Source of the DNA: Marivita sp. | GTDB lineage: Bacteria > Pseudomonadota > Alphaproteobacteria > Rhodobacterales > Rhodobacteraceae | Direction: 5' to 3' | DNA: 64,000 bases | Assembly: GCF_020055675.1 (NCBI RefSeq) | Contig: NZ_JAIPUS010000010.1 | Span: forward strand, 1-64,000 | Shown here: positions 1-64,000 of the stretch, piece after piece | How the letters are laid out: every line of letters begins with the position of its first letter | Position numbering within the stretch: the first letter of the stretch is position 1 | Position numbers and translations under genes: made by a program | Notes under the pieces: generated by a model | Told to the model about the DNA's origin: nothing | Databases searched by the model: none | Seen by the model: only the letters and a program-made list of their open reading frames with translations

Positions 1-385
1 CGATCGCAAAGCCCGACGCCCACCCGAGGCCTGGACCAACCTCGAAGCACCCATCGACTTGGCCGAGGCGCTGCACGCAACCGATGGCGACGTGCCCCGG
101 CTGGTGGATTGCCTGACCCTGTGGCTCACCAATCTGATGCTGGACGAGGCCGATTGGCGGGCCGAGACCGACACGCTGATCAAGACACTGGCCGAGCAAA
201 GCGCGCCGGTCGTGCTGGTGTCCAACGAAGTCGGTTTTGGTATCGTCCCCGAAAACAAGCTGGCCCGCGCGTTTCGCGATGCGGCAGGTCAGGTCAATCA
301 GGCCGTGGCCGCCGCCTGTGAAGAAGTCTGGCTTGCCGTGGCGGGTCACCCTGTGAAGGTAAAACCCAATGACACTCCTTTCTGA
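1..385 (+). CDS. cobU: Bifunctional adenosylcobinamide kinase / guanylyltransferase, C-terminal part
   Basis: Only the last 127 or so residues are in the window, with the frame open at the left edge. The enzyme phosphorylates adenosylcobinamide and transfers GMP to it, making adenosylcobinamide-GDP for the nucleotide loop of cobalamin. Seen: a stretch starting RRPPEAWTNLEAPIDLAEAL, then VDCLTLWLTNLM and VLVSNEVGFGIVPEN, which are typical of the CobU/CobP C-terminal half. The Walker A and the GMP-accepting His would lie outside the window. The end overlaps the start of cobT by 17 nt, and cobT is followed by cobS, so this is a compact cobalamin operon. The call is firm because all three partners are present in order. 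Confidence 0.93.
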   Translation, partial: DRKARRPPEAWTNLEAPIDLAEALHATDGDVPRLVDCLTLWLTNLMLDEADWRAETDTLIKTLAEQSAPVVLVSNEVGFGIVPENKLARAFRDAAGQVNQAVAAACEEVWLAVAGHPVKVKPNDTPF

Positions 386-1385
386 AATCCAGTCGTTGGC
401 GGCTGTCGAAACGCTTGCCGAAACCCTGCCTTCGCATGATACCGATTCGGTGCGTGCGGCCATCGACCGTCAGAACAGCCTGACCAAACCGCCGGGTTCC
501 CTTGGCCGGCTCGAAGGCCTGGCGGCTTTCATGGCCGGGTGGCAGGGCACGGCCCGCCCAACGATTGACCGTGCGCAAGCGGTTGTTTTTGCGGGGAACC
601 ACGGTGTTTGCGCACAGGGCGTGAACCCGTTCCCGCAAGACGTCACCGCACAGATGGTGGCGAATTTTGAAAATGGCGGGGCGGCCATCAACCAACTCTG
701 TCGAGCGACCGGCGCCGAGCTTTCGGTCGTTGCGCTGGACCTTGACCAGCCGACGGGTGACATCACCCAAGGGCCCGCCATGTCCGAGCAGGAAACGCTC
801 GTGGCGATGCGGCGCGGGGCCGCGGCCGTGGAGGCGCGGGCGAATGTGCTTGTCCTAGGCGAGATGGGTATCGGCAATTCGACAATCGCCGCGGCCTTGG
901 CCTTGGCGGGTTTCGGAGGTGGCGCCGAAGACTGGGTCGGCCGCGGCACCGGCTCTGACAAGGCCGGTCTCGCGCGGAAAACCGATGCGGTCGCCCGCGC
1001 TGTCGCGCGTCACGCGGACGCGACTGGCCTGGGTATGCTGGCCGCATTGGGTGGGCGCGAACAGGCCGCGATCTGCGGTGCCGTGCTTGGGGCGCGGGCG
1101 CTGCGCATTCCGGTGATCCTCGACGGGTTCATTTGCACTGCCGCGACGGTGCCTCTTTACAAGGTTGACCGGCGTTTTCTTGATCATTGCGTCGTGGGCC
1201 ATCTGAGCCGCGAACCCGGACATGCGCGGCTGATTTCCGCGTTGCAGCAAGAGCCGATACTCTCTCTCGATATGGCGCTGGGCGAAGGGTCCGGAGCGGC
1301 GCTTGCCCTGGGCGTGCTGCGTGCCGCGCTGGACTGTCACAATGGCATGGCAACATTCGGGGAAGCCGGCGTAGCGGACGCATGA
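369..1385 (+). CDS. cobT: Nicotinate-nucleotide--dimethylbenzimidazole phosphoribosyltransferase
   Basis: Makes alpha-ribazole phosphate, the activated lower ligand of cobalamin, from dimethylbenzimidazole and nicotinate mononucleotide. The protein is 338 residues, normal for the family. Seen: KPPGSLGRLE near residue 40, FAGNHGV near residue 75, the GEMGIGNST phosphate-binding stretch near residue 165, and NGMATFGEAGV at the C-terminus, where the family's catalytic Glu lies. The start lies inside the end of cobU, and the stop overlaps the cobS start (ATGA), so translation is probably coupled. No cobalamin riboswitch is visible; it would lie upstream of the window if present. Confidence 0.97.
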   Translation: MTLLSEIQSLAAVETLAETLPSHDTDSVRAAIDRQNSLTKPPGSLGRLEGLAAFMAGWQGTARPTIDRAQAVVFAGNHGVCAQGVNPFPQDVTAQMVANFENGGAAINQLCRATGAELSVVALDLDQPTGDITQGPAMSEQETLVAMRRGAAAVEARANVLVLGEMGIGNSTIAAALALAGFGGGAEDWVGRGTGSDKAGLARKTDAVARAVARHADATGLGMLAALGGREQAAICGAVLGARALRIPVILDGFICTAATVPLYKVDRRFLDHCVVGHLSREPGHARLISALQQEPILSLDMALGEGSGAALALGVLRAALDCHNGMATFGEAGVADA

Positions 1386-2116
1386 GCCTGGGAACGCGCT
1401 TGGCCGAACTGCAGGTGGCGATCATGCTGCTGACACGTCTTCCGGCGGGGAAGATCAATGGCGCGGTGCCGGACCTGGCGGCGGCGCGGTGGGCCTTCCC
1501 CATTGTCGGGGGGCTCATCGGCTTCTTGACCTGGCTTGCCTATGCGGGCGCCCTGGCCATTGGCGCGCCGCCTGCAATCGCCGCGGTGTTGGCCGTGGCT
1601 GCCTTGACGTTGCTCACCGGTGCGCTGCATTTCGACGGGCTTGCGGACTATGCTGATGGTATCGGTGGCGGCCGGGACAAGGCCCATGCCCTCGAAATCA
1701 TGCGAGACAGCCGCGTCGGCAGCTATGGTATGCTGGCAATGATCATCGTGGTCGGTCTGTGGACCGTCTCGGTCAAGACCGCGGACCCCGGCCCGCTGGC
1801 CTTTGTGGGCGCCGCAATGCTGAGCCGTGCGGGAATGGTCGTCGTGCAGGAAATATTGCCCCCGGCGCGGCCTGACGGGATGGCGCAGTTGGCATCCGGA
1901 CAGTCCCGGGCGGCGCGGGTCGTTCTGGCAGCGGTGGCCGTTGGCGCATTGCTGTTCTGGACTGTGCCTCTTGGCGTCTGCATTGCCGCGGTGACAGTGG
2001 TTGCGTGGCAGGCGCGCCGCAAGATCGGTGGCCAGACCGGCGATGTCCTTGGGGCTGTGCAACTTCTGTCAGAGACGGCGATCTGGGTTGCGCTTGCGTG
2101 TATGGCAGGGTCGTGA
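1382..2116 (+). CDS. cobS: Adenosylcobinamide-GDP ribazoletransferase (cobalamin synthase)
   Basis: Inner-membrane enzyme that joins adenosylcobinamide-GDP to alpha-ribazole (phosphate), the last assembly step of cobalamin. The 244-residue protein has several hydrophobic segments (about residues 30-60, 65-80, 115-135, 185-215). It carries the family motif HFDGLADYADGIGGG near residue 83, with the acidic residues expected to bind divalent metal. The start at 1382 is chosen because ATG overlaps the cobT stop (ATGA). A longer upstream frame exists, but it runs through cobT and is not needed. This is the last gene of the operon; the next gene is convergent. Confidence 0.95.
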   Translation: MSLGTRLAELQVAIMLLTRLPAGKINGAVPDLAAARWAFPIVGGLIGFLTWLAYAGALAIGAPPAIAAVLAVAALTLLTGALHFDGLADYADGIGGGRDKAHALEIMRDSRVGSYGMLAMIIVVGLWTVSVKTADPGPLAFVGAAMLSRAGMVVVQEILPPARPDGMAQLASGQSRAARVVLAAVAVGALLFWTVPLGVCIAAVTVVAWQARRKIGGQTGDVLGAVQLLSETAIWVALACMAGS

Positions 2117-2316
2117 CAGCCGTCGCTGCACGTGAAAGTCGGGGGTCCCGGTCGAGGGGCGCAAGCCGTCCTTGCCGCAGGGAGCGACATCCACGCGGTG
2201 ATGCTGCTCAGTGACGGACTGCACAAACCATGGGCCGTCCTGCGGCGCTCACATGGCGGTCGTGTCCCGGTGTGCTGCGTGCCGGTCTTCCGTGCCAGGC
2301 AGGACGGATCAAGACG
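2117..2316. other. Convergent intergenic gap
   Basis: This 200 bp stretch lies between the end of cobS and the end of the leftward symporter gene. It holds short GC-rich frames that resemble nothing recognisable. No hairpin followed by a T-tract was found, so how the two converging transcripts end is not clear. Confidence 0.6.
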
Positions 2317-3789
2317 CTACCAGGCCCCCATCCGGTCAAGTTCGGGGCGCAGCGTGCCCTTGAAATCGAGCGCCTCGGCCCGGGGCCGGGTGACGAGGCT
2401 CACGCCGACAAAGAGCGCCACCGTCACACCGATCACGCTCAGCGCGAGCGTGGGGTCGAAAACGCTTACGCCGGCCCCCATCGCCATCCAGATCGCCGTT
2501 GCCGCGCCGCCCAGGAGCGAGGCCAGCACGCCCAAGGCGGTGCCGCGACGCCAGAAGAAGGCGCCGATCGTCGCGGGCACCGTCACGATCAGACCCGCCG
2601 CCGAAAGGGCTGCCAGTTGATCGACGATCGCCGCCTCGCGCACTGCGAACCCGGCGGCGAAAAGCACCACCAGAACAACCACCACGCGGCCGATGAAGAT
2701 CTGGCTTGCGTCGCGCCCGTCGCCCTGGCGCAGAAGGTCGCGCGCGACCATCGAGCCCAGCGTCAACGCGATGGAATCGAGCGTGGACACCGCGGCTGAC
2801 AGGATCCCGACGATCAGCAAGAGGCTGACCGCGACGGGCACCGCCCCCGAGCTCAGCAGCGCCGGCGTCGCGTTGGCCGGGTTATCGAGTCCGGGTGCGA
2901 TCACCAGCGCCGCGAAGCCCCAGATCACCGCGATTAGTGTGAACACCAGGCCAAAGCCCAGCACCCAGAGGATCATCCGCCGCATCGCGGCCATGTCCTC
3001 GACAACGAAGAGCCGTTGGCTGACCTGCGGGTTGGACAGCGGGAAGAAGAACCATGGCAGCGCCAGCGCGATGAAGGTCGGGAAAGACCAGAGCCCCGGA
3101 CCCGGCACGTCGAGCCACGGGCCGCTCTGCTCTGTCACCTCGGTCGTGAAGGCGTCGAGCCCGCCGATGTAGGAGATCGCGAAACCGACGGCCAAAACCC
3201 CTGAAACCAGCATCACCGCCGACTGGCCCGCGTCGGTCCAGGCGACCGCACGAAGACCGGCTGCCAGGGTCCAGAAGATGGCCAGTACCGCGCCGATGGC
3301 GATCGCCACCGGCAGGCTGATCTCGCCACCTGTCACGCCGGACAACAAAAGCCCGATCCCGGCCATTTGGGTCGTGCAGTAGGGCATCAGGAAGATCAGG
3401 CTCAGTACCGCCACAAGCCGCGCGATGTTGCGGTCGCCATAGCGCGCGCCCAGCATCTCGGCGGGGGTGATGAAGCCCCATTTCTGCGCTGCCAGCCAGA
3501 AGCGCGGACCGAAGACGACCAGAAGCGTGAGGCCGGAAAAATAGACCAGTTCGAACCCGAGCGCGCCGATCCCGCCACGATACGTCAGCCCGGTCAGCAC
3601 CACGAGCATGAACGCCGAATAGGTTGTCGCGGCGTAGGACAGCCCCGAAACCATTCCGCCAAGACGCCGACCGCCAAGATAGTAGTCGGACGCGGTCCCG
3701 GTATTGCCACGCGCCGCCGCGTAGACGATGGCTCCGCCGATCACCGCAAAGGCGATCACCGCGCCCCAGACGAGATAGGGGTCGATCAT
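2317..3789 (-). CDS. Sodium:solute symporter family (SSS) transporter
   Basis: A 490-residue polytopic membrane protein with about 13 hydrophobic segments. It has the SSS-type N-terminal signature SDYYLGGRRLGG near residue 34, followed by GLSYAATTYSAF, and a conserved SAAVSTLDSIALTLGSM stretch near residue 330 that matches the sodium-site region of the family. SSS proteins carry sugars, amino acids, carboxylates or betaines with sodium; the substrate here cannot be read from sequence. Its start is 3 nt after the stop of a 59-residue membrane protein, which in turn follows the egtD-like gene on the same strand. A role in moving histidine or a histidine betaine is therefore a reasonable inference, not a demonstrated one. 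Confidence 0.9.
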   Translation of the reverse strand: MIDPYLVWGAVIAFAVIGGAIVYAAARGNTGTASDYYLGGRRLGGMVSGLSYAATTYSAFMLVVLTGLTYRGGIGALGFELVYFSGLTLLVVFGPRFWLAAQKWGFITPAEMLGARYGDRNIARLVAVLSLIFLMPYCTTQMAGIGLLLSGVTGGEISLPVAIAIGAVLAIFWTLAAGLRAVAWTDAGQSAVMLVSGVLAVGFAISYIGGLDAFTTEVTEQSGPWLDVPGPGLWSFPTFIALALPWFFFPLSNPQVSQRLFVVEDMAAMRRMILWVLGFGLVFTLIAVIWGFAALVIAPGLDNPANATPALLSSGAVPVAVSLLLIVGILSAAVSTLDSIALTLGSMVARDLLRQGDGRDASQIFIGRVVVVLVVLFAAGFAVREAAIVDQLAALSAAGLIVTVPATIGAFFWRRGTALGVLASLLGGAATAIWMAMGAGVSVFDPTLALSVIGVTVALFVGVSLVTRPRAEALDFKGTLRPELDRMGAW

Positions 3790-3792
3790 GGC

Positions 3793-3972
3793 TCAGACCC
3801 TCCAGCGCGAGACGCCGCCAACGATCAGCACGACGATGGCCACGCCGAAGGCGGACCAGAACCAGAAGACGTCCAGGGCGGCTGCGCTGCCGCCAAGCAG
3901 CCCGTAAGGCACCGTGATGCCGGCGAGGATGACCGCGCCCACGAGCACCAGCCAGGTTGTGAATCCGTTCAT
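3793..3972 (-). CDS. Small two-helix membrane protein, probable symporter partner
   Basis: A 59-residue protein with two hydrophobic segments (about 5-25 and 34-53) separated by a short loop, ending in a basic tail (SRWRV). The frame is open further upstream to 4044, but the ATG at 3972 has GGA about 8 nt before it and begins the hydrophobic part, so it is preferred. Several sodium:solute symporters are encoded next to small membrane proteins (for example YhdT with PanF). Here the spacing to the symporter start is 3 nt, which suggests coupled translation and a shared complex. Family membership beyond this is not recognised. Confidence 0.72.
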   Translation of the reverse strand: MNGFTTWLVLVGAVILAGITVPYGLLGGSAAALDVFWFWSAFGVAIVVLIVGGVSRWRV

Positions 3973-4065
3973 CTGTTCCGATCCCGTTCGTTTCATGCTG
4001 CCACGCGGCACCCCGAAGTTTACAGGACCGGGGCAGGCTTTCAACTGGCCGCCGTGCCGATTGTG

Positions 4066-5022
4066 TCAGGTGCGGTGCAGGATCGCGACCGCGAAGAGCG
4101 CCTGCGGGTCCGTCAGAACCTCGGCCAGGTGCCAGCCCGCCGTCCGGGCCAGCTCCGACAGGCTCTCGACGGAGTATTTGTGGCTGTTCTCCGTATGGAT
4201 CGTTTCGCCCGCTGCGAATTCCACGACATGATCGCCGATCTGCACGCTTTGGTCTTCAAGGCTTTGCAGATGCATCTCCACCCGGGCCTCTGTCGCGTTC
4301 CAGATCGCCTTGTGCCGGAATGTCTCGAGGTCGAACTCGGCTCCGGCCTCGCGGTTGAGCCGCCTGAGAAGATTGAGATTGAAACGGGCCGTCACCCCGC
4401 TGGCATCGTCATAGGCCGCAACGAGTGTCTCGGGCGCCTTTACCAGATCGACGCCGAGGATCAGCGTGTCGTGATCCGGCCATTCACCCAGCCGCATCAA
4501 CAGCGCCCGCGCGGCATCAGGACTCAGGTTGCCGATGGTCGAGCCGGGAAAGAACCCGACAACCGGCTGCCCCCCGAGATCGGGCAGGGGGACGGGCTGC
4601 ATGAAGTCGGCGACCACCGGCCGGACATCGAGGCGGGGAAAGTCCGTGGCGAGCTCTGCTGCCGAGGCGTGCAGGAAATCCTCCGAGATATCGACGGGCA
4701 CATAGGTGGAAAGGCCTTTCAGCCCGTTCAGCAGCAAGCGCGTCTTGACGCTCGCGCCACTGCCGAGTTCCACAAGCGCGGCGCCTGCGGGCACATGCGC
4801 CTCTATCCGTGCCAGCCCGGTCTCCAGGATCGCGCGTTCGGTTCTCGACGGGTAGTATTCGGACAGCTGCGTGATCTCTTCGAAGATCGCGCTGCCGCGG
4901 TCGTCGTAAAACCATTTCGGCGAAAGCCCCTTGGGGCTGCGTGACATCCCCGCGATCACATCCGAGTAAAGGGCGCTGTTGCCGATTTCCGGTTTGCGAG
5001 GCTCCATCGTGCGTGCATCCAT
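4066..5022 (-). CDS. egtD: L-histidine N-alpha-trimethyltransferase (EgtD family)
   Basis: Predicted to transfer three methyl groups from SAM to the amino group of histidine, giving hercynine (histidine betaine). The 318-residue protein lines up almost residue for residue with mycobacterial EgtD. Tyr39, Phe47 and Tyr56 occur at the same numbers, followed by the SAM motif VELGSGAS near 84-91, Asn165 in GSTIGNLSP, Tyr204, and Glu278/Ser280 in IHTENSHKY. The last two correspond to the pair that reads the imidazole ring, so histidine is the expected substrate. Start 5022 is chosen for GGAG 5 nt upstream; the frame is open to 5046. No EgtB, EgtC or EgtE gene is nearby, which is odd for an ergothioneine pathway. 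The gene is divergent from an oxygenase and two methyltransferases. Confidence 0.9.
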   Translation of the reverse strand: MDARTMEPRKPEIGNSALYSDVIAGMSRSPKGLSPKWFYDDRGSAIFEEITQLSEYYPSRTERAILETGLARIEAHVPAGAALVELGSGASVKTRLLLNGLKGLSTYVPVDISEDFLHASAAELATDFPRLDVRPVVADFMQPVPLPDLGGQPVVGFFPGSTIGNLSPDAARALLMRLGEWPDHDTLILGVDLVKAPETLVAAYDDASGVTARFNLNLLRRLNREAGAEFDLETFRHKAIWNATEARVEMHLQSLEDQSVQIGDHVVEFAAGETIHTENSHKYSVESLSELARTAGWHLAEVLTDPQALFAVAILHRT

Positions 5023-5156
5023 GATATCTCCGATCGGTTGTGGCAACCCGACGTGACCTAACCCGCCGGATCGAAATATCCAGCCGATGCCGGTATCCGG
5101 CTTGCCGGTGCGGCGTGATGCTTTAGGTCCGTGCGCAGATGATGAAAGGACCCGAC
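5023..5156. promoter_or_regulatory. Divergent promoter region between egtD-like and oxygenase genes
   Basis: These 134 bp separate two outward-facing start codons and must hold the promoters of both units unless each is read from further away. The egtD ribosome site (CTCC on the plus strand, 5028-5031) and the oxygenase site AAAGGA (5145-5150) are clear. No convincing -35/-10 pair or operator palindrome was found by eye. The shared region suggests the two arms could be controlled together. Confidence 0.5.
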
Positions 5157-6143
5157 ATGGCCGAAACGACCACGCCCGAGAGCGATGCCACCGATGTGAG
5201 CCAACCCTGGGATCAGGACAACCAGGCCTGGTGGGACTGGTATGTCAGTCTTGCGGAGAACGATGGCGCCGACGAGGCGGTCCTCGCCGCTGCGCCCTTG
5301 CCGGATGTGGCGATCCCGACAGATGACGAGGTCATCGCGGAACTGGCGGCGCCCTACACCCTGACCGAAGACCAGATCGCGTTTTTCCGGGAAAACGGCT
5401 TCATCAAGCTCAAGAAGGTGTTTTCGCCGGGGACTGTTCTGAAGCTGCGGGCCGAGTTGATCCGGTTGTTGAAGGCTGAATTCGATGTCGACCCGGACAC
5501 CGGCGCGCGCGACCGGTTCCTGAGCCTCGAAATGGTCTGGCCGGATAATCCGCTGCTGCGGGCCTATGTTCTGTCGCCCCGTCTGGGGCAGATTTCGGCG
5601 GACCTGCTGGAGGTGCCGGCGGTGCGGCTGTACCATGACAACGTTCTCGCCAAACAGGCCGGGTGCGGGCGCACGCCGTGGCATTTCGACGATCATCACT
5701 TCCCGCTCGATACGCATGACGTCGTGACCGCCTGGGCCCCGGCCCAGCCGATCCCTGTGGAGATGGGACCGCTGGCCTTCGCCTACCCGCTGGACGTGCA
5801 CAAGCTGGTCGATGCGGTGACCTTCGAAAAGACGGGCACCGGCTATGATCGTGGCGTGGCCGAGGTGTTTGCCCGCAACGGCGTGACCGTGGACGAGACC
5901 CCGTTCGAGATGGGCGAGGTCAGCTTTCATCACAACCTGAATTTCCACACCGCCGCGCGCAATCGCACGGATCGCAGTCGGGTGGTTCTGGCCAACACCT
6001 ATTACGCTGACGGCGCGCGTATCGTGGATGCACCGACGATGGTGTCCGGCGACTGGCAGAAATTCATGCCGGGTGTCGGGCCGGGTGATATCGCGGCCAG
6101 TCCGCTCAACCCGGTCTGCTGGCCGGTCGGGGATGCCGAATGA
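5157..6143 (+). CDS. Phytanoyl-CoA dioxygenase (PhyH) family Fe(II)/2-oxoglutarate oxygenase
   Basis: A 328-residue non-heme iron oxygenase likely to hydroxylate a small molecule. Seen: about 65 acidic residues at the N-terminus, then the PhyH fold beginning YTLTEDQIAFFRENGF. The metal triad is His176-x-Asp178 (WHFDDHHFP) and His264 (NFHTAARN), with Arg275 (DRSR) as the likely 2-oxoglutarate anchor. WAPAQPIPVEMGPLAF is typical of bacterial PhyH proteins. ATG 5157 has AAAGGA 6 nt upstream; ATGs at 5139 and 5142 lack spacing for a site. The stop overlaps the next methyltransferase start. Linkage to an EgtD-like enzyme makes a histidine betaine a plausible substrate, but this is inference; the family also acts on lipids, ectoine and natural products. 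Confidence 0.88.
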   Translation: MAETTTPESDATDVSQPWDQDNQAWWDWYVSLAENDGADEAVLAAAPLPDVAIPTDDEVIAELAAPYTLTEDQIAFFRENGFIKLKKVFSPGTVLKLRAELIRLLKAEFDVDPDTGARDRFLSLEMVWPDNPLLRAYVLSPRLGQISADLLEVPAVRLYHDNVLAKQAGCGRTPWHFDDHHFPLDTHDVVTAWAPAQPIPVEMGPLAFAYPLDVHKLVDAVTFEKTGTGYDRGVAEVFARNGVTVDETPFEMGEVSFHHNLNFHTAARNRTDRSRVVLANTYYADGARIVDAPTMVSGDWQKFMPGVGPGDIAASPLNPVCWPVGDAE

Positions 6144-6982
6144 GCAGCGATATCCTGACGCGCAGCAGCACCCATTGGTCCGAGGCCGGCCGCGCCGGGA
6201 TGGATGCGTTTTACACACTTGCCACCGACGACTACAGGCATCTGGCCGAGGCGCGCGACTGGGCGACCTGGATGTCGGAGGCGCAGTCACGGGCGGGTGG
6301 CCGGTCCCTGCGGCTGCTCGACGTGGCCTGCGGATCGGGCAAGTTTCCCAACGCGCTCGTCCGGCATGCGGGCGTGGCTGAGGCTGGGCTGAACAAGATC
6401 GCAACCGACCTGTTGGACCCTTCGGCGTTTTCCATCGCCGAGGCGCGCGCGGCTCTGCCCGTGCCCTTCGCGGCAAGCGCGGAACATGAAACGACCCTGC
6501 AGGATTTCACTCCGCCGCCGGAGGGGTATGATATCGTCTGGGCGACCCATGCGCTTTACGCCGTGCCCGCCGCGGATCTGCCTGCCGCCGCCCGGCGCTT
6601 CTGCGATGCGATTGGCCCCGGGGGGCGCGGCGTGATTGCCCATAGTGCCGCCGCCGGGCATTACATCGAGTTTCACCGCCGCTATCTTGAGGCTTTCGCC
6701 GCAGCGGAGGTCGCCCCCTATATCTCGGCCGAGGATCTGGCGGCCGCGCTGCGTGACAGCGGTGCCGAGGTTTCGGTAACAGAGGTGCGCTACGAGAGCG
6801 TCGCAGGGCCGGACGATACGGCGGCTGTCGAGGGATACCTGCAACGCTGCGTCTTCGATGACAGTGTTTCGCTCGCGGAGATGCAGGCCCGCGACCCGGT
6901 GACAGAGTGGCTGACGGCGGCGCAGGCCAAGGACGGCTGGCGCTTTCCGCAGCTGGTGCACCTGATGGATATCACCGTCTGA
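6140..6982 (+). CDS. Class I SAM-dependent methyltransferase, substrate unknown (first of two)
   Basis: A 280-residue protein with a Rossmann-type SAM site, LLDVACGSGKFPNAL, near residues 57-71. It has a motif IV region YDIVWATHALYAVP near residue 130 and a GPGGRGVIAHS turn near residue 157. ATG overlaps the stop of the oxygenase gene (ATGA), so the two are probably translated together. It does not resemble its downstream neighbour beyond the fold, so the pair does not look like a recent duplication. No family that would fix the substrate was recognised. Given its neighbours, an N-, O- or carboxyl-methylation of a hydroxylated histidine derivative is a testable guess. Confidence 0.82.
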   Translation: MSSDILTRSSTHWSEAGRAGMDAFYTLATDDYRHLAEARDWATWMSEAQSRAGGRSLRLLDVACGSGKFPNALVRHAGVAEAGLNKIATDLLDPSAFSIAEARAALPVPFAASAEHETTLQDFTPPPEGYDIVWATHALYAVPAADLPAAARRFCDAIGPGGRGVIAHSAAAGHYIEFHRRYLEAFAAAEVAPYISAEDLAAALRDSGAEVSVTEVRYESVAGPDDTAAVEGYLQRCVFDDSVSLAEMQARDPVTEWLTAAQAKDGWRFPQLVHLMDITV

Positions 6983-7007
6983 CCCCCCGAAGAACTGGAG
7001 ATTGCGA

Positions 7008-7910
7008 GTGAATGATCACAGCCCCCTGAGGTCTGCCTGGACCGACAGTCTTGTCCGTGGCCAGCGCCCCGACGCGGCTGCCTTGCGCGCCCATCTGCGG
7101 GCCGTTCATCGTGACCATGCGGGGTTTACCGAAACCTGCGCGCGGGCCTGCTGCGATGCCGCCGGGCGCACCAGCTACGACTGGCTCGCCGAAGCGGTGC
7201 CGGAAACAGACGGAGCACGGGTGCTCGATCTCGCTTGCGGGTCCGGTCCGCTGCTGGACATCCTGCACCATCGCAATGCGGGGCTGCGCCTGACGGGTCT
7301 GGACATGTGCCCGGAAGAACTGGCTCTGGCGCAGGCGCGTTTGCCTGCGGGGTCGGCCGATTTGATGCAGGCCGAAGCGCAGGACATGGAGCGCATTTCG
7401 GACGGGTCGCTTGACGCGGTTCTGTGCCACTGGGCGTTGACGCTGATGGACCCTGTCACGCCGGTGCTTGACGAGGTGCGGCGCGTCCTGGCGCCGGGCG
7501 GGCGGTTCGTGGCGCTGGTGGATGGCCCGATGGAAGCCGCGCCGGGGTATACTGCGGTGCATGATCTCATTTACGGGTATGTGCAGTCTGAACTGCCCGG
7601 CTATGGCGAGATCGATCTGGGCGATCCCCGGATACGCGGAACTGACAGCCTGAGCGATCTGGTTCGCGCTGCCTTTCCCGCCGCGACAGTGACTGTCGAG
7701 ACCAGCGTGGTCACGATGGAGGGCGCCGCCACGGACGTGGCCGAGGCGGCGGCCGGTTTCTTCTATGCGGCGTTCATCCTGTCACCCGCATCGCGCGAGA
7801 AGATGCTGACAGAGCTTGCGGGTCTGCTCTCAACCTCCGGGCCGGGCGGGAGCGCCGTGCCACAAGGCAGCTTCGCAATGCCGATCAACCGGCTTCTGGT
7901 CACGACCTGA
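7008..7910 (+). CDS. Class I SAM-dependent methyltransferase, substrate unknown (second of two)
   Basis: A 300-residue methyltransferase with VLDLACGSGPLLDIL as SAM motif I near residue 72, TGLDMCPEELALAQ as motif II, and CHWALTLMDP then VLAPGGRFVALVDG as motifs IV and V. It is of the ubiE-like type. GTG at 7008 is chosen because GGAG ends 7 nt upstream; the in-frame TTG at 7002 would have only 1 nt of spacing. It starts 25 nt after the previous methyltransferase and ends the plus-strand arm of the divergent cluster. The substrate is unknown. Confidence 0.8.
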   Translation: MNDHSPLRSAWTDSLVRGQRPDAAALRAHLRAVHRDHAGFTETCARACCDAAGRTSYDWLAEAVPETDGARVLDLACGSGPLLDILHHRNAGLRLTGLDMCPEELALAQARLPAGSADLMQAEAQDMERISDGSLDAVLCHWALTLMDPVTPVLDEVRRVLAPGGRFVALVDGPMEAAPGYTAVHDLIYGYVQSELPGYGEIDLGDPRIRGTDSLSDLVRAAFPAATVTVETSVVTMEGAATDVAEAAAGFFYAAFILSPASREKMLTELAGLLSTSGPGGSAVPQGSFAMPINRLLVTT

Positions 7911-8017
7911 CCGTGACGATGCCGATCGCGCTCTGCCTCACGGAGTGCGCGGGCACCATCGAGCGCAAAAGGTGGTCTTGCGGAACGTGACGCGCCTCCG
8001 GGCCTTGGGTCCCGCGG

Positions 8018-9010
8018 TCAAACCAACCCGGCAGTTTTGAACATCTGTTGCAGGTCCGCCTCGGGTCGCGGCCCGATATGAGAGATCACTTCGGCGGCGG
8101 CGACGCATCCCATGCGCCCGCAGGTTTCCGTATCGCGGCCCGTGGCCAATCCATAGAGGAAGCCGGCCGCGAATTGGTCGCCGGCCCCTGTCGCGTCCAC
8201 CGGGACCACTTTTTCGACCGGGATATTGACCCGTTCACCTTTGTGGATGATCGACACCCCATCGCCCGACCGGGTGCAGACCACCAGCGGGCAGATCGCG
8301 GCAACGGCGGCCAGATCGGCCTCAAGGTCGTTGTTCTGGTAAAGCGACATGATCTCGGCCTCGTTGCCGATGACATAATCCATCTCGTTTTCGATCAGGT
8401 CCAGGAAATCCGCGCGGTGCCGTTCGACGCAGAACGGGTCGGAAATCGCGATCCCCGCCTTGCCGCCCGCCGCGCGGCAGGTGCGGGCGGTGCGGATGAA
8501 GGCGTCTTTTCCCTTGTCCTTGTCGAAAAGGTAGCCTTCGAGGAACACGATCTCGGCCTGCGACGCCACGTCTTCTGACACGTCCTCGGGACCGAGTTCG
8601 GCCGAGATGCCAAGGTAGGTGTTCATCGACCGTTCGCCATCGGGCGAGACAAAGATCATCGACCGCGAGGTGGGTAGCTCGCCTCCGGCGATGGGTGCGT
8701 TGACGAAATCCGTGCCGCCGTTTTTCATCGCGTCCGCATAGAACCGGCCCAGCGCGTCGTCATGCACCCGTCCGATGAACCCTGTGCGCAGTCCCAGATT
8801 GCCCAGACCGGCCAGCGTGTTTGCGACCGATCCACCGGGGGTCTGCGTGCGTTCGGTCATCGCGGCATACAGCGTCTCGCCCCGGGCGCGTTCGACCAGT
8901 TGCATGATGCCTTTCTGAATGCCCATCTGGTCCAGAAACGCATCCTCGGCGCGTGCGATCACATCGACAACGGCGTTGCCGATGCCGACAACCTGGTATG
9001 TCTTGCTCAT
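8018..9010 (-). CDS. PfkB-family sugar/nucleoside kinase, adenosine kinase-like
   Basis: A 330-residue ribokinase-fold enzyme. Seen: GIGNAVVDVIA at the N-terminus, TPGGSVANTLAGLGNLG near residue 57 (substrate-side GG motif), and VDATGAGDQFAAGFLYGL near residue 275, holding the catalytic Asp and anion hole. Close relatives in Rhodobacterales are usually labelled adenosine kinase, which makes AMP from adenosine, but substrate choice in this family is hard to read from sequence. The ATG overlaps the stop of the endonuclease III gene by 4 nt, so the two are co-transcribed and coupled although their functions look unrelated. Confidence 0.88.
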   Translation of the reverse strand: MSKTYQVVGIGNAVVDVIARAEDAFLDQMGIQKGIMQLVERARGETLYAAMTERTQTPGGSVANTLAGLGNLGLRTGFIGRVHDDALGRFYADAMKNGGTDFVNAPIAGGELPTSRSMIFVSPDGERSMNTYLGISAELGPEDVSEDVASQAEIVFLEGYLFDKDKGKDAFIRTARTCRAAGGKAGIAISDPFCVERHRADFLDLIENEMDYVIGNEAEIMSLYQNNDLEADLAAVAAICPLVVCTRSGDGVSIIHKGERVNIPVEKVVPVDATGAGDQFAAGFLYGLATGRDTETCGRMGCVAAAEVISHIGPRPEADLQQMFKTAGLV

Positions 9011-9651
9011 GTCGTTTTGTCCTCGAATTTACAAAGATCGCGGATCACGCAGGCGCCGCATTTGGGTTTGCGGGCGACGCAGGTGTAGCGGCCGTGCAGG
9101 ATCAGCCAGTGATGGGCGTGATGCTGAAAATCGACCGGGATATGATCCTCGATCGCACGTTCGACCGCCACCACGTCCTTGCCGGGGCAGATCCCGGTGC
9201 GGTTGCCGACGCGAAAGATGTGGGTGTCGACCGCCTGCGCGGGATAGTGCCACCACATATTGAGCACGACATTCGCGGTCTTGCGACCCACGCCGGGCAG
9301 GCTTTGCAACGCGGCGCGGGAATTGGGCACCTCGCCGTCATATTGATCGACCAGGATTCGGCTGAGCTTTATGACATTCTTGGCCTTGTTGCGGTACAGC
9401 CCGATGGTCTTGATATGCTCGATCACGCCGTCTTCGCCAAGTGCGAGCATCTTGTCCGGGGTATCCGCGACCTGAAACAGCGTTTTGGTGGCCTTGTTCA
9501 CCCCGGCATCCGTGGCCTGCGCCGACAATGCGACGGCCACGACGAGGGTATAGGCGTTCACATGATCCAGCTCGCCCTTGGGTTCGGGTTCGGCCGCTTG
9601 GAAACGGGTAAAGATTTCTCGGATCGTGTGATAATCGACTTGCCGCGCCAT
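9007..9651 (-). CDS. nth: Endonuclease III (DNA glycosylase/AP lyase)
   Basis: Base-excision repair enzyme for oxidised pyrimidines. From the chosen ATG it is 214 residues, close to the usual 210. Seen: the helix-hairpin-helix LPGVGRKTA, whose Lys is the catalytic nucleophile, the catalytic Asp in AVDTHIFRV, and a C-terminal [4Fe-4S] motif C-x6-C-x2-C-x5-C. The frame is open upstream to a GTG at 9759 with another ATG at 9726. None has a strong ribosome site, so the start giving the standard N-terminus (MARQVDYHTIREIF) was preferred. The stop overlaps the kinase start. Confidence 0.94.
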   Translation of the reverse strand: MARQVDYHTIREIFTRFQAAEPEPKGELDHVNAYTLVVAVALSAQATDAGVNKATKTLFQVADTPDKMLALGEDGVIEHIKTIGLYRNKAKNVIKLSRILVDQYDGEVPNSRAALQSLPGVGRKTANVVLNMWWHYPAQAVDTHIFRVGNRTGICPGKDVVAVERAIEDHIPVDFQHHAHHWLILHGRYTCVARKPKCGACVIRDLCKFEDKTT

Positions 9652-9773
9652 GACCGCCGGTATGCCGCGCAGGCGCGCGTGGGACAAGTCCTCAGATTGC
9701 GCAGGTTTCGGGTCGCCCGTGGCCATGACTGTGGGATACAGATTGCGCCACAGCAGCACGAAGGACCGAGTGG

Positions 9774-10625
9774 ATGACCCTGACCCATCTCGCAGACGAC
9801 AGCCAAGGCTACCATTTCCACGTCATGCGGCGCGCGCTCGATGTGATAGACACCAAAGGTCCGAACGTGTCGCTTGATGAACTGGCGTCCGAGATGAACA
9901 TGAGTCCTGCGCATTTTCAGCGCGTGTTCTCGCGCTGGGTGGGCGTCAGCCCGAAACGGTACCAGCAATACCTGACACTGAGCCACGCCAAGGCGCTGTT
10001 GTCGGATCGTTTCACGACGCTGGGTGCGGCACATGCCACTGGTTTGTCGGGGGGCGGACGATTGCATGACCTGTTCCTGCGATGGGAGGCGATGAGCCCC
10101 GGAGATTTCGCCCGAAAGGGCGCGCATCTGACCGTGTACTGGGGCTGGTTCGAAAGCCCGTTCGGCCCCGCCCTTGTCATGGGGACCGGGAAGGGTCTCT
10201 GCGGGATCGGCTTTGCCTCCGAATGCACCGAGGACGAGGCGATGCGGGATCTTACCAGCCGCTGGCCCAACGCCCTCTATGTCGAGGCGCCGGACCGGCT
10301 CGAACCCTGGGTGCGGTCCGCTTTTGGCCAAGCAAAGAGCGATGTGCCGCTTTTCATGATCGGCGCCCCGTTCCAGATCAAGGTCTGGGAAGCCTTGATG
10401 CGGATCCCGTCCGGGCATGTCACCACCTACTCGGAAATCGCCGAATTCATCGGCCATCCGAAGGCGGTCCGCGCGGTGGGGACGGCGGTGGGGCGCAACC
10501 CGATCAGCTTTCTGATTCCGTGCCACCGTGCCCTGCGAAAATCCGGCGGGCTGGGCGGCTATCACTGGGGCCTGCCGGTCAAACGTTCCATCCTCGCCTG
10601 GGAATCCGCCCGCGCCGACGCATGA
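9774..10625 (+). CDS. Ada-like protein: AraC-type HTH plus O6-methylguanine-DNA methyltransferase
   Basis: A 283-residue fusion. Residues about 15-110 form an AraC-type DNA-binding region (LDELASEMNMSPAHFQRVFSRWVGVSPKRYQQYL). Residues 115-280 are the alkyltransferase, with PCHR (the methyl-accepting Cys in FLIPCHRALRKSGGLGGY) and GTAVGRNP. It removes methyl groups from O6-methylguanine and may activate repair genes. Unlike E. coli Ada it lacks the N-terminal zinc domain that senses methylphosphotriesters, so how it would be switched on as a regulator is unclear. It is divergent from nth. Its stop codon lies inside a 25 bp tandem duplication. Confidence 0.9.
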   Translation: MTLTHLADDSQGYHFHVMRRALDVIDTKGPNVSLDELASEMNMSPAHFQRVFSRWVGVSPKRYQQYLTLSHAKALLSDRFTTLGAAHATGLSGGGRLHDLFLRWEAMSPGDFARKGAHLTVYWGWFESPFGPALVMGTGKGLCGIGFASECTEDEAMRDLTSRWPNALYVEAPDRLEPWVRSAFGQAKSDVPLFMIGAPFQIKVWEALMRIPSGHVTTYSEIAEFIGHPKAVRAVGTAVGRNPISFLIPCHRALRKSGGLGGYHWGLPVKRSILAWESARADA

Positions 10626-10666
10626 CTGCCGTGCGCGGAATGACGCATGACTGCCGTGCGCGGAAT
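10617..10666 (+). repeat. 25 bp perfect tandem duplication across the ada-like stop codon
   Basis: The unit gacgcatgactgccgtgcgc plus gaaat-type ending (25 bp, last bases ggaat) occurs at 10617-10641 and again at 10642-10666 with no mismatch. The gene's TGA is in the first copy. It looks like a recent slippage or short duplication event. Confidence 0.93.
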
Positions 10667-10693
10667 CAAGCCGATTTCACCGGGACAGAAGGC

Positions 10694-10741
10694 GTTTGTT
10701 CGGGTATGGTATGGGGTGTTTGTTCGGGTATGATATCGCAT
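10694..10741 (+). repeat. 24 bp imperfect tandem repeat in the lipoprotein upstream region
   Basis: The core gtttgttcgggtatg followed by g/a-tat is found at 10694-10712 and 10718-10736, spaced 24 nt. They differ at one of 19 positions. The second copy contains TATGAT (10729-10734), a possible -10 element for the downstream gene; no matching -35 was found at the normal distance. Confidence 0.85.
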
Positions 10742-10793
10742 AGCAACGATAAAACCCTTACCTACAGGCGCAGTTGGAAGAGGCAAAAACACT

Positions 10794-11462
10794 ATGACAC
10801 TATCGAAATTCTCACTGGCTACGGCGCTTTGTGGCTCGCTTGCGCTGTCCGCTTGCACAACCGGCCAGTTCAATGATCCGAACGACCCGAACCGCCAGGC
10901 CAAGACCGGTGCCCTGATCGGGGCGGGAACCGGGGCCGTCGTCGGTGCCCTGATGGGCAACGACCCCGAAGAGCGCCGCCGCAACGCGGCTGCGGGCGCG
11001 ATTCTTGGCGGCGGTGGGGGTGCCCTCATCGGCAACCGGCTTGACAAGCAGGAGGCGGACCTGCGGTCCCAGATCGGCAATGACAACGTGACGATCCGCA
11101 ACACTGGCGAGCGGTTGATCGTGACGCTGCCGCAGGACATCCTGTTCGCAACCGACAGCGCAACGCTGCGCCCCGACCTGCAGCGCGATCTGCGCAGCGT
11201 GGGCCAGAACCTTCTGGCCTATCCGAACACCACGGTCCAGGTTGTCGGGCATACCGACAACACGGGTGAGGCTTCATACAATCTCGACCTGTCGCGTCAG
11301 CGTGCGCAATCGGTGTCGAACATCCTGGCGAATGAAGGCGTTTCGTCCTCCCGGATCCAGAGCATCGGGCGCGGTGAGGATCAGCCGATCGCAAGCAACC
11401 TGACGCCGGAAGGCCGGGCGCAAAACCGGCGCGTCGAAATCGTGATCCTGCCGACGGCGTAA
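10794..11462 (+). CDS. OmpA-family outer-membrane lipoprotein (YiaD/Pal-like)
   Basis: A 222-residue lipoprotein. The signal peptide ends at lipobox LSAC (Cys20), so the mature protein is lipid-anchored. It is followed by a glycine-rich, glycine-zipper-like region (about 38-82: GALIGAGTGAVVGALMG and AGAILGGGGGALIG), which may insert into membrane. An OmpA C-like peptidoglycan-binding domain (about 110-220) has VVGHTDNTGEASYNLDLSRQRA and the terminal NRRVEI. The likely role is tethering the outer membrane to the wall. GAGG lies 10 nt before the ATG. The gene stands alone between repeats and a terminator. Confidence 0.92.
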   Translation: MTLSKFSLATALCGSLALSACTTGQFNDPNDPNRQAKTGALIGAGTGAVVGALMGNDPEERRRNAAAGAILGGGGGALIGNRLDKQEADLRSQIGNDNVTIRNTGERLIVTLPQDILFATDSATLRPDLQRDLRSVGQNLLAYPNTTVQVVGHTDNTGEASYNLDLSRQRAQSVSNILANEGVSSSRIQSIGRGEDQPIASNLTPEGRAQNRRVEIVILPTA

Positions 11463-11486
11463 TCCAACCCGCCAGAGCCAACATAA

Positions 11487-11514
11487 CCCGCGCCAGTCCT
11501 GGCGCGGGCTTTGC
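11487..11514 (+). terminator. Intrinsic terminator after the OmpA-type lipoprotein
   Basis: A perfect 9 bp stem cccgcgcca/tggcgcggg (11487-11495 with 11500-11508) and a GTCC loop, followed by cttt. It lies 24 nt after the stop codon. The T-tract is short, so termination may be partial. Confidence 0.75.
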
Positions 11515-11609
11515 ACGTGTCAGTTGCGGATCCCGCGTTGCGACAATTGATTTGCACGCAATCCGCATCAGGTGTGTCGTCACATCCATTGTTCGGAGAA
11601 GTTACATCC

Positions 11610-12164
11610 ATGTCGAAACTCATGCTTCTTGGTTTGTGCGGTTCATTGCGCCGCGCGTCTACCAACCGTTTATTGCTGCACGAGGCGGCGCGCCGCTTTG
11701 GCGATGCTACTTTCGCGGAGGGAGATCTGCGGTTTCCACTGTATGATGGCGACCTCGAAAGCGAGGAGGGTGTGCCGCCAAGCGTTCAGACGCTGGCAGA
11801 TCAGATAGCGCGCGCCGACGCGGTGGTGGTGTCAGCGCCGGAGTACAACAAGGGGATTTCCGGGGTGCTGAAGAATGCTCTGGATTGGGTCAGCCGCACC
11901 GAAGGCACGCCTTGGGCCGACAAACCCGTTGCGATCATGTCGTCCACGGCGGGGCGTGCCGGGGGGGAGCGAACGCAGAACATGACGCGGCTGTGCCTTG
12001 TTCCGTTTCGCCCGCTTCTCGTGCCGGGGCCAGAGGTTCTTGTCGGAGCCACGTTCAATCAATGGGACGAAGATGGCCGCCTGACGAACGAAATCAACGC
12101 AAAGGCATTGGATGGATTGATGGCGAACCTGCGCCGCGCGGCGGAGGCGTCCATCTCGGCGTGA
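11610..12164 (+). CDS. NADPH-dependent FMN reductase family protein
   Basis: A 184-residue flavodoxin-like protein. Seen: GLCGSLRRASTNRLLL at the N-terminus (flavin phosphate loop) and APEYNKGISGVLKNALDWVSR near residue 75, the typical signature of this family. Members reduce FMN, quinones or azo and chromate compounds; the specific substrate is unknown. ATG 11610 follows GGAG by 11 nt; the frame is open further upstream without a site. The gene ends directly against the convergent sugar transferase gene. Confidence 0.9.
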   Translation: MSKLMLLGLCGSLRRASTNRLLLHEAARRFGDATFAEGDLRFPLYDGDLESEEGVPPSVQTLADQIARADAVVVSAPEYNKGISGVLKNALDWVSRTEGTPWADKPVAIMSSTAGRAGGERTQNMTRLCLVPFRPLLVPGPEVLVGATFNQWDEDGRLTNEINAKALDGLMANLRRAAEASISA

Positions 12165-12854
12165 TCAGCAGCCTGTGCCTTTGGTCACCACGCTGACGGT
12201 TTTCCACATGACCGACAGATCCTGAGTGAAGGTCATTTTGCTCAGGTAGTCGGCATCGTACTGCGCGCGCTCGGCAAAACTGCTCTCGTTGCGCGCGGAG
12301 ATTTGCCAGAAACCTGTCAGCCCCGGGCGCAAGGCGTAGTATGCCGAACCGGGATACATCGCCTGCTGTTCCACCATCATGGGGCGTGGGCCGACAAGCG
12401 ACATATCGCCCTTGAGCACATTCCAAAGCTGCGGCAGCTCGTCCAGAGATGTCTTGCGCAGGATATGGCCGACCCTGGTGATCCGCGGATCATTCTGAAG
12501 CTTCTGGTTGCGATCCCATTCGTTGCGGGCGACCGGGTCGGCTGCGAGGTGTCTTTGCAGCGCTGCATCGGCGTTGTTGACCATGCTGCGCAGCTTCCAC
12601 ATCGTGAATGTCTTGCCGAAGCGTCCAACGCGGGTCTGCTTGTAGAACGGATTTCCACCGTCACGCGACACAAGCAGCGCGCAGAGACCGACAACGATCA
12701 GGACCGGAAACGCCGCCGTCAGAACCAGCAGGATGTCGAGGCCGCGCTTGAAGTTGTCGCGATAGACACTGCGCGCTTCCCGGGTGGTGAACACCGAGTT
12801 GACCAGCGTCTTGATTTCATTGCCTTGCGGAGACTGACGGACGTGCAGTGTCAT
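12165..12854 (-). CDS. Polyprenyl-phosphate sugar-1-phosphate transferase (exopolysaccharide initiation)
   Basis: A 229-residue short-form sugar transferase. It loads the first sugar phosphate onto undecaprenyl phosphate for a repeat-unit polysaccharide. Seen: a basic segment and one membrane helix (about 37-63: [19 protein letters not shown]), then [50 protein letters not shown] and RPGLTGFWQ, the catalytic set of the family. ATG 12854 has AAGGG 8 nt upstream; the frame is open to 12908. No flippase or polymerase is beside it. Upstream lies a gene-poor stretch that may contain decayed relatives. Confidence 0.93.
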
Positions 12855-13120
12855 GTGGAACACCCTTTGATTTTGTGCCAAAGCCAACCGTGACGCTGCC
12901 GCAGACAAGAAAGGACCGTTTGCTTGCAGCGTCGGGCTGCAATCAGCGTTCCGGCCTTGTGGCGCGGACGGTCAGACTTTCAGACTATTTGGCAGACCTC
13001 AGCAGACGACTTTACGCTACTCCCCAGTGGACGCACCAACCCCCAAGTGCCAGATTTAAAAGTGACAGGAATGTGGCCTGCCGCCTCTGATTGCGGTTAT
13101 GACTGCTTGCCGCATTTCCG

Positions 13121-13372
13121 TCAACTTTCATGCTGGAGAAAGCGAAGATGTGCCGTGGACTGCATGCCCGGAGCTGTGCAGACTCTGTTGAAATCGAACA
13201 TTTTTTCTTGAAGAGGAAGCGCAGAATTATTGACGAAAGCTGACCAATCAAGCGGGACACACCGCAAGGCCCGGTCCTTGGAGGGTAACATGCGACACAG
13301 GTCGCGTTTCAGGGATCGCATGGATATCGCGGTCCCCGTGATCAATACCGTTTTTGGCGCGTCATTGATCAC
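13121..13372 (-). pseudogene. Possible fragment of an NAD-dependent sugar epimerase
   Basis: An 83-residue frame that starts with KTVLITGTA, the usual beginning of nucleotide-sugar epimerases of the extended SDR family. It continues with LKRDLCRML and CVPLD, which could be the worn first helix and second strand. The glycine-rich GFIG part of the NAD loop is missing (AISM instead) and nothing after residue 45 is recognisable. It may be a decayed gene of an exopolysaccharide locus, or chance similarity. Confidence 0.27.
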
Positions 13373-13388
13373 GAAACGGATCAGCTAT

Positions 13389-13568
13389 TCAGACAATCCT
13401 GGTCCTAAGCGCTTGTTGTGGCCGTCGGCGAAACAGATGCCGTTGACAGCCATCGTGTTTGGGTCGTGCCGACTGTTCCCGAGTTTGCGACAAAGAACCA
13501 TCTGCCGCGGTCCTCTGAAAGCCTATTCCGGCAATCAGAAAGTCCAGGCGGCGGACCCTCATAGACAT
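13389..13568 (-). pseudogene. Possible fragment of a sugar transferase
   Basis: A 59-residue frame beginning MRVRRLDFLIAGIGF after two residues, which resembles the N-terminal basic helix of bacterial sugar transferases, followed by SLSQTREQ, similar to the usual LFRQTRVG. The membrane helix is cut short and no catalytic motifs follow, so if related it is a remnant. Its neighbour at 12165-12854 is an intact member of the family. The evidence is weak. Confidence 0.25.
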
Positions 13569-13759
13569 CACGAAATGTAATAATTTGAAATAATTTTGCC
13601 TTGAGTTTGCACAATCGAAATCCTGTTCCCGCCACATTCCGCCCGAATCTGGTCCAAGTTCGCAGAATCGGGTCGAAGTTGGGCAAAGCCGGACAGGTTG
13701 CGCCACAATTGGCGACGGTCTATCTGCAAGACGTTGTTCTCAGCCAGGATTGGTTTTCC

Positions 13760-14374
13760 ATGTCCCACAAAGTTTATGCGCGCGATCTGCCAGATGATCT
13801 CGACCTTGGATCCGAAGTCGCGATTGATTGCGAAACGATGGGTCTGCATCCGCACCGCGATCGCCTGTGCGTTGTTCAGTTGTCCAACGGGGATGGCAGC
13901 GCGCATTTGGTGCAGATCGAAAAGGGGCAGACCTCGGCGCCGAACCTTGAACGGCTTCTCACCGATCCGAAGGTGCTCAAGCTGTTCCACTTTGGCCGTT
14001 TCGATATCGCAGCATTGCAGAACACCTTCGGCGTCGTCACCGCACCGGTCTATTGCACGAAAATCGCAAGCCGCCTCGTGCGCACCTACACGGACCGGCA
14101 CGGATTGAAGGCGTTGCTTCAGGAACTCTTGGGCATCGATATTTCCAAGCAGCAACAATCCAGCGATTGGGGCGCGCCGGATCTGAGCCAGGCGCAGGTT
14201 GATTATGCCGCGTCGGATGTTCTGTACCTGCACCGGTTGCGCGACGCGCTTCAGGTGATGCTCGAACGAGAGGACCGGGCCGACTTGGCGCAGAGATGTT
14301 TCGATTTTCTGCCGACACGGGCGCGTCTTGATCTTGTCGGTTGGCCGGATACCGATATCTTCGCGCATTCGTGA
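13760..14374 (+). CDS. rnd: Ribonuclease D (short form)
   Basis: A 204-residue 3'-5' exonuclease of the DEDD type. Seen: VAIDCETMGL (Asp and Glu of motif I), HFGRFDIAAL (motif II) and DWGAPDLSQAQVDYAASDVLYL (motif III with Tyr and Asp). It consists of the catalytic domain only; the HRDC domains of E. coli RNase D (about 375 residues) are absent, which is usual in alphaproteobacteria. ATG 13760 follows AGGA by about 10 nt. It probably trims tRNA and other small RNA 3' ends. The lptC gene begins 16 nt after it. Confidence 0.93.
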   Translation: MSHKVYARDLPDDLDLGSEVAIDCETMGLHPHRDRLCVVQLSNGDGSAHLVQIEKGQTSAPNLERLLTDPKVLKLFHFGRFDIAALQNTFGVVTAPVYCTKIASRLVRTYTDRHGLKALLQELLGIDISKQQQSSDWGAPDLSQAQVDYAASDVLYLHRLRDALQVMLEREDRADLAQRCFDFLPTRARLDLVGWPDTDIFAHS

Positions 14375-14390
14375 CCGGTCGGATCGCCAG

Positions 14391-14984
14391 ATGTATTCGC
14401 GTCTGATCGCTTGGTTGAAGATCTTTCTGCCGCTGGGCGCGCTTGTGCTGTTGTCGACGATCTTTCTCTTTTCGCGCGGGCCGGACCCGATCGCACCCAT
14501 CCCCGTCCTGACCGGTGGCGCCGACCCGAGCAAGAGCGAACAGATCGGCGCGCCGTTTTACGCAGGAACCACCGAAAGCGGACAGGGCCTGACCCTTGCC
14601 GCGCGGCAGGCACGCATGGGTGACGACGAGAACGCAGGGATTGTCGCCGACGATCTGCGCGCGGTGATCGACATCGACCCCGGCAACCGCATCACGATTG
14701 ATGCGGCCCTCGGGCGGGTGGACGACGAAGACCGGCTTGTGCTGCGCAACGGTGTCACGCTCGAAAGCAGTTCGGGCTATTCCGTGCGCACGGACGGGAT
14801 GGACGCCGCAATCGATCGGGTCGACATGGAAAGCACCGCGCCGGTGCGAGCGGACGGGCCTGGCCTGACCCTTTCGGCCGGAAAATTGCTGGTCCGGGAC
14901 ACGGAACAGGGAGCCGACATTCAGTTGCTGTTCACCGATGGGGTAAAGCTGGTATACAGCCCGCAACAAAGTGAGGCCCGGTAA
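14391..14984 (+). CDS. lptC: LPS export protein LptC
   Basis: A 197-residue single-pass membrane protein of the Lpt bridge, which carries lipopolysaccharide from the inner-membrane LptBFG complex to periplasmic LptA. Seen: a membrane helix at about 10-28 ([19 protein letters not shown]), then a beta-rich periplasmic part with repeated turn-rich strands ([26 protein letters not shown]). ATG 14391 follows GGA by about 8 nt. It overlaps lptA by 1 nt (TAATG), typical of coupled lptC-lptA. LptF and LptG are not in the window. Confidence 0.9.
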
Positions 14985-15466
14985 TGAGACGAACAGTGAT
15001 GACACTCCTGATGCTGGGGCTTGCCTTTGGCGCGGCGGCGCAGGGCACAGCGGTTCCGTTCGGCACTGTGGACCAGGACACATCCCTTCCGGTCGAGGTC
15101 AGCGCGGATTCGCTCTCAGTCTCGCAGAACGACGGGTCGGCGCTGTTCACCGGAAACGTGGTGATCGGGCAGGGCGAAATGCGTCTCTCCGCGCCGCGCG
15201 TTCTGGTGTTCTACACCGAAAACCAAAACGGGGTGGAACGGCTCGAAGCGACCGGCGGTGTTACATTGGTCAATGGCGACCAGGCCGCCGAGGCGGACCA
15301 GGCGCAATACGAGGTCAATCGCGGGACGATCCGGATGACGGGCAATGTGCTTTTGACCCAAGGGGCCAATACGCTGGTGTCCGAGAGCATGGATGTCGAT
15401 CTCGAAGACGGCACCGCCCAGATGAACGGGCGGGTGCGCACCGTGTTCTCATCAGAAGAGAACTGA
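14984..15466 (+). CDS. lptA: LPS transport periplasmic protein LptA
   Basis: A 160-residue protein with a cleavable signal peptide ([16 protein letters not shown]). The OstA-like domain has [29 protein letters not shown] and repeated strands ([28 protein letters not shown]) that form the beta-jellyroll chain carrying LPS across the periplasm. The start overlaps the lptC stop (TAATG) and the end overlaps lptB (TGATG), so all three are translated in step. Confidence 0.93.
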
Positions 15467-16224
15467 TGTCCACTCCGGCCTTTTCAGTGACCGAAGGGCA
15501 AAGCGGGCTGATCGTCTGGAACCTGCGCAAGAGCTACAAGAAACGCGTGGTGATCCGCGACGTATCGCTCGAGGTGCAGCGCGGCGAGGTGGTGGCGCTG
15601 CTCGGCCCCAATGGCAGTGGCAAGACCACGTCGTTCTATGCGATTGCCGGGTTGCTCAATCCCGAAGGCGGCACTGTGCTGATCGACGGGCATGACGTTA
15701 CCTTCTTGCCGATGTACCGCCGCGCGCGCTTGGGAATCGGGTATCTGCCACAGGAAATGTCGATCTTTCGCGGCATGACGGTGGAGGACAATATCAGCGC
15801 CATTCTCGATATCAGCCAATCAGACAGGCATCGCCGCCGCGAACGGCTCGAGGAATTGCTGGGCGAGTTTTCGATCGAACATCTACGTCGCGCGCCCGCG
15901 CTGGCCTTGTCGGGCGGGGAACGGCGCCGCGTTGAAATCGCGCGCTGTCTTGCGGCCGATCCCAAGTACCTGCTGTTGGACGAACCCTTTGCCGGCGTCG
16001 ATCCGATCAGTGTCGGCGATATCCGCCACCTTGTTGCCGATCTCAAGAAACGGGGCATCGGCGTCCTGATTACCGACCACAATGTGCGCGAAACGCTCGA
16101 AATCGTGGATCGGGCGTATATCCTGCACGATGGAAAGGTGCTGATGTCCGGTTCTCCCGAAGAGGTCGTGCGCAACGAAAACGTGCGCCGGGTCTATCTT
16201 GGAGACAGCTTTCGGATTGGATAA
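15466..16224 (+). CDS. lptB: LPS export ABC transporter ATP-binding protein LptB
   Basis: A 252-residue ABC ATPase driving LPS extraction. Seen: Walker [10 protein letters not shown] near residue 48, Q-loop [18 protein letters not shown], signature [16 protein letters not shown], Walker [14 protein letters not shown] and the switch His in [11 protein letters not shown]. The start overlaps the lptA stop by 1 nt; the much longer in-frame extension passes through lptA and is rejected. hpf follows after 225 bp. In E. coli the next gene would be rpoN, which is missing here. Confidence 0.97.
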
Positions 16225-16249
16225 TTCCCACGGCTTTTGATGGAAGTGA

Positions 16250-16278
16250 TTGACAGGTCGCCGTGCCGGGATTGAAAT
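16250..16278 (+). promoter_or_regulatory. Candidate sigma70-type promoter for hpf-ptsN
   Basis: TTGACA at 16250-16255 is a perfect -35. After 17 nt comes TGAAAT (16273-16278), a weak -10. If used, it would give a leader of about 165 nt before the hpf start. The match is only fair. Confidence 0.33.
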
Positions 16279-16449
16279 GGAGCCATGGCGTTTGAAGACT
16301 CAGACCGTCACGTTGTGCACTGCCCGCCACCCCGGCGGGTCAACGGGATCAAGCGGGCGTCGCGTCATATTCCTTTTGCTCCTGAACGGACCGGCGGGCA
16401 GGCCCGCACAGTTCGGCTGCAAGACCAGAACAATAAAAAAGGATATCCT

Positions 16450-17013
16450 ATGCGTTACCAGATAACCGGCAAACAGATCGATGTTGGGGAGGCGCTTCAG
16501 GCTCATGTGAAGACCGAACTTGAAGCCATGCTGGGCAAGTATGCGGGCCGCCCGACGGACGCGACAGTCATCTTCTCCAAGAGCGGCCATGAATATGTTT
16601 GCGAGACGGTGGTTCACCTGTCGACCGGTTTGAACGCGACGGCCAAGGCACATGCAACCGAGATTTATTCAGCCTTTGACGGTGCTTGCGAGAAGATGGA
16701 CAAGCAGTTGCGCCGCTACAAGCGCCGCCTCAAGGACCACCACAAGGATCGGACAGAGCCGGTTGAACTCTCCGGTGCGTCCTCGTATATCCTCGCCAGC
16801 GACGCGGAAACGCCGGATGACGAACCTGAATCACTTCAGCCGATCATCGTGGCAGAGATGGAAACGCAAATCCCGTCTTTGTCGGTTGGCGAAGCGGTGA
16901 TGCAAATGGAATTAGCGGGATTGCCGGTTTTGGTGTTCCGGAATGACAAGAAGGACGGTGTCAACGTCGTGTATCGCCGGGACGATGGAAACATCGGCTG
17001 GATCGACCCCTGA
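16450..17013 (+). CDS. hpf: Ribosome hibernation promoting factor, long form
   Basis: A 187-residue long HPF. The N-terminal S30AE domain (about 1-100, with MRYQITGKQIDVGEALQAHV and a basic helix KQLRRYKRRLKDHHKD) binds the decoding site of the 30S subunit. The C-terminal domain (about 128-187, GEAVMQMELAGLPVLVFRN and VVYRRDDGNIGWIDP) dimerises to join 70S ribosomes into 100S particles. ATG 16450 has AAAGGA about 7 nt upstream; in-frame upstream codons lack a site. ptsN follows 39 nt later, as is usual. Expected to act in stationary phase or starvation. Confidence 0.94.
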   Translation: MRYQITGKQIDVGEALQAHVKTELEAMLGKYAGRPTDATVIFSKSGHEYVCETVVHLSTGLNATAKAHATEIYSAFDGACEKMDKQLRRYKRRLKDHHKDRTEPVELSGASSYILASDAETPDDEPESLQPIIVAEMETQIPSLSVGEAVMQMELAGLPVLVFRNDKKDGVNVVYRRDDGNIGWIDP

Positions 17014-17052
17014 TCGACATTCGAGCACCGCTCTTCCAACAAAGAGCAGCCC

Positions 17053-17517
17053 ATGAAATTCGCAGACCTGTTGAGTTCGAAGGCCGTCAAGGCCGTGACG
17101 ACAGCATCCAGCAAGAAGCGCGTAATGCATTCGATTGCCGAGGTGGCAGAGTCCGCCTACGGGATTCCGGCCCAGCACGCGGTTGAAGCGCTGCTCGAAC
17201 GAGAAGGCCTTGGCCCCACGGGTGTGGGCCATGGCGTCGCCCTGCCACATGCCCGACTCGACAAGGTCGAAAAGGTGGCCGGTGTCTTCATCCTGCTGGA
17301 AAAACCCATCGATTTCGAGGCGGTCGATCGTCAGCCAGTCGACGTGATCTTCGCGTTGTTCGCGCCAGAGGATGCCGGCGTTGAACATCTCAAGGCTCTG
17401 GCCTTGGTGTCCCGCACGCTGCGGGACCAGACGTTCTGCACCAAGCTGCGGTCAAACCCCGACCCGTCGACCCTGTACACCATTATCACCGAAGCGGCTG
17501 CTGTTCAGGCGGCTTGA
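17053..17517 (+). CDS. ptsN: Nitrogen PTS enzyme IIA
   Basis: A 154-residue EIIA-Ntr protein that takes phosphate from the NPr/EI-Ntr chain and controls other proteins by binding. The phospho-accepting His66 is in GVGHGVALPHARL. PVDVIFALFAPEDAGVEHLKALALVSRTLRD is typical of the family. It lies 39 nt after hpf and shares its transcript. The gene meets the sulfotransferase gene in a convergent arrangement with a 12 nt gap. Confidence 0.95.
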   Translation: MKFADLLSSKAVKAVTTASSKKRVMHSIAEVAESAYGIPAQHAVEALLEREGLGPTGVGHGVALPHARLDKVEKVAGVFILLEKPIDFEAVDRQPVDVIFALFAPEDAGVEHLKALALVSRTLRDQTFCTKLRSNPDPSTLYTIITEAAAVQAA

Positions 17518-17529
17518 TCCCCGCCTGCC

Positions 17530-18966
17530 TCAGGCGGTCGCGTCGCGATCGAAATCAGTGAAGCCGAACATCATGTAATCACGCGGATAGACATCGCGGC
17601 ACAGCTTTTCGAGCTGCGAATCGTAAATCTGCAAGAGCCTGATCTTGTGCGTGTCCTCTGTCGGCAGGGCCGGAACGACATCGACGCCGACCGCCTGTGC
17701 CAGACGGGGAAGGGCCGTGGCCATGTCTGCCTCGCGGATTAGGTGGTCTGGCAAACAGAAATCCGCCATGCCCTGCAAGACCGCGACCTGGCTGGCCCAA
17801 TGTGCGTCGATCCGGATGCTGGTCTGCCCGTTCAGGTTCGAGCGCAGGAAGCCCAGGAACCCCTGGAAGGCGACCTTGTGAGCGCGCAGGTCGTACCCCG
17901 GATCATTCGGATCCTGCGGCATCGCGATGCCGTGGGACCGAATCAAGTGCCGGCGGATCTTGGTGAAACTGCCCGGTCCCGTGGCAAGCACCTTGTCGCA
18001 GAACGCAGCATGGGCGCGCGCCAGGGGGTGCCGCAGAACGGTAAAGCGGCGATGACCGGGATGGTCCCGCATCCAGCTGCGCAAAGTGTTCTGGTTGAAC
18101 CTGGTGACAAGCTCTGAGTCGTCCCCTTCGAGCGCCGCCATCCATGTCGTCACACTGGTCTGCGGGCCGGACCGGATCGGCATGAACAAAAGCGGGTGCC
18201 GCGCCGAGCCGACATATGTCGGCACCACCGGTCCCCGCCGGGGTTCGAAGTTCGGTGTCCGCCCCAGATCGAATTTGTCCATCGCGCGCAGGGATGTCTG
18301 CATCTGGTCAAAGTTGGACACCTTGTCCGACACGGGCTGCGGGTTCTGCGGCTTGAGTTCGGACTGGAACGCCTCCGGTGCCATCTCGATCCCCAGCCAA
18401 GCGGCCAGACCGCTCAGGATCTCGGTGTCGTTCAGATCGTCATATCCGATGTAGTAGGCCGACTGACCCGTCACCTGCAGCGCGCGCGTCACCTCGATCT
18501 GAAAGGCCTGTGTCCGTCCAAGATGACGTTCAAATTCATGCATGTCGAAATGTGCCTTGGCCGCCTTGCGGTTCTGCACATTTGTCAGTTTCCATTGGTC
18601 GGTCGCACGCGCGATCTTGAGGCTGATATAGCTATCCAGAGGGTTCCGCGTGAGGATGATCTTGCCGCAGCGCGGATCGCCCAGGAGCGCGGGCAGGATG
18701 CGTGGGTCATGGTCACTGAAATAGCGAAAACCGCCAAGTCCGCCGGATTGTGACCGGATCGTCGACAACAGCCTTTCCGGGGTGTCCTCGCGCTCGCGCA
18801 GCGTGATGCCAAGAACATCGTCCCGGTTCGGATAGCCGATGAAATTGGGATTGAACGCCTCCCCGTGACAGGTCACGCCGGGGATCTGGTTGAGATAATC
18901 CTCCAGGAGGTTCGAGCCTGTCCGCATCTCGGCGAAAACCACGAAGTGATCGAAGCGAGCGGTCAA
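17530..18966 (-). CDS. Two-domain sulfotransferase
   Basis: A 478-residue cytoplasmic protein with two sulfotransferase-like halves. Half one (1-240) has the 5'-phosphosulfate loop FAEMRTGSNLLEDYL at 11-25 and the 3'-phosphate motif KIILTRNPLDSYISLKIARA near 105, as in NodH-type enzymes. Half two (about 250-478) repeats the pattern with FMPIRSGPQTSVTTWM and RRFTVLRHPLARAHAAF. It transfers sulfate from PAPS, most likely to a sugar, since it is the last gene of a glycosyltransferase operon (4 nt after GT14). A CysQ-type phosphatase further upstream would clear the by-product PAP. Whether both halves are active is unknown. Confidence 0.86.
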   Translation of the reverse strand: MTARFDHFVVFAEMRTGSNLLEDYLNQIPGVTCHGEAFNPNFIGYPNRDDVLGITLREREDTPERLLSTIRSQSGGLGGFRYFSDHDPRILPALLGDPRCGKIILTRNPLDSYISLKIARATDQWKLTNVQNRKAAKAHFDMHEFERHLGRTQAFQIEVTRALQVTGQSAYYIGYDDLNDTEILSGLAAWLGIEMAPEAFQSELKPQNPQPVSDKVSNFDQMQTSLRAMDKFDLGRTPNFEPRRGPVVPTYVGSARHPLLFMPIRSGPQTSVTTWMAALEGDDSELVTRFNQNTLRSWMRDHPGHRRFTVLRHPLARAHAAFCDKVLATGPGSFTKIRRHLIRSHGIAMPQDPNDPGYDLRAHKVAFQGFLGFLRSNLNGQTSIRIDAHWASQVAVLQGMADFCLPDHLIREADMATALPRLAQAVGVDVVPALPTEDTHKIRLLQIYDSQLEKLCRDVYPRDYMMFGFTDFDRDATA

Positions 18967-18970
18967 GGGG

Positions 18971-20677
18971 TCAGTCTTTCACGAGGTATGGACGCGGGCG
19001 GAGTGCATCAGGTGCGGGGCCTTGTGCAATCGGGTCGGCGGGGAAATCCCCCATCAGATAGGGATGCATGCCTTGGTTCTTCAGATTTTGCAAAAACTGC
19101 CCAAAACCGGTCAGGTCCACTATGCGCGGGGCCTCCGTGAGCCGGCGATTGGGCTGAAAGCCGATCTCGTCCACGATCACCTGAATCGCTTCCATCGGGC
19201 TTTCGATGAACTCTGCCATCGTCCAGATCCGCCTGCGGCACTTGGAATAGGGCGAGCGCAGCGAATCGAGCATCTCGGTCTCGATCTTCTGCAACTGTGC
19301 AGCTTCGCGCCGCAGGTCCGCGAAGCTGCGGTTCGATTGGAACAGCGGGATCGCCCATGCTCCCGAGATCACCGAAACCTGCGCGTTCGGGTCCTTGGCG
19401 ATGTCCCACATCACATGCCGCGTGCTTTTCGGCCCCAGTTGGAAACACTGCCGTTCGCCGCGCGTGTTCCACAAAAGGTTTGTCAGGAACATCTTGGGAT
19501 CATAGTCGCGCAACGTCGCATTGTCGGATAGCGCACCGTTCATGAAGCTTTGCCCATCTGCGAAATGCGCCCGGTCCGGTGCGAAAAGATGTCCGTGCAC
19601 CCGCGCGCCTGTTACCTGTGACAGCCAGGGCTCAAAATCGGTGAACAATTCGGTGAACCCTTGAAACACCGAATACTTGGCCGCTGTCACGCCGTTTTCC
19701 CAATCCTCGTTGGGGTGGCGGCTTTGCATGTAAAGCCCGGGACGCCCCCGTGTCCGGCGATCCACCGCCTTGGCAAAGATGCGGTCGATCTTGCCGGGGT
19801 TGGGTTCCTGAAGGCTCAACTGGCCGGGTTTGGGACTCAGGAACGTCGTGTAAAGACGATCCGCATTGTGCCAGATCTTGCGCGCCACAAAGCAATCCGA
19901 CCGGCGCAGCAATTGCAGATGGTCATCGTAGAAGATGTGCGGCTTGCCCTGGAAATCGAATTTCGAAAGGGTCAGCGACCGGCTGACGACATTGGTCGAA
20001 TAAAGCCGCGTCAGGGTCTGGAAATAGCTTTCATCGGGGATCCAGACATGACGGAAATACCGGTCATAGATCTTGCGCTTCGGGTCTTCGAGAATAGAGG
20101 CCAGCGTCTGTCGGGTCAGGCACCACCATTGGCTTCCCATATGCGGCGTCAAACCATCGGGGATCTTGCGGCTGTAACCGATCTTGCGCTGCAACTCGAC
20201 AAAGTGGTCAAACAGGTATCGGTTGCGCCGCCATGAAAACGGGAACCGCATGGTAAAACGTTCCTCGTCCAGCCCGCCTATGGTCCAGGGCACATCTGCC
20301 GTTGTTGCGCTTTCGATATGGTCAGTGCGGGGTCGGGCCTTGAGGTAGTCGACCAATTCCTGCACCGGGCGCAGCGGCAGGCAGGCGCCAGAGGTCAGGT
20401 AGACATGGCTGACGTCCTCGAACTCGGACAGCATCAATTGGCTGGCATCCTGACTGGCCGCCACCAGCCCCCATGTTCCCCAGTCGCAATGATGCCTGCG
20501 GGAAAACCGGATAAGGGGATCGTCGGCCAGCCGTTCGGCGAAGATCCTGAAGCGCTTTTTCGGCACCACCTGATCCACATGGATCACCACCGGGCAACCG
20601 GCCTTGGTCCAGTGGCGGGCCACCTGCTCCGCGCGATGCAGCGCGGTGTGGGCCAGCATCACGATCCCGATGCTCAT
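18971..20677 (-). CDS. GT14 (core-2/I-branching type) glycosyltransferase with extra C-terminal domain
   Basis: A 568-residue protein. The N-terminal 290 residues match the branching beta-1,6-N-acetylglucosaminyltransferase family (GIVMLAHTALHRAEQVARHW, YLTSGACLPLRPVQELVDYL, MGSQWWCLTR, WIPDESYFQTL). A further 270 residues form a second domain (DUF5927-like by layout) of unknown role. The start overlaps the stop of the GT2-like gene by 4 nt. No signal peptide or membrane helix is seen, so it acts in the cytoplasm, probably on a lipid-linked or nascent surface glycan. Confidence 0.85.
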   Translation of the reverse strand: MSIGIVMLAHTALHRAEQVARHWTKAGCPVVIHVDQVVPKKRFRIFAERLADDPLIRFSRRHHCDWGTWGLVAASQDASQLMLSEFEDVSHVYLTSGACLPLRPVQELVDYLKARPRTDHIESATTADVPWTIGGLDEERFTMRFPFSWRRNRYLFDHFVELQRKIGYSRKIPDGLTPHMGSQWWCLTRQTLASILEDPKRKIYDRYFRHVWIPDESYFQTLTRLYSTNVVSRSLTLSKFDFQGKPHIFYDDHLQLLRRSDCFVARKIWHNADRLYTTFLSPKPGQLSLQEPNPGKIDRIFAKAVDRRTRGRPGLYMQSRHPNEDWENGVTAAKYSVFQGFTELFTDFEPWLSQVTGARVHGHLFAPDRAHFADGQSFMNGALSDNATLRDYDPKMFLTNLLWNTRGERQCFQLGPKSTRHVMWDIAKDPNAQVSVISGAWAIPLFQSNRSFADLRREAAQLQKIETEMLDSLRSPYSKCRRRIWTMAEFIESPMEAIQVIVDEIGFQPNRRLTEAPRIVDLTGFGQFLQNLKNQGMHPYLMGDFPADPIAQGPAPDALRPRPYLVKD

Positions 20678-21684
20678 GCCCAGTTGCCCATCGACATGAG
20701 GCCGAGAATCTCAAGCTGGCGCCAGTTGATGTATTTCTCGGACCATTTGCACCAAAGCTCGGGATTGTCCTTCAGCGCACTGGCATAGGCAACGTATTCC
20801 TGGCTTCCGGCATAATGTTCGCGGCGCTTGAGCTCTTCCATCGCTTTTTCGTTGAACGTACTCAGGAACTTGGTGTGCAAAAGCGCGCCCGAGGCCTTTT
20901 CGCCGCCCCATTCGTCATACACCTTGTTCAGGCCGCGCGGCAGGAGCATGTGTGTGGAACTGGCATAGGCATAACGATGGTGCCATTTGACCAGCGGGAT
21001 CTTGTTCAGGGCCGGTGCCGCCTCGGGACGGTCGGCAAAGAACACGCGTGCCCGCGGCCCGCCCTGGATCCACAGGTTTTCCAGGAGATGATTGCGTTTG
21101 ACCGTGTAATTCCCGGAATCGAACCATGCCGCGATTTCAAGAGGGTTCTGGCCCGCCTGGTAGGGCACCGCGTCGATCCGGCCCTTGGGATACATGTCCA
21201 GCAGCATCGCGCTGAAGGATTTGATCGCGGACGCCTCGAGCCAGTCGGTCAACGCCGGCAAGGGGCGGGAATCGCAGAACGGGTAAACGAAGAATTCGTC
21301 GGGATCGACAGTCAGGCACCAGTGACCGTGGCCATATCTGCGCAGCAACCAGTTCATCCAGTCCATGCCGAAGCGGGATCGCTTGTAGCTTTTGCGCGTG
21401 TGCCAGACCGACACATCGGGCTGCGCAGCGAGCAGTTCCGCCGTGCCATCCGTGCTGTCATTGTCGACAAAAATGAAATGGGACACGCCCATTTCCCGGT
21501 AGTATTTCAGGAAATAGGGCAGCCGGATGCCTTCGTTGCGCAGCGTGCAGAACACCAGAACGTCCTTGCGGCGGATCAGATCGGTGCGGTTGGAGACAGG
21601 TTTCAGTTCGCGGCGTTTGCGGAACGCGCGGAGTCTCCAGCGTTTTCGCTGAAGCCTTAGCCGGTATCTTTGCGCCAATCCCAA
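20674..21684 (-). CDS. GT2-like (glycosyltransferase 92 type) glycosyltransferase
   Basis: A 336-residue protein with a very basic N-terminus (about 30 residues, many Arg and Lys) and a GT-A core. Seen: VLVFCTLRNEGIRLPYFLKYYREMG near residue 43, FIFVDNDSTDGTAELL near 70, and CLTVDPDEFFVYP near 122, where DPDE is the metal-binding acid motif. This type is common in Roseobacter surface-glycan loci. It is 43 nt after the GT4 gene and overlaps the GT14 gene, so it is part of the same leftward operon. Donor and acceptor are unknown. Confidence 0.87.
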   Translation of the reverse strand: MGLAQRYRLRLQRKRWRLRAFRKRRELKPVSNRTDLIRRKDVLVFCTLRNEGIRLPYFLKYYREMGVSHFIFVDNDSTDGTAELLAAQPDVSVWHTRKSYKRSRFGMDWMNWLLRRYGHGHWCLTVDPDEFFVYPFCDSRPLPALTDWLEASAIKSFSAMLLDMYPKGRIDAVPYQAGQNPLEIAAWFDSGNYTVKRNHLLENLWIQGGPRARVFFADRPEAAPALNKIPLVKWHHRYAYASSTHMLLPRGLNKVYDEWGGEKASGALLHTKFLSTFNEKAMEELKRREHYAGSQEYVAYASALKDNPELWCKWSEKYINWRQLEILGLMSMGNWA

Positions 21685-21727
21685 GGATCAGTTGCCTGTC
21701 TTTGCGGCCGCGTGGAACGTCCGGGTA

Positions 21728-22966
21728 TCAAAAGGCGGTAAACAGTTTGTTGAAATGCGCCTGCCATTGTGGGGCAATACCCCCGTACATTCTATACTGA
21801 TCACCGGTTTGGTCCCGACGTTTTTGCGCCAGTTTCTCTATATGCTCATGCCAAAGGTAGCGTGCTGATTCGCTGGCGTAAACAGGGTATTCGCCCAAGA
21901 CCTCCTGGAAGACTGGCAAAGCTGTGCATATCACCGGCACATTGAGCGCTGCAGCCTCGATCGCGGGGTAGCCGAAACCTTCGGCCCGGCTTGGAAACAG
22001 CAATCCGTTGCTCTTTTCCAGCAGCGCCCACATCGCGCTGTCGTCCAGATCGGACAGTTCATGCACGTTTCGCGGCCGCGCATCGAGACGGTCAAACACC
22101 GGCTTGTTCATCCAGCCGCGCCGCCCGCACAGTACCAGGTGCGGATCCTCGGTGCCGGTGTAGGCGTGCCAAAGGTCCAGCAGAAACCCGATATTCTTGC
22201 GCGGCTCTATCGTGCCGATCGCCACGAAAAAGGGCTTTCCGGTCCATGGACCGATTGGCGCCGTGCCGATTGTCATGGACGGCTGGCCGGGCCAAAGAAC
22301 GTGAATGACATCCTCCTCAAGCTTCGCAGCGTGCGATAGAATTTCTGCCTTGGTCTGTTTCGAATTGCACATCACGATATCGGCGTGCTGGTCCACGCGG
22401 TCGAAAAACCGTTTGAAGGCCAGTCGGGATGTCGGTGTCTGCACCTCGGGCAGGTCGAGCGGGATCGTGTCATGCAGATAGACCGCGATCCGCGTCGCGT
22501 CGCAGGCGCGCAGGGCACGGATAATCCGGTCATCGAAATTGGACTGCCCCGTATTGAGGTAAACGGTTCCCCTTGGCAGGTGCCGTTTCAGCATCCCGGT
22601 CAGCCCAGGTCCCGTTGACCGGTCCAGCGCCATCCGGCGCAGCCCGGTTTCCGTTTCCCCGCGCCGTGGAGCCTTGCGCCGCGACAGGCGCGATATCAGG
22701 TCGCTGTGCTGCCACATTGGTCTGTCGCAATGCGTCAACAGGTGTCGGCAAGCAGTCCTGTCCAAAAGCAGAAATCCAAGCCGCGTCCGCACAAGCCCGA
22801 AAAGCGGCGCCGGATCGTCTGCCAGATGCGCGATATAGGCCCGTTCGATCCTGTCGATCCCGGTGGGTCGCAGCCCGGCCCGGCTGACGGTTCGGGTCAC
22901 ATCCAGAAGATGCGCCGGCGCAGGGCTATTCGCGATAATCTGCAACTTGATGCCACCGCCATGCAT
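21728..22966 (-). CDS. GT4-family glycosyltransferase
   Basis: A 412-residue GT-B enzyme. The C-terminal half has the typical GT4 pieces FFVAIGTIEPRKNIGFLLDLW, LVLCGRRGW and a nucleotide-sugar loop PSRAEGFGYPAIEAAALNVPVI. The N-terminal half begins IIANSPAPAHLLDVTRTVSR and contains YLHDTIPLDLPE and ADIVMCNSKQTKAEIL. With ATG 22966 it overlaps the end of galE by 41 nt; a TTG start near 22945 is possible. The sugar is unknown. Confidence 0.88.
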   Translation of the reverse strand: MHGGGIKLQIIANSPAPAHLLDVTRTVSRAGLRPTGIDRIERAYIAHLADDPAPLFGLVRTRLGFLLLDRTACRHLLTHCDRPMWQHSDLISRLSRRKAPRRGETETGLRRMALDRSTGPGLTGMLKRHLPRGTVYLNTGQSNFDDRIIRALRACDATRIAVYLHDTIPLDLPEVQTPTSRLAFKRFFDRVDQHADIVMCNSKQTKAEILSHAAKLEEDVIHVLWPGQPSMTIGTAPIGPWTGKPFFVAIGTIEPRKNIGFLLDLWHAYTGTEDPHLVLCGRRGWMNKPVFDRLDARPRNVHELSDLDDSAMWALLEKSNGLLFPSRAEGFGYPAIEAAALNVPVICTALPVFQEVLGEYPVYASESARYLWHEHIEKLAQKRRDQTGDQYRMYGGIAPQWQAHFNKLFTAF

Positions 22967-23906
22967 CTTCGATCATCTGTGGCATTGTCGATTTGCACGG
23001 TTTCCAGTTCAGCTCATGCTCGGCCCGGTTCGACCCCGACACCAGCTTGATTGCATCGCCGGGCCGCCGGTCGCCCAATGTCGTGGGGACGTCCATATTC
23101 GTCACGCGGCGCGCGGCATCGATCACGTCGCGCACCGAAAAGCCCGACCCGGTGCCAAGATTGAAGGCCCGGCTCCCCTTGCCCTCAAGCAGCCAACGCA
23201 AGCCAAGAAGATGCGCATCGACAAGGTCGGAGACATGCACATAGTCGCGGATGCAGGTGCCATCCTCGGTCGGATAATCCGTGCCGTATATCGTGACCCC
23301 GTCCCGAACGCCTGCCACGGCATCCAGAACAATCGGCACGAGATGCGTTTCCGGCCTGTGGAATTCGCCCACCTGCGCCTCTGGATCAGCGCCTGCCACG
23401 TTGAAATAGCGAAAGACGACGTGGCGAACCCCATGCGTGGCCCCGAAATCACGCAGCATTTGCTCCACCGCCTGTTTTGACGCGCCATAGGCGTTGAGCG
23501 GCTGCTGTTGCGTCGTTTCGTCCAGAATGACGTTGTCCTGGTCGCCATAGGTCGCACAGGTCGATGAAAACACGATGTCAAGACAGCCATGCTCGACAGC
23601 CGCCTCGATCAGGTTCAGCGACCCGAGAACATTGTTGCGCCAGTAAAGACCGGGGTTGCGCATCGCCTCGTCCACACGGCTTAACGCGGCGAAATGCAGG
23701 ATCGCTTTCGGTTCATAGGTCTCGAACGCGCGGCCTATTGCCTCTGCATCCGTCAAGTCACCTTGAATGAAGGGCCCGAATTGGACGGCATCGCGCCAAC
23801 CGGTTGACAGGTTGTCAAAGGTAACCGGGGTAAACCCGGCCTGTGCCAGCGCCTTGCAGGCATGCGACCCGATATACCCCGCGCCGCCCGAAACGAGAAT
23901 GTTCAT
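22926..23906 (-). CDS. galE: UDP-glucose 4-epimerase
   Basis: A 326-residue extended SDR enzyme interconverting UDP-glucose and UDP-galactose. Seen: ILVSGGAGYIGSHACKAL at the N-terminus (NAD loop), FSSTCATYG with the catalytic Ser/Thr, and YGASKQAVEQML with the catalytic Tyr-x3-Lys near residue 147. It starts 3 nt after galU ends. Together they supply UDP-glucose and UDP-galactose for the glycosyltransferases that follow. Confidence 0.95.
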   Translation of the reverse strand: MNILVSGGAGYIGSHACKALAQAGFTPVTFDNLSTGWRDAVQFGPFIQGDLTDAEAIGRAFETYEPKAILHFAALSRVDEAMRNPGLYWRNNVLGSLNLIEAAVEHGCLDIVFSSTCATYGDQDNVILDETTQQQPLNAYGASKQAVEQMLRDFGATHGVRHVVFRYFNVAGADPEAQVGEFHRPETHLVPIVLDAVAGVRDGVTIYGTDYPTEDGTCIRDYVHVSDLVDAHLLGLRWLLEGKGSRAFNLGTGSGFSVRDVIDAARRVTNMDVPTTLGDRRPGDAIKLVSGSNRAEHELNWKPCKSTMPQMIEDAWRWHQVADYRE

Positions 23907-23909
23907 GGA

Positions 23910-24800
23910 TCACTCTGCCGCGTTTTCGGCTTGTATGACGGAGTCCAGGAACCCGCGCAAATCATCCCTGAGATCGTCACGCGCCAATCCGAAGGCAACG
24001 GTCGCCTGAAGGAAGCCGGCCTTGGATCCGCAGTCGAAACGCTGACCTCGGAAGCGATAGCCATAGACACCTGTCTTGTCGATTTCCTGTGCTATGGCAT
24101 CGGTCAACTGGATTTCGCCGCCGGCACCGGATTCGAGCTTGCTCAGGTTTTGCAGAACCTTTGGATCGAGGATGTAGCGCCCGATCACGGCAAGGTTCGA
24201 CGGTGCATCCCCGGGTGCGGGTTTTTCGACCATGCCCTTGACCGACACCATGGATCCCATGTCCTCTTGAACGTCCAGGATGCCATAGTTCGATGTCTTG
24301 CTTTGCGGCACTTCCATGGCCGCAACCATGTTGCCGCCGGTTTCCTCGTAGGCTTCGACCATCTGCTGCAGGCATGACTTTTCCGCCGAGATCACATCGT
24401 CCGGCAGCATCACCGCAAAAGGCTCATCGCCAATAAGACGTCGCGCACACCACACCGCGTGCCCAAGGCCAAGCGCCTTGTGCTGGCGCATATAGGCAAT
24501 GGCGCCGCTTTCCATGTTTGTTGATTTCAGGGTTTCGAGGATATCGAGCTTGCCCTTGTTGCGCAGCTCTTGCTCGAGCACGGGGGATTCGTCGAAATAA
24601 TCCTCGAGCGCGCTTTTCCCGCGCGAGGTGATGAAGATGAATTCCTTGATTCCGGCGGCGCGCGCCTCGTCGATGGCGTATTGCACAAGCGGCCGATCCA
24701 CGAGCGTCATGATCTCTTTCGGGACAGATTTCGTGGCCGGCAGGAAGCGCGTTCCAAGCCCGGCAACTGGAAAAACGGCTTTGGTGACTTTTCTACGCAT
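23910..24800 (-). CDS. galU: UTP--glucose-1-phosphate uridylyltransferase
   Basis: A 296-residue nucleotidyltransferase making UDP-glucose. Seen: KAVFPVAGLGTRFLPATKSVPKE at the N-terminus (nucleotide loop), EFIFITSRGKSALEDYFD near 55, VMLPDDV (metal Asp) near 132, and GMVEKPAPGDAPSNLAVIGRYIL. It is first in the run galU-galE-GT4-GT2-like-GT14-sulfotransferase, all leftward with gaps under 45 nt. The 124 bp upstream of it are therefore the likely operon promoter, although no clear -35/-10 was found. Confidence 0.95.
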   Translation of the reverse strand: MRRKVTKAVFPVAGLGTRFLPATKSVPKEIMTLVDRPLVQYAIDEARAAGIKEFIFITSRGKSALEDYFDESPVLEQELRNKGKLDILETLKSTNMESGAIAYMRQHKALGLGHAVWCARRLIGDEPFAVMLPDDVISAEKSCLQQMVEAYEETGGNMVAAMEVPQSKTSNYGILDVQEDMGSMVSVKGMVEKPAPGDAPSNLAVIGRYILDPKVLQNLSKLESGAGGEIQLTDAIAQEIDKTGVYGYRFRGQRFDCGSKAGFLQATVAFGLARDDLRDDLRGFLDSVIQAENAAE

Positions 24801-24924
24801 CGTGGCTAATCCTCATTAAACTCGTCTCGTCACGCGTCGCGTGTTGTGTCAGTCTATCTGATTTGAGTGTATGACAGAACAGCGGAAACAATGCGGTCTT
24901 TTGCAGATTTTTGCCTTGGTGTCC

Positions 24925-26148
24925 CTAATCTCCGCAGCGTATTTCGGAAATTGCGCGAATACCCGACAATCGGTCAAGTGTATCGCGCATACGTCGCGCT
25001 CGTGTGCCGCGCTGTACCAGAGGTTCGGATCGCAGTTCACGTCCGAATATCCCGCCGGTATGGCGCCAATAGCCCGCGTCTGTAAACGAAACCTGATGAA
25101 ACCTCGCATCAAGCCTGTAGTCAAAGACGCTCACCCGGTGCCCGCTTTCGATCAAGGACCGGAGCTTTGCCGTGTCCGCCGGTCGTGACAGGTAGACATC
25201 GCGCCCGGTCTGTTTCGGTGCTTCCGGTACCGCATCTTTCGGGTCTGGAAACTCCCGCGGCATCACGGCGGGCCGCTGCAATCCTGCATCATACCCGCGG
25301 CGCAGGTCGCGGATCAGGCGATAGGCCGTGTCCGGCCCGAGCGCACCGGAGTGCATGTGCCGCAAAAGCCAATTCCGCCGGTCCAGAAGAAACATGTCGC
25401 GCGCCTCTTGCGCGACTGCGTCCGGGCAATGCTTTGCATGAAACACCGCTGCCGAGGCCGCGATCTCGAACACGCTTCGCGGCGTCCGGTCGGCGCCTCT
25501 GAAGGCGCTTTCCCCGTTGGCGTGGTGAACCACAGCGCTGGGCACGAACATCGTGGCCCCGCCGGCGCGCGCAAGGCGCAAGGTCAGATCCGTTTCGTCA
25601 AGGTAGAACGCAAAGCGTTCGTCAAAGCCGGCCTGGTCGACCAGACAATCCCGGCGGATCGCCATATTGGTGCCGTGCAATCGCGGATACCGGTCGTCTG
25701 ACAAGGTCACGGGTCCCGGGGCGGTCGCGTCCAGCGCCAGCGGATATGATCGCCCGAAAACATCAACGCGGGACGCAGCCTGCTGTACGGAGATCCCGTT
25801 CCGGCCAAGCGTCGTGCCCCCGGCCTGCGCCACGTCTGGATCGTCAAAAACCCTTGCAAGATGGGCCAGCCATGTCGGTTCGGGCACGGCATCATCGTCG
25901 ATAAAGGCCACCACCGCGCCGCGCGCCATCGAAACGCCCAAGTTGCGGGCCGCCGAGATATTGGGCCGATCAAATTCGTGGACGGCAATGCCGCCCATCT
26001 TTCGCGCCACGCTTGCCCCGTCGGGGCAGGCAACGACCCGGATCTCCAGGCGCGGATAGTCCAACTGGCCTAATGCGAGCAGGCACCGCCGCAGCCATTT
26101 CGGTCGATTGCGACTGACAACGATCACGCTGATCGGGAGGGCCGCCAT
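24925..26148 (-). CDS. GT2-family glycosyltransferase
   Basis: A 407-residue protein with a GT-A domain. Seen: ISVIVVSRNRPKWLRRCLLAL at the N-terminus, ISAARNLGVSMARG near 65, FIDDDAVPEP (DxD motif) near 83, and LHGTNMAIRR with DETDLTLRLARAGG, typical of GT2 polysaccharide enzymes. The last 150 residues are not recognised and include basic stretches. It follows the CysQ-type gene by 8 nt and precedes galU by 124 bp, so it may form a separate two-gene unit with CysQ. Confidence 0.88.
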   Translation of the reverse strand: MAALPISVIVVSRNRPKWLRRCLLALGQLDYPRLEIRVVACPDGASVARKMGGIAVHEFDRPNISAARNLGVSMARGAVVAFIDDDAVPEPTWLAHLARVFDDPDVAQAGGTTLGRNGISVQQAASRVDVFGRSYPLALDATAPGPVTLSDDRYPRLHGTNMAIRRDCLVDQAGFDERFAFYLDETDLTLRLARAGGATMFVPSAVVHHANGESAFRGADRTPRSVFEIAASAAVFHAKHCPDAVAQEARDMFLLDRRNWLLRHMHSGALGPDTAYRLIRDLRRGYDAGLQRPAVMPREFPDPKDAVPEAPKQTGRDVYLSRPADTAKLRSLIESGHRVSVFDYRLDARFHQVSFTDAGYWRHTGGIFGRELRSEPLVQRGTRARRMRDTLDRLSGIRAISEIRCGD

Positions 26149-26156
26149 CCCGCGTG

Positions 26157-26954
26157 TCAGGCGGCAGACAGGTCGATGCCCGGGGCCGCTGCAACGAAGA
26201 ACGGGTTGGAGAATGTCGGCTTGCCATAGGTCAATGCCTGCAAATCATCCAGCCGCAGCACCTTGCCGCCGGCCCCGTTCAGGACAGCATGGCCGGCCGC
26301 CGTATCCCATTCCATCGTCCGGCCCAGCCGGGGATAGAAATCCGCCTCTCCCGTCGCGACAAGACAGAACTTGAGCGACGATCCCGCGCTCTTGCTGTCC
26401 TTCACCGGGTAGCGGTTGATGTAATCATCCGTTGCCTGATCGCGATGAGACTTCGACGCGACCACCATCAGCGCGCCGGTATCGGGGTCCGATACATGAA
26501 TCGTCGTCTGCACCCCGACCGTGGCTTTCGCAAGATCGCCGGTTTCCTCGACGCTCTGCCCATGCGCGTCTGTATAGAACAACCGTCCCTTGGCGGGGGC
26601 ATAGACAACACCGCGCGTCGGCACGCCGTTTTCGACCAGCGCGATATTGACCGTGAAATCACCTCTGCGCTGGATGAATTCCTTGGTGCCGTCCAGAGGA
26701 TCGACGATCAGGAAGTCGCGGACATCCTGATCATGCGTCTCCGACTGTTCCTCGGTCACAAGCGCGATCTCCGGAAAGGCCGCGCGCAACCCGGCAGAGA
26801 TCAGCGCATCCGCCGCCTCGTCGGCTTCGGTTACCGGGCTTTCGTCGGACTTGGCGCGTATATCGAAGTCATCGGCATGGTAAATCTCCATGATCCTGTC
26901 GCCTGCCTCAAGCGCAAGCCTGCGCAATGTGTGCATCAGTGCATCATGGTCCAT
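26157..26954 (-). CDS. cysQ: 3'(2'),5'-bisphosphate nucleotidase (CysQ type)
   Basis: A 265-residue inositol-monophosphatase-fold enzyme that hydrolyses 3'-phosphoadenosine 5'-phosphate (PAP) to AMP. Seen: VTEEQSE (metal Glu), VDPLDGTKEFIQRRGDFTVN and WDTAAGHAVL, the metal-binding set. The DPLDGTKEF wording is closer to CysQ than to inositol phosphatases. PAP is the by-product of every PAPS-dependent sulfation, so its location beside glycosyltransferases, in a locus that ends with a sulfotransferase, is meaningful. GAGGA precedes the ATG by 9 nt. Confidence 0.92.
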   Translation of the reverse strand: MDHDALMHTLRRLALEAGDRIMEIYHADDFDIRAKSDESPVTEADEAADALISAGLRAAFPEIALVTEEQSETHDQDVRDFLIVDPLDGTKEFIQRRGDFTVNIALVENGVPTRGVVYAPAKGRLFYTDAHGQSVEETGDLAKATVGVQTTIHVSDPDTGALMVVASKSHRDQATDDYINRYPVKDSKSAGSSLKFCLVATGEADFYPRLGRTMEWDTAAGHAVLNGAGGKVLRLDDLQALTYGKPTFSNPFFVAAAPGIDLSAA

Positions 26955-27078
26955 GGCAATCTGTCCTCGCGTCGATTGATTTGAAAGCGCGTGTCTTTTA
27001 TCGTCTGCTTAACAAATGTCCGCAACAACAGTCAGACAGGTTGGCGCAAATCGTGGACAGAGGCAGAGGCAGGCACAG
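26955..27078. promoter_or_regulatory. Divergent promoter region between cysQ and the ABC-2 permease
   Basis: A 124 bp gap between outward-facing genes; relatively AT-rich around 26985-27015. It should carry the promoters for the CysQ-GT2 unit and for the permease. No specific box can be assigned by eye. Confidence 0.45.
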
Positions 27079-27909
27079 ATGTTCCAGAAATCGGCTCCGA
27101 GCAACCGGGCGGCTTCGGCTGTAAATATCCTCGAACTCATCTACCATGATACGGTCCGATCCATTCGCAAGACCCATGGCAATGCGTTCATGTCCATCGC
27201 GATCAGCGTTTTCCAGTCGCTGATGTTCGTTCTCTTCTTCTATGTCATGTTCAGCATAATGGGTCTCAAGGGATTGGCGCTGCGCGGGGATTTCGTGATT
27301 TTCCTGCTGACCGGCATCTTCATGTTCATGACTCACAACAAGGCGGTTGGTGCGGTTCTGGGGAGCGAAGGACCGGCCAGCCCGATGTTGCAGCACGCGC
27401 CCATGAACACCGTGATCTCGATCATCTCCGGCATGCTCTCGACGCTGTATATCCAGGTTCTTGCGATGTTCTTCATCCTGTTTGTCTACGATGTCGCGAT
27501 CAATCCCAATGTGCTCAATGAAATCGTCGATCCGCCGCGGGTCATGGGCATGTTGCTTCTGTCCTGGTTCTCGGGGGGCGCGATCGGGTTGGTATTCCTC
27601 GCGCTGAAGCCGTGGCTGCCCGGTCTGACAGGCACGCTCTCCACCCTTTACAAACGCGCGAACATGATCGCCTCTGGCAAGATGTTCGTGGCAAACCAGT
27701 TGCCCAGCACCATGATCGCCATTTTCGACTGGAATCCCTTGTTCCATACAATCGATCAGGCGCGGGGGTTTGCCTTTATAAATTACGCGCCGCGCTACAC
27801 CGATTGGCACTACGTGATGTACCTGTCCCTGACCTTGCTGATGGTCGGGCTGATGGGCGAATTCTACACGCGCAAACACGCCTCTGCGTCGTGGTCGGCC
27901 CGGCGCTGA
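27079..27909 (+). CDS. ABC-2 type polysaccharide export permease (KpsM/Wzm-like)
   Basis: A 276-residue integral membrane protein with about six hydrophobic segments (around 36-60, 68-86, 112-140, 150-170, 235-262). It ends with the GEFYTRKHAS type of tail found in capsule exporters. AGG lies 5 nt before ATG 27079; an in-frame upstream extension to 27016 lacks a site. Such permeases pair with an ATPase (KpsT/Wzt), but none is beside it here, so the partner must be encoded elsewhere. Divergence from cysQ links it to the glycan locus. Confidence 0.84.
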   Translation: MFQKSAPSNRAASAVNILELIYHDTVRSIRKTHGNAFMSIAISVFQSLMFVLFFYVMFSIMGLKGLALRGDFVIFLLTGIFMFMTHNKAVGAVLGSEGPASPMLQHAPMNTVISIISGMLSTLYIQVLAMFFILFVYDVAINPNVLNEIVDPPRVMGMLLLSWFSGGAIGLVFLALKPWLPGLTGTLSTLYKRANMIASGKMFVANQLPSTMIAIFDWNPLFHTIDQARGFAFINYAPRYTDWHYVMYLSLTLLMVGLMGEFYTRKHASASWSARR

Positions 27910-28512
27910 TCAGGTCACGACCCGCAGGGTCAGATTGATTCGCCCGCCCTTCGGCAAGAGCGTCGAACTGCCGGCGCGCACGCGATCGATTCCATGGAAG
28001 GCGCGACGCGCGTCTCCGGCCATGACCACCACATCGCCGGACCCGAGCCAGAGCGACTCCGTCTTGCCGCCCCGCGTGGTATTGCCCATACGGAACAAGG
28101 CCTCGTCGCCCAGCGATATGGACAGCACCGGCTGGGCCATGTCCGCTTCATCGCTGTCCTGATGCATCCCCATCTTGGCCGTGTCGTCATACCAGTTGAT
28201 CAAGCAACACTCCGGCGCACGTGCCTCGGGCACCAAGGCGCGCCAGACCTGCGTCACACTGGTGGGGATCGGCGGCCAAGCCAAGCCCGACGGATGTTCC
28301 GTTTCGTAGCGGTAGCCTTTGCGGTCGGTCACCCAACCAAAGTCCCCTGCCGCACTCATCCGCACGGACATCGGCTTGCCGCGCGGCGTCACGGGCTGAA
28401 CCAACGGCGCCTGAGCCAGGCATTTGCGCAGGTCCGCGACGATGGCGGCCTGTTCCCCGGCATCCAGATACCCTGGATGAATCTCGAACCCTCGGATGGA
28501 TAACACGGTCAT
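27910..28512 (-). CDS. alkB: AlkB-type Fe(II)/2-oxoglutarate DNA repair dioxygenase
   Basis: A 200-residue enzyme removing methyl groups from 1-methyladenine and 3-methylcytosine in DNA. Seen: the iron ligands in MGMHQDSDEADM (His-x-Asp) and AFHGIDRV (His), the substrate-loop stretch CLINWYDD, and the terminal RINLTLR with the Arg pair for 2-oxoglutarate. ATG 28512 gives the standard N-terminus; the open frame upstream to 28569 is probably not translated. It is the second alkylation-repair gene in the window, after the Ada-like gene, and is convergent with the permease with no gap. Confidence 0.92.
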   Translation of the reverse strand: MTVLSIRGFEIHPGYLDAGEQAAIVADLRKCLAQAPLVQPVTPRGKPMSVRMSAAGDFGWVTDRKGYRYETEHPSGLAWPPIPTSVTQVWRALVPEARAPECCLINWYDDTAKMGMHQDSDEADMAQPVLSISLGDEALFRMGNTTRGGKTESLWLGSGDVVVMAGDARRAFHGIDRVRAGSSTLLPKGGRINLTLRVVT

Positions 28513-28582
28513 TTTGCCAGAATAATCCGCCCGGTCCCGGAATACACACCGAAATTTTAAGAAAATCACCCTAGCAGCGACG

Positions 28583-28611
28583 CTTGCAGGCGTCCCGATG
28601 CCTCCTTATAT
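28583..28611 (+). promoter_or_regulatory. RpoH-type heat-shock promoter of dnaK
   Basis: CTTG at 28583-28586, an 18 nt spacer, then CTTATAT at 28605-28611. This fits the alphaproteobacterial sigma32 pattern (CTTG, 17-18 nt, CYTATNT). It lies about 110 nt upstream of the dnaK ATG, in the gap that dnaK shares with the divergent alkB gene. Confidence 0.72.
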
Positions 28612-28722
28612 ACCGACCGGACCCGCTGGACGAACACGGCCAGTGGAATGAAATGCGGGGCGGGATGCCGGAATGGGTCTTCGTCTCGTGACATCGCCTT
28701 GAGAAATGAAGGGATCGAAAAA

Positions 28723-30648
28723 ATGGCCAAAGTGATTGGTATTGACCTCGGTACAACGAACAGCTGCATTGCGATCATGGACGGGTCGCAGCCGCGTGTG
28801 ATCGAAAATGCGGAAGGGACGCGCACAACACCCTCCATCGTCGCGTTCACCGACGACGAGCGCCTTGTCGGCCAGCCGGCAAAGCGTCAGGCTGTCACCA
28901 ACCCCGAAAACACCGTCTTCGGCGTCAAGCGCCTGATCGGTCGTCGCAACGATGACCCGGATCTGGCCAAGGACCGCAAGAACATGCCGTTCGAAGTGAT
29001 CGACGGCGGCAATGGCGACGCATGGGTGCGCGCCAAGGGGGAAAAATACAGCCCCTCCCAGATTTCCGCCTTCATCCTGCAGAAGATGAAGGAAACTGCC
29101 GAGAGCTATCTTGGTGAAGAAGTGGATCAGGCCGTTATTACCGTGCCTGCCTATTTCAACGACGCCCAGCGTCAGGCCACCAAGGACGCGGGCAAGATTG
29201 CCGGCCTCGAAGTGCTGCGGATCATCAACGAACCGACAGCCGCCGCGCTGGCCTACGGTCTCGACAAGAAAGAATCCCGCACCATCGCGGTCTATGACCT
29301 CGGCGGCGGTACATTTGACGTGACCATCCTCGAAATCGACGATGGCCTGTTCGAAGTGAAATCCACCAACGGCGACACCTTCCTGGGTGGTGAAGATTTC
29401 GATATGCGGATCGTCAATTACCTCGCGGACGAGTTCAAGAAAGAGAACGGCGTCGACCTGACGCAAGACAAGATGGCGCTCCAGCGTCTCAAGGAAGCGG
29501 CGGAAAAGGCCAAGATCGAACTGTCCAGCTCCAGCCAGACAGAGATCAACCAGCCCTTCATCTCGATGGACGGAAAAACCGGCCAGCCGCTTCACATGGT
29601 CATGAAACTGACCCGCGCCAAGCTGGAAAGTCTCGTGGGCGATCTCATCAAATCCTCGATGAAGCCGTGCCAGGCCGCGCTGAAAGATGCCGGTCTCAAG
29701 ACCGACGATATCGACGAGGTGGTTCTCGTCGGCGGCATGACCCGCATGCCGAAAGTAAGCGAGGAAGTGACCAAATTCTTCGGCAAGGAGCCGCACAAGG
29801 GTGTGAACCCCGATGAGGTTGTGGCGCTCGGCGCGGCCATTCAGGCCGGCGTCCTGCAAGGTGACGTCAAGGATGTTGTCCTGCTCGACGTGACCCCGCT
29901 GTCGCTCGGTATCGAAACGCTGGGTGGCGTGTTTACCCGCCTGATCGATCGCAACACCACGATCCCGACCAAGAAGAGCCAGATCTTCTCGACAGCCGAA
30001 GACAACCAGAACGCGGTGACCATCCGGGTCTTTCAGGGTGAGCGTGAAATGGCGACCGACAACAAGATGCTCGGTCAGTTCAACCTTGAGGAAATTCCGC
30101 CCGCACCGCGCGGCATGCCGCAGATCGAGGTGACCTTCGACATCGACGCAAACGGCATTGTCTCTGTTTCGGCCAAGGACAAGGGCACGAACAAGGAACA
30201 GAAGATCACGATCCAAGCCTCTGGTGGTTTGTCGGAAGACGACATCGAAAAGATGGTTCAGGACGCCGAGCAGAACGCGGAATCCGACAAGGAACGCCGG
30301 GAGATGGTCGAGGCGCGCAACCAGGCCGAAAGCATCATCCACTCGACCGAGAAATCGGTGGAAGAGCATGGCGACAAGGTCGATCCGACCACGGTCGAAG
30401 CGATCGAACTGGCCATTGCTTCGCTCAAGGATGATCTGGAGGATGAAAAATCCACTGCCGAGAAGATCAAATCCGGCATCCAGAACGTGACCGAATCCGC
30501 GATGAAGCTGGGCGAGGCGATTTACAAGGCGCAGCAGGACGAGGGCGGCGATACCGAAGCCCCTGCTGCGGACACTTCGGAGGGTGGCGACGATGATACG
30601 ATCGTCGACGCGGACTTCGAAGATATCGACGAAGACAAGCGCGCCTGA
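28723..30648 (+). CDS. dnaK: Molecular chaperone DnaK (Hsp70)
   Basis: A 641-residue Hsp70. Seen: [18 protein letters not shown] at the N-terminus, [16 protein letters not shown] near 195 and [12 protein letters not shown] near 335 (ATPase signatures), the substrate domain with [18 protein letters not shown], and an acidic C-terminal tail. ATG 28723 has GAAGGGA 8 nt upstream; earlier in-frame codons are not used. Followed by dnaJ 78 nt later. The RpoH-type promoter upstream fits heat induction. Confidence 0.98.
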
Positions 30649-30673
30649 GGAATATTCAGGAGGAACCGATAAG

Positions 30674-30703
30674 GGGCCGGTCCGGACGCCGGGCCGGCCC
30701 TTT
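30674..30703 (+). terminator. Hairpin between dnaK and dnaJ
   Basis: A 7 bp GC stem GGGCCGG (30674-30680) with CCGGCCC (30694-30700) and TTT after it. With dnaJ starting 24 nt later, it may act as a partial terminator that lowers dnaJ relative to dnaK, or protect the dnaK mRNA end. Confidence 0.5.
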
Positions 30704-30726
30704 ACGTTCTGGTGAAGGAGGGCATG

Positions 30727-31884
30727 ATGTCCAAACGTGACTATTACGATGTGCTCGGCCTGTCCAAAGGTGCCTCGGCGGATGAAATCAAGAAAGCCTA
30801 CCGCAAGAAGGCAAAAGAGCTGCATCCCGATCGCAACGCGGACAATCCCGAGGCCGAAACCCAGTTCAAAGAGGCGAACGAAGCCTACGAAGTTCTCAAG
30901 GATGACGACAAGAAGGCGGCCTATGACCGCTATGGCCATGCGGCTTTCGAAGGCGGCATGGGCGGCGGTGGCCGGCCCGGTGGCGGCTTTGGCGGCGCAC
31001 AGGGGCAGGGCGACTTCGCCAGTGCCTTCTCCGATGTGTTCGACGATCTCTTCGGCGATTTCATGGGCGGACAACGTGCGGGCGGCCGCCAGCGCGCATC
31101 CCGCGGTGCGGATCTGCGCTACAACATGCGCATCACGTTGGAAGACGCCCATCAGGGGTTGCAAAAGACCATACAGGTGCCGACTTCGGTCCAATGTGAT
31201 GCGTGTTCGGGGTCGGGGGCCGAAGGTGGGGCAGAACCCACAACCTGCCCGACCTGTTCCGGTATGGGCAAGGTCCGCGCGACCCAGGGGTTTTTCACGG
31301 TCGAACGCACCTGCCCGACCTGTTCCGGTCTCGGCCAGACGATCAAGAATCCCTGCAAGGTTTGCAGCGGGGCGGGGCGTGTCCAGAAAGAACGGGCGCT
31401 GTCGGTCAACATCCCTAAAGGGGTTGAAACCGGTACCCGCATCCGGCTTGCCGGAGAGGGAGAAGCCGGTCTGCGCGGCGGCCCACCGGGGGATCTCTAT
31501 ATCTTCATCGAAGTGGCGCAGCACGACCTCTTCGATCGCGACGGCGCGCATCTGCACTGCCGGGTGCCCGTTTCGATGATCGTCGCTGCGCTTGGCGGCA
31601 ATATCGAGGTGCCCAGCATCGACGGTGGCCGCAGCCGGGTCGCCATCCCTGCGGGCAGCCAGTCCGGCCGCCAGATGAGGTTGCGTGGCAAGGGCATGCC
31701 CGCGTTGCGCGGTCAGGGTTCCGGCGACATGTTCATCGAACTGGCAGTGGAGACCCCGGTCAACCTGACGTCCAAGCAGAAAGACCTGCTGCGTGAATTC
31801 GAAGAGCTGAGCGAAGACAACAACCCTGAATCGAAGAGCTTTTTCAAATCCGTGAAGGGTTTCTGGGATTCCATGAAAGGCTGA
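30727..31884 (+). CDS. dnaJ: Chaperone DnaJ (Hsp40)
   Basis: A 385-residue type I J-protein. The J-domain (1-70) has HPDRNADNP for DnaK activation. Then comes a Gly/Phe-rich linker (about 76-120), four zinc-finger repeats of the CxxCxGxG type ([32 protein letters not shown]) at about 157-215, and the client-binding C-terminus. ATG 30727 has AGGAGG 5 nt upstream; the ATG at 30724 is too close and the GTG at 30712 overlaps the site. It partners DnaK and is co-transcribed with it. Confidence 0.97.
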
Positions 31885-31888
31885 GCCG

Positions 31889-31922
31889 ATGGCCCCGCGA
31901 TCTGCGGGGCCATTAGCGTTTC
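31889..31922 (+). terminator. Intrinsic terminator after dnaJ
   Basis: A perfect 10 bp stem ATGGCCCCGC/GCGGGGCCAT (31889-31898 with 31904-31913), a 5 nt loop and then tagcgtttcg. The T-tract is broken but the stem is strong. It lies 4 nt after the dnaJ stop and 30 nt before radC. Confidence 0.78.
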
Positions 31923-31951
31923 GTTAAGCCCCTCGCGCGCATGATGCGCAG

Positions 31952-32722
31952 ATGGCGCTCGATCCTCCCCCCTCCCAACGATCCCTGTTCGAAATGGCGG
32001 CGGTGGCCCCGGCGCCGCCTGCGGCCAAGGCTGACAGGTCAGACAGGCAACCGCCTTATGTCGCGGGGCACCGTCAGCGCCTGCGGGACCGTTTCATGGA
32101 CGGCGGCGCAGACGCCTTGCCCGATTACGAACTGCTGGAACTGGTGCTGTTTCAATCGCTCAAAAACGGCGATGTGAAACCGCTTGCGCATCGGCTGATC
32201 AAGACGTTCGGCGATTTCAACGGCGTGCTGTCCGCCTCTGTTGAACGATTGAAAGACGTAGAGGGCGTCGGGCCCAGGATCGCCTGTGACCTGAAATTGA
32301 TCGAAGCGGCAACCCACCGTATGTCGCGCGGCCGGGTGCTCAAACGGCCGGTGATTTCAAGCTGGGCGGCCCTGCTGGAATATTGCCGCGTGACCATGTC
32401 CCACCGCGAAACCGAACTGTTCCGCATCCTCTTCCTCGATCTCAAGAACATCCTGATTGCCGACGAAATCCAATCCACTGGCACGGTCAATCATGTCCCC
32501 GTTTACCCGCGCGAAGTGGTCAAACGGGGCCTGGAACTCAACGCGTCCGCGCTGATCCTTGTCCACAACCACCCATCTGGCGATCCAACACCGTCCAGCG
32601 CCGATATCGACATGACCGACCAGATAGCCCGCGCCTGCGACACGGTCGGTATCGTGATACATGACCACCTTGTCGTCGGAAAATCGAGCGAGGTAAGCTT
32701 CAAATCCGAAGGCTATCTGTAA
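31952..32722 (+). CDS. radC: RadC-type JAB domain protein (UPF0758)
   Basis: A 256-residue protein. The N-terminal half has a helix-hairpin-helix (LKDVEGVGPRIACDLKLIEA). The C-terminal half is a JAMM/JAB metalloprotease-like domain with HNHPSGDPTPSSADIDMTD, which carries the metal His and Asp residues, and an upstream Glu. The early role in DNA repair was withdrawn, and the true function of RadC is still open. It stands alone between the dnaJ terminator and a convergent gene. Confidence 0.93.
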   Translation: MALDPPPSQRSLFEMAAVAPAPPAAKADRSDRQPPYVAGHRQRLRDRFMDGGADALPDYELLELVLFQSLKNGDVKPLAHRLIKTFGDFNGVLSASVERLKDVEGVGPRIACDLKLIEAATHRMSRGRVLKRPVISSWAALLEYCRVTMSHRETELFRILFLDLKNILIADEIQSTGTVNHVPVYPREVVKRGLELNASALILVHNHPSGDPTPSSADIDMTDQIARACDTVGIVIHDHLVVGKSSEVSFKSEGYL

Positions 32723-32745
32723 GGCATGTCGCGTAAAATCGGAGC

Positions 32746-34305
32746 CTACCTCACCCAAACCTCGACCCTGCGGTTCACCTGCCGACCCCAACGCGCGTTG
32801 TCACAGGCCATGGGCATCGCCTCACCAAAGGCATCCGTGGAAAACTGCACATGCGACAGATGCGAGGCCTCTACCTCCGCTTCGATCGCCTGCCGCACCG
32901 CTTGTGCGCGCCGGGCAGCGATCTCCAGATTGCCCGTCGCTGGCCCCTGGCCGTCGGAAAAGCCGACAAAGATCATCTGACGCCCGTCATAGACGCCGGC
33001 TTCCACCGCATGGGCCAATTGTTGAACGTTCGACCGCGATTGCGCATCGAGCCGCGCTGCGCCCGGTTCGAACCGGAAAGAGGTCGACAACCGCCGCAAC
33101 GGGGTCAGCGTCCCGACCATCCGCTTCAATTCGGCCAGCCCATCCGGCCCGTCGGCCACACGGATCGCATTGGCGAAGCGGTCGCCCTGGGCATTCAGCG
33201 CGATCTCCTCGGGCGCCTGGTCGACGAACCCGGCGCGCCTCGTGATGATCTGGGCGGGCCCCGTTCGCGTGTAAGACAGGAAATCGCGCGCCAGCTTGGG
33301 CAACCGCCGGGCCGGGACATAAAGGAACATCGGCGCGGTCAGCGGGTAATCCTCGGTCTTGATCGACAGGCGATTGGCGCGCAGCTTGAACGCGCAGGGT
33401 CCGGTCAGCGCCAATGGCTTGCTGTTTCCGATCTCGGAAAAGCTCGCCACCCCGATACCAAGCTGGTCGCCCGCGACCGCTTGCGCCAGCGCGGTATTGG
33501 TCCTGTGGCGCTCCACGGTGTCGGCAAGCGTCAGGCGCGCCGGCTTGAGAACCCGATCTTCCACCGCCTGTGCGATCCCGGACTGCGCATCGCGCAGATG
33601 GAGCGTGATCGGCGCATCCGGTCCATCCAATGTGCGCCAATTGTCGATCTCGCCGGACAGAATGCGCGACAGGTCGGATACCGATATCGCGGAGACCGGG
33701 TTCACCGGCGACACGATCACCGTCATCGCATCAAGCGCCAGAACCCGGCTGCGGTTTACATCGTCCAACTGGCCCAGCCCGACTTCGGCGGCCAATGCCA
33801 GTTCACCACGCCGAATCTCGCGCAGGGCCATGACAAGATCCGCCTCGTCTGCCAGAAGATCGGCGAACCCCTCATCGGTACTCGACACGCGAAACTGGAA
33901 GCGCCCAACGATTGTGGCGTCATCCCTGCGGGACAGGACATATTCGAAATGGGCTGAATCCTGCGTGATCCGCTCCGCCCGTAACCCGTTTTGCAGGGCG
34001 AACCCTTCAACCAGCGCGGGCATCAGCACGTCGCCAATGGTTGATGAGCCGGAAATGGAAAGCTGCGCGACGAAATCTGTCAGCGACGGGCATCCCGGCC
34101 CGTCGCATTGAACCCCCGATCCATCGACCGTCAGTTCGCCGTATTGCGTCTCGACCCGGTAGAATTGCCCGTCAAAGCCCAAGAGCGTGCCCGACAATTC
34201 GATCGCCCCATCGCGCGAGGTCAAGGTGATATCATCTGCCCCGGCTGCGGCGCAGGTTACACCGAGAAAAAGTGCGGCCCAGAGCGCCGCACGGAGATGT
34301 TTCAT
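32746..34305 (-). CDS. Periplasmic PstS-like substrate-binding protein fused to an OmpA domain
   Basis: A 519-residue exported protein. Order: signal peptide (1-23), a short N-terminal domain (about 25-75, with two Cys in QCDGPGCPS), a phosphate-type binding-protein domain (about 80-350, starting LSISGSSTIGDVLMPAL and containing MTVIVSPVNPVSAISV), then an OmpA-like peptidoglycan-binding domain (about 400-519, FRFEPGAARLDAQSRSN, ending NRRVEVWVR). A binding protein tethered to the wall suggests sensing or scavenging (phosphate or another oxyanion) rather than simple delivery. No ABC permease or ATPase is adjacent. A secreted protein of unknown function follows upstream on the same strand. Confidence 0.85.
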   Translation of the reverse strand: MKHLRAALWAALFLGVTCAAAGADDITLTSRDGAIELSGTLLGFDGQFYRVETQYGELTVDGSGVQCDGPGCPSLTDFVAQLSISGSSTIGDVLMPALVEGFALQNGLRAERITQDSAHFEYVLSRRDDATIVGRFQFRVSSTDEGFADLLADEADLVMALREIRRGELALAAEVGLGQLDDVNRSRVLALDAMTVIVSPVNPVSAISVSDLSRILSGEIDNWRTLDGPDAPITLHLRDAQSGIAQAVEDRVLKPARLTLADTVERHRTNTALAQAVAGDQLGIGVASFSEIGNSKPLALTGPCAFKLRANRLSIKTEDYPLTAPMFLYVPARRLPKLARDFLSYTRTGPAQIITRRAGFVDQAPEEIALNAQGDRFANAIRVADGPDGLAELKRMVGTLTPLRRLSTSFRFEPGAARLDAQSRSNVQQLAHAVEAGVYDGRQMIFVGFSDGQGPATGNLEIAARRAQAVRQAIEAEVEASHLSHVQFSTDAFGEAMPMACDNARWGRQVNRRVEVWVR

Positions 34306-34326
34306 GAAGAGCCTCGAACCCGCCGC

Positions 34327-35289
34327 TTATTTTGTAGCGATTGTCAGGTCTTCCACAATATTTTTCAACATCAAGAAATCGCCCACCGCGTCACAGCCGG
34401 GCACGTCGATGGTCAGCTCCTTGGAGACAAGGTCGCGTTCACCGCGAATCTCCAGGGTTTGTGCCTCAACGACGCGGTCGCAATTCGACGACAGGATCTC
34501 GGTTTCGACCGTCAGGGCGACGGTGCCATCGGCATCGATCATCCCGGTCGGAAAGGTATAGACCTCGGCCAGCAAGGGATCGGGCGCATCGGCTGACCCC
34601 AGCTTGGTCAGAAAGCCACCGGTGCCGCTGGCCGCGCGGGCCGGCAGCGCGCCCGACCCCTGCCAGATATGGCCGTCGGAAAAGTATTCCGCGTCAAACT
34701 CGCGCGCATGAAGCTGGAGCCCGGCGGCGCCGCGCCATTGCAGCACAACCCGGTCATAGAAGGGCACGGATGTCACCTCCGTGTGCGCAACGGCCCCGCC
34801 GCCATCCATGAACGACGCGATCACCAGCGCGGTCTCGTCCAGCGCGGGCACATCGACCTGCACAGTGCCATCCGGCTGCATCAGTTCGGTGAACATCAGC
34901 CCGCTGTGATGCAGCGTCACGCGTTCGCTGCCGTGGCAGGGGGCTTCGATCCTGACCGTCATCATTGCGCCGGCGGCCGGGGTCGCCGTCATGTCCACAT
35001 CGCAGGCAAAGCCGGTGTCATCCGGCGCTCTGGGCGGCGAGAATTCGGGTTCTTGGACAGGGGCGGTTTCGGTGGAAACCACGGCGGCCGGAAGCTCTGC
35101 CGGCCCGGGCCGGTCCTCGGGGAGGATGCCGCGCGGTATCGAGGACACCTCCTGTACGTCCGACACTTCCAAAGGAGCTTGCGCTTTTGCCGGGCCGCCC
35201 GGTGTCGGCAGGTATTGCATGGCCCCGCCGATACCCAATGCTGTGGCAATCGTTCCAATGGCGACAAGCCGGGATTTTTTTCGGTCCAT
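34327..35289 (-). CDS. Exported protein of unknown function
   Basis: A 320-residue protein with a basic N-terminus and one hydrophobic segment (about 7-25), then a Pro/Glu-rich linker (about 30-90). The folded part contains three to four Cys and patterns such as MTVRIEAPCHGSERVTLHHSGLMF. The family is not recognised. ATG 35289 has AGGAG 6 nt upstream, which decides the start. It is 21 nt ahead of the PstS-like/OmpA fusion gene on the same strand, so the two are probably one unit and may work together in the periplasm. It lies between that gene and secA. Confidence 0.75.
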   Translation of the reverse strand: MDRKKSRLVAIGTIATALGIGGAMQYLPTPGGPAKAQAPLEVSDVQEVSSIPRGILPEDRPGPAELPAAVVSTETAPVQEPEFSPPRAPDDTGFACDVDMTATPAAGAMMTVRIEAPCHGSERVTLHHSGLMFTELMQPDGTVQVDVPALDETALVIASFMDGGGAVAHTEVTSVPFYDRVVLQWRGAAGLQLHAREFDAEYFSDGHIWQGSGALPARAASGTGGFLTKLGSADAPDPLLAEVYTFPTGMIDADGTVALTVETEILSSNCDRVVEAQTLEIRGERDLVSKELTIDVPGCDAVGDFLMLKNIVEDLTIATK

Positions 35290-35403
35290 GACAGACTCCT
35301 GGTGCAGACACTGCATCCATTTGTCTGGCGGAGGATTCGGGTATGCCTAGGGCAGCGGTTGGGTCACTTTGCGACGCCATTGTGGCAAAGGCGCCACAAG
35401 ATG

Positions 35404-38115
35404 CTAGGTCAGCCGCCCATGACAATGCTTGAATTTCTTGCCCGACCCACAGGGGCAGGGATCGTTCCGGCCCGGATTGCCCCATGTTGTCTGATCGTTC
35501 TCGTCGAACCCGTCAGCCGCTTTCTCGGGGTGCCCCGGCGCCGGACCCTGTTCCGGTGTCGCGGCTTCGGCGGCTTGGGACAAGGAGGCCCGTTGGGCGG
35601 CAAGCTGCTGCATCATGGCCTTCTGCTCTTGCTCGGTCATCGGACGCACCTGGCCCAACTGCTTGCTCACGTCCTCGCGCAGGCTGTCGAGCATCGATTC
35701 GAAAAGCTGGAACGCCTCGGACTTGTATTCGTTCAGAGGATCGCGCTGCGCATAGCCCCGAAAGCCCACGACGGACCGCAGATGTTCCAGCGTCAGAAGA
35801 TGATCGCGCCACTTGCTGTCGATGGTCTGGAGCAGAACCTGCTTTTCGATCTGGCGCATGGTGTCCGACCCGAACGCCTCGGTCTTTTCGGTCATCATGG
35901 TGTCTGATGCGTCTTCGAGCCGTTCCCGGATCACGTCGGCATCGACGCCCTCTTCGTCTCCCCAGGCGACGACGGGGGCATCAACCCCGGCAAGCTCCTT
36001 GACCTGCTCTTGCAGACCTTGGGTGTCCCATTGGTCGGCATAGGACTTGGGCGGAATATGCGTGTGCACCAGATCATCGATCACCTGGTGGCGCATGTCC
36101 TGCGTGATCTCTGCCAAGTCCTGCGCTTCCATGATTTCGCGGCGCTGGCTGAAGATCACCTTGCGCTGATCGTTCATCACGTCGTCGAACTTGAGCAGCT
36201 GCTTGCGGATGTCGAAGTTGCGTCCCTCGACCTTGGCCTGCGCGCGCTCCAGTGATTTGTTCACCCACGGGTGCACGATCGCCTCGCCGTCTTTCATGCC
36301 CAGCGTCGACAGCACCTTGTCCAGACGTTCGGACCCGAAGATGCGCATCAGGTCATCGTCCAGCGACAGGAAAAAGGACGACCGCCCCGGATCGCCCTGA
36401 CGGCCCGACCGGCCGCGCAACTGGTTGTCGATGCGGCGGCTTTCGTGCCGTTCGGTGGCCAGAACGAAAAGACCTCCCGCTTCGATCACGGCCTTTTCGT
36501 CGGCCTCGTGTTCCTTTTCGATCCGGGTCCGGATCGCTTCGGGGTCGCCCTCGGGATCGGCCGCGATCGCTTCGATGATCTGGAACTCGACATTGCCGCC
36601 CAGTTTGATGTCGGTGCCGCGCCCGGCCATGTTGGTGGCAATCGTGATCGCACCCAGCTTGCCGGCATCGGCCACGATCTGCGCTTCCTGTTCGTGCTGG
36701 CGCGCGTTCAGAACGTTGTGGGTCAATCCGGCCTGCGTCAGCAGCTGGCTCAGCATCTCGGATTTGTCGATCGACGTGGTGCCCACCAGAACCGGCTGGC
36801 CCTTTTCGTGTGCTTCCTTGATCTCGGCCACGATGGCGTCGAACTTTTCCTGCGCCGTGCGGTAGACCTTGTCGTCCTCGTCGATCCGCGCGATCGGGCG
36901 GTTCGTCGGCACTTCGACCACACCCAGACCGTAAATCTCGGAAAATTCATCCGCTTCCGTCACGGCGGTGCCGGTCATGCCCGAGAGCTTTTCGTAAAGC
37001 CGGAAATAATTCTGGAAGGTCACGCTTGCCAGCGTCACGTTCTCGGGCTGGATGTCACAGCCTTCCTTGGCCTCGATCGCCTGGTGCAGACCTTCGGACA
37101 GGCGGCGCCCGGACATCATGCGTCCGGTGAATTCGTCGATCAGAACAACTTCGCCATCGCGGACGATGTAATCCTTGTCCTTCTGGTAGAGCTTGTGCGC
37201 CCGCAGGCCTTGGTTCACGTGGTGAACGATGGTCGTGCTTTCGGGGTCGTAAAGCGATTGCCCCTCCGGCAGTTGCCCATGCTCGACCAGCGTCTGTTCG
37301 AGGAACTCGTTGCCCTCGTCGGTGAAGGTCACGTTGCGGGTCTTTTCGTCGATGGTGAAATGCTCGTCCGTCAGCAACGGAATGATCTTGTCGATCGCGA
37401 CATACAGATCGCTGCGGTCCTGTGCCGGGCCCGAGATGATCAGCGGCGTGCGGGCCTCGTCGATCAGGATCGAATCGACCTCGTCGACAATGGCAAAGAA
37501 ATGATCGCGCTGGTTCATCTGGTTCAGCTCGGATTTCATGTTGTCGCGCAGGTAATCAAAACCCAGCTCGTTGTTCGTGGCATAGGTTATATCGCTGGCA
37601 TAGGCTGCCTGCTTCTCATCTTCCGGCTGGCGCGGATAGACCACCCCGGTGGTCAGCCCGAGGGCCCCATAGACCTTGCTCATCCATTCGCTGTCGCGTT
37701 TGGCTAGGTAATCGTTCACCGTCACGATATGCACGCCGCGTCCGGTCAGGGCGTTCAGATAGGCCGGGAAAGTCGCGACCAGCGTCTTGCCCTCGCCGGT
37801 CTTCATTTCAGAGATATTGCCCTGGTGCAGGAAAATTCCGCCCATGAGCTGCACGTCAAAGGCCCGCAGACCCAGCGCGCGCTTGGCGGCTTCGCGGCAA
37901 TTGGCAAAGGCTTCGGGCAACAGCGAATCGAGCGCTTCGCCATTGGCGTGGCGCGCTTTCAATTCGGCTGTTTTCTCGATCAGCTTCGCATCGTCAAGCT
38001 TTTCGAAGTCTGCCTCAAGCGCATTGATCTTGTCGATCAGCGGGCGCGTCGCCTTGACTTTGCGGTCGTTCGGCGTTCCGAACACGGATCGTGCGACTTT
38101 ACCAAATCCCAGCAT
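35404..38115 (-). CDS. secA: Preprotein translocase ATPase SecA
   Basis: A 903-residue motor that pushes preproteins through SecYEG. Seen: Walker [15 protein letters not shown] near residue 105, [20 protein letters not shown] near 210, [13 protein letters not shown] and [15 protein letters not shown] helicase-type motifs near 495 and 570, and the C-terminal zinc site [14 protein letters not shown] that binds SecB and lipids. Length and order are standard. Divergent from the ppiC-argJ-mutT operon across a 173 bp gap. Confidence 0.98.
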
Positions 38116-38288
38116 GTCTCTCTTTCAGCTTTGACGTCTTCGTGTGCGGCATCTGCTTGCCCGCCTCGCACACAGCCCATATGTCACAGGAGAACGCTGG
38201 CCTTGCAGAGCCTTGTCGCGATGTAAGGTCAGGGAAATACACTGTCAATGTTGCCGCGTCTGCGGGCGGGGCTCTGAAAGGACCAAAC

Positions 38289-39140
38289 ATGACGAATCTC
38301 CGCACGAAACTGTCCGCAGGCGCCGTTGCCCTGATGCTGGCGCTCCCGGTTCAGGCGCAAGAGTCCCTGACTGCCGATTCCGTGGTGGCGACGGTCAACG
38401 GCACGGATGTCACGCTGGGTCACATGCTCATGGTGCGCGGGTCCTTGCCGCAGCAATACCAAGAGCTGCCGGACGAAGTGCTCTGGGACGGCATCCTTGA
38501 CCAGATCGTGCAGCAGACAGTCCTCAGCCAGCAGGACACCGACGAAGAAAATCGCCGGATCCAGTTGGCGCTTGAAAACGAACGCCGCGCACTGCTCGCG
38601 GCACAGGTGATCAAAGGGCTTGTGGCGGAGGGCGTCACCGATGAAGCGATCCGGCAAGCCTATGAAGACCAATACGCCGAAAGTGATTCGGGCGTGGAAT
38701 TCAACGCATCGCATATCCTCGTCGAGACCGAGCAAGAGGCCGCCACCGTCGTCGAGCAATTGAACGATGGTGCCGATTTTGCCGAAGTGGCGAGCGCGAA
38801 ATCCACAGGTCCCTCGGGTCCCAACGGGGGTGAGCTGGGGTGGTTCGGCGCCGGCATGATGGTCCCCGAATTCGAGGCCGCGGTTCAGGACATGGAAGTC
38901 GGCGAAATTTCCGAACCGGTGCAGACCCAGTTCGGCTGGCACGTCATCATGCTCAACGAAACGCGCGACAAGGCGGCCCCGGCCCTCGAAGAGGTGCGCG
39001 AAGAGATCGAAACCAAGCTCAGCCAGGAGCTTGTCGCCAGCAAGATCCAAGAGCTGACCAGCAACGCCGATGTGACCCGCACTGCCAAGGAAGAGGTGGA
39101 TACCTCCGTTCTCAGCAATCTCGAATTGCTGGAGGAATAA
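38289..39140 (+). CDS. Periplasmic parvulin-type peptidyl-prolyl isomerase
   Basis: A 283-residue secreted PpiC/PrsA/SurA-like foldase. The signal peptide (about 1-22) ends near PVQAQE. A helical SurA-N-like region covers 30-130. The rotamase domain (about 135-235) has FNASHILVETEQEAATVVEQL, GPSGPNGGELGWFGAGMMVPEF and TQFGWHVIMLNE, the parvulin signature. ATG 38289 has AAAGGA 5 nt upstream. Likely helps outer-membrane proteins fold after Sec export. argJ starts 2 nt after its stop region and uses a site inside it. Confidence 0.92.
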   Translation: MTNLRTKLSAGAVALMLALPVQAQESLTADSVVATVNGTDVTLGHMLMVRGSLPQQYQELPDEVLWDGILDQIVQQTVLSQQDTDEENRRIQLALENERRALLAAQVIKGLVAEGVTDEAIRQAYEDQYAESDSGVEFNASHILVETEQEAATVVEQLNDGADFAEVASAKSTGPSGPNGGELGWFGAGMMVPEFEAAVQDMEVGEISEPVQTQFGWHVIMLNETRDKAAPALEEVREEIETKLSQELVASKIQELTSNADVTRTAKEEVDTSVLSNLELLEE

Positions 39141-39142
39141 GC

Positions 39143-40372
39143 TTGGCCAAGATCACGTCTGTGTCGCCGCTGGCTCCGGCCCGATTTCCGGATCTTCCCG
39201 CGATCGGCGGCGCGCGCTTTGCGACGACGGCTGCGGGTGTCAAATATGTTGGGCGCTCCGACGTGATGCTTGCCCTTCTGGACCCCGGTTCGGTGATCGC
39301 CGGGGTCTTCACCAAATCCGCCACGCGGTCGGCCAATGTTCTGGATTGCCAGGAAAAAATTCGCCTCTCCGACGAAAACGGCGCGGCAATCCTTGTCAAC
39401 TCCGGCAACTCCAACGCCTTCACCGGCAGGGCCGGGGATGATTCCGTCCGCGCCATATGCGCCGCAGTGGCAGAGGTCTCGGGCCTGCCGGCCACGCGCG
39501 TGTTTACCGGTGCCACCGGCGTGATCGGCGAACGCCTGCCGCATGACCGCATCACTGCTGCGGTGCGGGGCCTCCATGACAATCTGGACGAAACCGGTTT
39601 GCCCGACGCCGCCCGCGCGATCATGACAACCGACACTTTCGCCAAGGCGGCGACAACCACCGTCCATCTGCCCGGTGGGCCGGTCCGGATCGCTGGCATC
39701 GCCAAGGGCTCCGGTATGATCGCCCCGGATATGGCAACGATGCTGGTCTACATCTTCACGGATGCCCGCATCGCGCAAGACGACTTGCAGAAACTCGTCT
39801 CCGCGCTCAATGAAATGACGTTCAATTGCATTACCGTCGATAGCGACACGTCCACCTCTGACACGCTTCTGGTGGCCGCCACGGGCGCGTCGGATGTCCC
39901 GGTGCCTGCGGAGGGCACAGCCTTCCGGGACGGGCTGCACAGCGTCATGCTCGACCTTGCGCAGCAGGTCGTGCGCGATGGCGAAGGTGCGACGAAATTC
40001 GTTGAAATCACCGTCACCGGCGCGCTCAGCCCCTCCGACGCCAAGACCCACGCCTTGGCCATCGCCAACTCCCCGCTGGTCAAGACGGCGATCGCGGGCG
40101 AGGACCCCAACTGGGGCCGTATAGTGATGGCGATTGGCAAATCCGGCGCAGCTGCCGATCGCGACGCGCTCAGCATCTCCTTTGGCGATGTGAAGGTGGC
40201 GAGCAATGGGTGGGTCGACCCCGATTACCAGGAAGAACAGGGGGCGGCGTTGATGAAAGAGCAGGATATCACCATCACCATCGACCTTGGCATGGGCTCT
40301 GGCGCCGCCACCGTCTGGACCTGCGATCTGACCCACGGCTACATTTCGATCAACGCCGATTACCGGTCCTGA
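39143..40372 (+). CDS. argJ: Bifunctional ornithine acetyltransferase / N-acetylglutamate synthase
   Basis: A 409-residue arginine-pathway enzyme that moves the acetyl group from N-acetylornithine to glutamate. It cleaves itself into two chains at the Ala-Thr bond in KGSGMIAPDMATML (about residues 190-203), which is present. Also seen: NSGNSNAFTGRAG near the oxyanion site and EDPNWGRIVMA near 330. The start is a TTG at 39143, with GGAGG (39131-39135) 7 nt upstream; no ATG fits the N-terminus. The site lies in the end of the foldase gene, so the two are coupled. Confidence 0.96.
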   Translation: MAKITSVSPLAPARFPDLPAIGGARFATTAAGVKYVGRSDVMLALLDPGSVIAGVFTKSATRSANVLDCQEKIRLSDENGAAILVNSGNSNAFTGRAGDDSVRAICAAVAEVSGLPATRVFTGATGVIGERLPHDRITAAVRGLHDNLDETGLPDAARAIMTTDTFAKAATTTVHLPGGPVRIAGIAKGSGMIAPDMATMLVYIFTDARIAQDDLQKLVSALNEMTFNCITVDSDTSTSDTLLVAATGASDVPVPAEGTAFRDGLHSVMLDLAQQVVRDGEGATKFVEITVTGALSPSDAKTHALAIANSPLVKTAIAGEDPNWGRIVMAIGKSGAAADRDALSISFGDVKVASNGWVDPDYQEEQGAALMKEQDITITIDLGMGSGAATVWTCDLTHGYISINADYRS

Positions 40373-40376
40373 GCGC

Positions 40377-40775
40377 ATGAAGATCGTTCTTGTCTCTGCT
40401 GTCGCGCTGATCGACCCGGATGGCCGCATCCTTCTGGCGCAACGCCCCGAAGGCAAATCCATGGCCGGTCTTTGGGAATTTCCGGGCGGCAAGGTAGAGC
40501 CGGGCGAGACCCCGGAGCACGCCCTGATTCGGGAATTGCACGAAGAGCTTGGCATCGACACATGGCAAAGCTGCCTTGCACCGCTGACCTTTGCGTCGCA
40601 TGGCTATGCTGATTTTCACCTGCTGATGCCGCTTTTTGCCTGCCGCAAATGGAATGGCGTCCCCGAATCGCGGGAAGGACAGGCGCTCAAATGGGTGCGC
40701 GCAAACCGCCTTCGCGAGTATCCGATGCCGCCCGCCGACATCCCGCTCATCCCGATCTTGCGCGATTGGCTTTAG
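40377..40775 (+). CDS. mutT: MutT-type Nudix hydrolase (8-oxo-dGTP diphosphatase)
   Basis: A 132-residue Nudix protein with a complete box GGKVEPGETPEHALIRELHEELGI-like pattern (about residues 37-60: G, E-x7-REL-x-EE-x-G all present). It likely removes oxidised dGTP from the nucleotide pool. It starts 4 nt after argJ and is the last gene of ppiC-argJ-mutT. In some alphaproteobacteria the same place holds a MutT annotated as CTP pyrophosphohydrolase, so the substrate is not certain. Confidence 0.93.
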   Translation: MKIVLVSAVALIDPDGRILLAQRPEGKSMAGLWEFPGGKVEPGETPEHALIRELHEELGIDTWQSCLAPLTFASHGYADFHLLMPLFACRKWNGVPESREGQALKWVRANRLREYPMPPADIPLIPILRDWL

Positions 40776-40910
40776 GGGGGGCAGACCCGTGGGCCCGAAT
40801 GCCCGGTCGCGGCAGACGCATGTAAAAGTTGTGTCAGGCGAATTTTCGCACTGGCAAAGATCTTCGCAAAATTCTACAAAAGACCAGTCAAGCCTTGGGG
40901 GAGATTTGGC

Positions 40911-41045
40911 GTGCTGAAAACAATACTCATCGGAAGCTATATATCGGTGCAGGGCGTCCTTGAACGGACCTTGCCGGATGGGCGCATCTGCGTTCGCGTG
41001 GGAAACCGCGTTTTTACAGGCGCGCCTGTCGCAACGTCTGCTTGA
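40911..41045 (+). CDS. Small 44-residue protein of unknown function
   Basis: GTG 40911 has GGGGGAG 7 nt upstream, an excellent ribosome site. The product has an N-terminal hydrophobic-polar segment LKTILIGSYISVQG, followed by LPDGRICVRVGNRVFTGAPV, which reads as two or three beta-strands. Similar 40-50 residue proteins (starting like FKTILIGSCVSVQG) are common in Rhodobacteraceae genomes, from memory. It is followed closely by a strong terminator and preceded by a 135 bp gap, so it looks like a single-gene transcript. The function is unknown. Confidence 0.72.
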   Translation: MLKTILIGSYISVQGVLERTLPDGRICVRVGNRVFTGAPVATSA

Positions 41046-41068
41046 GGCTCCTGAAACACCTGAAAGAA

Positions 41069-41100
41069 AAAGGGCAGCGAAATCGCTGCCCTTTCTTTTA
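41069..41100. terminator. Bidirectional intrinsic terminator between the small gene and infB
   Basis: An 11 bp perfect stem AAAGGGCAGCG/CGCTGCCCTTT (41069-41079 with 41084-41094) and a 4 nt loop. It is followed by cttttat on the plus strand, and by a T-rich run on the minus strand. It lies between two converging genes and can serve both. Confidence 0.9.
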
Positions 41101-41127
41101 TAATGGCTTTTGTGATGGTCGCGCCCC

Positions 41128-43617
41128 TTACTCCAGGACGCGTTCGACTTCCTGACGCTCGAAAATCTCGATCACATCGCCCTGGCGAATGTCTTCGTAA
41201 TTTTCAAAGGCCATACCGCATTCCTGACCGGACTGAACCTCGGCAACTTCGTCCTTGAAGCGCTTGAGCGTCTTGAGCGTGCCTTCGTGAACCACGACGT
41301 TGTCGCGCAACAGGCGCACACCGGCGCTGCGGCGGGCAATGCCTTCAGTAACAAGACAGCCTGCAACCTTGCCCACATTCGACACCTTGAAGACTTCGCG
41401 AATCTCCGCATACCCGATGAAGGTTTCCTTGATCTCGGCGCTCAACAGGCCCGATGCCGCGGCTTTTACGTCGTCCACAAGGTCATAGATCACGCTGTAA
41501 TAGCGAATCTCCACACCCTTCTGGTTCGCCGTGTTCCGCGCCGACGCATTGGCCCGCACGTTGAAGCCCATGACCGGCGCATTCGAAGCCTCGGCCAGCC
41601 CGATATCGGTCTCGGTGATCGCACCGACGCCGGAGTGAAGCACACGCACGCGCACCTCGTCGTTGCCGATCTTCTCCATCGCCTGAACGATGGCCTCGGC
41701 AGAGCCCTGCACATCCGCTTTGACAAGGATCGGAAGCTCGGACACGTCCTCGGCTTCCTTGGCCTTCTGCATAAGCTGTTCGAGGGTCGTTGCCGCACCC
41801 GCTGCCGCGCGCTTTTCCTTGGCGACATTGGCGCGGTATTCCGCGATCTCGCGCGCCTGCGCTTCGGTTTCGGTCACGTTGAGAACGTCACCCGCCTCGG
41901 GCGTGCCATTCAGGCCCAACACCTCGACCGGCACTGACGGCCCGGCTTCCTTGACCCGCTCGCCCTTGTCGTTGATGAGCGCGCGAACCTTGCCGTATTG
42001 TTCGCCGACCACAAAGATGTCGCCCTGGCGCAACGTGCCGTTCTGCACAAGAACGGTCGCGACGGGACCACGGCCGACGTCAAGTTGTGCCTCGATCACC
42101 GCACCCTGGGCAGCCCGGTTCGGGTTTGCCTTGAGTTCGAGGATTTCGGCCTGAAGCGCGATCGCTTCCAGCAGTTCCGGAAGACCCTTGCCGCTGACCG
42201 CCGACACTTCGACGTCCTGCACATCGCCCGACATCTCTTCCACAACCACTTCATGTTGCAGAAGATCCGTGCGGACCTTCGTCGGGTTCGCTTCGGGCTT
42301 GTCGATCTTGTTGATCGCCACGATCATCGGCACCTGCGCCGCTTTCGCGTGGTTCAGGGCCTCGATGGTCTGTGGCATCACCGCGTCATCGGCAGCAACC
42401 ACAAGCACGACGATGTCCGTCACTTGTGCGCCACGGGACCGCATGGATGTAAAGGCCGCGTGCCCCGGTGTGTCGAGAAAGGACAGAATCGTGCCATCCT
42501 TCGCCTTGACCTGGTAGGCGCCGATATGCTGCGTGATCCCGCCCGCCTCGCCAGAGGTGACGTTGGCTTCCCGGATCGCGTCGAGCAACGACGTCTTGCC
42601 GTGGTCGACGTGGCCCATGATCGTGATGACCGGCGGGCGGGGTTGCAGATCTTCCTCCGCGTCCTCGATTTCCTTGATCACATCCTCCACGTCCGCGTCC
42701 GAAACACGGGTCACGGTGTGGCCGAACTCCTCGATGATCAGCTCGGCTGTATCGGCGTCGATACTCTGATTCTGGGTCGCCATGATGCCGCTGTTCATCA
42801 ACGACTTGACGACATCGCCCACACGCTCCGCCATCCGGTTGGCCAGTTCTGCCACCGTGATCGCCTCGGGCAGCTTGACATCGCGCTTGACCTTTTCGCG
42901 CGGTTGGTTTCCGCCAATGGCTTTCTGGCGCGCACGCTCTTGCTTGCGCTTCATCGCGGCCATGGATTTCTGACGTCCGCCTTCACCGCCAAGCGCCTGG
43001 TTGAGCGTCAGCTTGCCCGAGCGGCGACCGCTGTCGTCGTTGCGGCGGCGCCCGCGATCATTGCGATCCTTGTCGGTCTTGCGAGGCGTGGCTTGCGCGG
43101 GCTTCTGCCCACCGCCCCCATCCGAGGGCTGCTGCCGCGCCGCCGGGGCCGCGCTTGGCTCCGGAGCTTGCTTGGCCGCTTCGGCAGCCTCGCGGGCTTT
43201 GCGCTCTTCTTCGGCCTTTTGCTTGGCGCGCTCTTCAGCCTCGCGCTGTTCGCGCTCCTTGGCCTCTTTTTCGGCACGCATCCGCTCGCGCTCTTCGGCG
43301 CGGGCTTTTTCCTCGGCTTCGCGCCGCGCCGCCTCTTCGGACTCGCGCGCCTTGGCCGCCTGCAACGCCTTCAGACGGCGTTCCATCTCCGCATCGGAAA
43401 TCCCCGCGGGTCGCTTGCTTCCCGTGGCGCTCATCGCCGACGTGGCCGCGCTGCCCGCTGCGGATTGGGGCGCGCCGGGCTTTGGTACCACAACGCGCTT
43501 GCGCTTGGTTTCCACCACGACGTTTTTGGTTCGCCCGTGGCTAAAGCTCTGCTTCACGTTCCCGGATCTGGGACCGCCGCGCAAACCCAAAGTCTTTTTG
43601 CCGTCGTTATCGCTCAT
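41128..43617 (-). CDS. infB: Translation initiation factor IF-2
   Basis: An 829-residue GTPase that brings initiator tRNA to the ribosome. The first 230 or so residues are low-complexity, rich in Lys, Glu, Arg and Ala (coiled-coil-like [20 protein letters not shown]). The IF2 N-domain ([21 protein letters not shown]) follows. The G domain near 330 has [22 protein letters not shown] and NKIDKPEA, then domains II to IV. The ATG overlaps the ylxR stop by 4 nt. Last gene of the rimP-nusA-ylxR-infB operon. Confidence 0.97.
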
Positions 43618-44273
43618 TTAGCTCTTTTTTCCTTCCCAGCAGCCGCTGCCGCTGTCACTGCATCGGACGTTCCGATGCGAAAGCCCTTCAATCTTTGAGC
43701 TTCCTCTACAACACGTTGCGTGAGTCCACCAGCACCAAGCGCGGCGTGTATCACAGTTTGTCGCCCAAAAGCCATTCCAAGCTCGTTTGCCGTAAGCCAA
43801 CCAATGTAATGGCCGTAGTGCGGGGTGCTGAGTTTGGACTTCCCGCGGCTTGATCCGTCTTCGGCCTGCAACAGGACTTCGGCGGTTTCCTTTGACAGGG
43901 TGTCCTTGACTTTCTCGTAGCCGGAAACGGCCTGGCCGGATTTTCTGCTTAAACTTATCAGATCGACGACACGTCGCGCAAGCTGATGCTCGATATCCTG
44001 AACAAGCGTCTCTGGCACCCGGAGTTGCTTTCGGGCTGCGCGGTGAAACATGTTCTTTTTTATCGCCGTTTCAAGGGCAGGGCGCGTCGCCGTCACCCAA
44101 AGCCCCCGACCGGGCAGTTTGCCCGCCAGATCGGGGTAGAGCGTGTCTTCCGGCCCGACGACAAACCGCAACAGCGCGGATTTCGGGCGCACTTCTCCCG
44201 TCGCAATGCATTTGCGCTCTGGTCCGGTCTCCCGATCCTTGTCTTTGCCGCCGCGTGTCACGTTCGGTGTCAC
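43614..44273 (-). CDS. ylxR: YlxR-like RNA-binding protein fused to an L7Ae-like domain
   Basis: A 219-residue protein. The N-terminal YlxR/DUF448 domain has [20 protein letters not shown] and [15 protein letters not shown]. The second half resembles the L7Ae/YlxQ ribosomal fold ([21 protein letters not shown]). The two are separate genes in Bacillus (ylxR, ylxQ) and joined in alphaproteobacteria. It sits between nusA and infB, as usual. It binds RNA; recent work links YlxR to RNase P control in Firmicutes, but that is not shown here. Confidence 0.92.
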
Positions 44274-44293
44274 CCTCCCTGGGTGCGCACAGG

Positions 44294-45982
44294 TCAGGCC
44301 TGCGCGTCTGCCATTTCCTCATCGGGGGCGTCGTCGCCCTCCTCGTCGGTCTCAAGCTCGGTCGGGTCGACCCAGCCCAGAAGAACCCGCGCGGTCATCA
44401 CAAGATGCTGCGCTTCTTCAAGAGACATCTCGAACGGTTCGAGCAGGCCATCGTCCTTGTGCCGTTCGCCATCCACGGTGGTCCAGCCGCCGGCCAGTTC
44501 CCAATCCGCGCAGGTCGCGAAATCTTCCAGCGTTTTCACGCCATCCTGTGCCAGGACTTCGATCATCTGCGGCGTCAGCCCGTCAAAGTTGACCAGGCTG
44601 TCCTCGGCCCCCAGTTCACGGGCATTGTCCAGCGCCTTTTGCGCCTGCGCCTCAAGGTTTTCGCGTGCACGGGTCTGAAGCTCTGCGGCTGTGTCCTCAT
44701 CGACGCCGTCGATGACCAGAAGCTCGTCCAATTCGACGTAGGCCACTTCTTCAAGGTTGGAGAACCCTTCGGAAACCAGCAATTGCGCAAAGAACTCGTC
44801 CAGGTCGAGTGTTTCGACAAAGAGCTTCGTGCGCTCTTCGAATTCCTTCTGGCGGCGGGCCGATTCTTCTTCCTCGGTCATGATATCGATATCGAGCGCT
44901 GTCAACTGCGAGGCCAGACGCACGTTCTGGCCGCGACGCCCGATTGCAAGGCTCAGTTGTTCATCGGGAACAACAACCTCGATCCGCTCGGCCTCCTCGT
45001 CCAGAACGACCTTGCTCACCTCGGCGGGCTGCAATGCGTTCACGAGGAATGTCGGCACGTCCTCGTTCCACGGGATGATGTCGATCTTTTCGCCCTGAAG
45101 CTCGTTGACGACGGCCTGCACGCGGCTGCCGCGCATCCCGACGCAGGCGCCGACGGGGTCGATCGACCCGTCATAGGAAATCACTGCGATCTTCGCGCGC
45201 GATCCCGGATCGCGGGCCACAGCCTTGATCTCGATGATTCCGTCGTAGATCTCCGGCACTTCCATCTTGAAAAGCTCGGCCATGAATTCCGGCGCTGTGC
45301 GCGACAGGAAGATCTGCGGCCCGCGCGTCTCGCGGCGCACATCCTTGATGTAGCAGCGAATCCGGTCGCCGTTGCGATAGCTCTCGCGGCCGATCTTCTC
45401 GTTGCGGCGCAGGATGCCTTCGCCCCGGCCCACATCGACGATGACGTTGCCGTATTCCTCGCGCTTGACCACACCGTTGATGATGGTGCCCGCGCGATCC
45501 TTGAATTCCTCGAACTGGCGGTCCCGCTCGGCTTCGCGCACCTTTTGCAGGATCACCTGCTTGGCGGATTGCGCGGCAATCCGGCCCATCTCCACCGGTG
45601 GCACTTCCTCGATGAACTCATCGCCGATCTGCGGGCTGCCGGTGAAGTCCTCGACCGGCCTGGACTCGCGCAGCCAGACCGCGTTCTGGTTCGCTTTCGG
45701 CGCCCGGAAATACTGTTTGGCTTGCTCGGTGGTCATCTCGGACTGGTAATTCTCGAGCTCTTCTTCTTCGACTACCGTGCGCACGCGGGTAAAGTCGGCA
45801 CGGCCCGTCTTGCGATCGATCGCCACGCGAATGTCCATCTCGGATCCGTAACGCGACTTGGCCGCTCGGGCGAGGCTCTCTTCCATCGCCTCGACCACGA
45901 GACCGGGGTCGATCATCTTTTCACGCGCCACCGCTTCGGCGGTTTGCAACAGTTCCAACTGGTTGGCTGATGTGATTGCCAT
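44294..45982 (-). CDS. nusA: Transcription termination/antitermination protein NusA
   Basis: A 562-residue factor. Order: RNA-polymerase-binding N-domain (1-135), S1 domain (about 140-205, GTIINGVVKREEYGNVIVDVGRGEG), two KH domains (DPVGACVGMRGSRVQAVVNEL near 270; LSLAIGRRGQNVRLAS near 340), then two acidic C-terminal repeats (SNLEEVAYVELDELLVIDGVDEDTA and TPQMIEVLAQDGVKTLEDFA). It ends with an acidic tail rich in Asp and Glu. It starts 5 nt after rimP ends. Confidence 0.97.
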   Translation of the reverse strand: MAITSANQLELLQTAEAVAREKMIDPGLVVEAMEESLARAAKSRYGSEMDIRVAIDRKTGRADFTRVRTVVEEEELENYQSEMTTEQAKQYFRAPKANQNAVWLRESRPVEDFTGSPQIGDEFIEEVPPVEMGRIAAQSAKQVILQKVREAERDRQFEEFKDRAGTIINGVVKREEYGNVIVDVGRGEGILRRNEKIGRESYRNGDRIRCYIKDVRRETRGPQIFLSRTAPEFMAELFKMEVPEIYDGIIEIKAVARDPGSRAKIAVISYDGSIDPVGACVGMRGSRVQAVVNELQGEKIDIIPWNEDVPTFLVNALQPAEVSKVVLDEEAERIEVVVPDEQLSLAIGRRGQNVRLASQLTALDIDIMTEEEESARRQKEFEERTKLFVETLDLDEFFAQLLVSEGFSNLEEVAYVELDELLVIDGVDEDTAAELQTRARENLEAQAQKALDNARELGAEDSLVNFDGLTPQMIEVLAQDGVKTLEDFATCADWELAGGWTTVDGERHKDDGLLEPFEMSLEEAQHLVMTARVLLGWVDPTELETDEEGDDAPDEEMADAQA

Positions 45983-45987
45983 GCGCT

Positions 45988-46557
45988 TTACTCCTCTTCG
46001 GGCCCTTCGGCCTCGATCACGTCGTCAAAATTGGTCTCGTCAAAGCCTTGCGCCTTGCGTGCCTTCAGCATTTCCTTGATCAGCTCCTCGGTCAGAACCA
46101 GCTTGGCATCCGAGAGCCAGTCGAAGTTCAGCCCGATCGTGCCCTCGTCCAGGTTGACCAGCACCTCGTCCTCCTCGACACCGGCCAGCACACCCTTGAA
46201 GCGTTTGCGCCCGTCGATCAGCTCGGAGGTTTCCAGCTTGGCTTCGTAGCCCTCGAACGTCTCGAAATCCTTGAGCCGGGTCAAAGGCCGGTCGATCCCC
46301 GGCGATGATACCTCCAGCGTGTAGGTATCAAGAATCGGGTCCTCGACATCCAGCGTCGCGCTCACGGCGGTGCTGATCGCGGCACATTCATCCACTTCGA
46401 TCCCGCCATCCGGGCGCTCTGCCATGATCTGCAAGGTCGATGTCTTGCCGCCCATCAACCGGATCCGCACGAGCTCGAACCCCATGTCCTCGATGACAGG
46501 GGTGATGATCTCGGCCAGACGACGGTCCATCGCGGCTTTTGCGATCAGGTCAGACAT
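45988..46557 (-). CDS. rimP: Ribosome maturation factor RimP
   Basis: A 189-residue protein needed for 30S subunit assembly. Seen: [20 protein letters not shown] at the N-terminus and [30 protein letters not shown], the family signature. The C-terminal SH3-like part is followed by an acidic tail. It is first of the rimP-nusA-ylxR-infB operon. GGAG precedes the ATG at the usual distance, and a terminator hairpin ends only about 20 nt upstream. Confidence 0.95.
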
Positions 46558-46578
46558 TGATGCTTACTCTCCAGACAC

Positions 46579-46601
46579 AAAAAAACGGGCGCGCGGCCCG
46601 T
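46579..46601 (-). terminator. Intrinsic terminator just upstream of rimP
   Basis: Read on the minus strand: stem ACGGGC/GCCCGT around a 5 nt loop (46601-46596 with 46590-46585), then seven T (46585-46579). It is 164 nt after tamB and 21 nt before the rimP start. It could end the tamB transcript, or act as an attenuator in a rimP leader, since little room is left for a separate rimP promoter after it. Confidence 0.8.
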
Positions 46602-46764
46602 CGAAGAATTCGGTGGGTGAAGGCCGAAACCGACACGCCGCTATTGGCTTGGATATACGCAGCGTATCCCGGTTCCGCAAGGGGATTCGTTCCCGCATCG
46701 TCAACACCACGAAAAACACCCTCAGACCCGCTGGACGCGGTGCGCCCCGCACCGGGCTGAAACC

Positions 46765-49700
46765 TCAGTAATCCCTTTCGAAAAAGACCCCGACAGATGA
46801 ATTCCCGGTTGTGTCGGTACTGCCCCGCGCCGTGATGTCCGATGTCACGTCAAGGTTCAGGTTGATCTCTGTCTGGCCGCCGCTTTCCACGACGATATCC
46901 GAATAGACGTTGTCGGAAATGTATTTTCCTGCGCGCACCGCCGTTTCGCCCTCCGAGGTTTGCGTGACGTCCAGATCATCCAGACCGAAGCTGTTGCGCA
47001 GCCCTGACAGGATCCCGCCACCGCCGCGGCCGGCCAGCGTGGCCACCGCGTTGGCCAGTTCCAGCGCCTGAAGCGCCGACAGGTTCGACAAATCCCGCCC
47101 GAAAAGAAGCTGCGCCAGAACCTCGTCCTCCGGCAATTCGGGGCTGGAGCTGAAGGTGATGTCGGGCGATGACGCGGGCCCGTCCAGAATGATGCGCACC
47201 GTGATCCCGTTCGCCTCGGTCGCGGCCACAAAGCGCAGCACCGGGTTGAAACTGCCGCTCAACTGGATGCGCCCCTCGTCCAGCGTGAACCGCTGGTTCA
47301 GGATATCCAGACGTCCGCGCACCAGTTCGAAACCGCCCTGCGGAATGATGTCCGATGTTGGCCCGGTGAGCCGCAGCAGCCCCGAAAGCTCGGCATCCAG
47401 CCCGCGCCCCCGGACAAACACCTGCCCCGGCGCGCGCAGCGTCAGGTCCAGGCGGGTCGACGACGGACCGCTGCGTTGCGGTTCCGCGCCGGAGGTCGGG
47501 GGCGCGTCCCCCAGCCCGGCGCGATCCAGCGTGCGCATCACCGGACGCGTCGCGCCCAGATGATTGACCGGCGGAATATCCGCCAGCGCCGTCACCCCCG
47601 ATTCGGGCACTTTGATTTCGGTCTCGTTGAGTTGCAGATCGCCGCTGATCAAAAGCGACCTGCCTATCGGCCCGGTCAGGTTGACGGTGCCATCGACGCT
47701 TGAGTCATAAAGGTCCACATCGCGAATGCCGAACCGGTTCAGCGTCGCTGTCAGGTTGGCATCAAAGCCATCCAGTCCCAGGCGCCCGTTCACATCGACC
47801 GATCCGCCGTGATTGCCCGGTGCCGACAACGCGATCTGCGCCGCACCACCTGCCAGCCGTATCTGCCCCTCGATCGGCGTCAGGGTGATGCCCAGCGTGG
47901 GGGCGCTCAGTTCCGCGCCGCGCGGCGTGATCGTGCCCGACAGGCTGGTCAGCGCCAAGGGACCCGACATCGTCAGGTCCAGATCGGCCCGACCGTTCAG
48001 CCTGCGCGGCGCGATGAAGACATTGGCAAGGCCAAGCGGGGCGGTCCCGTCGACTTGCAGGTTGGCCCTGCCGGCATTGGTGACCGCGCCATCAACCGCC
48101 AGCGCGGTGCCGCCGGGACCATCCAGAGCCACATCCACGCCGTATCCATCGCTGCGCTGCTGCACGCTGCCATCCATGGCAAGCGCGCCTTCGAAATCCG
48201 GCGCAATTAGCCCGACATTCGCGAGCCGTGCAGAGATATCGAGGTTGCTCAACGGCCCGCTTGCCCGGGCAGTGATCTCGGGGGTCTGGACCTGTGCCGA
48301 CAACCGGTCCAGGGTGCCGTTCTGACCGGCCGCGCCAAACTCGAACCGCGTGACGCCGCGCAAAAGTTGGTCCACCACCGGGTTCCCGATGCCAAGACCC
48401 GATCCTTGGCCGCTGCCCGAAAGATCGAAGGTGCCGCCATCTTCGTAAGAGCCGCGCAGGTCGGCGCGCGCTTGCCCGCGCAACGATTGACCGGCCAGGG
48501 CCGACAGGGGGGCAAGGTTGCCTGCATCGACCGACAGGTCAAATGTCGCATCCGGGGCACTCAGCGCCCCTGTCACCGTGGCGGACCCGGTCGCACCGAG
48601 TGCTCCCGCGTCCAAACGGATCGTCTGCACCGTCAGGCGTTCGCCTGCCTGGACCCAGTTGAACCGTGTCATGGCGCTCGGGGTCGAGCCGACCGCTTGT
48701 GCGAGCCGATCATCGGCCAGCCGCACTGCGGTCCCTTCGACTGTCAGATCGCCGTCCGCCGACACAAGCCCGCCACTGTCGGTCTGCGAAATCGCCCCGG
48801 TGCCGCGCACCGACAGCGCATCGGCCGACACTTGCGGCGATCCCAGGTCGTTGACGCGGATATCCGCGTCCCAGCGTCCATCCGGTCCGCCGGTCGCTTC
48901 AAGCGTGACCGTCCCGCTGTCCAGCTCCATCCCGCCTGCAAACGGCAGGCGCACCGCTTGCGACCCGTTCGAAAGGTCCGCCGTAATGGCCATGTTGCGC
49001 AGCGTCGCACCGTTCAGCAGCACCGTTCCGTCCAGAACTGCGGCGCCAGCGGCTTCGCCCGGAAATACCCTGTCCAGATCGGCCAGCCGCCCGTCAAGAC
49101 GCAGCGACGTGTCGGCGCTCGTGATCTTGCCGGTCGCGCTCATGGTCAACGCGGAGGTCGCGACCCGCGCGGAGCGCAGCGTGGTCCCGGTTTCGTCGCG
49201 CCGCACATCCAGCCGCGCCGATCCGACACCGTCCAGAAGACGATCCGCGATGTCCTGGCCGATCGACACGCCCACCGTTGTGCCGTCGATCACGATGTCG
49301 GCCATGCCCGAGACCGGTGCAATCGCCCCGTCGATCCGCATGTCGACCCGCCCGCCAAGGGGCCGCCCGGCCACCGCTGAAAACCGGTCGAGCCGTTCGG
49401 CCGCGAGTGTCAGGTCCAGCGCCAGCGGCATCGCGTCCTGCGCTGTCCAGGTCGCAGTCCCGTTCAGGCCATAATCTTCGCCCGCCGCTTCGATCCCGGT
49501 GACGCGAAGCGGCTGGCCGCTCCGGTAATCGACCCGTGCCTGGCCTGACAGGTCCGTGCCCACGGCTTCGGCCAAGTCGGGATCGGCCAGCGCAAGATCA
49601 TTCGCGGCAAAGGACAGGTCCAGCCCGAGTGTCCCGTCTTCGGCCAATCGCTTCTGGTCGATCGTGCCCCGGCCTTGCAGCGCCAAGACATCCAGCGTCG

Positions 49701-50850
49701 CGGCCGGGTTTTCGAAGTCCGACACCCGCGCATCGAAGGTGAAATCGCCGTTCAGCGCCGCATCGAACGTGACCGACGCCACCTGCGTGTCGCCGTCGCC
49801 AAAGGGCAACACAACCGGACCGCCCTCGGGGCTGGAAATCTGGCCCGTGGCGTCCAGCGCATCAAGCCAGCCGCTTTCAGATACTTCCGCGCTGCCGCTT
49901 AGCGACAGCGTGTTGGCGGTGAGATCGAACTGCGGCACGTCCGTCCGCCCGGACGCATCGCGAATGACCCGCGCCTGCAGGGAGATGTCGTCGCCGAAGA
50001 AGTCCCGCCTGTCTTCCGTCAAAAGCGGTGTCGGATCGCCGTCTATATCGACCTGGAGGTCGAAACCGCCCGTGTCCGCCGGGGCCAGAATTCCGACAGT
50101 CCCGGTGATGCGTGGCTCATCATTTGTGGCCAGCTCCAGATCGGCCGTGAAATCGTCGATCTGCCCGTCACCCGCCACGGTCAGGGCAATCGACGGCGCC
50201 CCGGGGATGCCGACACGCTTGGAAACCAACCCGCCTTCTGCTTCCTCGGCAGTCAGATCGACCGCCAATCGTCGCGACGATGGATCATAGCTCGCCGCCA
50301 CTTGGATCACTGCCTGCTGGCCGTCCACACGGTTCAGACCAAGCTGCACCGCGCCGCCGCCGTCATCCAGCGTGGCTGACCCGTTGACGGCGAATTCGGC
50401 CTCTTCTCCAAGCAGCGAAGCGCCAAGCTGAACCGAGGTCAGCGCGAATTCCTCGATGCGAATCTCGACAGGAAGATCGGGAATGGAAAACGGTTCGGCT
50501 TCCGCGCTCGGCACGTCCGTCCCGGCATCGGGCGCACGCGACACGACGACCGTTTCGGCGGTGAAAGAGGTGACATCCACGATCCCGCGCAACAGGGCCG
50601 CGCGGGTCCAGTCAAGCTCCACGTTCTCGGCCCGGAACCATTCGCCGGACTCGTCGGAGATCGACAGAAGCGCGATGGACGCTTCGCTCGACAGCGCGCC
50701 TTGGAAACCGCGTATCCGCACGTCGCGGCCCGCGCCGGACAGCGCGTCCTGCAGCAGGCCGGCAAGATAGCCGGGGTCTTCCTCGCTGTCCTGGGCGGCC
50801 GCAGACAGCGGCCAGTATAGGACCATCAGCAGTGTCAGAATGAAACGCAT
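46765..50850 (-). CDS. tamB: Translocation and assembly module subunit TamB
   Basis: A 1361-residue AsmA-like protein. The N-terminal hydrophobic segment (MRFILTLLMVLYWPLSAAAQ) could be an anchor or signal. It is followed by a very long beta-rich repeat region, and a C-terminal DUF490 domain (about the last 350 residues) ending in VGVFFERDY. It forms a periplasm-spanning groove, thought to carry phospholipids or to help TamA insert outer-membrane proteins. Start 50850 is chosen because ATG comes 1 nt after the tamA stop; an ATG at 50904 would overlap tamA by 53 nt. Confidence 0.93.
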   Translation of the reverse strand: MRFILTLLMVLYWPLSAAAQDSEEDPGYLAGLLQDALSGAGRDVRIRGFQGALSSEASIALLSISDESGEWFRAENVELDWTRAALLRGIVDVTSFTAETVVVSRAPDAGTDVPSAEAEPFSIPDLPVEIRIEEFALTSVQLGASLLGEEAEFAVNGSATLDDGGGAVQLGLNRVDGQQAVIQVAASYDPSSRRLAVDLTAEEAEGGLVSKRVGIPGAPSIALTVAGDGQIDDFTADLELATNDEPRITGTVGILAPADTGGFDLQVDIDGDPTPLLTEDRRDFFGDDISLQARVIRDASGRTDVPQFDLTANTLSLSGSAEVSESGWLDALDATGQISSPEGGPVVLPFGDGDTQVASVTFDAALNGDFTFDARVSDFENPAATLDVLALQGRGTIDQKRLAEDGTLGLDLSFAANDLALADPDLAEAVGTDLSGQARVDYRSGQPLRVTGIEAAGEDYGLNGTATWTAQDAMPLALDLTLAAERLDRFSAVAGRPLGGRVDMRIDGAIAPVSGMADIVIDGTTVGVSIGQDIADRLLDGVGSARLDVRRDETGTTLRSARVATSALTMSATGKITSADTSLRLDGRLADLDRVFPGEAAGAAVLDGTVLLNGATLRNMAITADLSNGSQAVRLPFAGGMELDSGTVTLEATGGPDGRWDADIRVNDLGSPQVSADALSVRGTGAISQTDSGGLVSADGDLTVEGTAVRLADDRLAQAVGSTPSAMTRFNWVQAGERLTVQTIRLDAGALGATGSATVTGALSAPDATFDLSVDAGNLAPLSALAGQSLRGQARADLRGSYEDGGTFDLSGSGQGSGLGIGNPVVDQLLRGVTRFEFGAAGQNGTLDRLSAQVQTPEITARASGPLSNLDISARLANVGLIAPDFEGALAMDGSVQQRSDGYGVDVALDGPGGTALAVDGAVTNAGRANLQVDGTAPLGLANVFIAPRRLNGRADLDLTMSGPLALTSLSGTITPRGAELSAPTLGITLTPIEGQIRLAGGAAQIALSAPGNHGGSVDVNGRLGLDGFDANLTATLNRFGIRDVDLYDSSVDGTVNLTGPIGRSLLISGDLQLNETEIKVPESGVTALADIPPVNHLGATRPVMRTLDRAGLGDAPPTSGAEPQRSGPSSTRLDLTLRAPGQVFVRGRGLDAELSGLLRLTGPTSDIIPQGGFELVRGRLDILNQRFTLDEGRIQLSGSFNPVLRFVAATEANGITVRIILDGPASSPDITFSSSPELPEDEVLAQLLFGRDLSNLSALQALELANAVATLAGRGGGGILSGLRNSFGLDDLDVTQTSEGETAVRAGKYISDNVYSDIVVESGGQTEINLNLDVTSDITARGSTDTTGNSSVGVFFERDY

Positions 50851-50851
50851 C

Positions 50852-52642
50852 TCAGAAAGCCTGCCCAATACCGATGTAAAGTTCATAGGCCTGGCCGGCG
50901 TCATCGCCTGTCACCGGCGTCGCCACATCCACCCGGATCGGACCGATCCCGGTATCGTAGCGCAGGCCAATCCCGGCCCCTGCGTGCCAGTCGCTGTCGC
51001 CACCAAAGCCGCTGTCTTCGGTGACCATGCCGGCATCGTAGAACCCGACAAGGCCGATATTGCCGCGCACCTTTGCGCGCAGTTCCGCCGAAACCGCGGC
51101 AAAGCTCTGGCCGCCGGTGAATTCGCCATTGTTGGCCGTCACGCCCAGCGACTGGTAAGGTTGCCCCCGCACCGTGCCGCCGCCGCCGGAATAGAACAGG
51201 TAGTCTGGCACGGTTCCTTCAAGGTCCGGCCCCCAGACCGACCCGATCTGCGCCCGGCCTGCGAGCACGAAACGGTCGTCTTCACCCAACCCCAGATAAG
51301 CCCGTGCATCCGAACTGACCTGCACCCCGCTTTCGGTGTCGTCCAGGCCAAGGAACGGAAGTCCGGTCGCCGAGATGTAAAATCCGTCAGTCGGGTTGAG
51401 GGTGTCGTTGCGCGTATCGTAGCTCGCACCGAAGGTGGCGGTCAGCAGTTGAAACTCCCGCGCGCCGAACGCGTCCTCGGTGTCGATATAGCGATAGCCA
51501 AGCCCGAACGTCCCGGTAAGCTCATCGGAAAACCGATGCGTCAAACCCGAGGAAAGGCTTGCCTGATCGCTGCTGAACCCCGGCTCGTTCAATTGCTCGA
51601 TCGAGGCGCTCAGGTAAAATTCGGTATCCGGCGTAAAGGTTGCAGGCCGCCCGTAGGTGAGTCCCAGCTTGTAGTCGATATCGTTCTCGTCGGTGCCGAT
51701 CCCGGAAATCTCGGCGTCGACTCTCAGCCGCTCTGCGCCCTGAAACAGGTTCCGGTGCAGCCAGAAGGCGGTCAGCTTGCCGCCCTCTTGCGTCGAAACC
51801 TCGGCGCCAAAGCCGAACCGCCGTGGCTTCTGTTCGGCCAGTTGCACGTCCAGGTCGAGCGTTTCGTCCGGTTCCGCCGTTTCCGCCTCTGAAATCGCGA
51901 CGGAACTGAACACACCGGTCTGCCGCAACCGGCGCTCGGCCTGCGCGATCTCTTCGGGATCGAACACCGCGCCGTGCGGGATGCCGGCAATCTCGCGAAT
52001 ACGTCGGGCGTGGATCGTGTCATTGCCCGTCACCCCGATATCCCCGAACCGCAGACGTGGCCCGGGGGACAGATCGAGCTTGACGTCCAGCTCCCGGTCC
52101 GGGTGATTGGCGGTGATCCGCTGATTGACCAGCCGTGCCTTGGCGTGACCCGCGTTGCGCCAGCCTGTGATGCCGGCATCCACTGCGGTGCGGATCGGTG
52201 GGGTTCCGGCCCGTGCACCGCTGCGGAAGCTGTCCGGTATCCGGGTTCCCTCGGCCAGGGGGGCGATCTCGGCCTGGCCAAAGCGGAACCGTGATCCCGG
52301 ATCGACCTGCACAAGGATCTGATCAATGTTGCCCGGCGCTTCGAAGGGCGAAATCCCGGCCGCTTCCCGGCCATCGATCGTGATCGAAATCGCCGGGGCA
52401 AAGCGTCCCGCCGCGTACATGGCCGCTACCAGACGCCCATAATCCGTCTGCGCCGCAGCCAGAAGCGCTTGTGGCGTGGGGGTCTCGGTATCCAGCAGAT
52501 CAACCATGGACATCGCGTCCTTCAACTCGGAGCGAAGCGCGTCTCCCCCGCCGGACACATTCAGATCAAGCGTTTGGGCGGCGCCCATGCCGGGTAGAGC
52601 CAAAAGGCACACGCACAACATCCTGCGGTCAAACCTGGTCAT
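50852..52642 (-). CDS. tamA: Translocation and assembly module subunit TamA (Omp85 family)
   Basis: A 596-residue outer-membrane protein. Signal peptide (about 1-22, LCVCLLALPGMGAAQ), POTRA domains (about 25-260, for example LSPGPRLRFGDIGVTGNDTIHARRI) and a 16-strand Omp85 barrel. The barrel has GGGGTVRGQPYQSLG (the VRGY/F-type lid motif) and the closing strand ending in Phe (YIGIGQAF). ATG 52642 is chosen; a TTG at 52651 is also in frame. It is followed by tamB with 1 nt between them. Confidence 0.94.
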   Translation of the reverse strand: MTRFDRRMLCVCLLALPGMGAAQTLDLNVSGGGDALRSELKDAMSMVDLLDTETPTPQALLAAAQTDYGRLVAAMYAAGRFAPAISITIDGREAAGISPFEAPGNIDQILVQVDPGSRFRFGQAEIAPLAEGTRIPDSFRSGARAGTPPIRTAVDAGITGWRNAGHAKARLVNQRITANHPDRELDVKLDLSPGPRLRFGDIGVTGNDTIHARRIREIAGIPHGAVFDPEEIAQAERRLRQTGVFSSVAISEAETAEPDETLDLDVQLAEQKPRRFGFGAEVSTQEGGKLTAFWLHRNLFQGAERLRVDAEISGIGTDENDIDYKLGLTYGRPATFTPDTEFYLSASIEQLNEPGFSSDQASLSSGLTHRFSDELTGTFGLGYRYIDTEDAFGAREFQLLTATFGASYDTRNDTLNPTDGFYISATGLPFLGLDDTESGVQVSSDARAYLGLGEDDRFVLAGRAQIGSVWGPDLEGTVPDYLFYSGGGGTVRGQPYQSLGVTANNGEFTGGQSFAAVSAELRAKVRGNIGLVGFYDAGMVTEDSGFGGDSDWHAGAGIGLRYDTGIGPIRVDVATPVTGDDAGQAYELYIGIGQAF

Positions 52643-52853
52643 CCGCCCCAAACCTCGTTCTTACACCTGAAAAGGCATAGCAGTTGAACCACCAACTCTG
52701 CAAATGAGTTCCCCGTTCCGGGCAATCACGATTTTGCCGCACGGGCGCCCCGCGGATGACCCGCACAGGAAAAGGCGGGCATGACGATGGGGCTGTCATG
52801 CCCGCAAGGGGCAAAGGGTCAAGGGCCACAGGCCATTTGCCGGCCTGCCCGCG

Positions 52854-53339
52854 TCAGTGCCGCGCCAAGCTGTACCCTTTGTGCCGAAGGCACGGCAGGG
52901 CGTAGGCCGGTGTCGTGCCGCGCCGCGTCTGCACCGTCATGTTGCAGGCGCGGGGCAAGCTGCGCAGGCGGATATTGTTTCGCTCAAGGCAGCGCCCCAT
53001 GACCACGCGGTTCAAACGCCCGCCCTTGATCTGCCGCACACAGCGCGCGGGCAGGGCTGCCCTGTGCCGGCCCGGCACATGACCGCGCGGCACGACTTTG
53101 GGATAGCTCTGCGATTGTGTGATCTGGGGTTTTTGCGGGTGTCGCGTGATCGTGACTTTGTCGTCGTCCCGATCTCTGTCGCGCGCATTCTGGATCGCCT
53201 TTCCGATGATGAAAACCGTCGCCGCCCCGGCCAAAAGCCGCGCGATATCCTCTTCGGACGCCGCCTTTGCGGGGACAGGTGAAAACGTGGCGATGGTGGT
53301 GGCGACAACCAGGACAGCTGCGATGAATTTGCGTGACAT
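52854..53339 (-). CDS. Secreted basic protein of unknown function
   Basis: A 161-residue protein with a clear signal peptide (MSRKFIAAVLVVATTIATFSPVPAKA). Next is a helix-like part EEDIARLLAGAATVFIIGKAIQNA, and then a basic, Arg/Pro/Gln-rich stretch with four Cys in the last 70 residues (ARCVRQIKGG, GRCLERN, RACNMTV, LPCLRHKGYSLARH). The Cys spacing suggests two disulfides. Similar proteins occur in Rhodobacteraceae, from memory. ATG 53339 has AAAGGA 9 nt upstream; the frame is open far upstream without a site. Function unknown. Confidence 0.75.
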   Translation of the reverse strand: MSRKFIAAVLVVATTIATFSPVPAKAASEEDIARLLAGAATVFIIGKAIQNARDRDRDDDKVTITRHPQKPQITQSQSYPKVVPRGHVPGRHRAALPARCVRQIKGGRLNRVVMGRCLERNNIRLRSLPRACNMTVQTRRGTTPAYALPCLRHKGYSLARH

Positions 53340-53526
53340 GAGAGGGCATCCTTTCGATCGGTGACGCGCCGCACCGGGCGCTTTGAAAGGGCAGGGAGGT
53401 TGCACCCCGCCGCCTGTATCTGCCATCTCGGCGAGCTTTGACACGTCAGGCAATAACGCGCCCCGGTTATGCGATAACCACGGCACCATTATTGAATTTC
53501 CCCGCGCGCCGCCGCAGGGTGAACCC

Positions 53527-53811
53527 ATGAAACACGTCTTTCCTTTTGTCGTCCTTGCCGCGCTCTTGGCACCTGCCGCCGCTCAGGCCGATTGCTATGC
53601 CGATTACAAGGCGAAACAGGACAATCCCCTGCGCTTGCATTATGGCGTGGCCGAGATTTCGGGCCCCTGTTCGGTGAACGCTGCGCAACGGCAACTTGCG
53701 ACCCGGCTTGCACAAGCGGGCTGGACATTGCTCAATGTGGTGTCGGTGTTCGACGAAGACGGGTTAGCCGAAAGGAAAGACAGTGCCGGATCGAACTTCC
53801 TCCGCTACTGA
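53527..53811 (+). CDS. Small secreted protein of unknown function
   Basis: A 94-residue protein with a signal peptide (MKHVFPFVVLAALLAPAAAQA) and a mature part of about 73 residues with two Cys (ADCYADYKAKQDNPL, GPCSVNAAQRQLATRLAQAGW), likely one disulfide. The mature part resembles a small alpha/beta fold. It overlaps the next gene by 29 nt, so the two are probably co-expressed. Family and function are not recognised; relatives seem limited to Rhodobacterales, from memory. Confidence 0.75.
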   Translation: MKHVFPFVVLAALLAPAAAQADCYADYKAKQDNPLRLHYGVAEISGPCSVNAAQRQLATRLAQAGWTLLNVVSVFDEDGLAERKDSAGSNFLRY

Positions 53812-54487
53812 CGCGCGACGCTCCGGCACCCGGATCGTGGCCATCGGGATCAGCGTGATTGTCGGCCTGCTGCTGCTGGCCGGTATCGTGCTGTTTCTGA
53901 CCTTGCCCGATGGCAACGCGTTCAATGCGCGGGTCGAGCGGATTTTCGTCGAAAACGACGACCTCACCTCGCAGGCCGAAATCAAGCTGCTCGAGATCCT
54001 CGCCCAGTCCGGCACCGCATTCTCCGACACGCTGGCCGGGTATCGCACCGCGATTTTCGTTCTGCTGATCTTTGCGACCGCGATGCTGGTCGCGGCCTTG
54101 GTGTTTCTCATGTTGCTGGTCATGCTCAATCGCCGCATGGCCCAGATCGAGCGCTCGGGGATCCAGGTCAACTCTCTCATCGTCAGCCGGGAGGAAAACA
54201 CCGTCTACCTGAACACGATGGGATTCAAGCTGACCGATGCGATGATGGAGACGATTTCGATTCTGGCCGAAGCGCGACTGGACGACGACCTGCTGTCCGG
54301 TGCCCAGATCGAAGCGATGGTGTCCGGCAAGTCCGCAGCCGATTGCGACGAAGCCGCCGGGGCCACCCGGATCAAGCGCCTGCGCGACGGGTTGGGCAAC
54401 CAGCTGGTCAGCGAGTTGCTGATCAAGAATATCGCCCGCCGCGGTTATATGCTCGCCATCGACAAGGACGTCATCGAGGTGGTGTAA
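53783..54487 (+). CDS. Two-helix membrane protein with a winged-helix-like C-terminal region
   Basis: A 234-residue protein. Membrane helices at about 18-40 (VAIGISVIVGLLLLAGIVLFLTL) and 88-115 (IFVLLIFATAMLVAALVFLMLLVML), with about 45 residues between them facing the periplasm. The rest (about 145-234) has a layout like a winged helix of transcription regulators (TIRIKRLRDGLGNQL-type and ISELLIKNIARRGYML). The GTG start at 53783 has AAAGGA 6 nt upstream. A membrane-bound DNA-binding sensor, as in CadC or ToxR but with another topology, is possible. It overlaps the small secreted protein gene. Confidence 0.72.
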   Translation: MPDRTSSATDARRSGTRIVAIGISVIVGLLLLAGIVLFLTLPDGNAFNARVERIFVENDDLTSQAEIKLLEILAQSGTAFSDTLAGYRTAIFVLLIFATAMLVAALVFLMLLVMLNRRMAQIERSGIQVNSLIVSREENTVYLNTMGFKLTDAMMETISILAEARLDDDLLSGAQIEAMVSGKSAADCDEAAGATRIKRLRDGLGNQLVSELLIKNIARRGYMLAIDKDVIEVV

Positions 54488-54581
54488 GCCGGGACATCCG
54501 CAAAGCGGGACATCCTTTGCGCCCACCGTATTTGCGCCCATTGTTCCGGCCGCATGTTCTCATGTCGGGCTGCAAGGCAAA

Positions 54582-54751
54582 TCCGTACGAATAAACCGTA
54601 CGGCTCCGCGCCGCGCCTTGTACGGTTGAACATGCCCTGTCGTGTCATCGGTTAGGGTTGGGGGCAAATCCGCGCGATTTGGCGGGATGTCACCCTGCGT
54701 CGCATGCCGGCCCGTACAGCGGCCCCCGCTCAACCGTACAAACCGTACGGC
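54582..54751. repeat. Cluster of CGTAC-containing direct and inverted repeats
   Basis: Six GTAC-centred boxes lie in 170 bp. AAACCGTACGGC occurs twice as a perfect 12 bp direct repeat (54593-54604 and 54740-54751), each holding the palindrome CCGTACGG. TTGTACGGTTGA (54618-54629) and TCAACCGTACAA (54730-54741) form a perfect 12 bp inverted pair. CCGTACG (54583) and CCGTACA (54712) are further copies. It lies between two convergent genes, so it is not an ordinary promoter region. No terminator-like T-tract follows. Confidence 0.85.
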
Positions 54752-54755
54752 GCGG

Positions 54756-55535
54756 TCAGGTATACACCAACTTCGCCGCGATCTGGGCATGCAGATCGGG
54801 CGCCGCGCCAAGCACCCCGGCTGTCTGCGGCACAGCGTTGTTGAACCGCAGGTCGACTCCCTGCCGATCCGTCACTTTCGCGCCTGCTTCCGACAGGATC
54901 AGCGCCCCTGCCGCGATGTCCCATTCCCAGCTTGGCCGCAGCGTCAGCATGGCATCATACCGCCCCTGCGCGACCAGGCACAGCCGGTAGGCCAGCGACG
55001 GGCGGTGTGCACGTACGAACTCAGGAACCGGCGCCCGCCAGTGCTTGGGGTCCATGTTGGGCGTGGTCGCCAATACGCGCGCTTCCGAAATATCTGTTTT
55101 ATGCGAAAGGCTTATCTGCTGTTCATTCAGGAACGTCCCCTGCGAGAGGCCCGCCGCGTAAAGCAAGTCCAGTTCTGGAAGAAACACCACGCCCTGCGTC
55201 ACGACGCCATGCTCCACCACGGCCAGCGAATGCGCCCAGGTGCGCTCTCCTTTCACGAAACTGCGGGTGCCATCAATCGGATCGACGATGAACAAGCGAT
55301 CCTGCACCAGCCGCTCGGCGCTGTCCGGCGTTTCCTCGCTAAGCCAGCCATAGCCGGGCCGGGCCGTGGTCAGGCGGTCTCGCAAGGCGCGGTCCACGGC
55401 GATATCCGCTTGCGTCACCGGTCCGGCATCGCCAGGTTTTTCGTTGACTTCCAAGCCCTTGGACTTGTGGTACAGGGCGATTTCGGCCGCCTCCCTTGCG
55501 GCCTCGATCAAAAGTTCAAGATCATTCTCCAGCAA
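54756..55535 (-). CDS. Inositol monophosphatase family protein (CysQ/SuhB-like)
   Basis: A 259-residue phosphatase of the lithium-sensitive fold. Seen: WLSEETPDS (metal Glu), FIVDPIDGTRSFVKGERTWAHS near 83 and WEWDIAAGALILSEAG near 205. The DPIDGTRSF wording is shared by inositol phosphatases and some CysQ-type enzymes, so the substrate (inositol phosphate, PAP or another) is not settled. It overlaps the pmbA end by 14 nt. It is the second member of this family in the window besides the CysQ-type gene at 26157-26954. Confidence 0.88.
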   Translation of the reverse strand: MLENDLELLIEAAREAAEIALYHKSKGLEVNEKPGDAGPVTQADIAVDRALRDRLTTARPGYGWLSEETPDSAERLVQDRLFIVDPIDGTRSFVKGERTWAHSLAVVEHGVVTQGVVFLPELDLLYAAGLSQGTFLNEQQISLSHKTDISEARVLATTPNMDPKHWRAPVPEFVRAHRPSLAYRLCLVAQGRYDAMLTLRPSWEWDIAAGALILSEAGAKVTDRQGVDLRFNNAVPQTAGVLGAAPDLHAQIAAKLVYT

Positions 55536-56868
55536 GCGTCAGACCTTCCACCAGAAGCGATGGCACAACCCGGCTCAACCACGGGCGTGCATCGTTGGCT
55601 GGCGTGATTTGCTTGAGCATTTCGACAAGATTGCCCGCAATCGTCACACCGCTCACCGGGTAGGCGACCGCACCATTCTCTACCCAGACGCCGGCTGCCC
55701 CGCGCGAATAGTCCCCTGTGTTGGGGTTGATCGTGGACCCGATCATCGAGGTCACGACAAGCCCGGTTCCCATCTCGGCAATCAGGCCTTCACGGTCCAT
55801 AACTCCTTGAGTCAAAGCGATATTCGACACGCTGGGCGATGGCCCCGCGGTGGTCCCGCGCGCGGCGTTCCCGGTGGGTTGCAGTCCCAGCTTGCGCGCC
55901 GTGGCCAGATCGAGCGTCCATCCCGTCAACACCCCGTCCTTGACGATATCGCGCTTTTGCGTCGGCAAGCCTTCGGCGTCGAACGGGCGCGACCCGGCAA
56001 CGCGGACACGGTGCGGGTCCTCGGTCAGGCTCAGATGCCCTGGCAGGACCTCTTTTCCCAATAAATCCAGCGCCCAGGATGATTTGCGCGCGATCGCAAC
56101 CCCATTGATCGCCATCAATAAATGCCCGATCAGTGACGATGAAATCCGTTCGTCGAACAACACCGGGTAGGCCCCGGTCTTGGGCTTGCGCGGGTTCATT
56201 CGTTCCAGCGTCCGCTCTGCCGCCGTGCGGCCAATATCTTGCGCCGACCGCAAATCCGACTGGAAGATCCGTTGATCCGCGTCGTAATCCCGCTCCATCC
56301 CGGTTCCCGTGCCCGCAATCGCCACGCAGGACGTGGAGCGTGAGGATCGCTGATATCCGCCAGAAAACCCATTGCTTGCAGCAAGGTAGACGTCCTGCGA
56401 CCCATAGGCGGCGGAGGCTGATGAAACCTGTGTGATCCCATCCACCTGGAGAGCCGCGCTTTCCGCCTCCCGCGCGTCCCGCTCCAACGCGTCCGGCGTC
56501 GGCTCGGGCGCGGGATCGTACATTTCCAGCCGCTCGAAAGACCGGTCCTCGGCCAATTGCGCCGGATCGGCCAGGCCGACATGCGGGTCTTCCGGTGCTT
56601 CGCGCGCCATCGCAACGGCCCGCTCGGCCATCACCGCAAGGCTGTCCGACCGCACATCCGACGATGACACGTTCGCCACGCGCTGCCCGACAAAGACCCG
56701 CAACCCGATGTCCGTGGACTCGGACCGCTCCGCCTGCTCCAAAGCGCCGCCGCGCACATCGATCGAGACCGAATTGCCGGTCACGGCAACCACGTCTGCG
56801 GCATCCGCGCCGGCGGCCTTGGCCCGCTGCAGCAAGTCTTGCGTCAGGGTGTTGAGCATCTGTGTCAT
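55522..56868 (-). CDS. pmbA: PmbA/TldE-family metalloprotease subunit
   Basis: A 448-residue protein of the TldD/TldE pair, which matures modified peptides (microcin B17, for example) and degrades unfolded peptides. Seen: VDVRGGALEQAERSESTDIGLRVFVG-like start, DPAPEPTPD near 120, and VTSMIGSTINPNTGDYSRGAAGVWVENG near 395, typical of PmbA. TldE lacks the metal site itself and needs TldD, which is not in the window. ATG 56868 has GGAGG 4 nt upstream; the much longer upstream frame crosses the neighbouring gap and is rejected. Confidence 0.93.
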   Translation of the reverse strand: MTQMLNTLTQDLLQRAKAAGADAADVVAVTGNSVSIDVRGGALEQAERSESTDIGLRVFVGQRVANVSSSDVRSDSLAVMAERAVAMAREAPEDPHVGLADPAQLAEDRSFERLEMYDPAPEPTPDALERDAREAESAALQVDGITQVSSASAAYGSQDVYLAASNGFSGGYQRSSRSTSCVAIAGTGTGMERDYDADQRIFQSDLRSAQDIGRTAAERTLERMNPRKPKTGAYPVLFDERISSSLIGHLLMAINGVAIARKSSWALDLLGKEVLPGHLSLTEDPHRVRVAGSRPFDAEGLPTQKRDIVKDGVLTGWTLDLATARKLGLQPTGNAARGTTAGPSPSVSNIALTQGVMDREGLIAEMGTGLVVTSMIGSTINPNTGDYSRGAAGVWVENGAVAYPVSGVTIAGNLVEMLKQITPANDARPWLSRVVPSLLVEGLTLAGE

Positions 56869-56947
56869 GGGGCCTCCGGTGCCTCTGCCTGCGAGGCAGT
56901 GACGTAGAGCGGTCGGGACGTCACCGCAACCCTGAAGGGTCAATACA

Positions 56948-57712
56948 CTAAGGCTCGACCGTTTCGACCACACCCAGAATCGGACCCATCCAGCGCCCGA
57001 AATCCGACCGGTTGAGCCCGGGAGCATGCAGGCGCGATACGCGGCCGTCCAGGAACAACGCCTGCGGCAGGTCAAGGTCATCGCGAAAGATGCGCCCGAA
57101 TTCGTGGAATGTCACCGGCGCGTCCGAAATCGCGAAAACCACCCGCGTGCCGTCCTCGGAGGTGCCAACCCCGTTCCGGATATACCGCGAGGTGCCGTCC
57201 TCCAGGAACCTTGGGTGCAAATTCCCGTCGATCACCAACATCGGACCCGATTGCGTGGCATGGCGACAGTCCGGGCGCGCCGCTTCATAACGAAGGGTCT
57301 CGATCACATCGGCCCGACCTTGCTGGATGCAGAACACGCCGTTGGGCAAAAGCCCGAAATTTCCGGGACCTGCAGTGGGGATCACCCGCATGACCTCTTG
57401 ACCGTTCTCGATGTAATGCCCGACAGGCGCGCGGTCGTCATGGTACATTCCGCCGTTCATCGCGACGGAGAGACGCCGACCCTCGGTCTTCAGTTCTGCG
57501 TCGATTGCAGAAAACTGGCCAAACCTGTCGCCCGATGGCGCATCAAGGAACAGGCGCAAATCGTCGGTGCGCGGATCAATGTCGCAGGCGGTGTAGCGCA
57601 GGCCGTCAAAGTTGCGCTCCTCGCAGACGACTTCGGACTGGGCAGTCAGGGTCGTGCCAAGCAGCGCAAGCGCCGCCAGCGTGCCCCTAGTTTTCCACGT
57701 CACGGCGGACAT
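56948..57712 (-). CDS. Exported phosphodiester glycosidase-like (DUF2233) protein
   Basis: A 254-residue protein with a signal peptide (about 1-27, [15 protein letters not shown]). Its DUF2233/NAGPA-like domain is marked by [47 protein letters not shown] and [18 protein letters not shown]. Related proteins include the mammalian uncovering enzyme that removes a GlcNAc cap, and bacterial envelope proteins of unclear role. Three Cys outside the signal region. It overlaps the end of rbfA by 26 nt, so it shares that transcript; in many bacteria truB would be here instead. Confidence 0.85.
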
Positions 57713-58082
57713 CGTCTTTCTCGAAAATGCGGCGGGTATCGTCCATCCGGTCGAACGTGTCGTCCAGTCGAAAGCGTAGTTCGGGCGAGAACTTGAGCGT
57801 CAGGTTCTTTGCCACGATACGCCGCAATTCGTTGCGATTGCGGTTCAGAAGCCCGAGAAGTTCGTCCTGCCCATCCCCCATCAAGGGCACGACGAAAGCT
57901 GTTGCCACCTTGAGGTCGGGAGATGTGCGGACTTCGCCCACTGTAATGGAATAGCGATTGAGGTCCGGATCGTGAATGTCGCCACGCGCCAGCACGTCCG
58001 CCAGTGTGCGCCGGATCAATTCGCCAACGCGCAGTTGCCGTTGGCTCGGTCCGTCAGAGCTGTGAGATCGGTTTTTTGCCAT
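57687..58082 (-). CDS. rbfA: 30S ribosome-binding factor RbfA
   Basis: A 131-residue KH-like protein helping late 30S subunit maturation. Seen: [16 protein letters not shown] at the N-terminus, [20 protein letters not shown], and [20 protein letters not shown] near the C-terminus, the family pattern. It is divergent from dapB over an 85 bp gap and overlaps the DUF2233 gene. Confidence 0.95.
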
Positions 58083-58167
58083 GAACGGGACATAAGGCTT
58101 CTGGCAGCCTTTGCCAAGCAGGGGACCAACCGCTATTGAGGCGAAAATTCACCGGCGGAGAATGGGC

Positions 58168-58986
58168 ATGAGCGAAGAGGTCGGCGTGGTTGTCACCGGA
58201 GTATCTGGACGCATGGGACAGATGCTCGTGACAGAAATCGAAAAAAACTCAAAGCTTTACCTTGCCGGTGCCATAGACCGCGCCGGGCATGACTGGGTGG
58301 GTCAGGATTTGGGCACAGCGATGGGCAGGGGCGCCAACGGTGTGATAGTGGCGGATGACCCGCTGGACAGTTTCGCGCGTGCTCAGGCGGTGATCGACTT
58401 CACCGCGCCCGCCGCCACTGTCGGGTTCGCCGAACTGGCGGCGCAGGCCCGCGCCGTGCATGTGATCGGGACAACCGGCCTGTCCGAACAGGACCTGACC
58501 AAGATCAAGGCCGCGGCGCGCCACTCGGTTGTCGTGCGCGCCGGCAACATGAGCCTTGGCGTGAACCTGCTTACGGTGCTGACGCGCAAGGTCGCTGCGG
58601 CGCTCGATGCGGATTATGATATCGAGGTGATCGAGGCGCACCACAACCAGAAGGTCGACGCGCCCTCGGGCACAGCCCTGATGTTGGGTGAGGCCGCAGC
58701 GGAGGGGCGTGGCGTCGATCTGCGCGAGGTGTCGGACCGGGGCCGCGATGGGATTTCCGGCGCGCGCGACCGGGGCGCGATCGGGTTCAGCGCCATCCGC
58801 GGGGGGGACATCGTGGGTGAACATGATGTCATGTTCGCCGCCGAAGGCGAGCGTATCATCTTGCGCCACATCGCCAGCGACCGGGCGCTTTTCGCGCGCG
58901 GTGCGCTCAAGGCGGCGCTTTGGGGCCAGGACAAGGCGCCCGGAGAATACGACATGCTGGACGTTCTGGGGCTGTCCGAAGGCTGA
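58168..58986 (+). CDS. dapB: 4-hydroxy-tetrahydrodipicolinate reductase
   Basis: A 272-residue NAD(P)H enzyme of the lysine and diaminopimelate pathway. Seen: [14 protein letters not shown] (dinucleotide loop), [10 protein letters not shown] near 75, and [23 protein letters not shown] near 155 with the catalytic His and Lys. ATG 58168 has GGAG 7 nt upstream; the ATG at 58162 is too close to it. Single gene between rbfA and a small secreted protein gene. Confidence 0.97.
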
Positions 58987-59071
58987 CACGGAAAGGCGCG
59001 ATGCCGGAAACCTTTTGATCCAGATGCGCGTTGGACACGTATTCTGCGTAACCCAAGCCCGAGAGGATCAA

Positions 59072-59434
59072 ATGTTGACCCGTGTTTCCCTGATCGTGGC
59101 CGCCGCGGTTGCACTTGGCTTTCCACAGAGCGCTGCCGCCGAATTGAAGCGGATCGAAAGCAAATCCGAATTCGTGCAGATTGTGCAGGGCAAGACCCTG
59201 TCGCGACCCCTGGTGCGTCTGGCCGTCGATCAGAACGGTGGCATCACGGGACGGGGCGTGACCTGGGATGTGACCGGCTCCTGGTCTTGGCAAGACGGCT
59301 TCTTTTGTCGGGACCTGACCTGGGGAGGTGATGACCTTGGCTATGATTGCCAGGAAGTACGCGCCAATGATAGCGAGGTGCGGTTCACCTCGGATCAAGG
59401 GGCCGGAGACACGGCAGATTTCCGACTGCGGTGA
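59072..59434 (+). CDS. Small secreted protein of unknown function
   Basis: A 120-residue protein with a signal peptide (MLTRVSLIVAAAVALGFPQSAAA). The mature part of about 97 residues has two Cys and many aromatic residues (GVTWDVTGSWSWQDGFFCRDLTW, DLGYDCQEV), a layout that suggests a small beta-barrel or sandwich. AGAGGA lies 4 nt before the ATG. Such proteins occur widely in Rhodobacterales, from memory; the function is unknown. The next gene is convergent with a 3 nt gap. Confidence 0.78.
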   Translation: MLTRVSLIVAAAVALGFPQSAAAELKRIESKSEFVQIVQGKTLSRPLVRLAVDQNGGITGRGVTWDVTGSWSWQDGFFCRDLTWGGDDLGYDCQEVRANDSEVRFTSDQGAGDTADFRLR

Positions 59435-59437
59435 GTT

Positions 59438-59620
59438 TCAGAAATCGATCGCCAAGCCGCCTTTTTCCCAATCCCCGTAACGCACCGGTTCCGGTCCGTC
59501 ACGGCCGCCGAGCTCTTTCGGTAAGGGGGCTTCCGAGGCTGCCTTCTTGCGCCGCGCTTCGGCTTCGGCCAAGGCACGTTGCGCGGCGGGTGGCAAATCG
59601 ATGGGGTTATCGGAACTCAT
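59438..59620 (-). CDS. DUF1674 protein (SdhAF4-like succinate dehydrogenase assembly factor)
   Basis: A 60-residue protein. The C-terminal motif RYGDWEKGGLAIDF closely follows the DUF1674 pattern (RYGDWE then DF at the end). Relatives in mitochondria (SDHAF4) help place the flavin-loaded subunit into complex II, and bacterial homologs likely do the same. The N-terminal half is rich in Ala, Glu and Lys. ATG 59620 has GGA upstream; longer frames upstream cross the gap and are not used. Other succinate dehydrogenase genes are not in the window. Confidence 0.82.
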   Translation of the reverse strand: MSSDNPIDLPPAAQRALAEAEARRKKAASEAPLPKELGGRDGPEPVRYGDWEKGGLAIDF

Positions 59621-59699
59621 CTCGGGCTTTCCTCTTGTATGAGTTTGATATACGCGCCATCCGGTCCCTGACAACCCCGGTCCAATACAGGAAAGTCCT

Positions 59700-60980
59700 T
59701 TGCCCGCACCTGCCTCTCCGCGTCGCGTAGCTCTTGATGGGTTGAGCCAGATTATCGGCGAAGGCCGGATCCTTTCGGATGTCATGGCCGATCCGCTCTG
59801 GCAGGACCTGACACCCGCCGAACGCGCTGCCGCGCAACGGCTTGTCACGGACACGCTTCGGTATCTGGGCCGAGCGGATCACCTCTTGGCCTCCAACCTG
59901 CAGCGCACGCCGCCCTTGAAGGTCATGAACCTTCTTCGATTGGCGACGGTGGAGTTGATGACCGGCGGCGCTGCGCATGGTGTCGTGAACGATGCTGTCA
60001 ACCTTGCTGCGGGAAACAAGAAAACCGCGCCCATGAAAGGGTTGGTGAACGCCGTGTTGCGCAAGATCACGGCGCTGGATCAAAGCGCCTGGGATGCGGC
60101 GCCGGACACGATGCTGCCCAAATGGCTGCGTCCCAAGCTTGCCAAGGACTGGAGCAAAGCGGGTGTCGCACGGATCGAACGCGCCCATGCGGTGCCGCCG
60201 CCTGTTGATCTGAGCGTGAAATCCGACGCGCAGGGGTGGGCAGACACCCTTGATGGGACGCTGTTGCCCACCGGGTCCGTTCGCTTGTCAGCGCGGGGGC
60301 AATTGTCAGCATTGCCGGGGTTCGACACCGGCGATTGGTGGGTGCAGGACGCCGCTGCCGCACTGCCGGTTCAGCTTTTGGGGGATGTGACAGGGGCGCG
60401 TGTTCTCGACATCGGCGCGGCGCCGGGCGGCAAGACCATGCAGCTTGCCGCGCGTGGCGCAGACGTGACGGCGCTGGATGTATCCGAACCGCGCATGGTG
60501 CGGCTCAGGGAAAATCTTGCCCGGACAAAGCTGGCAGCGCGGACTGTTGTGGCAAATGCGCTGACACATCAAGACGACCCGTTCGATGCGATCCTGCTGG
60601 ACGCACCCTGCTCCGCGACCGGCACGATCCGGCGGCATCCCGATCTTCCTTACGTCAAATCACAGGCGGGAATAGACGATCTGGTCAAGCTGCAACGCAG
60701 CCTGCTGCTTCGTGCGGTTCACTTTCTCAAACCGGGCGGGAAACTGGTCTTTTGCACCTGTAGCCTGCTGCGCGAGGAGGGAGAGGATCAAGTCAAGTGG
60801 CTGTTGTCGCAGACGGGCGATCTGACCCTGCTTTCCCCCTCGGCCGCCGGTCTTGACACGCGCTGGATCAGTCCTGAAGGCGGCGTCCGCCTGCGGCCGG
60901 ATTATTGGCCGGACCGGGGCGGCATGGACGGATTCTACATGGCAGTGTTGCAGCGCAATGGCAGTCCGCCGCCCGCCTGA
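59700..60980 (+). CDS. RsmB/NOP family RNA cytosine-5 methyltransferase
   Basis: A 426-residue enzyme. The N-terminal NusB-like domain is about 1-140 (DLTPAERAAAQRLVTDTLRYLGR). The SAM domain has VLDIGAAPGGKTMQLAARG near 235, LLDAPCSATGTIRRHPD near 300 and FCTCSLLREEGE near 350, which contain the two Cys of the m5C mechanism. The likely target is 16S rRNA (C967 as for RsmB), but paralogs exist. The start is TTG 59700 with AGGA 7 nt upstream; no ATG fits. Precedes a heparinase-like gene by 83 bp. Confidence 0.92.
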   Translation: MPAPASPRRVALDGLSQIIGEGRILSDVMADPLWQDLTPAERAAAQRLVTDTLRYLGRADHLLASNLQRTPPLKVMNLLRLATVELMTGGAAHGVVNDAVNLAAGNKKTAPMKGLVNAVLRKITALDQSAWDAAPDTMLPKWLRPKLAKDWSKAGVARIERAHAVPPPVDLSVKSDAQGWADTLDGTLLPTGSVRLSARGQLSALPGFDTGDWWVQDAAAALPVQLLGDVTGARVLDIGAAPGGKTMQLAARGADVTALDVSEPRMVRLRENLARTKLAARTVVANALTHQDDPFDAILLDAPCSATGTIRRHPDLPYVKSQAGIDDLVKLQRSLLLRAVHFLKPGGKLVFCTCSLLREEGEDQVKWLLSQTGDLTLLSPSAAGLDTRWISPEGGVRLRPDYWPDRGGMDGFYMAVLQRNGSPPPA

Positions 60981-61063
60981 CAATTCCGCCGTGACTTGCC
61001 TCGGTCACAAAGCTATGGTGCTGGGAAAAACCGCCTGCGCAAAGCCAGGCAGAGGCAGAGCTG

Positions 61064-62812
61064 ATGTTTCGACTGGACGCCGCAAAACGGGCGCAGACCC
61101 GGCTTTTGGACCGTGTTCACGCGCGCCTGTCCGCGCGCGTCCGGCCGGCGACCGCCTTTGTCGGCCAGCCCGAACCACGAGCCGTCGGGTCCTATGCCCG
61201 CGGGCGGCAGCTGACGGCGGGCAATCTTTTGTTCGCGGGGCATCTGGTTGAAGCGCCGGGCGCGATCCTTTGGGATATTCCCCCGCCGGATGATATTTTC
61301 CTCGAAGAACTTCACGGTTTCCACTGGCTTGACGACATGGCGAGCGTTGGCGATCCGGTAACGCGCAAAACCGCGCAGGCTTGGCTGTTCGAGTGGATAA
61401 CCCGCTATGGCAACGGATCCGGCCCGGGCTGGACAGCGGAATTGGCCGGGCGACGCGTGATCCGGTGGCTGCATCACGCGTTTTTCGTGTTGGGCGGCTC
61501 CACGCCGGAACAATCGCGGGCGTTCTTTCGGTCCATCGCGCAGCAGACGATATTTCTAAACCGCCGCTGGCACAGCGCGTGCCCCGGATTGCCCCGCTTC
61601 GAAGCGTTGACGGGACTCATTTCAGCCGGCCTGTCCCTGCAGGGCATGGAGGCACAGGCCGACCCTGCGATCAAGGCGCTGGGCCAGGAATGCGAGCGTC
61701 AGATCAACGAAGGAGGCGGCGTTTCGACCCGCAACCCCGAAGAGTTGATGGAGGTGTGCACCCTTTTGATCTGGGCACGCGATGCGTTGCAGGAAACGGC
61801 CCGCGCGCCGGAGCCCGCACATATTCACGCGATTGCCAAGATCGTGCCAACGCTTCGCGCATTGCGCCATTGCGATGGTGGCCTCGCGCGATTTCACGGC
61901 GGTGGGCGTGGTATGGAGGGGCGGCTGGACACCGCGCTTGCTGCGGCGGGCGTAAAGGCGCAGGTTCCGCAGAACCTTGTCATGGGGTTTGCGCGCCTGT
62001 CCGCCGGCCGCACCTCCCTGATCATTGACGCGGCGCCTCCGCCGACAGGAATGTCCAGCATCAATGCCCATGCTTCGACGCTTGCCTTCGAGCTCACGTC
62101 CGGGCGGCGTCCTCTCGTCGTGAACTGCGGGTCGGGATCGGCCTTTGGCGAGGACTGGCGCAGGGCGGGGCGGGCGACCCCATCGCATTCGACCCTGTGT
62201 CTTGACGGCTATTCCAGTGCGCGCCTGGGAGACACGACCCGGGTCGGCTCGATCAAGCGTGAGCTGCTTGACGATGCGCCGAGGAATGTGCCGGTGGAAA
62301 TATCGCGCGCCACCGACGGCATCCGATTCGAGGGCGGGCATGACGGGTATTCGCGGACGCATGGCCTGACCCATGCGCGCATCCTCGAGCTGACATTCGA
62401 TGGCCGCGGGGTCGTGGGTGAGGACCTTTTGGTGGCACTCAACAGCAACGGCAAGGCGCAGTTCGACAAGAAAATGGAAGACAGCCGCCTGTCGGGTATC
62501 CCGTTTGACATTCGCTTCCACCTGCATCCCGAGGTCGACACCGCCATCGACATGAATGGAACCGCTGTTTCAATGGCTTTGAGAAGTGGCGAGATCTGGG
62601 TTTTCCGCTACGCCGGGCGGTGCAACCTGTCGCTGGAGGCGTCGGTTTACCTTGAAAAGGGGCGATTGCGCCCCCGCGCGACGAAACAGGTCGTTTTAAC
62701 CGGTCGCGCAATGGAGTATGCAACCCGCGTTCGCTGGTCTTTGGCCAAGGCGCAGGATACCGCCATCGCGGTGCGGGACCTGGCCGAGGACGATGCGATG
62801 CTGCTGAACTGA
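61064..62812 (+). CDS. Heparinase II/III-like protein
   Basis: A 582-residue protein with an alpha-helical N-terminal half (about 60-290, with WHSACPGLPRFEALTGLISAG) and a beta-sandwich C-terminal half (about 320-560), matching the heparinase II/III layout. FHGGGRGMEG and VVNCGSGSAFGEDWRRAGRATPSHSTL are typical of these proteins. No signal peptide is seen, which is unexpected for a polysaccharide lyase and suggests a cytoplasmic role or unusual export. Genes like this lie between an rsmB-type gene and purH in many Roseobacters, from memory. The substrate is unknown. Confidence 0.86.
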   Translation: MFRLDAAKRAQTRLLDRVHARLSARVRPATAFVGQPEPRAVGSYARGRQLTAGNLLFAGHLVEAPGAILWDIPPPDDIFLEELHGFHWLDDMASVGDPVTRKTAQAWLFEWITRYGNGSGPGWTAELAGRRVIRWLHHAFFVLGGSTPEQSRAFFRSIAQQTIFLNRRWHSACPGLPRFEALTGLISAGLSLQGMEAQADPAIKALGQECERQINEGGGVSTRNPEELMEVCTLLIWARDALQETARAPEPAHIHAIAKIVPTLRALRHCDGGLARFHGGGRGMEGRLDTALAAAGVKAQVPQNLVMGFARLSAGRTSLIIDAAPPPTGMSSINAHASTLAFELTSGRRPLVVNCGSGSAFGEDWRRAGRATPSHSTLCLDGYSSARLGDTTRVGSIKRELLDDAPRNVPVEISRATDGIRFEGGHDGYSRTHGLTHARILELTFDGRGVVGEDLLVALNSNGKAQFDKKMEDSRLSGIPFDIRFHLHPEVDTAIDMNGTAVSMALRSGEIWVFRYAGRCNLSLEASVYLEKGRLRPRATKQVVLTGRAMEYATRVRWSLAKAQDTAIAVRDLAEDDAMLLN

Positions 62813-62833
62813 ACACTGGGAATTTTTGCTGCC

Positions 62834-64000
62834 ATGACCACTCTTGCCCCCCTGCGACGCGCCTTGCTTTCCGTGTCTGACAAAACCGGCCTCGTCGATC
62901 TTGCCAAGGCGCTGGATGCGCGGGGGGTCGAGATCCTGTCCACCGGCGGGTCCGCCAAGGCGCTGCGCGACGCGGATGTGCCGGTCAAGGACGTGTCCGA
63001 GGTGACTGGCTTTCCCGAGATGATGGATGGCCGGGTCAAAACGCTGCACCCGATGGTGCATGGCGGGTTGCTGGCCCTGCGTGACAATGACGATCATGTC
63101 GCGGCAATGTTCGCGCATGACATCAAGGCGATCGACCTTCTGGTGGTCAATCTCTACCCGTTCGAAGAAACGGTTGCCAAGGGTGGCGACTATGACACCT
63201 GCATCGAGAATATCGACATCGGTGGCCCGGCGATGATCCGCGCCGCCGCCAAGAACCATGCCTTTGTCACCACCGTTGTCGATGTCGAGGATTACAAGGG
63301 ATTGTTGGCCGAGCTCGATGCAAACGATGGCCACACGACTCTGGCATTCCGTCAGCGGCTTGCGCAGATCGCCTATGCCCGCACCGGGGCGTATGATGCC
63401 GCGGTCAGCACGTGGATGGCTGGCGCGATCGGCGAGGACACGCCGCGCCGCCGCGTCTTTGCCGGAACTTTGGCGCAGCCATTGCGCTATGGCGAAAACC
63501 CGCATCAGGGGGCGGCGTTCTATCACGATGGCAGCAACCGCCCTGGAGTTGCTGTGGCAGAACAGATCCAGGGCAAGGAGCTCAGCTACAACAACATCAA
63601 CGACACGGATGCCGCGTTTGAACTGATTTCGGAATTCCTGCCGCGCGATGGCTTTGCCTGCGCGATCATCAAGCACGCGAACCCGTGCGGCGTGGCCAAG
63701 GGACGGACTTTGAAAGAGGCGTACCAAAAGGCGTTCGATTGTGACCGCACCTCTGCCTTTGGCGGGATCGTTGCGCTGAACTCGACGCTGGACGGGGAAA
63801 CCGCCGAGGCGATTTCCGAGATTTTCACCGAGGTCGTGATTGCTCCGGGTGCGCATCAGGCGGCCAAGGATGTCTTCGCGGCCAAGAAAAACTTGCGTCT
63901 GTTGATGGCGCCGGGACTGGCGAACACCGCAGAGCCGGGGACCGCCTGGACCCAAGTTTCGGGCGGGATTCTGGTCCAGAACCGCGACAATGGGCGGATT
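62834..64000 (+). CDS. purH: Bifunctional phosphoribosylaminoimidazolecarboxamide formyltransferase / IMP cyclohydrolase, N-terminal part
   Basis: The first 389 residues are in the window; the frame runs off the right edge (full length is usually about 525-530). The N-terminal IMP cyclohydrolase has [20 protein letters not shown] and [18 protein letters not shown]. The formyltransferase part begins near 200, with [25 protein letters not shown] and [11 protein letters not shown] (catalytic His/Lys). It catalyses the last two steps of IMP synthesis. It starts 21 nt after the heparinase-like gene. Confidence 0.96.

Follow-up and report, generated by a model that had tools for sequence, protein, structure and literature searches.

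EgtD, a PhyH oxygenase and a methyltransferase as neighbours in marine bacteria: a putative branch from hercynine that bypasses ergothioneine

In the genome of Marivita sp., the gene for an EgtD-type histidine methyltransferase lies divergently beside an operon encoding a PhyH-family oxygenase and two methyltransferases, designated MT1 and MT2. A PhyH-MT2 branch that leaves from hercynine and often replaces EgtB is well supported by the comparison with related loci and genomes; the reactions after hercynine, their order and the role of the product are predicted. The gene set probably starts from the histidine betaine, and its product may be a betaine that is oxidised and methylated further. 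For the complete reading, a hercynine branch that bypasses ergothioneine by way of PhyH and MT2, joined by MT1 outside SAR11, we see somewhat better than an even chance. Hercynine is known chiefly as a precursor step of ergothioneine, and no published account of an EgtD-PhyH-methyltransferase hercynine pathway was found in the literature searched. As far as the same literature shows, the proposed betaine has not been isolated.

The locus in Marivita sp.

The window, a stretch of 64,000 nucleotides, contains the genes listed in Table 1. The distance of 134 bp between EgtD and the operon, as given in the preliminary description, proved to be exact, and the promoters of both genes presumably lie in this spacer. 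For EgtD, the ATG at 5022 was used as start, its frame being open as far as a TTG at 5046. The coupling of MT1 by an ATGA was confirmed, with positions 6140-6143 shared by the stop of PhyH and the start of MT1. MT1 and MT2 had been described as unrelated class I methyltransferases, and their best-scoring models indeed differ.

Table 1. Genes and spacer of the Marivita sp. locus, with positions in the window
Feature	Position	Strand	Basis
cobT	369-1385		
Sodium:solute symporter (SSS family)	2317..3789	-	PF00474, 116.2 bits
83-aa protein	3793..4044	-	no Pfam family above cut-off
EgtD, L-histidine N-alpha-methyltransferase	4066..5022	-	TIGR03438, PF10017, pocket residues
Spacer separating EgtD from PhyH	5023..5156	.	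134 bp
PhyH-family Fe(II)/2-oxoglutarate oxygenase	5157..6143	+	PF05721; N-terminal W-x2-DNQ-x-WW-x-WY
MT1, class I SAM methyltransferase	6140..6982	+	PF13489
MT2, class I SAM methyltransferase	7002..7910	+	PF08241
Adenosine kinase	8018-9010		

The symporter gene is codirectional with EgtD. Its best NCBIfam models are sss, PanF and PutP, each under cut-off, and from its position it is a possible carrier of the substrate or product of the pathway. Between the two, 3' of EgtD, the 83-aa protein is perhaps a small symporter partner, judged from position alone. The outer genes were not linked to the cluster: cobT was present in one of 99 fetched loci (L165), which was taken as chance, and adenosine kinase was absent from all 99.

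EgtD and its histidine pocket

EgtD scored 376.9 bits with TIGR03438 (equivalog cut-off 290.9) and 354.4 bits with PF10017. Tyr39, Phe47, Tyr56, Asn165, Tyr204, Glu278 and Ser280, previously named as the histidine-reading residues, were all recovered exactly with numbering from the ATG at 5022. The counterparts in the M. smegmatis enzyme are Tyr39, Phe47, Tyr56, Asn166, Tyr206, Glu282 and Ser284, and these seven residues line its histidine site according to an excerpt of PMC8593015. At the pocket positions compared, Marivita EgtD is identical to M. smegmatis EgtD in 14 of 14. From its family and its pocket, EgtD would form hercynine from histidine and SAM.

The pocket alignment consists of 62 rows, reference and EgtB-linked EgtDs included. 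Altered pockets, with Gly for Met252, Tyr for Phe142 and Ser for Thr163, were identified for EgtDs encoded near ProXW (4/62 rows), three of these four coming from PhyH-bearing SAR11 genomes. In one SAR11 lineage, EgtD directly follows the ProX-ProW betaine-transporter genes (L142, L144) or lies near them on the same strand (L143, L147). Such pockets would suit a reversed order, in which histidine is modified first by PhyH and MT2 and trimethylation by EgtD is the final step. However, 54 of the 62 rows, that of Marivita among them, match the M. smegmatis histidine enzyme at all 14 positions, and we regard the reversed order as improbable.

The oxygenase and the methyltransferases

The oxygenase scored 55.1 bits with PF05721, compared to a cut-off of 22. 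The metal triad His176, Asp178 and His264, numbered from the ATG at 5157, is intact as had been described, and was invariant in eight of eight family members, as was Arg275. From the family, we take the triad to bind iron and Arg275 to be the 2-oxoglutarate arginine. The N-terminal aromatic signature was also invariant in the eight members; its Trp and Tyr residues might conceivably form a cage around a trimethylammonium group in the active site. Fold matches were obtained to SnoK, SnoN, H11 proline hydroxylase and MysH, with a model of mean pLDDT 70.6 in which residues 1-33 and four other segments are below 50. In the literature searched, hercynine, a dioxygenase and 2-oxoglutarate are mentioned together in one paper, which concerns another enzyme type.

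MT1 scored 46.9 bits with PF13489 (cut-off 27) and MT2 65.8 bits with PF08241 (cut-off 21.2). MT2, as modelled by AlphaFold2 (mean pLDDT 88.3), shows the usual class I fold, and dozens of structures match it about equally well, so that no acceptor can be read from the model. A profile of ten MT1 members gave weak matches in the PDB to the alpha-N-methyltransferase NTMT1 (8e-5) and to histamine N-methyltransferase (0.003). Both proteins are similar to many methyltransferases, which counts against the hercynine branch. Plasmid-borne spread was dismissed, MT1 being absent from PLSDB by tblastn, as was phage carriage, with none of 16 IMG/VR pattern matches related to PhyH.

Gene company in related loci

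Many single-cell genomes of SAR11 encode a PhyH homologue with 74–83% identity. Of 140 PhyH relatives, the best 80 were examined for their neighbours: MT2 was identified at most 4.5 kb from PhyH in all 80 loci, EgtD in 52, EgtB in 20 and MT1 in five. For the PhyH loci examined, MT1 stands beside PhyH in non-SAR11 sets only. The expectation that all four genes keep company thus held for EgtD, PhyH and MT2, but not for MT1, and the whole set occurs in one of the 80 relatives, L066, which shares the divergent arrangement of Marivita. PhyH in L102 and the methyltransferases in L066, L102 and L108 were located by tblastn. In 46 loci the gap between MT2 and EgtD, taken from the first possible start codon, was measurable, and in 43 of them the two genes share 4 bp. 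The block with EgtD occurs in no fewer than ten different genomic surroundings. PhyH, MT2 and EgtD were seen together in SAR11 and in other proteobacteria, which exceeds chance. The cluster hosts are presumably marine or saline.

Some sets are found apart from EgtD. The distant PhyH loci L162-L166 (48-62% identical) carry MT1 in five of five cases and MT2 in three, together with an MFS transporter in three and an SSS symporter in two, and EgtD was not found within the 5.7-18 kb read around them. Rhodosalinus (L108, 3.2 Mb) contains PhyH-MT1-MT2, and a search of its genome revealed no EgtD. These sets, and the weak resemblance of MT1 to NTMT1, are what would be expected if PhyH, MT1 and MT2 made another molecule, for example, a betaine of another amino acid built by MT1, with EgtD joined to them through a common stress response. 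This explanation is rather unlikely in view of the MT2-EgtD overlap, of the two or more separate occasions on which an EgtD lineage became paired with this PhyH, and of the presence of EgtD in every PhyH genome of a sample in which few genomes have it.

Genome-wide co-occurrence and the place of EgtB

This sample consists of 247 genomes from the order of the SAR11 genome G231, which itself bears PhyH. PhyH was identified at E <= 1e-50 in 14 genomes, EgtD over cut-off in 33 and EgtB over cut-off in 22; an EgtD row of G258 under the cut-off (17.7 bits) was left out of the count. EgtD was present in 14 of 14 PhyH genomes and in 19 of the 233 others (Fisher p = 3.3e-14, kinship ignored). EgtB was found in four of the 14 PhyH genomes, with none over cut-off in the remaining ten, compared to 18 of the 19 genomes with EgtD and no PhyH. 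The completeness of the SAR11 genomes is not stated. The hercynine branch is well supported because EgtD accompanies PhyH in 52 of 80 loci and in all 14 genomes, ten of which show no EgtB over cut-off.

In addition, genomes of 50 of the 80 relatives were searched for EgtD and EgtB: 28 without EgtD near PhyH, and 22 taken from the 32 with EgtD and without EgtB near PhyH. The EgtB count of this set is therefore biased low, and the 247 genomes are the fairer sample for EgtB. Among the 28, EgtD is encoded elsewhere in 23 genomes and was not found in five, four of which are SAR11 single cells of completeness not stated. In the 22, a set biased low, EgtB over cut-off was absent from 21. It was also absent from the Marivita genome (99.93% complete), where the best match is partial, with 25.3 bits compared to a cut-off of 360.

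The preliminary description had asked whether the genes co-occur without egtB. This is the case for Marivita and for ten of the 14 PhyH genomes of the SAR11 order, but not for the 20 of 80 loci with EgtB in the block, where it lies immediately 5' of PhyH in 19 and 3' of MT2 in one from Burkholderiales (L105). In those loci, the substrate could come later in ergothioneine synthesis. It might be argued from them that PhyH and MT2 act on ergothioneine or its precursor sulfoxide; the lack of EgtB in Marivita, in the ten SAR11-order genomes and in 21 of the 22 makes this very improbable. Ergothioneine as the general end product was rejected on the EgtB results for Marivita and the SAR11 order.

The EgtD tree

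PhyH-linked EgtDs do not form one clade. With a single PhyH label, into which EgtB-bearing PhyH loci were merged, the tree needs three changes, at least two of them forced by supported branches. Judged from this tree, EgtD lineages have been paired with this PhyH at least two separate times. The EgtDs of Marivita and L066 are sisters with support 99/99, among Rhodobacteraceae EgtDs that adjoin EgtB in nine of 11 loci (L021-L031).

The neighbourhood in Marivita could be accidental: EgtD would be what is left of an EgtB-EgtD operon after the loss of EgtB, next to an operon unrelated to it. PhyH was found in one of 17 Marivita genomes, namely the source genome, and in Actibacterium (G063) the PhyH-MT1-MT2 triad stands apart, with EgtD and EgtB on a different contig. 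However, the divergent arrangement is repeated in L066, whose EgtD is the sister of that of Marivita, leaving accident hardly any probability.

Proposed hercynine branch

In the proposed branch, EgtD would trimethylate the alpha-amine of histidine, yielding hercynine. PhyH is predicted to use O2 and 2-oxoglutarate for the oxidation of hercynine, which is most likely a hydroxylation, and MT2 would methylate the oxidised betaine at the new oxygen or the imidazole. In non-SAR11 sets, MT1 might conceivably put on a further methyl group, perhaps on nitrogen. Such a branch would yield a highly polar betaine of histidine, used by the cell as a compatible solute or a stress metabolite, and the neighbouring symporter may transport it. 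The marine or saline hosts and the betaine-transporter genes near some EgtDs are no more than indirect hints of a compatible solute. A wider reading is held more tentatively, at somewhat less than an even chance: many SAR11 and scattered marine or halophilic proteobacteria would make a new oxidised, methylated histidine betaine, replacing ergothioneine in several lineages, and MT1 would be an extra or alternative N-methyltransferase outside SAR11. In that case, routes to related betaines could begin with either EgtD or MT1.

A new histidine-betaine pathway of four genes, as first proposed, is supported only in part. A branch apart from ergothioneine stood, but MT1 is absent from 75 of 80 loci, PhyH-MT1-MT2 sets exist without EgtD nearby and one of their genomes shows none at all, EgtB is present in 20 of 80 loci, and the genes are split in Actibacterium.

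SAR11 are among the most numerous marine cells, and no literature linking ergothioneine with SAR11, or hercynine with Pelagibacter, was found in the literature searched. If the hercynine branch is correct, a conserved operon of overlapping genes diverts hercynine from ergothioneine in many SAR11 cells, and a new nitrogen-rich solute in some of the commonest surface-ocean bacteria would bear on osmolyte and nitrogen cycling. With a small enzyme set and a product readable by LC-MS, the question is directly testable.

Comparison to known systems

With the ergothioneine pathway (EgtB-EgtD), the proposed branch has the first enzyme and the presumed intermediate in common. Marivita EgtD falls into a mainly EgtB-linked Rhodobacteraceae group; however, PhyH and methyltransferases stand where EgtB would be. 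Hercynine or histidine is also tailored in the SenA route to selenoneine and the OvoA route to ovothiol, which rely on EgtB-like synthases. EgtB proteins also score against the SenA and OvoA models, and in the Marivita genome the related EgtB model gives the 25-bit partial match.

Relatives of Marivita PhyH in fold and sequence are SnoK/SnoN, MysH, EctD and H11 proline hydroxylase. SnoK is the nearest solved structure, with 22-23% identity, and the family of Marivita PhyH is marked by its conserved N-terminal aromatic signature. EctD, which acts after EctABC, is a PhyH-type enzyme that hydroxylates a finished compatible solute, and it matches the PhyH profile at 9e-5. Compared to hydroxyectoine synthesis, the solute differs, and methyltransferases are added here.

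Gene Organization in Marivita sp.

The four genes that a preliminary description had placed at 4066–7910 of the window, coding for the L-histidine Nα-methyltransferase EgtD, the oxygenase PhyH and the two class I methyltransferases MT1 and MT2, were all located there and are real. PhyH was assigned to the Fe/2-oxoglutarate oxygenases by its fold and metal triad. The histidine-type pocket claimed for EgtD was also borne out, since 14 of 14 compared positions match the histidine enzyme (PMC8593015). The source genome (99.93% complete) contains one EgtD copy and, except for a 25-bit partial match, no EgtB.

Features of the EgtD-PhyH region in the window
Feature	Position	Strand	Remark
SSS-family symporter	2317–3789	minus	after the 83-aa protein
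83-aa protein	3793–4044	minus	next after EgtD
EgtD	4066–5022	minus	from ATG; ORF open to 5046
Gap between EgtD and PhyH operon			134 bp
PhyH	5157–6143	plus	first gene of operon
MT1	6140–6982	plus	ATGA overlap with PhyH
MT2	7002–7910	plus	third gene of operon

The region 9774–10625 encodes an Ada-like protein in which an O6-methylguanine DNA methyltransferase domain is joined to an AraC-type HTH. A cobT gene is close to the cassette both in the window (369–1385) and in the distant PhyH locus L165 (15767–16714) and is absent from the rest of the 99 loci checked; its proximity is probably due to chance.

Gene Neighborhoods of PhyH

GTDB contigs were scanned with the PhyHs of the source genome and of Actibacterium sp. 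188UL27-1, which identified 140 relatives. The PhyHs of the best 80 of these are 74–83% identical and derive mostly from Pelagibacteraceae (SAR11) single cells, the others being four Rhodobacterales, a Thioalkalivibrio bin, a Burkholderiales bacterium and two uncultured proteobacteria. Several hosts are presumably soda-lake or hypersaline-lake organisms.

In these 80 loci, the company expected for the four genes was found within 4.5 kb of PhyH for MT2 (80 of 80) and EgtD (52), and seldom for MT1 (5); EgtB was present in 20. The usual SAR11 order is PhyH-MT2-EgtD, with a 4-bp MT2/EgtD overlap in 43 of 46 measurable loci, and in 19 loci EgtB ends 110–113 bp before PhyH. The Burkholderiales locus L105 is ordered EgtD-PhyH-MT2-EgtB, L036 and L040 are ordered EgtD-PhyH-MT2, and L066 repeats the divergent arrangement of the window, MT1 included. 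The EgtD-bearing block was identified in at least 10 distinct flanks and therefore keeps together while its surroundings change. For the 28 loci lacking EgtD near PhyH, EgtD was found elsewhere in 23 genomes and none was shown in five. In SAR11 EgtB-PhyH-MT2-EgtD loci, a small convergent cupin follows EgtD (L048:12798–13178 and 13 alike); it has a weak DMSP_lyase match below cut-off and probably resembles DddK.

MT1 was absent near PhyH from 75 of the 80 loci, among which EgtD is near in 51 and elsewhere in 20 of the 24 remaining genomes. One hint from this pattern is that EgtD and MT1 might replace each other, with MT1 scored in SAR11 at PhyH loci alone. However, EgtD is also present in four of the five MT1 genomes, that of L066 among them, and in the window. 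The MT1 profile weakly resembles NTMT1 and histamine N-methyltransferase, which would fit an N-methyltransferase.

Cooccurrence in the SAR11 Order

Among 247 genomes from the order of the SAR11 genome G231, PhyH was identified in 14, EgtD over cut-off in 33 and EgtB over cut-off in 22. All 14 PhyH genomes contain EgtD. In 10 of them no EgtB scored over cut-off, and four contain EgtB. EgtB is present in 18 of the 19 EgtD genomes without PhyH, the exception being G337, which has a ProXW-type EgtD. PhyH thus follows EgtD rather than EgtB in this order (Fisher's test, 3.3e-14 for PhyH with EgtD over 247 genomes and 1e-4 for the PhyH/EgtB split among the 33 EgtD genomes, kinship not being corrected for). 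By this distribution, 32 of the 33 EgtD genomes have a candidate hercynine consumer: EgtB alone in 18, PhyH alone in 10 and both in four.

Distribution of the PhyH-MT1-MT2 Cassette

Among 198 family genomes, the source genome included, strong MT1 and PhyH matches were identified only in the source genome and Actibacterium sp. 188UL27-1; weak MT1 matches occur in three further genomes, and distant PhyH relatives in 104 further. EgtD occurs in 12 of the 198. Actibacterium sp. keeps PhyH-MT1-MT2, and its EgtD adjoins EgtB on a different contig. Within the genus, PhyH is present in one of 17 genomes, the source genome, and the cassette was therefore probably acquired.

In a class sample of 385 genomes, PhyH was found in six, the source genome included. 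The other five PhyHs (L162–L166) are 48–62% identical and have nearby MT1 (5/5), MT2 (3/5), an MFS transporter (3/5) and an SSS symporter (2/5); neither EgtD nor EgtB was found in the stretches read around them. Likewise, no EgtD or EgtB match was obtained in the 3.2-Mb assembly of Rhodosalinus sediminis, which contains PhyH-MT1-MT2. The three genes may therefore be the older set, and in such genomes hercynine may be imported or otherwise made, or the substrate may differ. R. sediminis represents a natural test case for the origin of the substrate. The MFS transporter is common to the distant PhyH-MT1-MT2 cassettes L163, L164 and L165, with scores far below NCBIfam cut-offs; the SSS symporter belongs to the cassettes of L164 and L165, that of L165 being nearest to PutP, below cut-off.

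Lineages of EgtD

In a tree of 41 EgtD rows, which drew a long-branch warning from the program and is weak at its deepest forks, the PhyH-adjacent EgtDs do not form one clade: three changes were counted (four with finer labelling), at least two of them forced by well-supported branches. The EgtDs of the window and L066 pair at 99/99 among Rhodobacteraceae EgtDs, of which nine of 11 (L021–L031) have EgtB adjoining. The EgtDs of SAR11, L105, L036 and L040 are mostly 36–41% identical to the window EgtD (43–45% for two contig-end fragments), whereas their PhyHs are 74–83% identical, which fits different EgtDs having joined a single PhyH-MT2 pair.

Of four genomes inspected from the SAR11 order, three contain PhyH and one (G337) does not; in all four, EgtD is encoded on the strand of ProX and ProW, which are of the glycine-betaine type. 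It immediately follows ProW in L142 and L144, and two ORFs intervene in L143 and five in L147. In the histidine pocket of these four EgtDs, Met252 is replaced by Gly, Phe142 by Tyr and Thr163 by Ser. The substrate of this separate EgtD lineage may be modified or larger.

Proposed Pathway and Comparison to Ergothioneine Synthesis

Histidine would be converted to hercynine by EgtD, hercynine would be oxidized by PhyH, and the result would be methylated by MT2, with one more methyl group added by MT1 where it is present. The observations are gene facts alone, from which we infer every step past hercynine. According to PMC3826126, betaines are seen as compatible solutes and hercynine occurs in nine of ten cyanobacteria. 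This general role of betaines, the host names and the betaine- and proline-type transporters adjoining the genes suggest a compatible solute as the product.

Full-text literature searches, with subscription papers and preprints outside their scope, revealed by title or abstract no published description of an EgtD-PhyH-methyltransferase route among the matches listed. Judged from its genes, the system is best called a putative hercynine-derived betaine pathway, which would differ from the ergothioneine pathway in that an oxygenase and methyltransferases occupy the usual place of EgtB.
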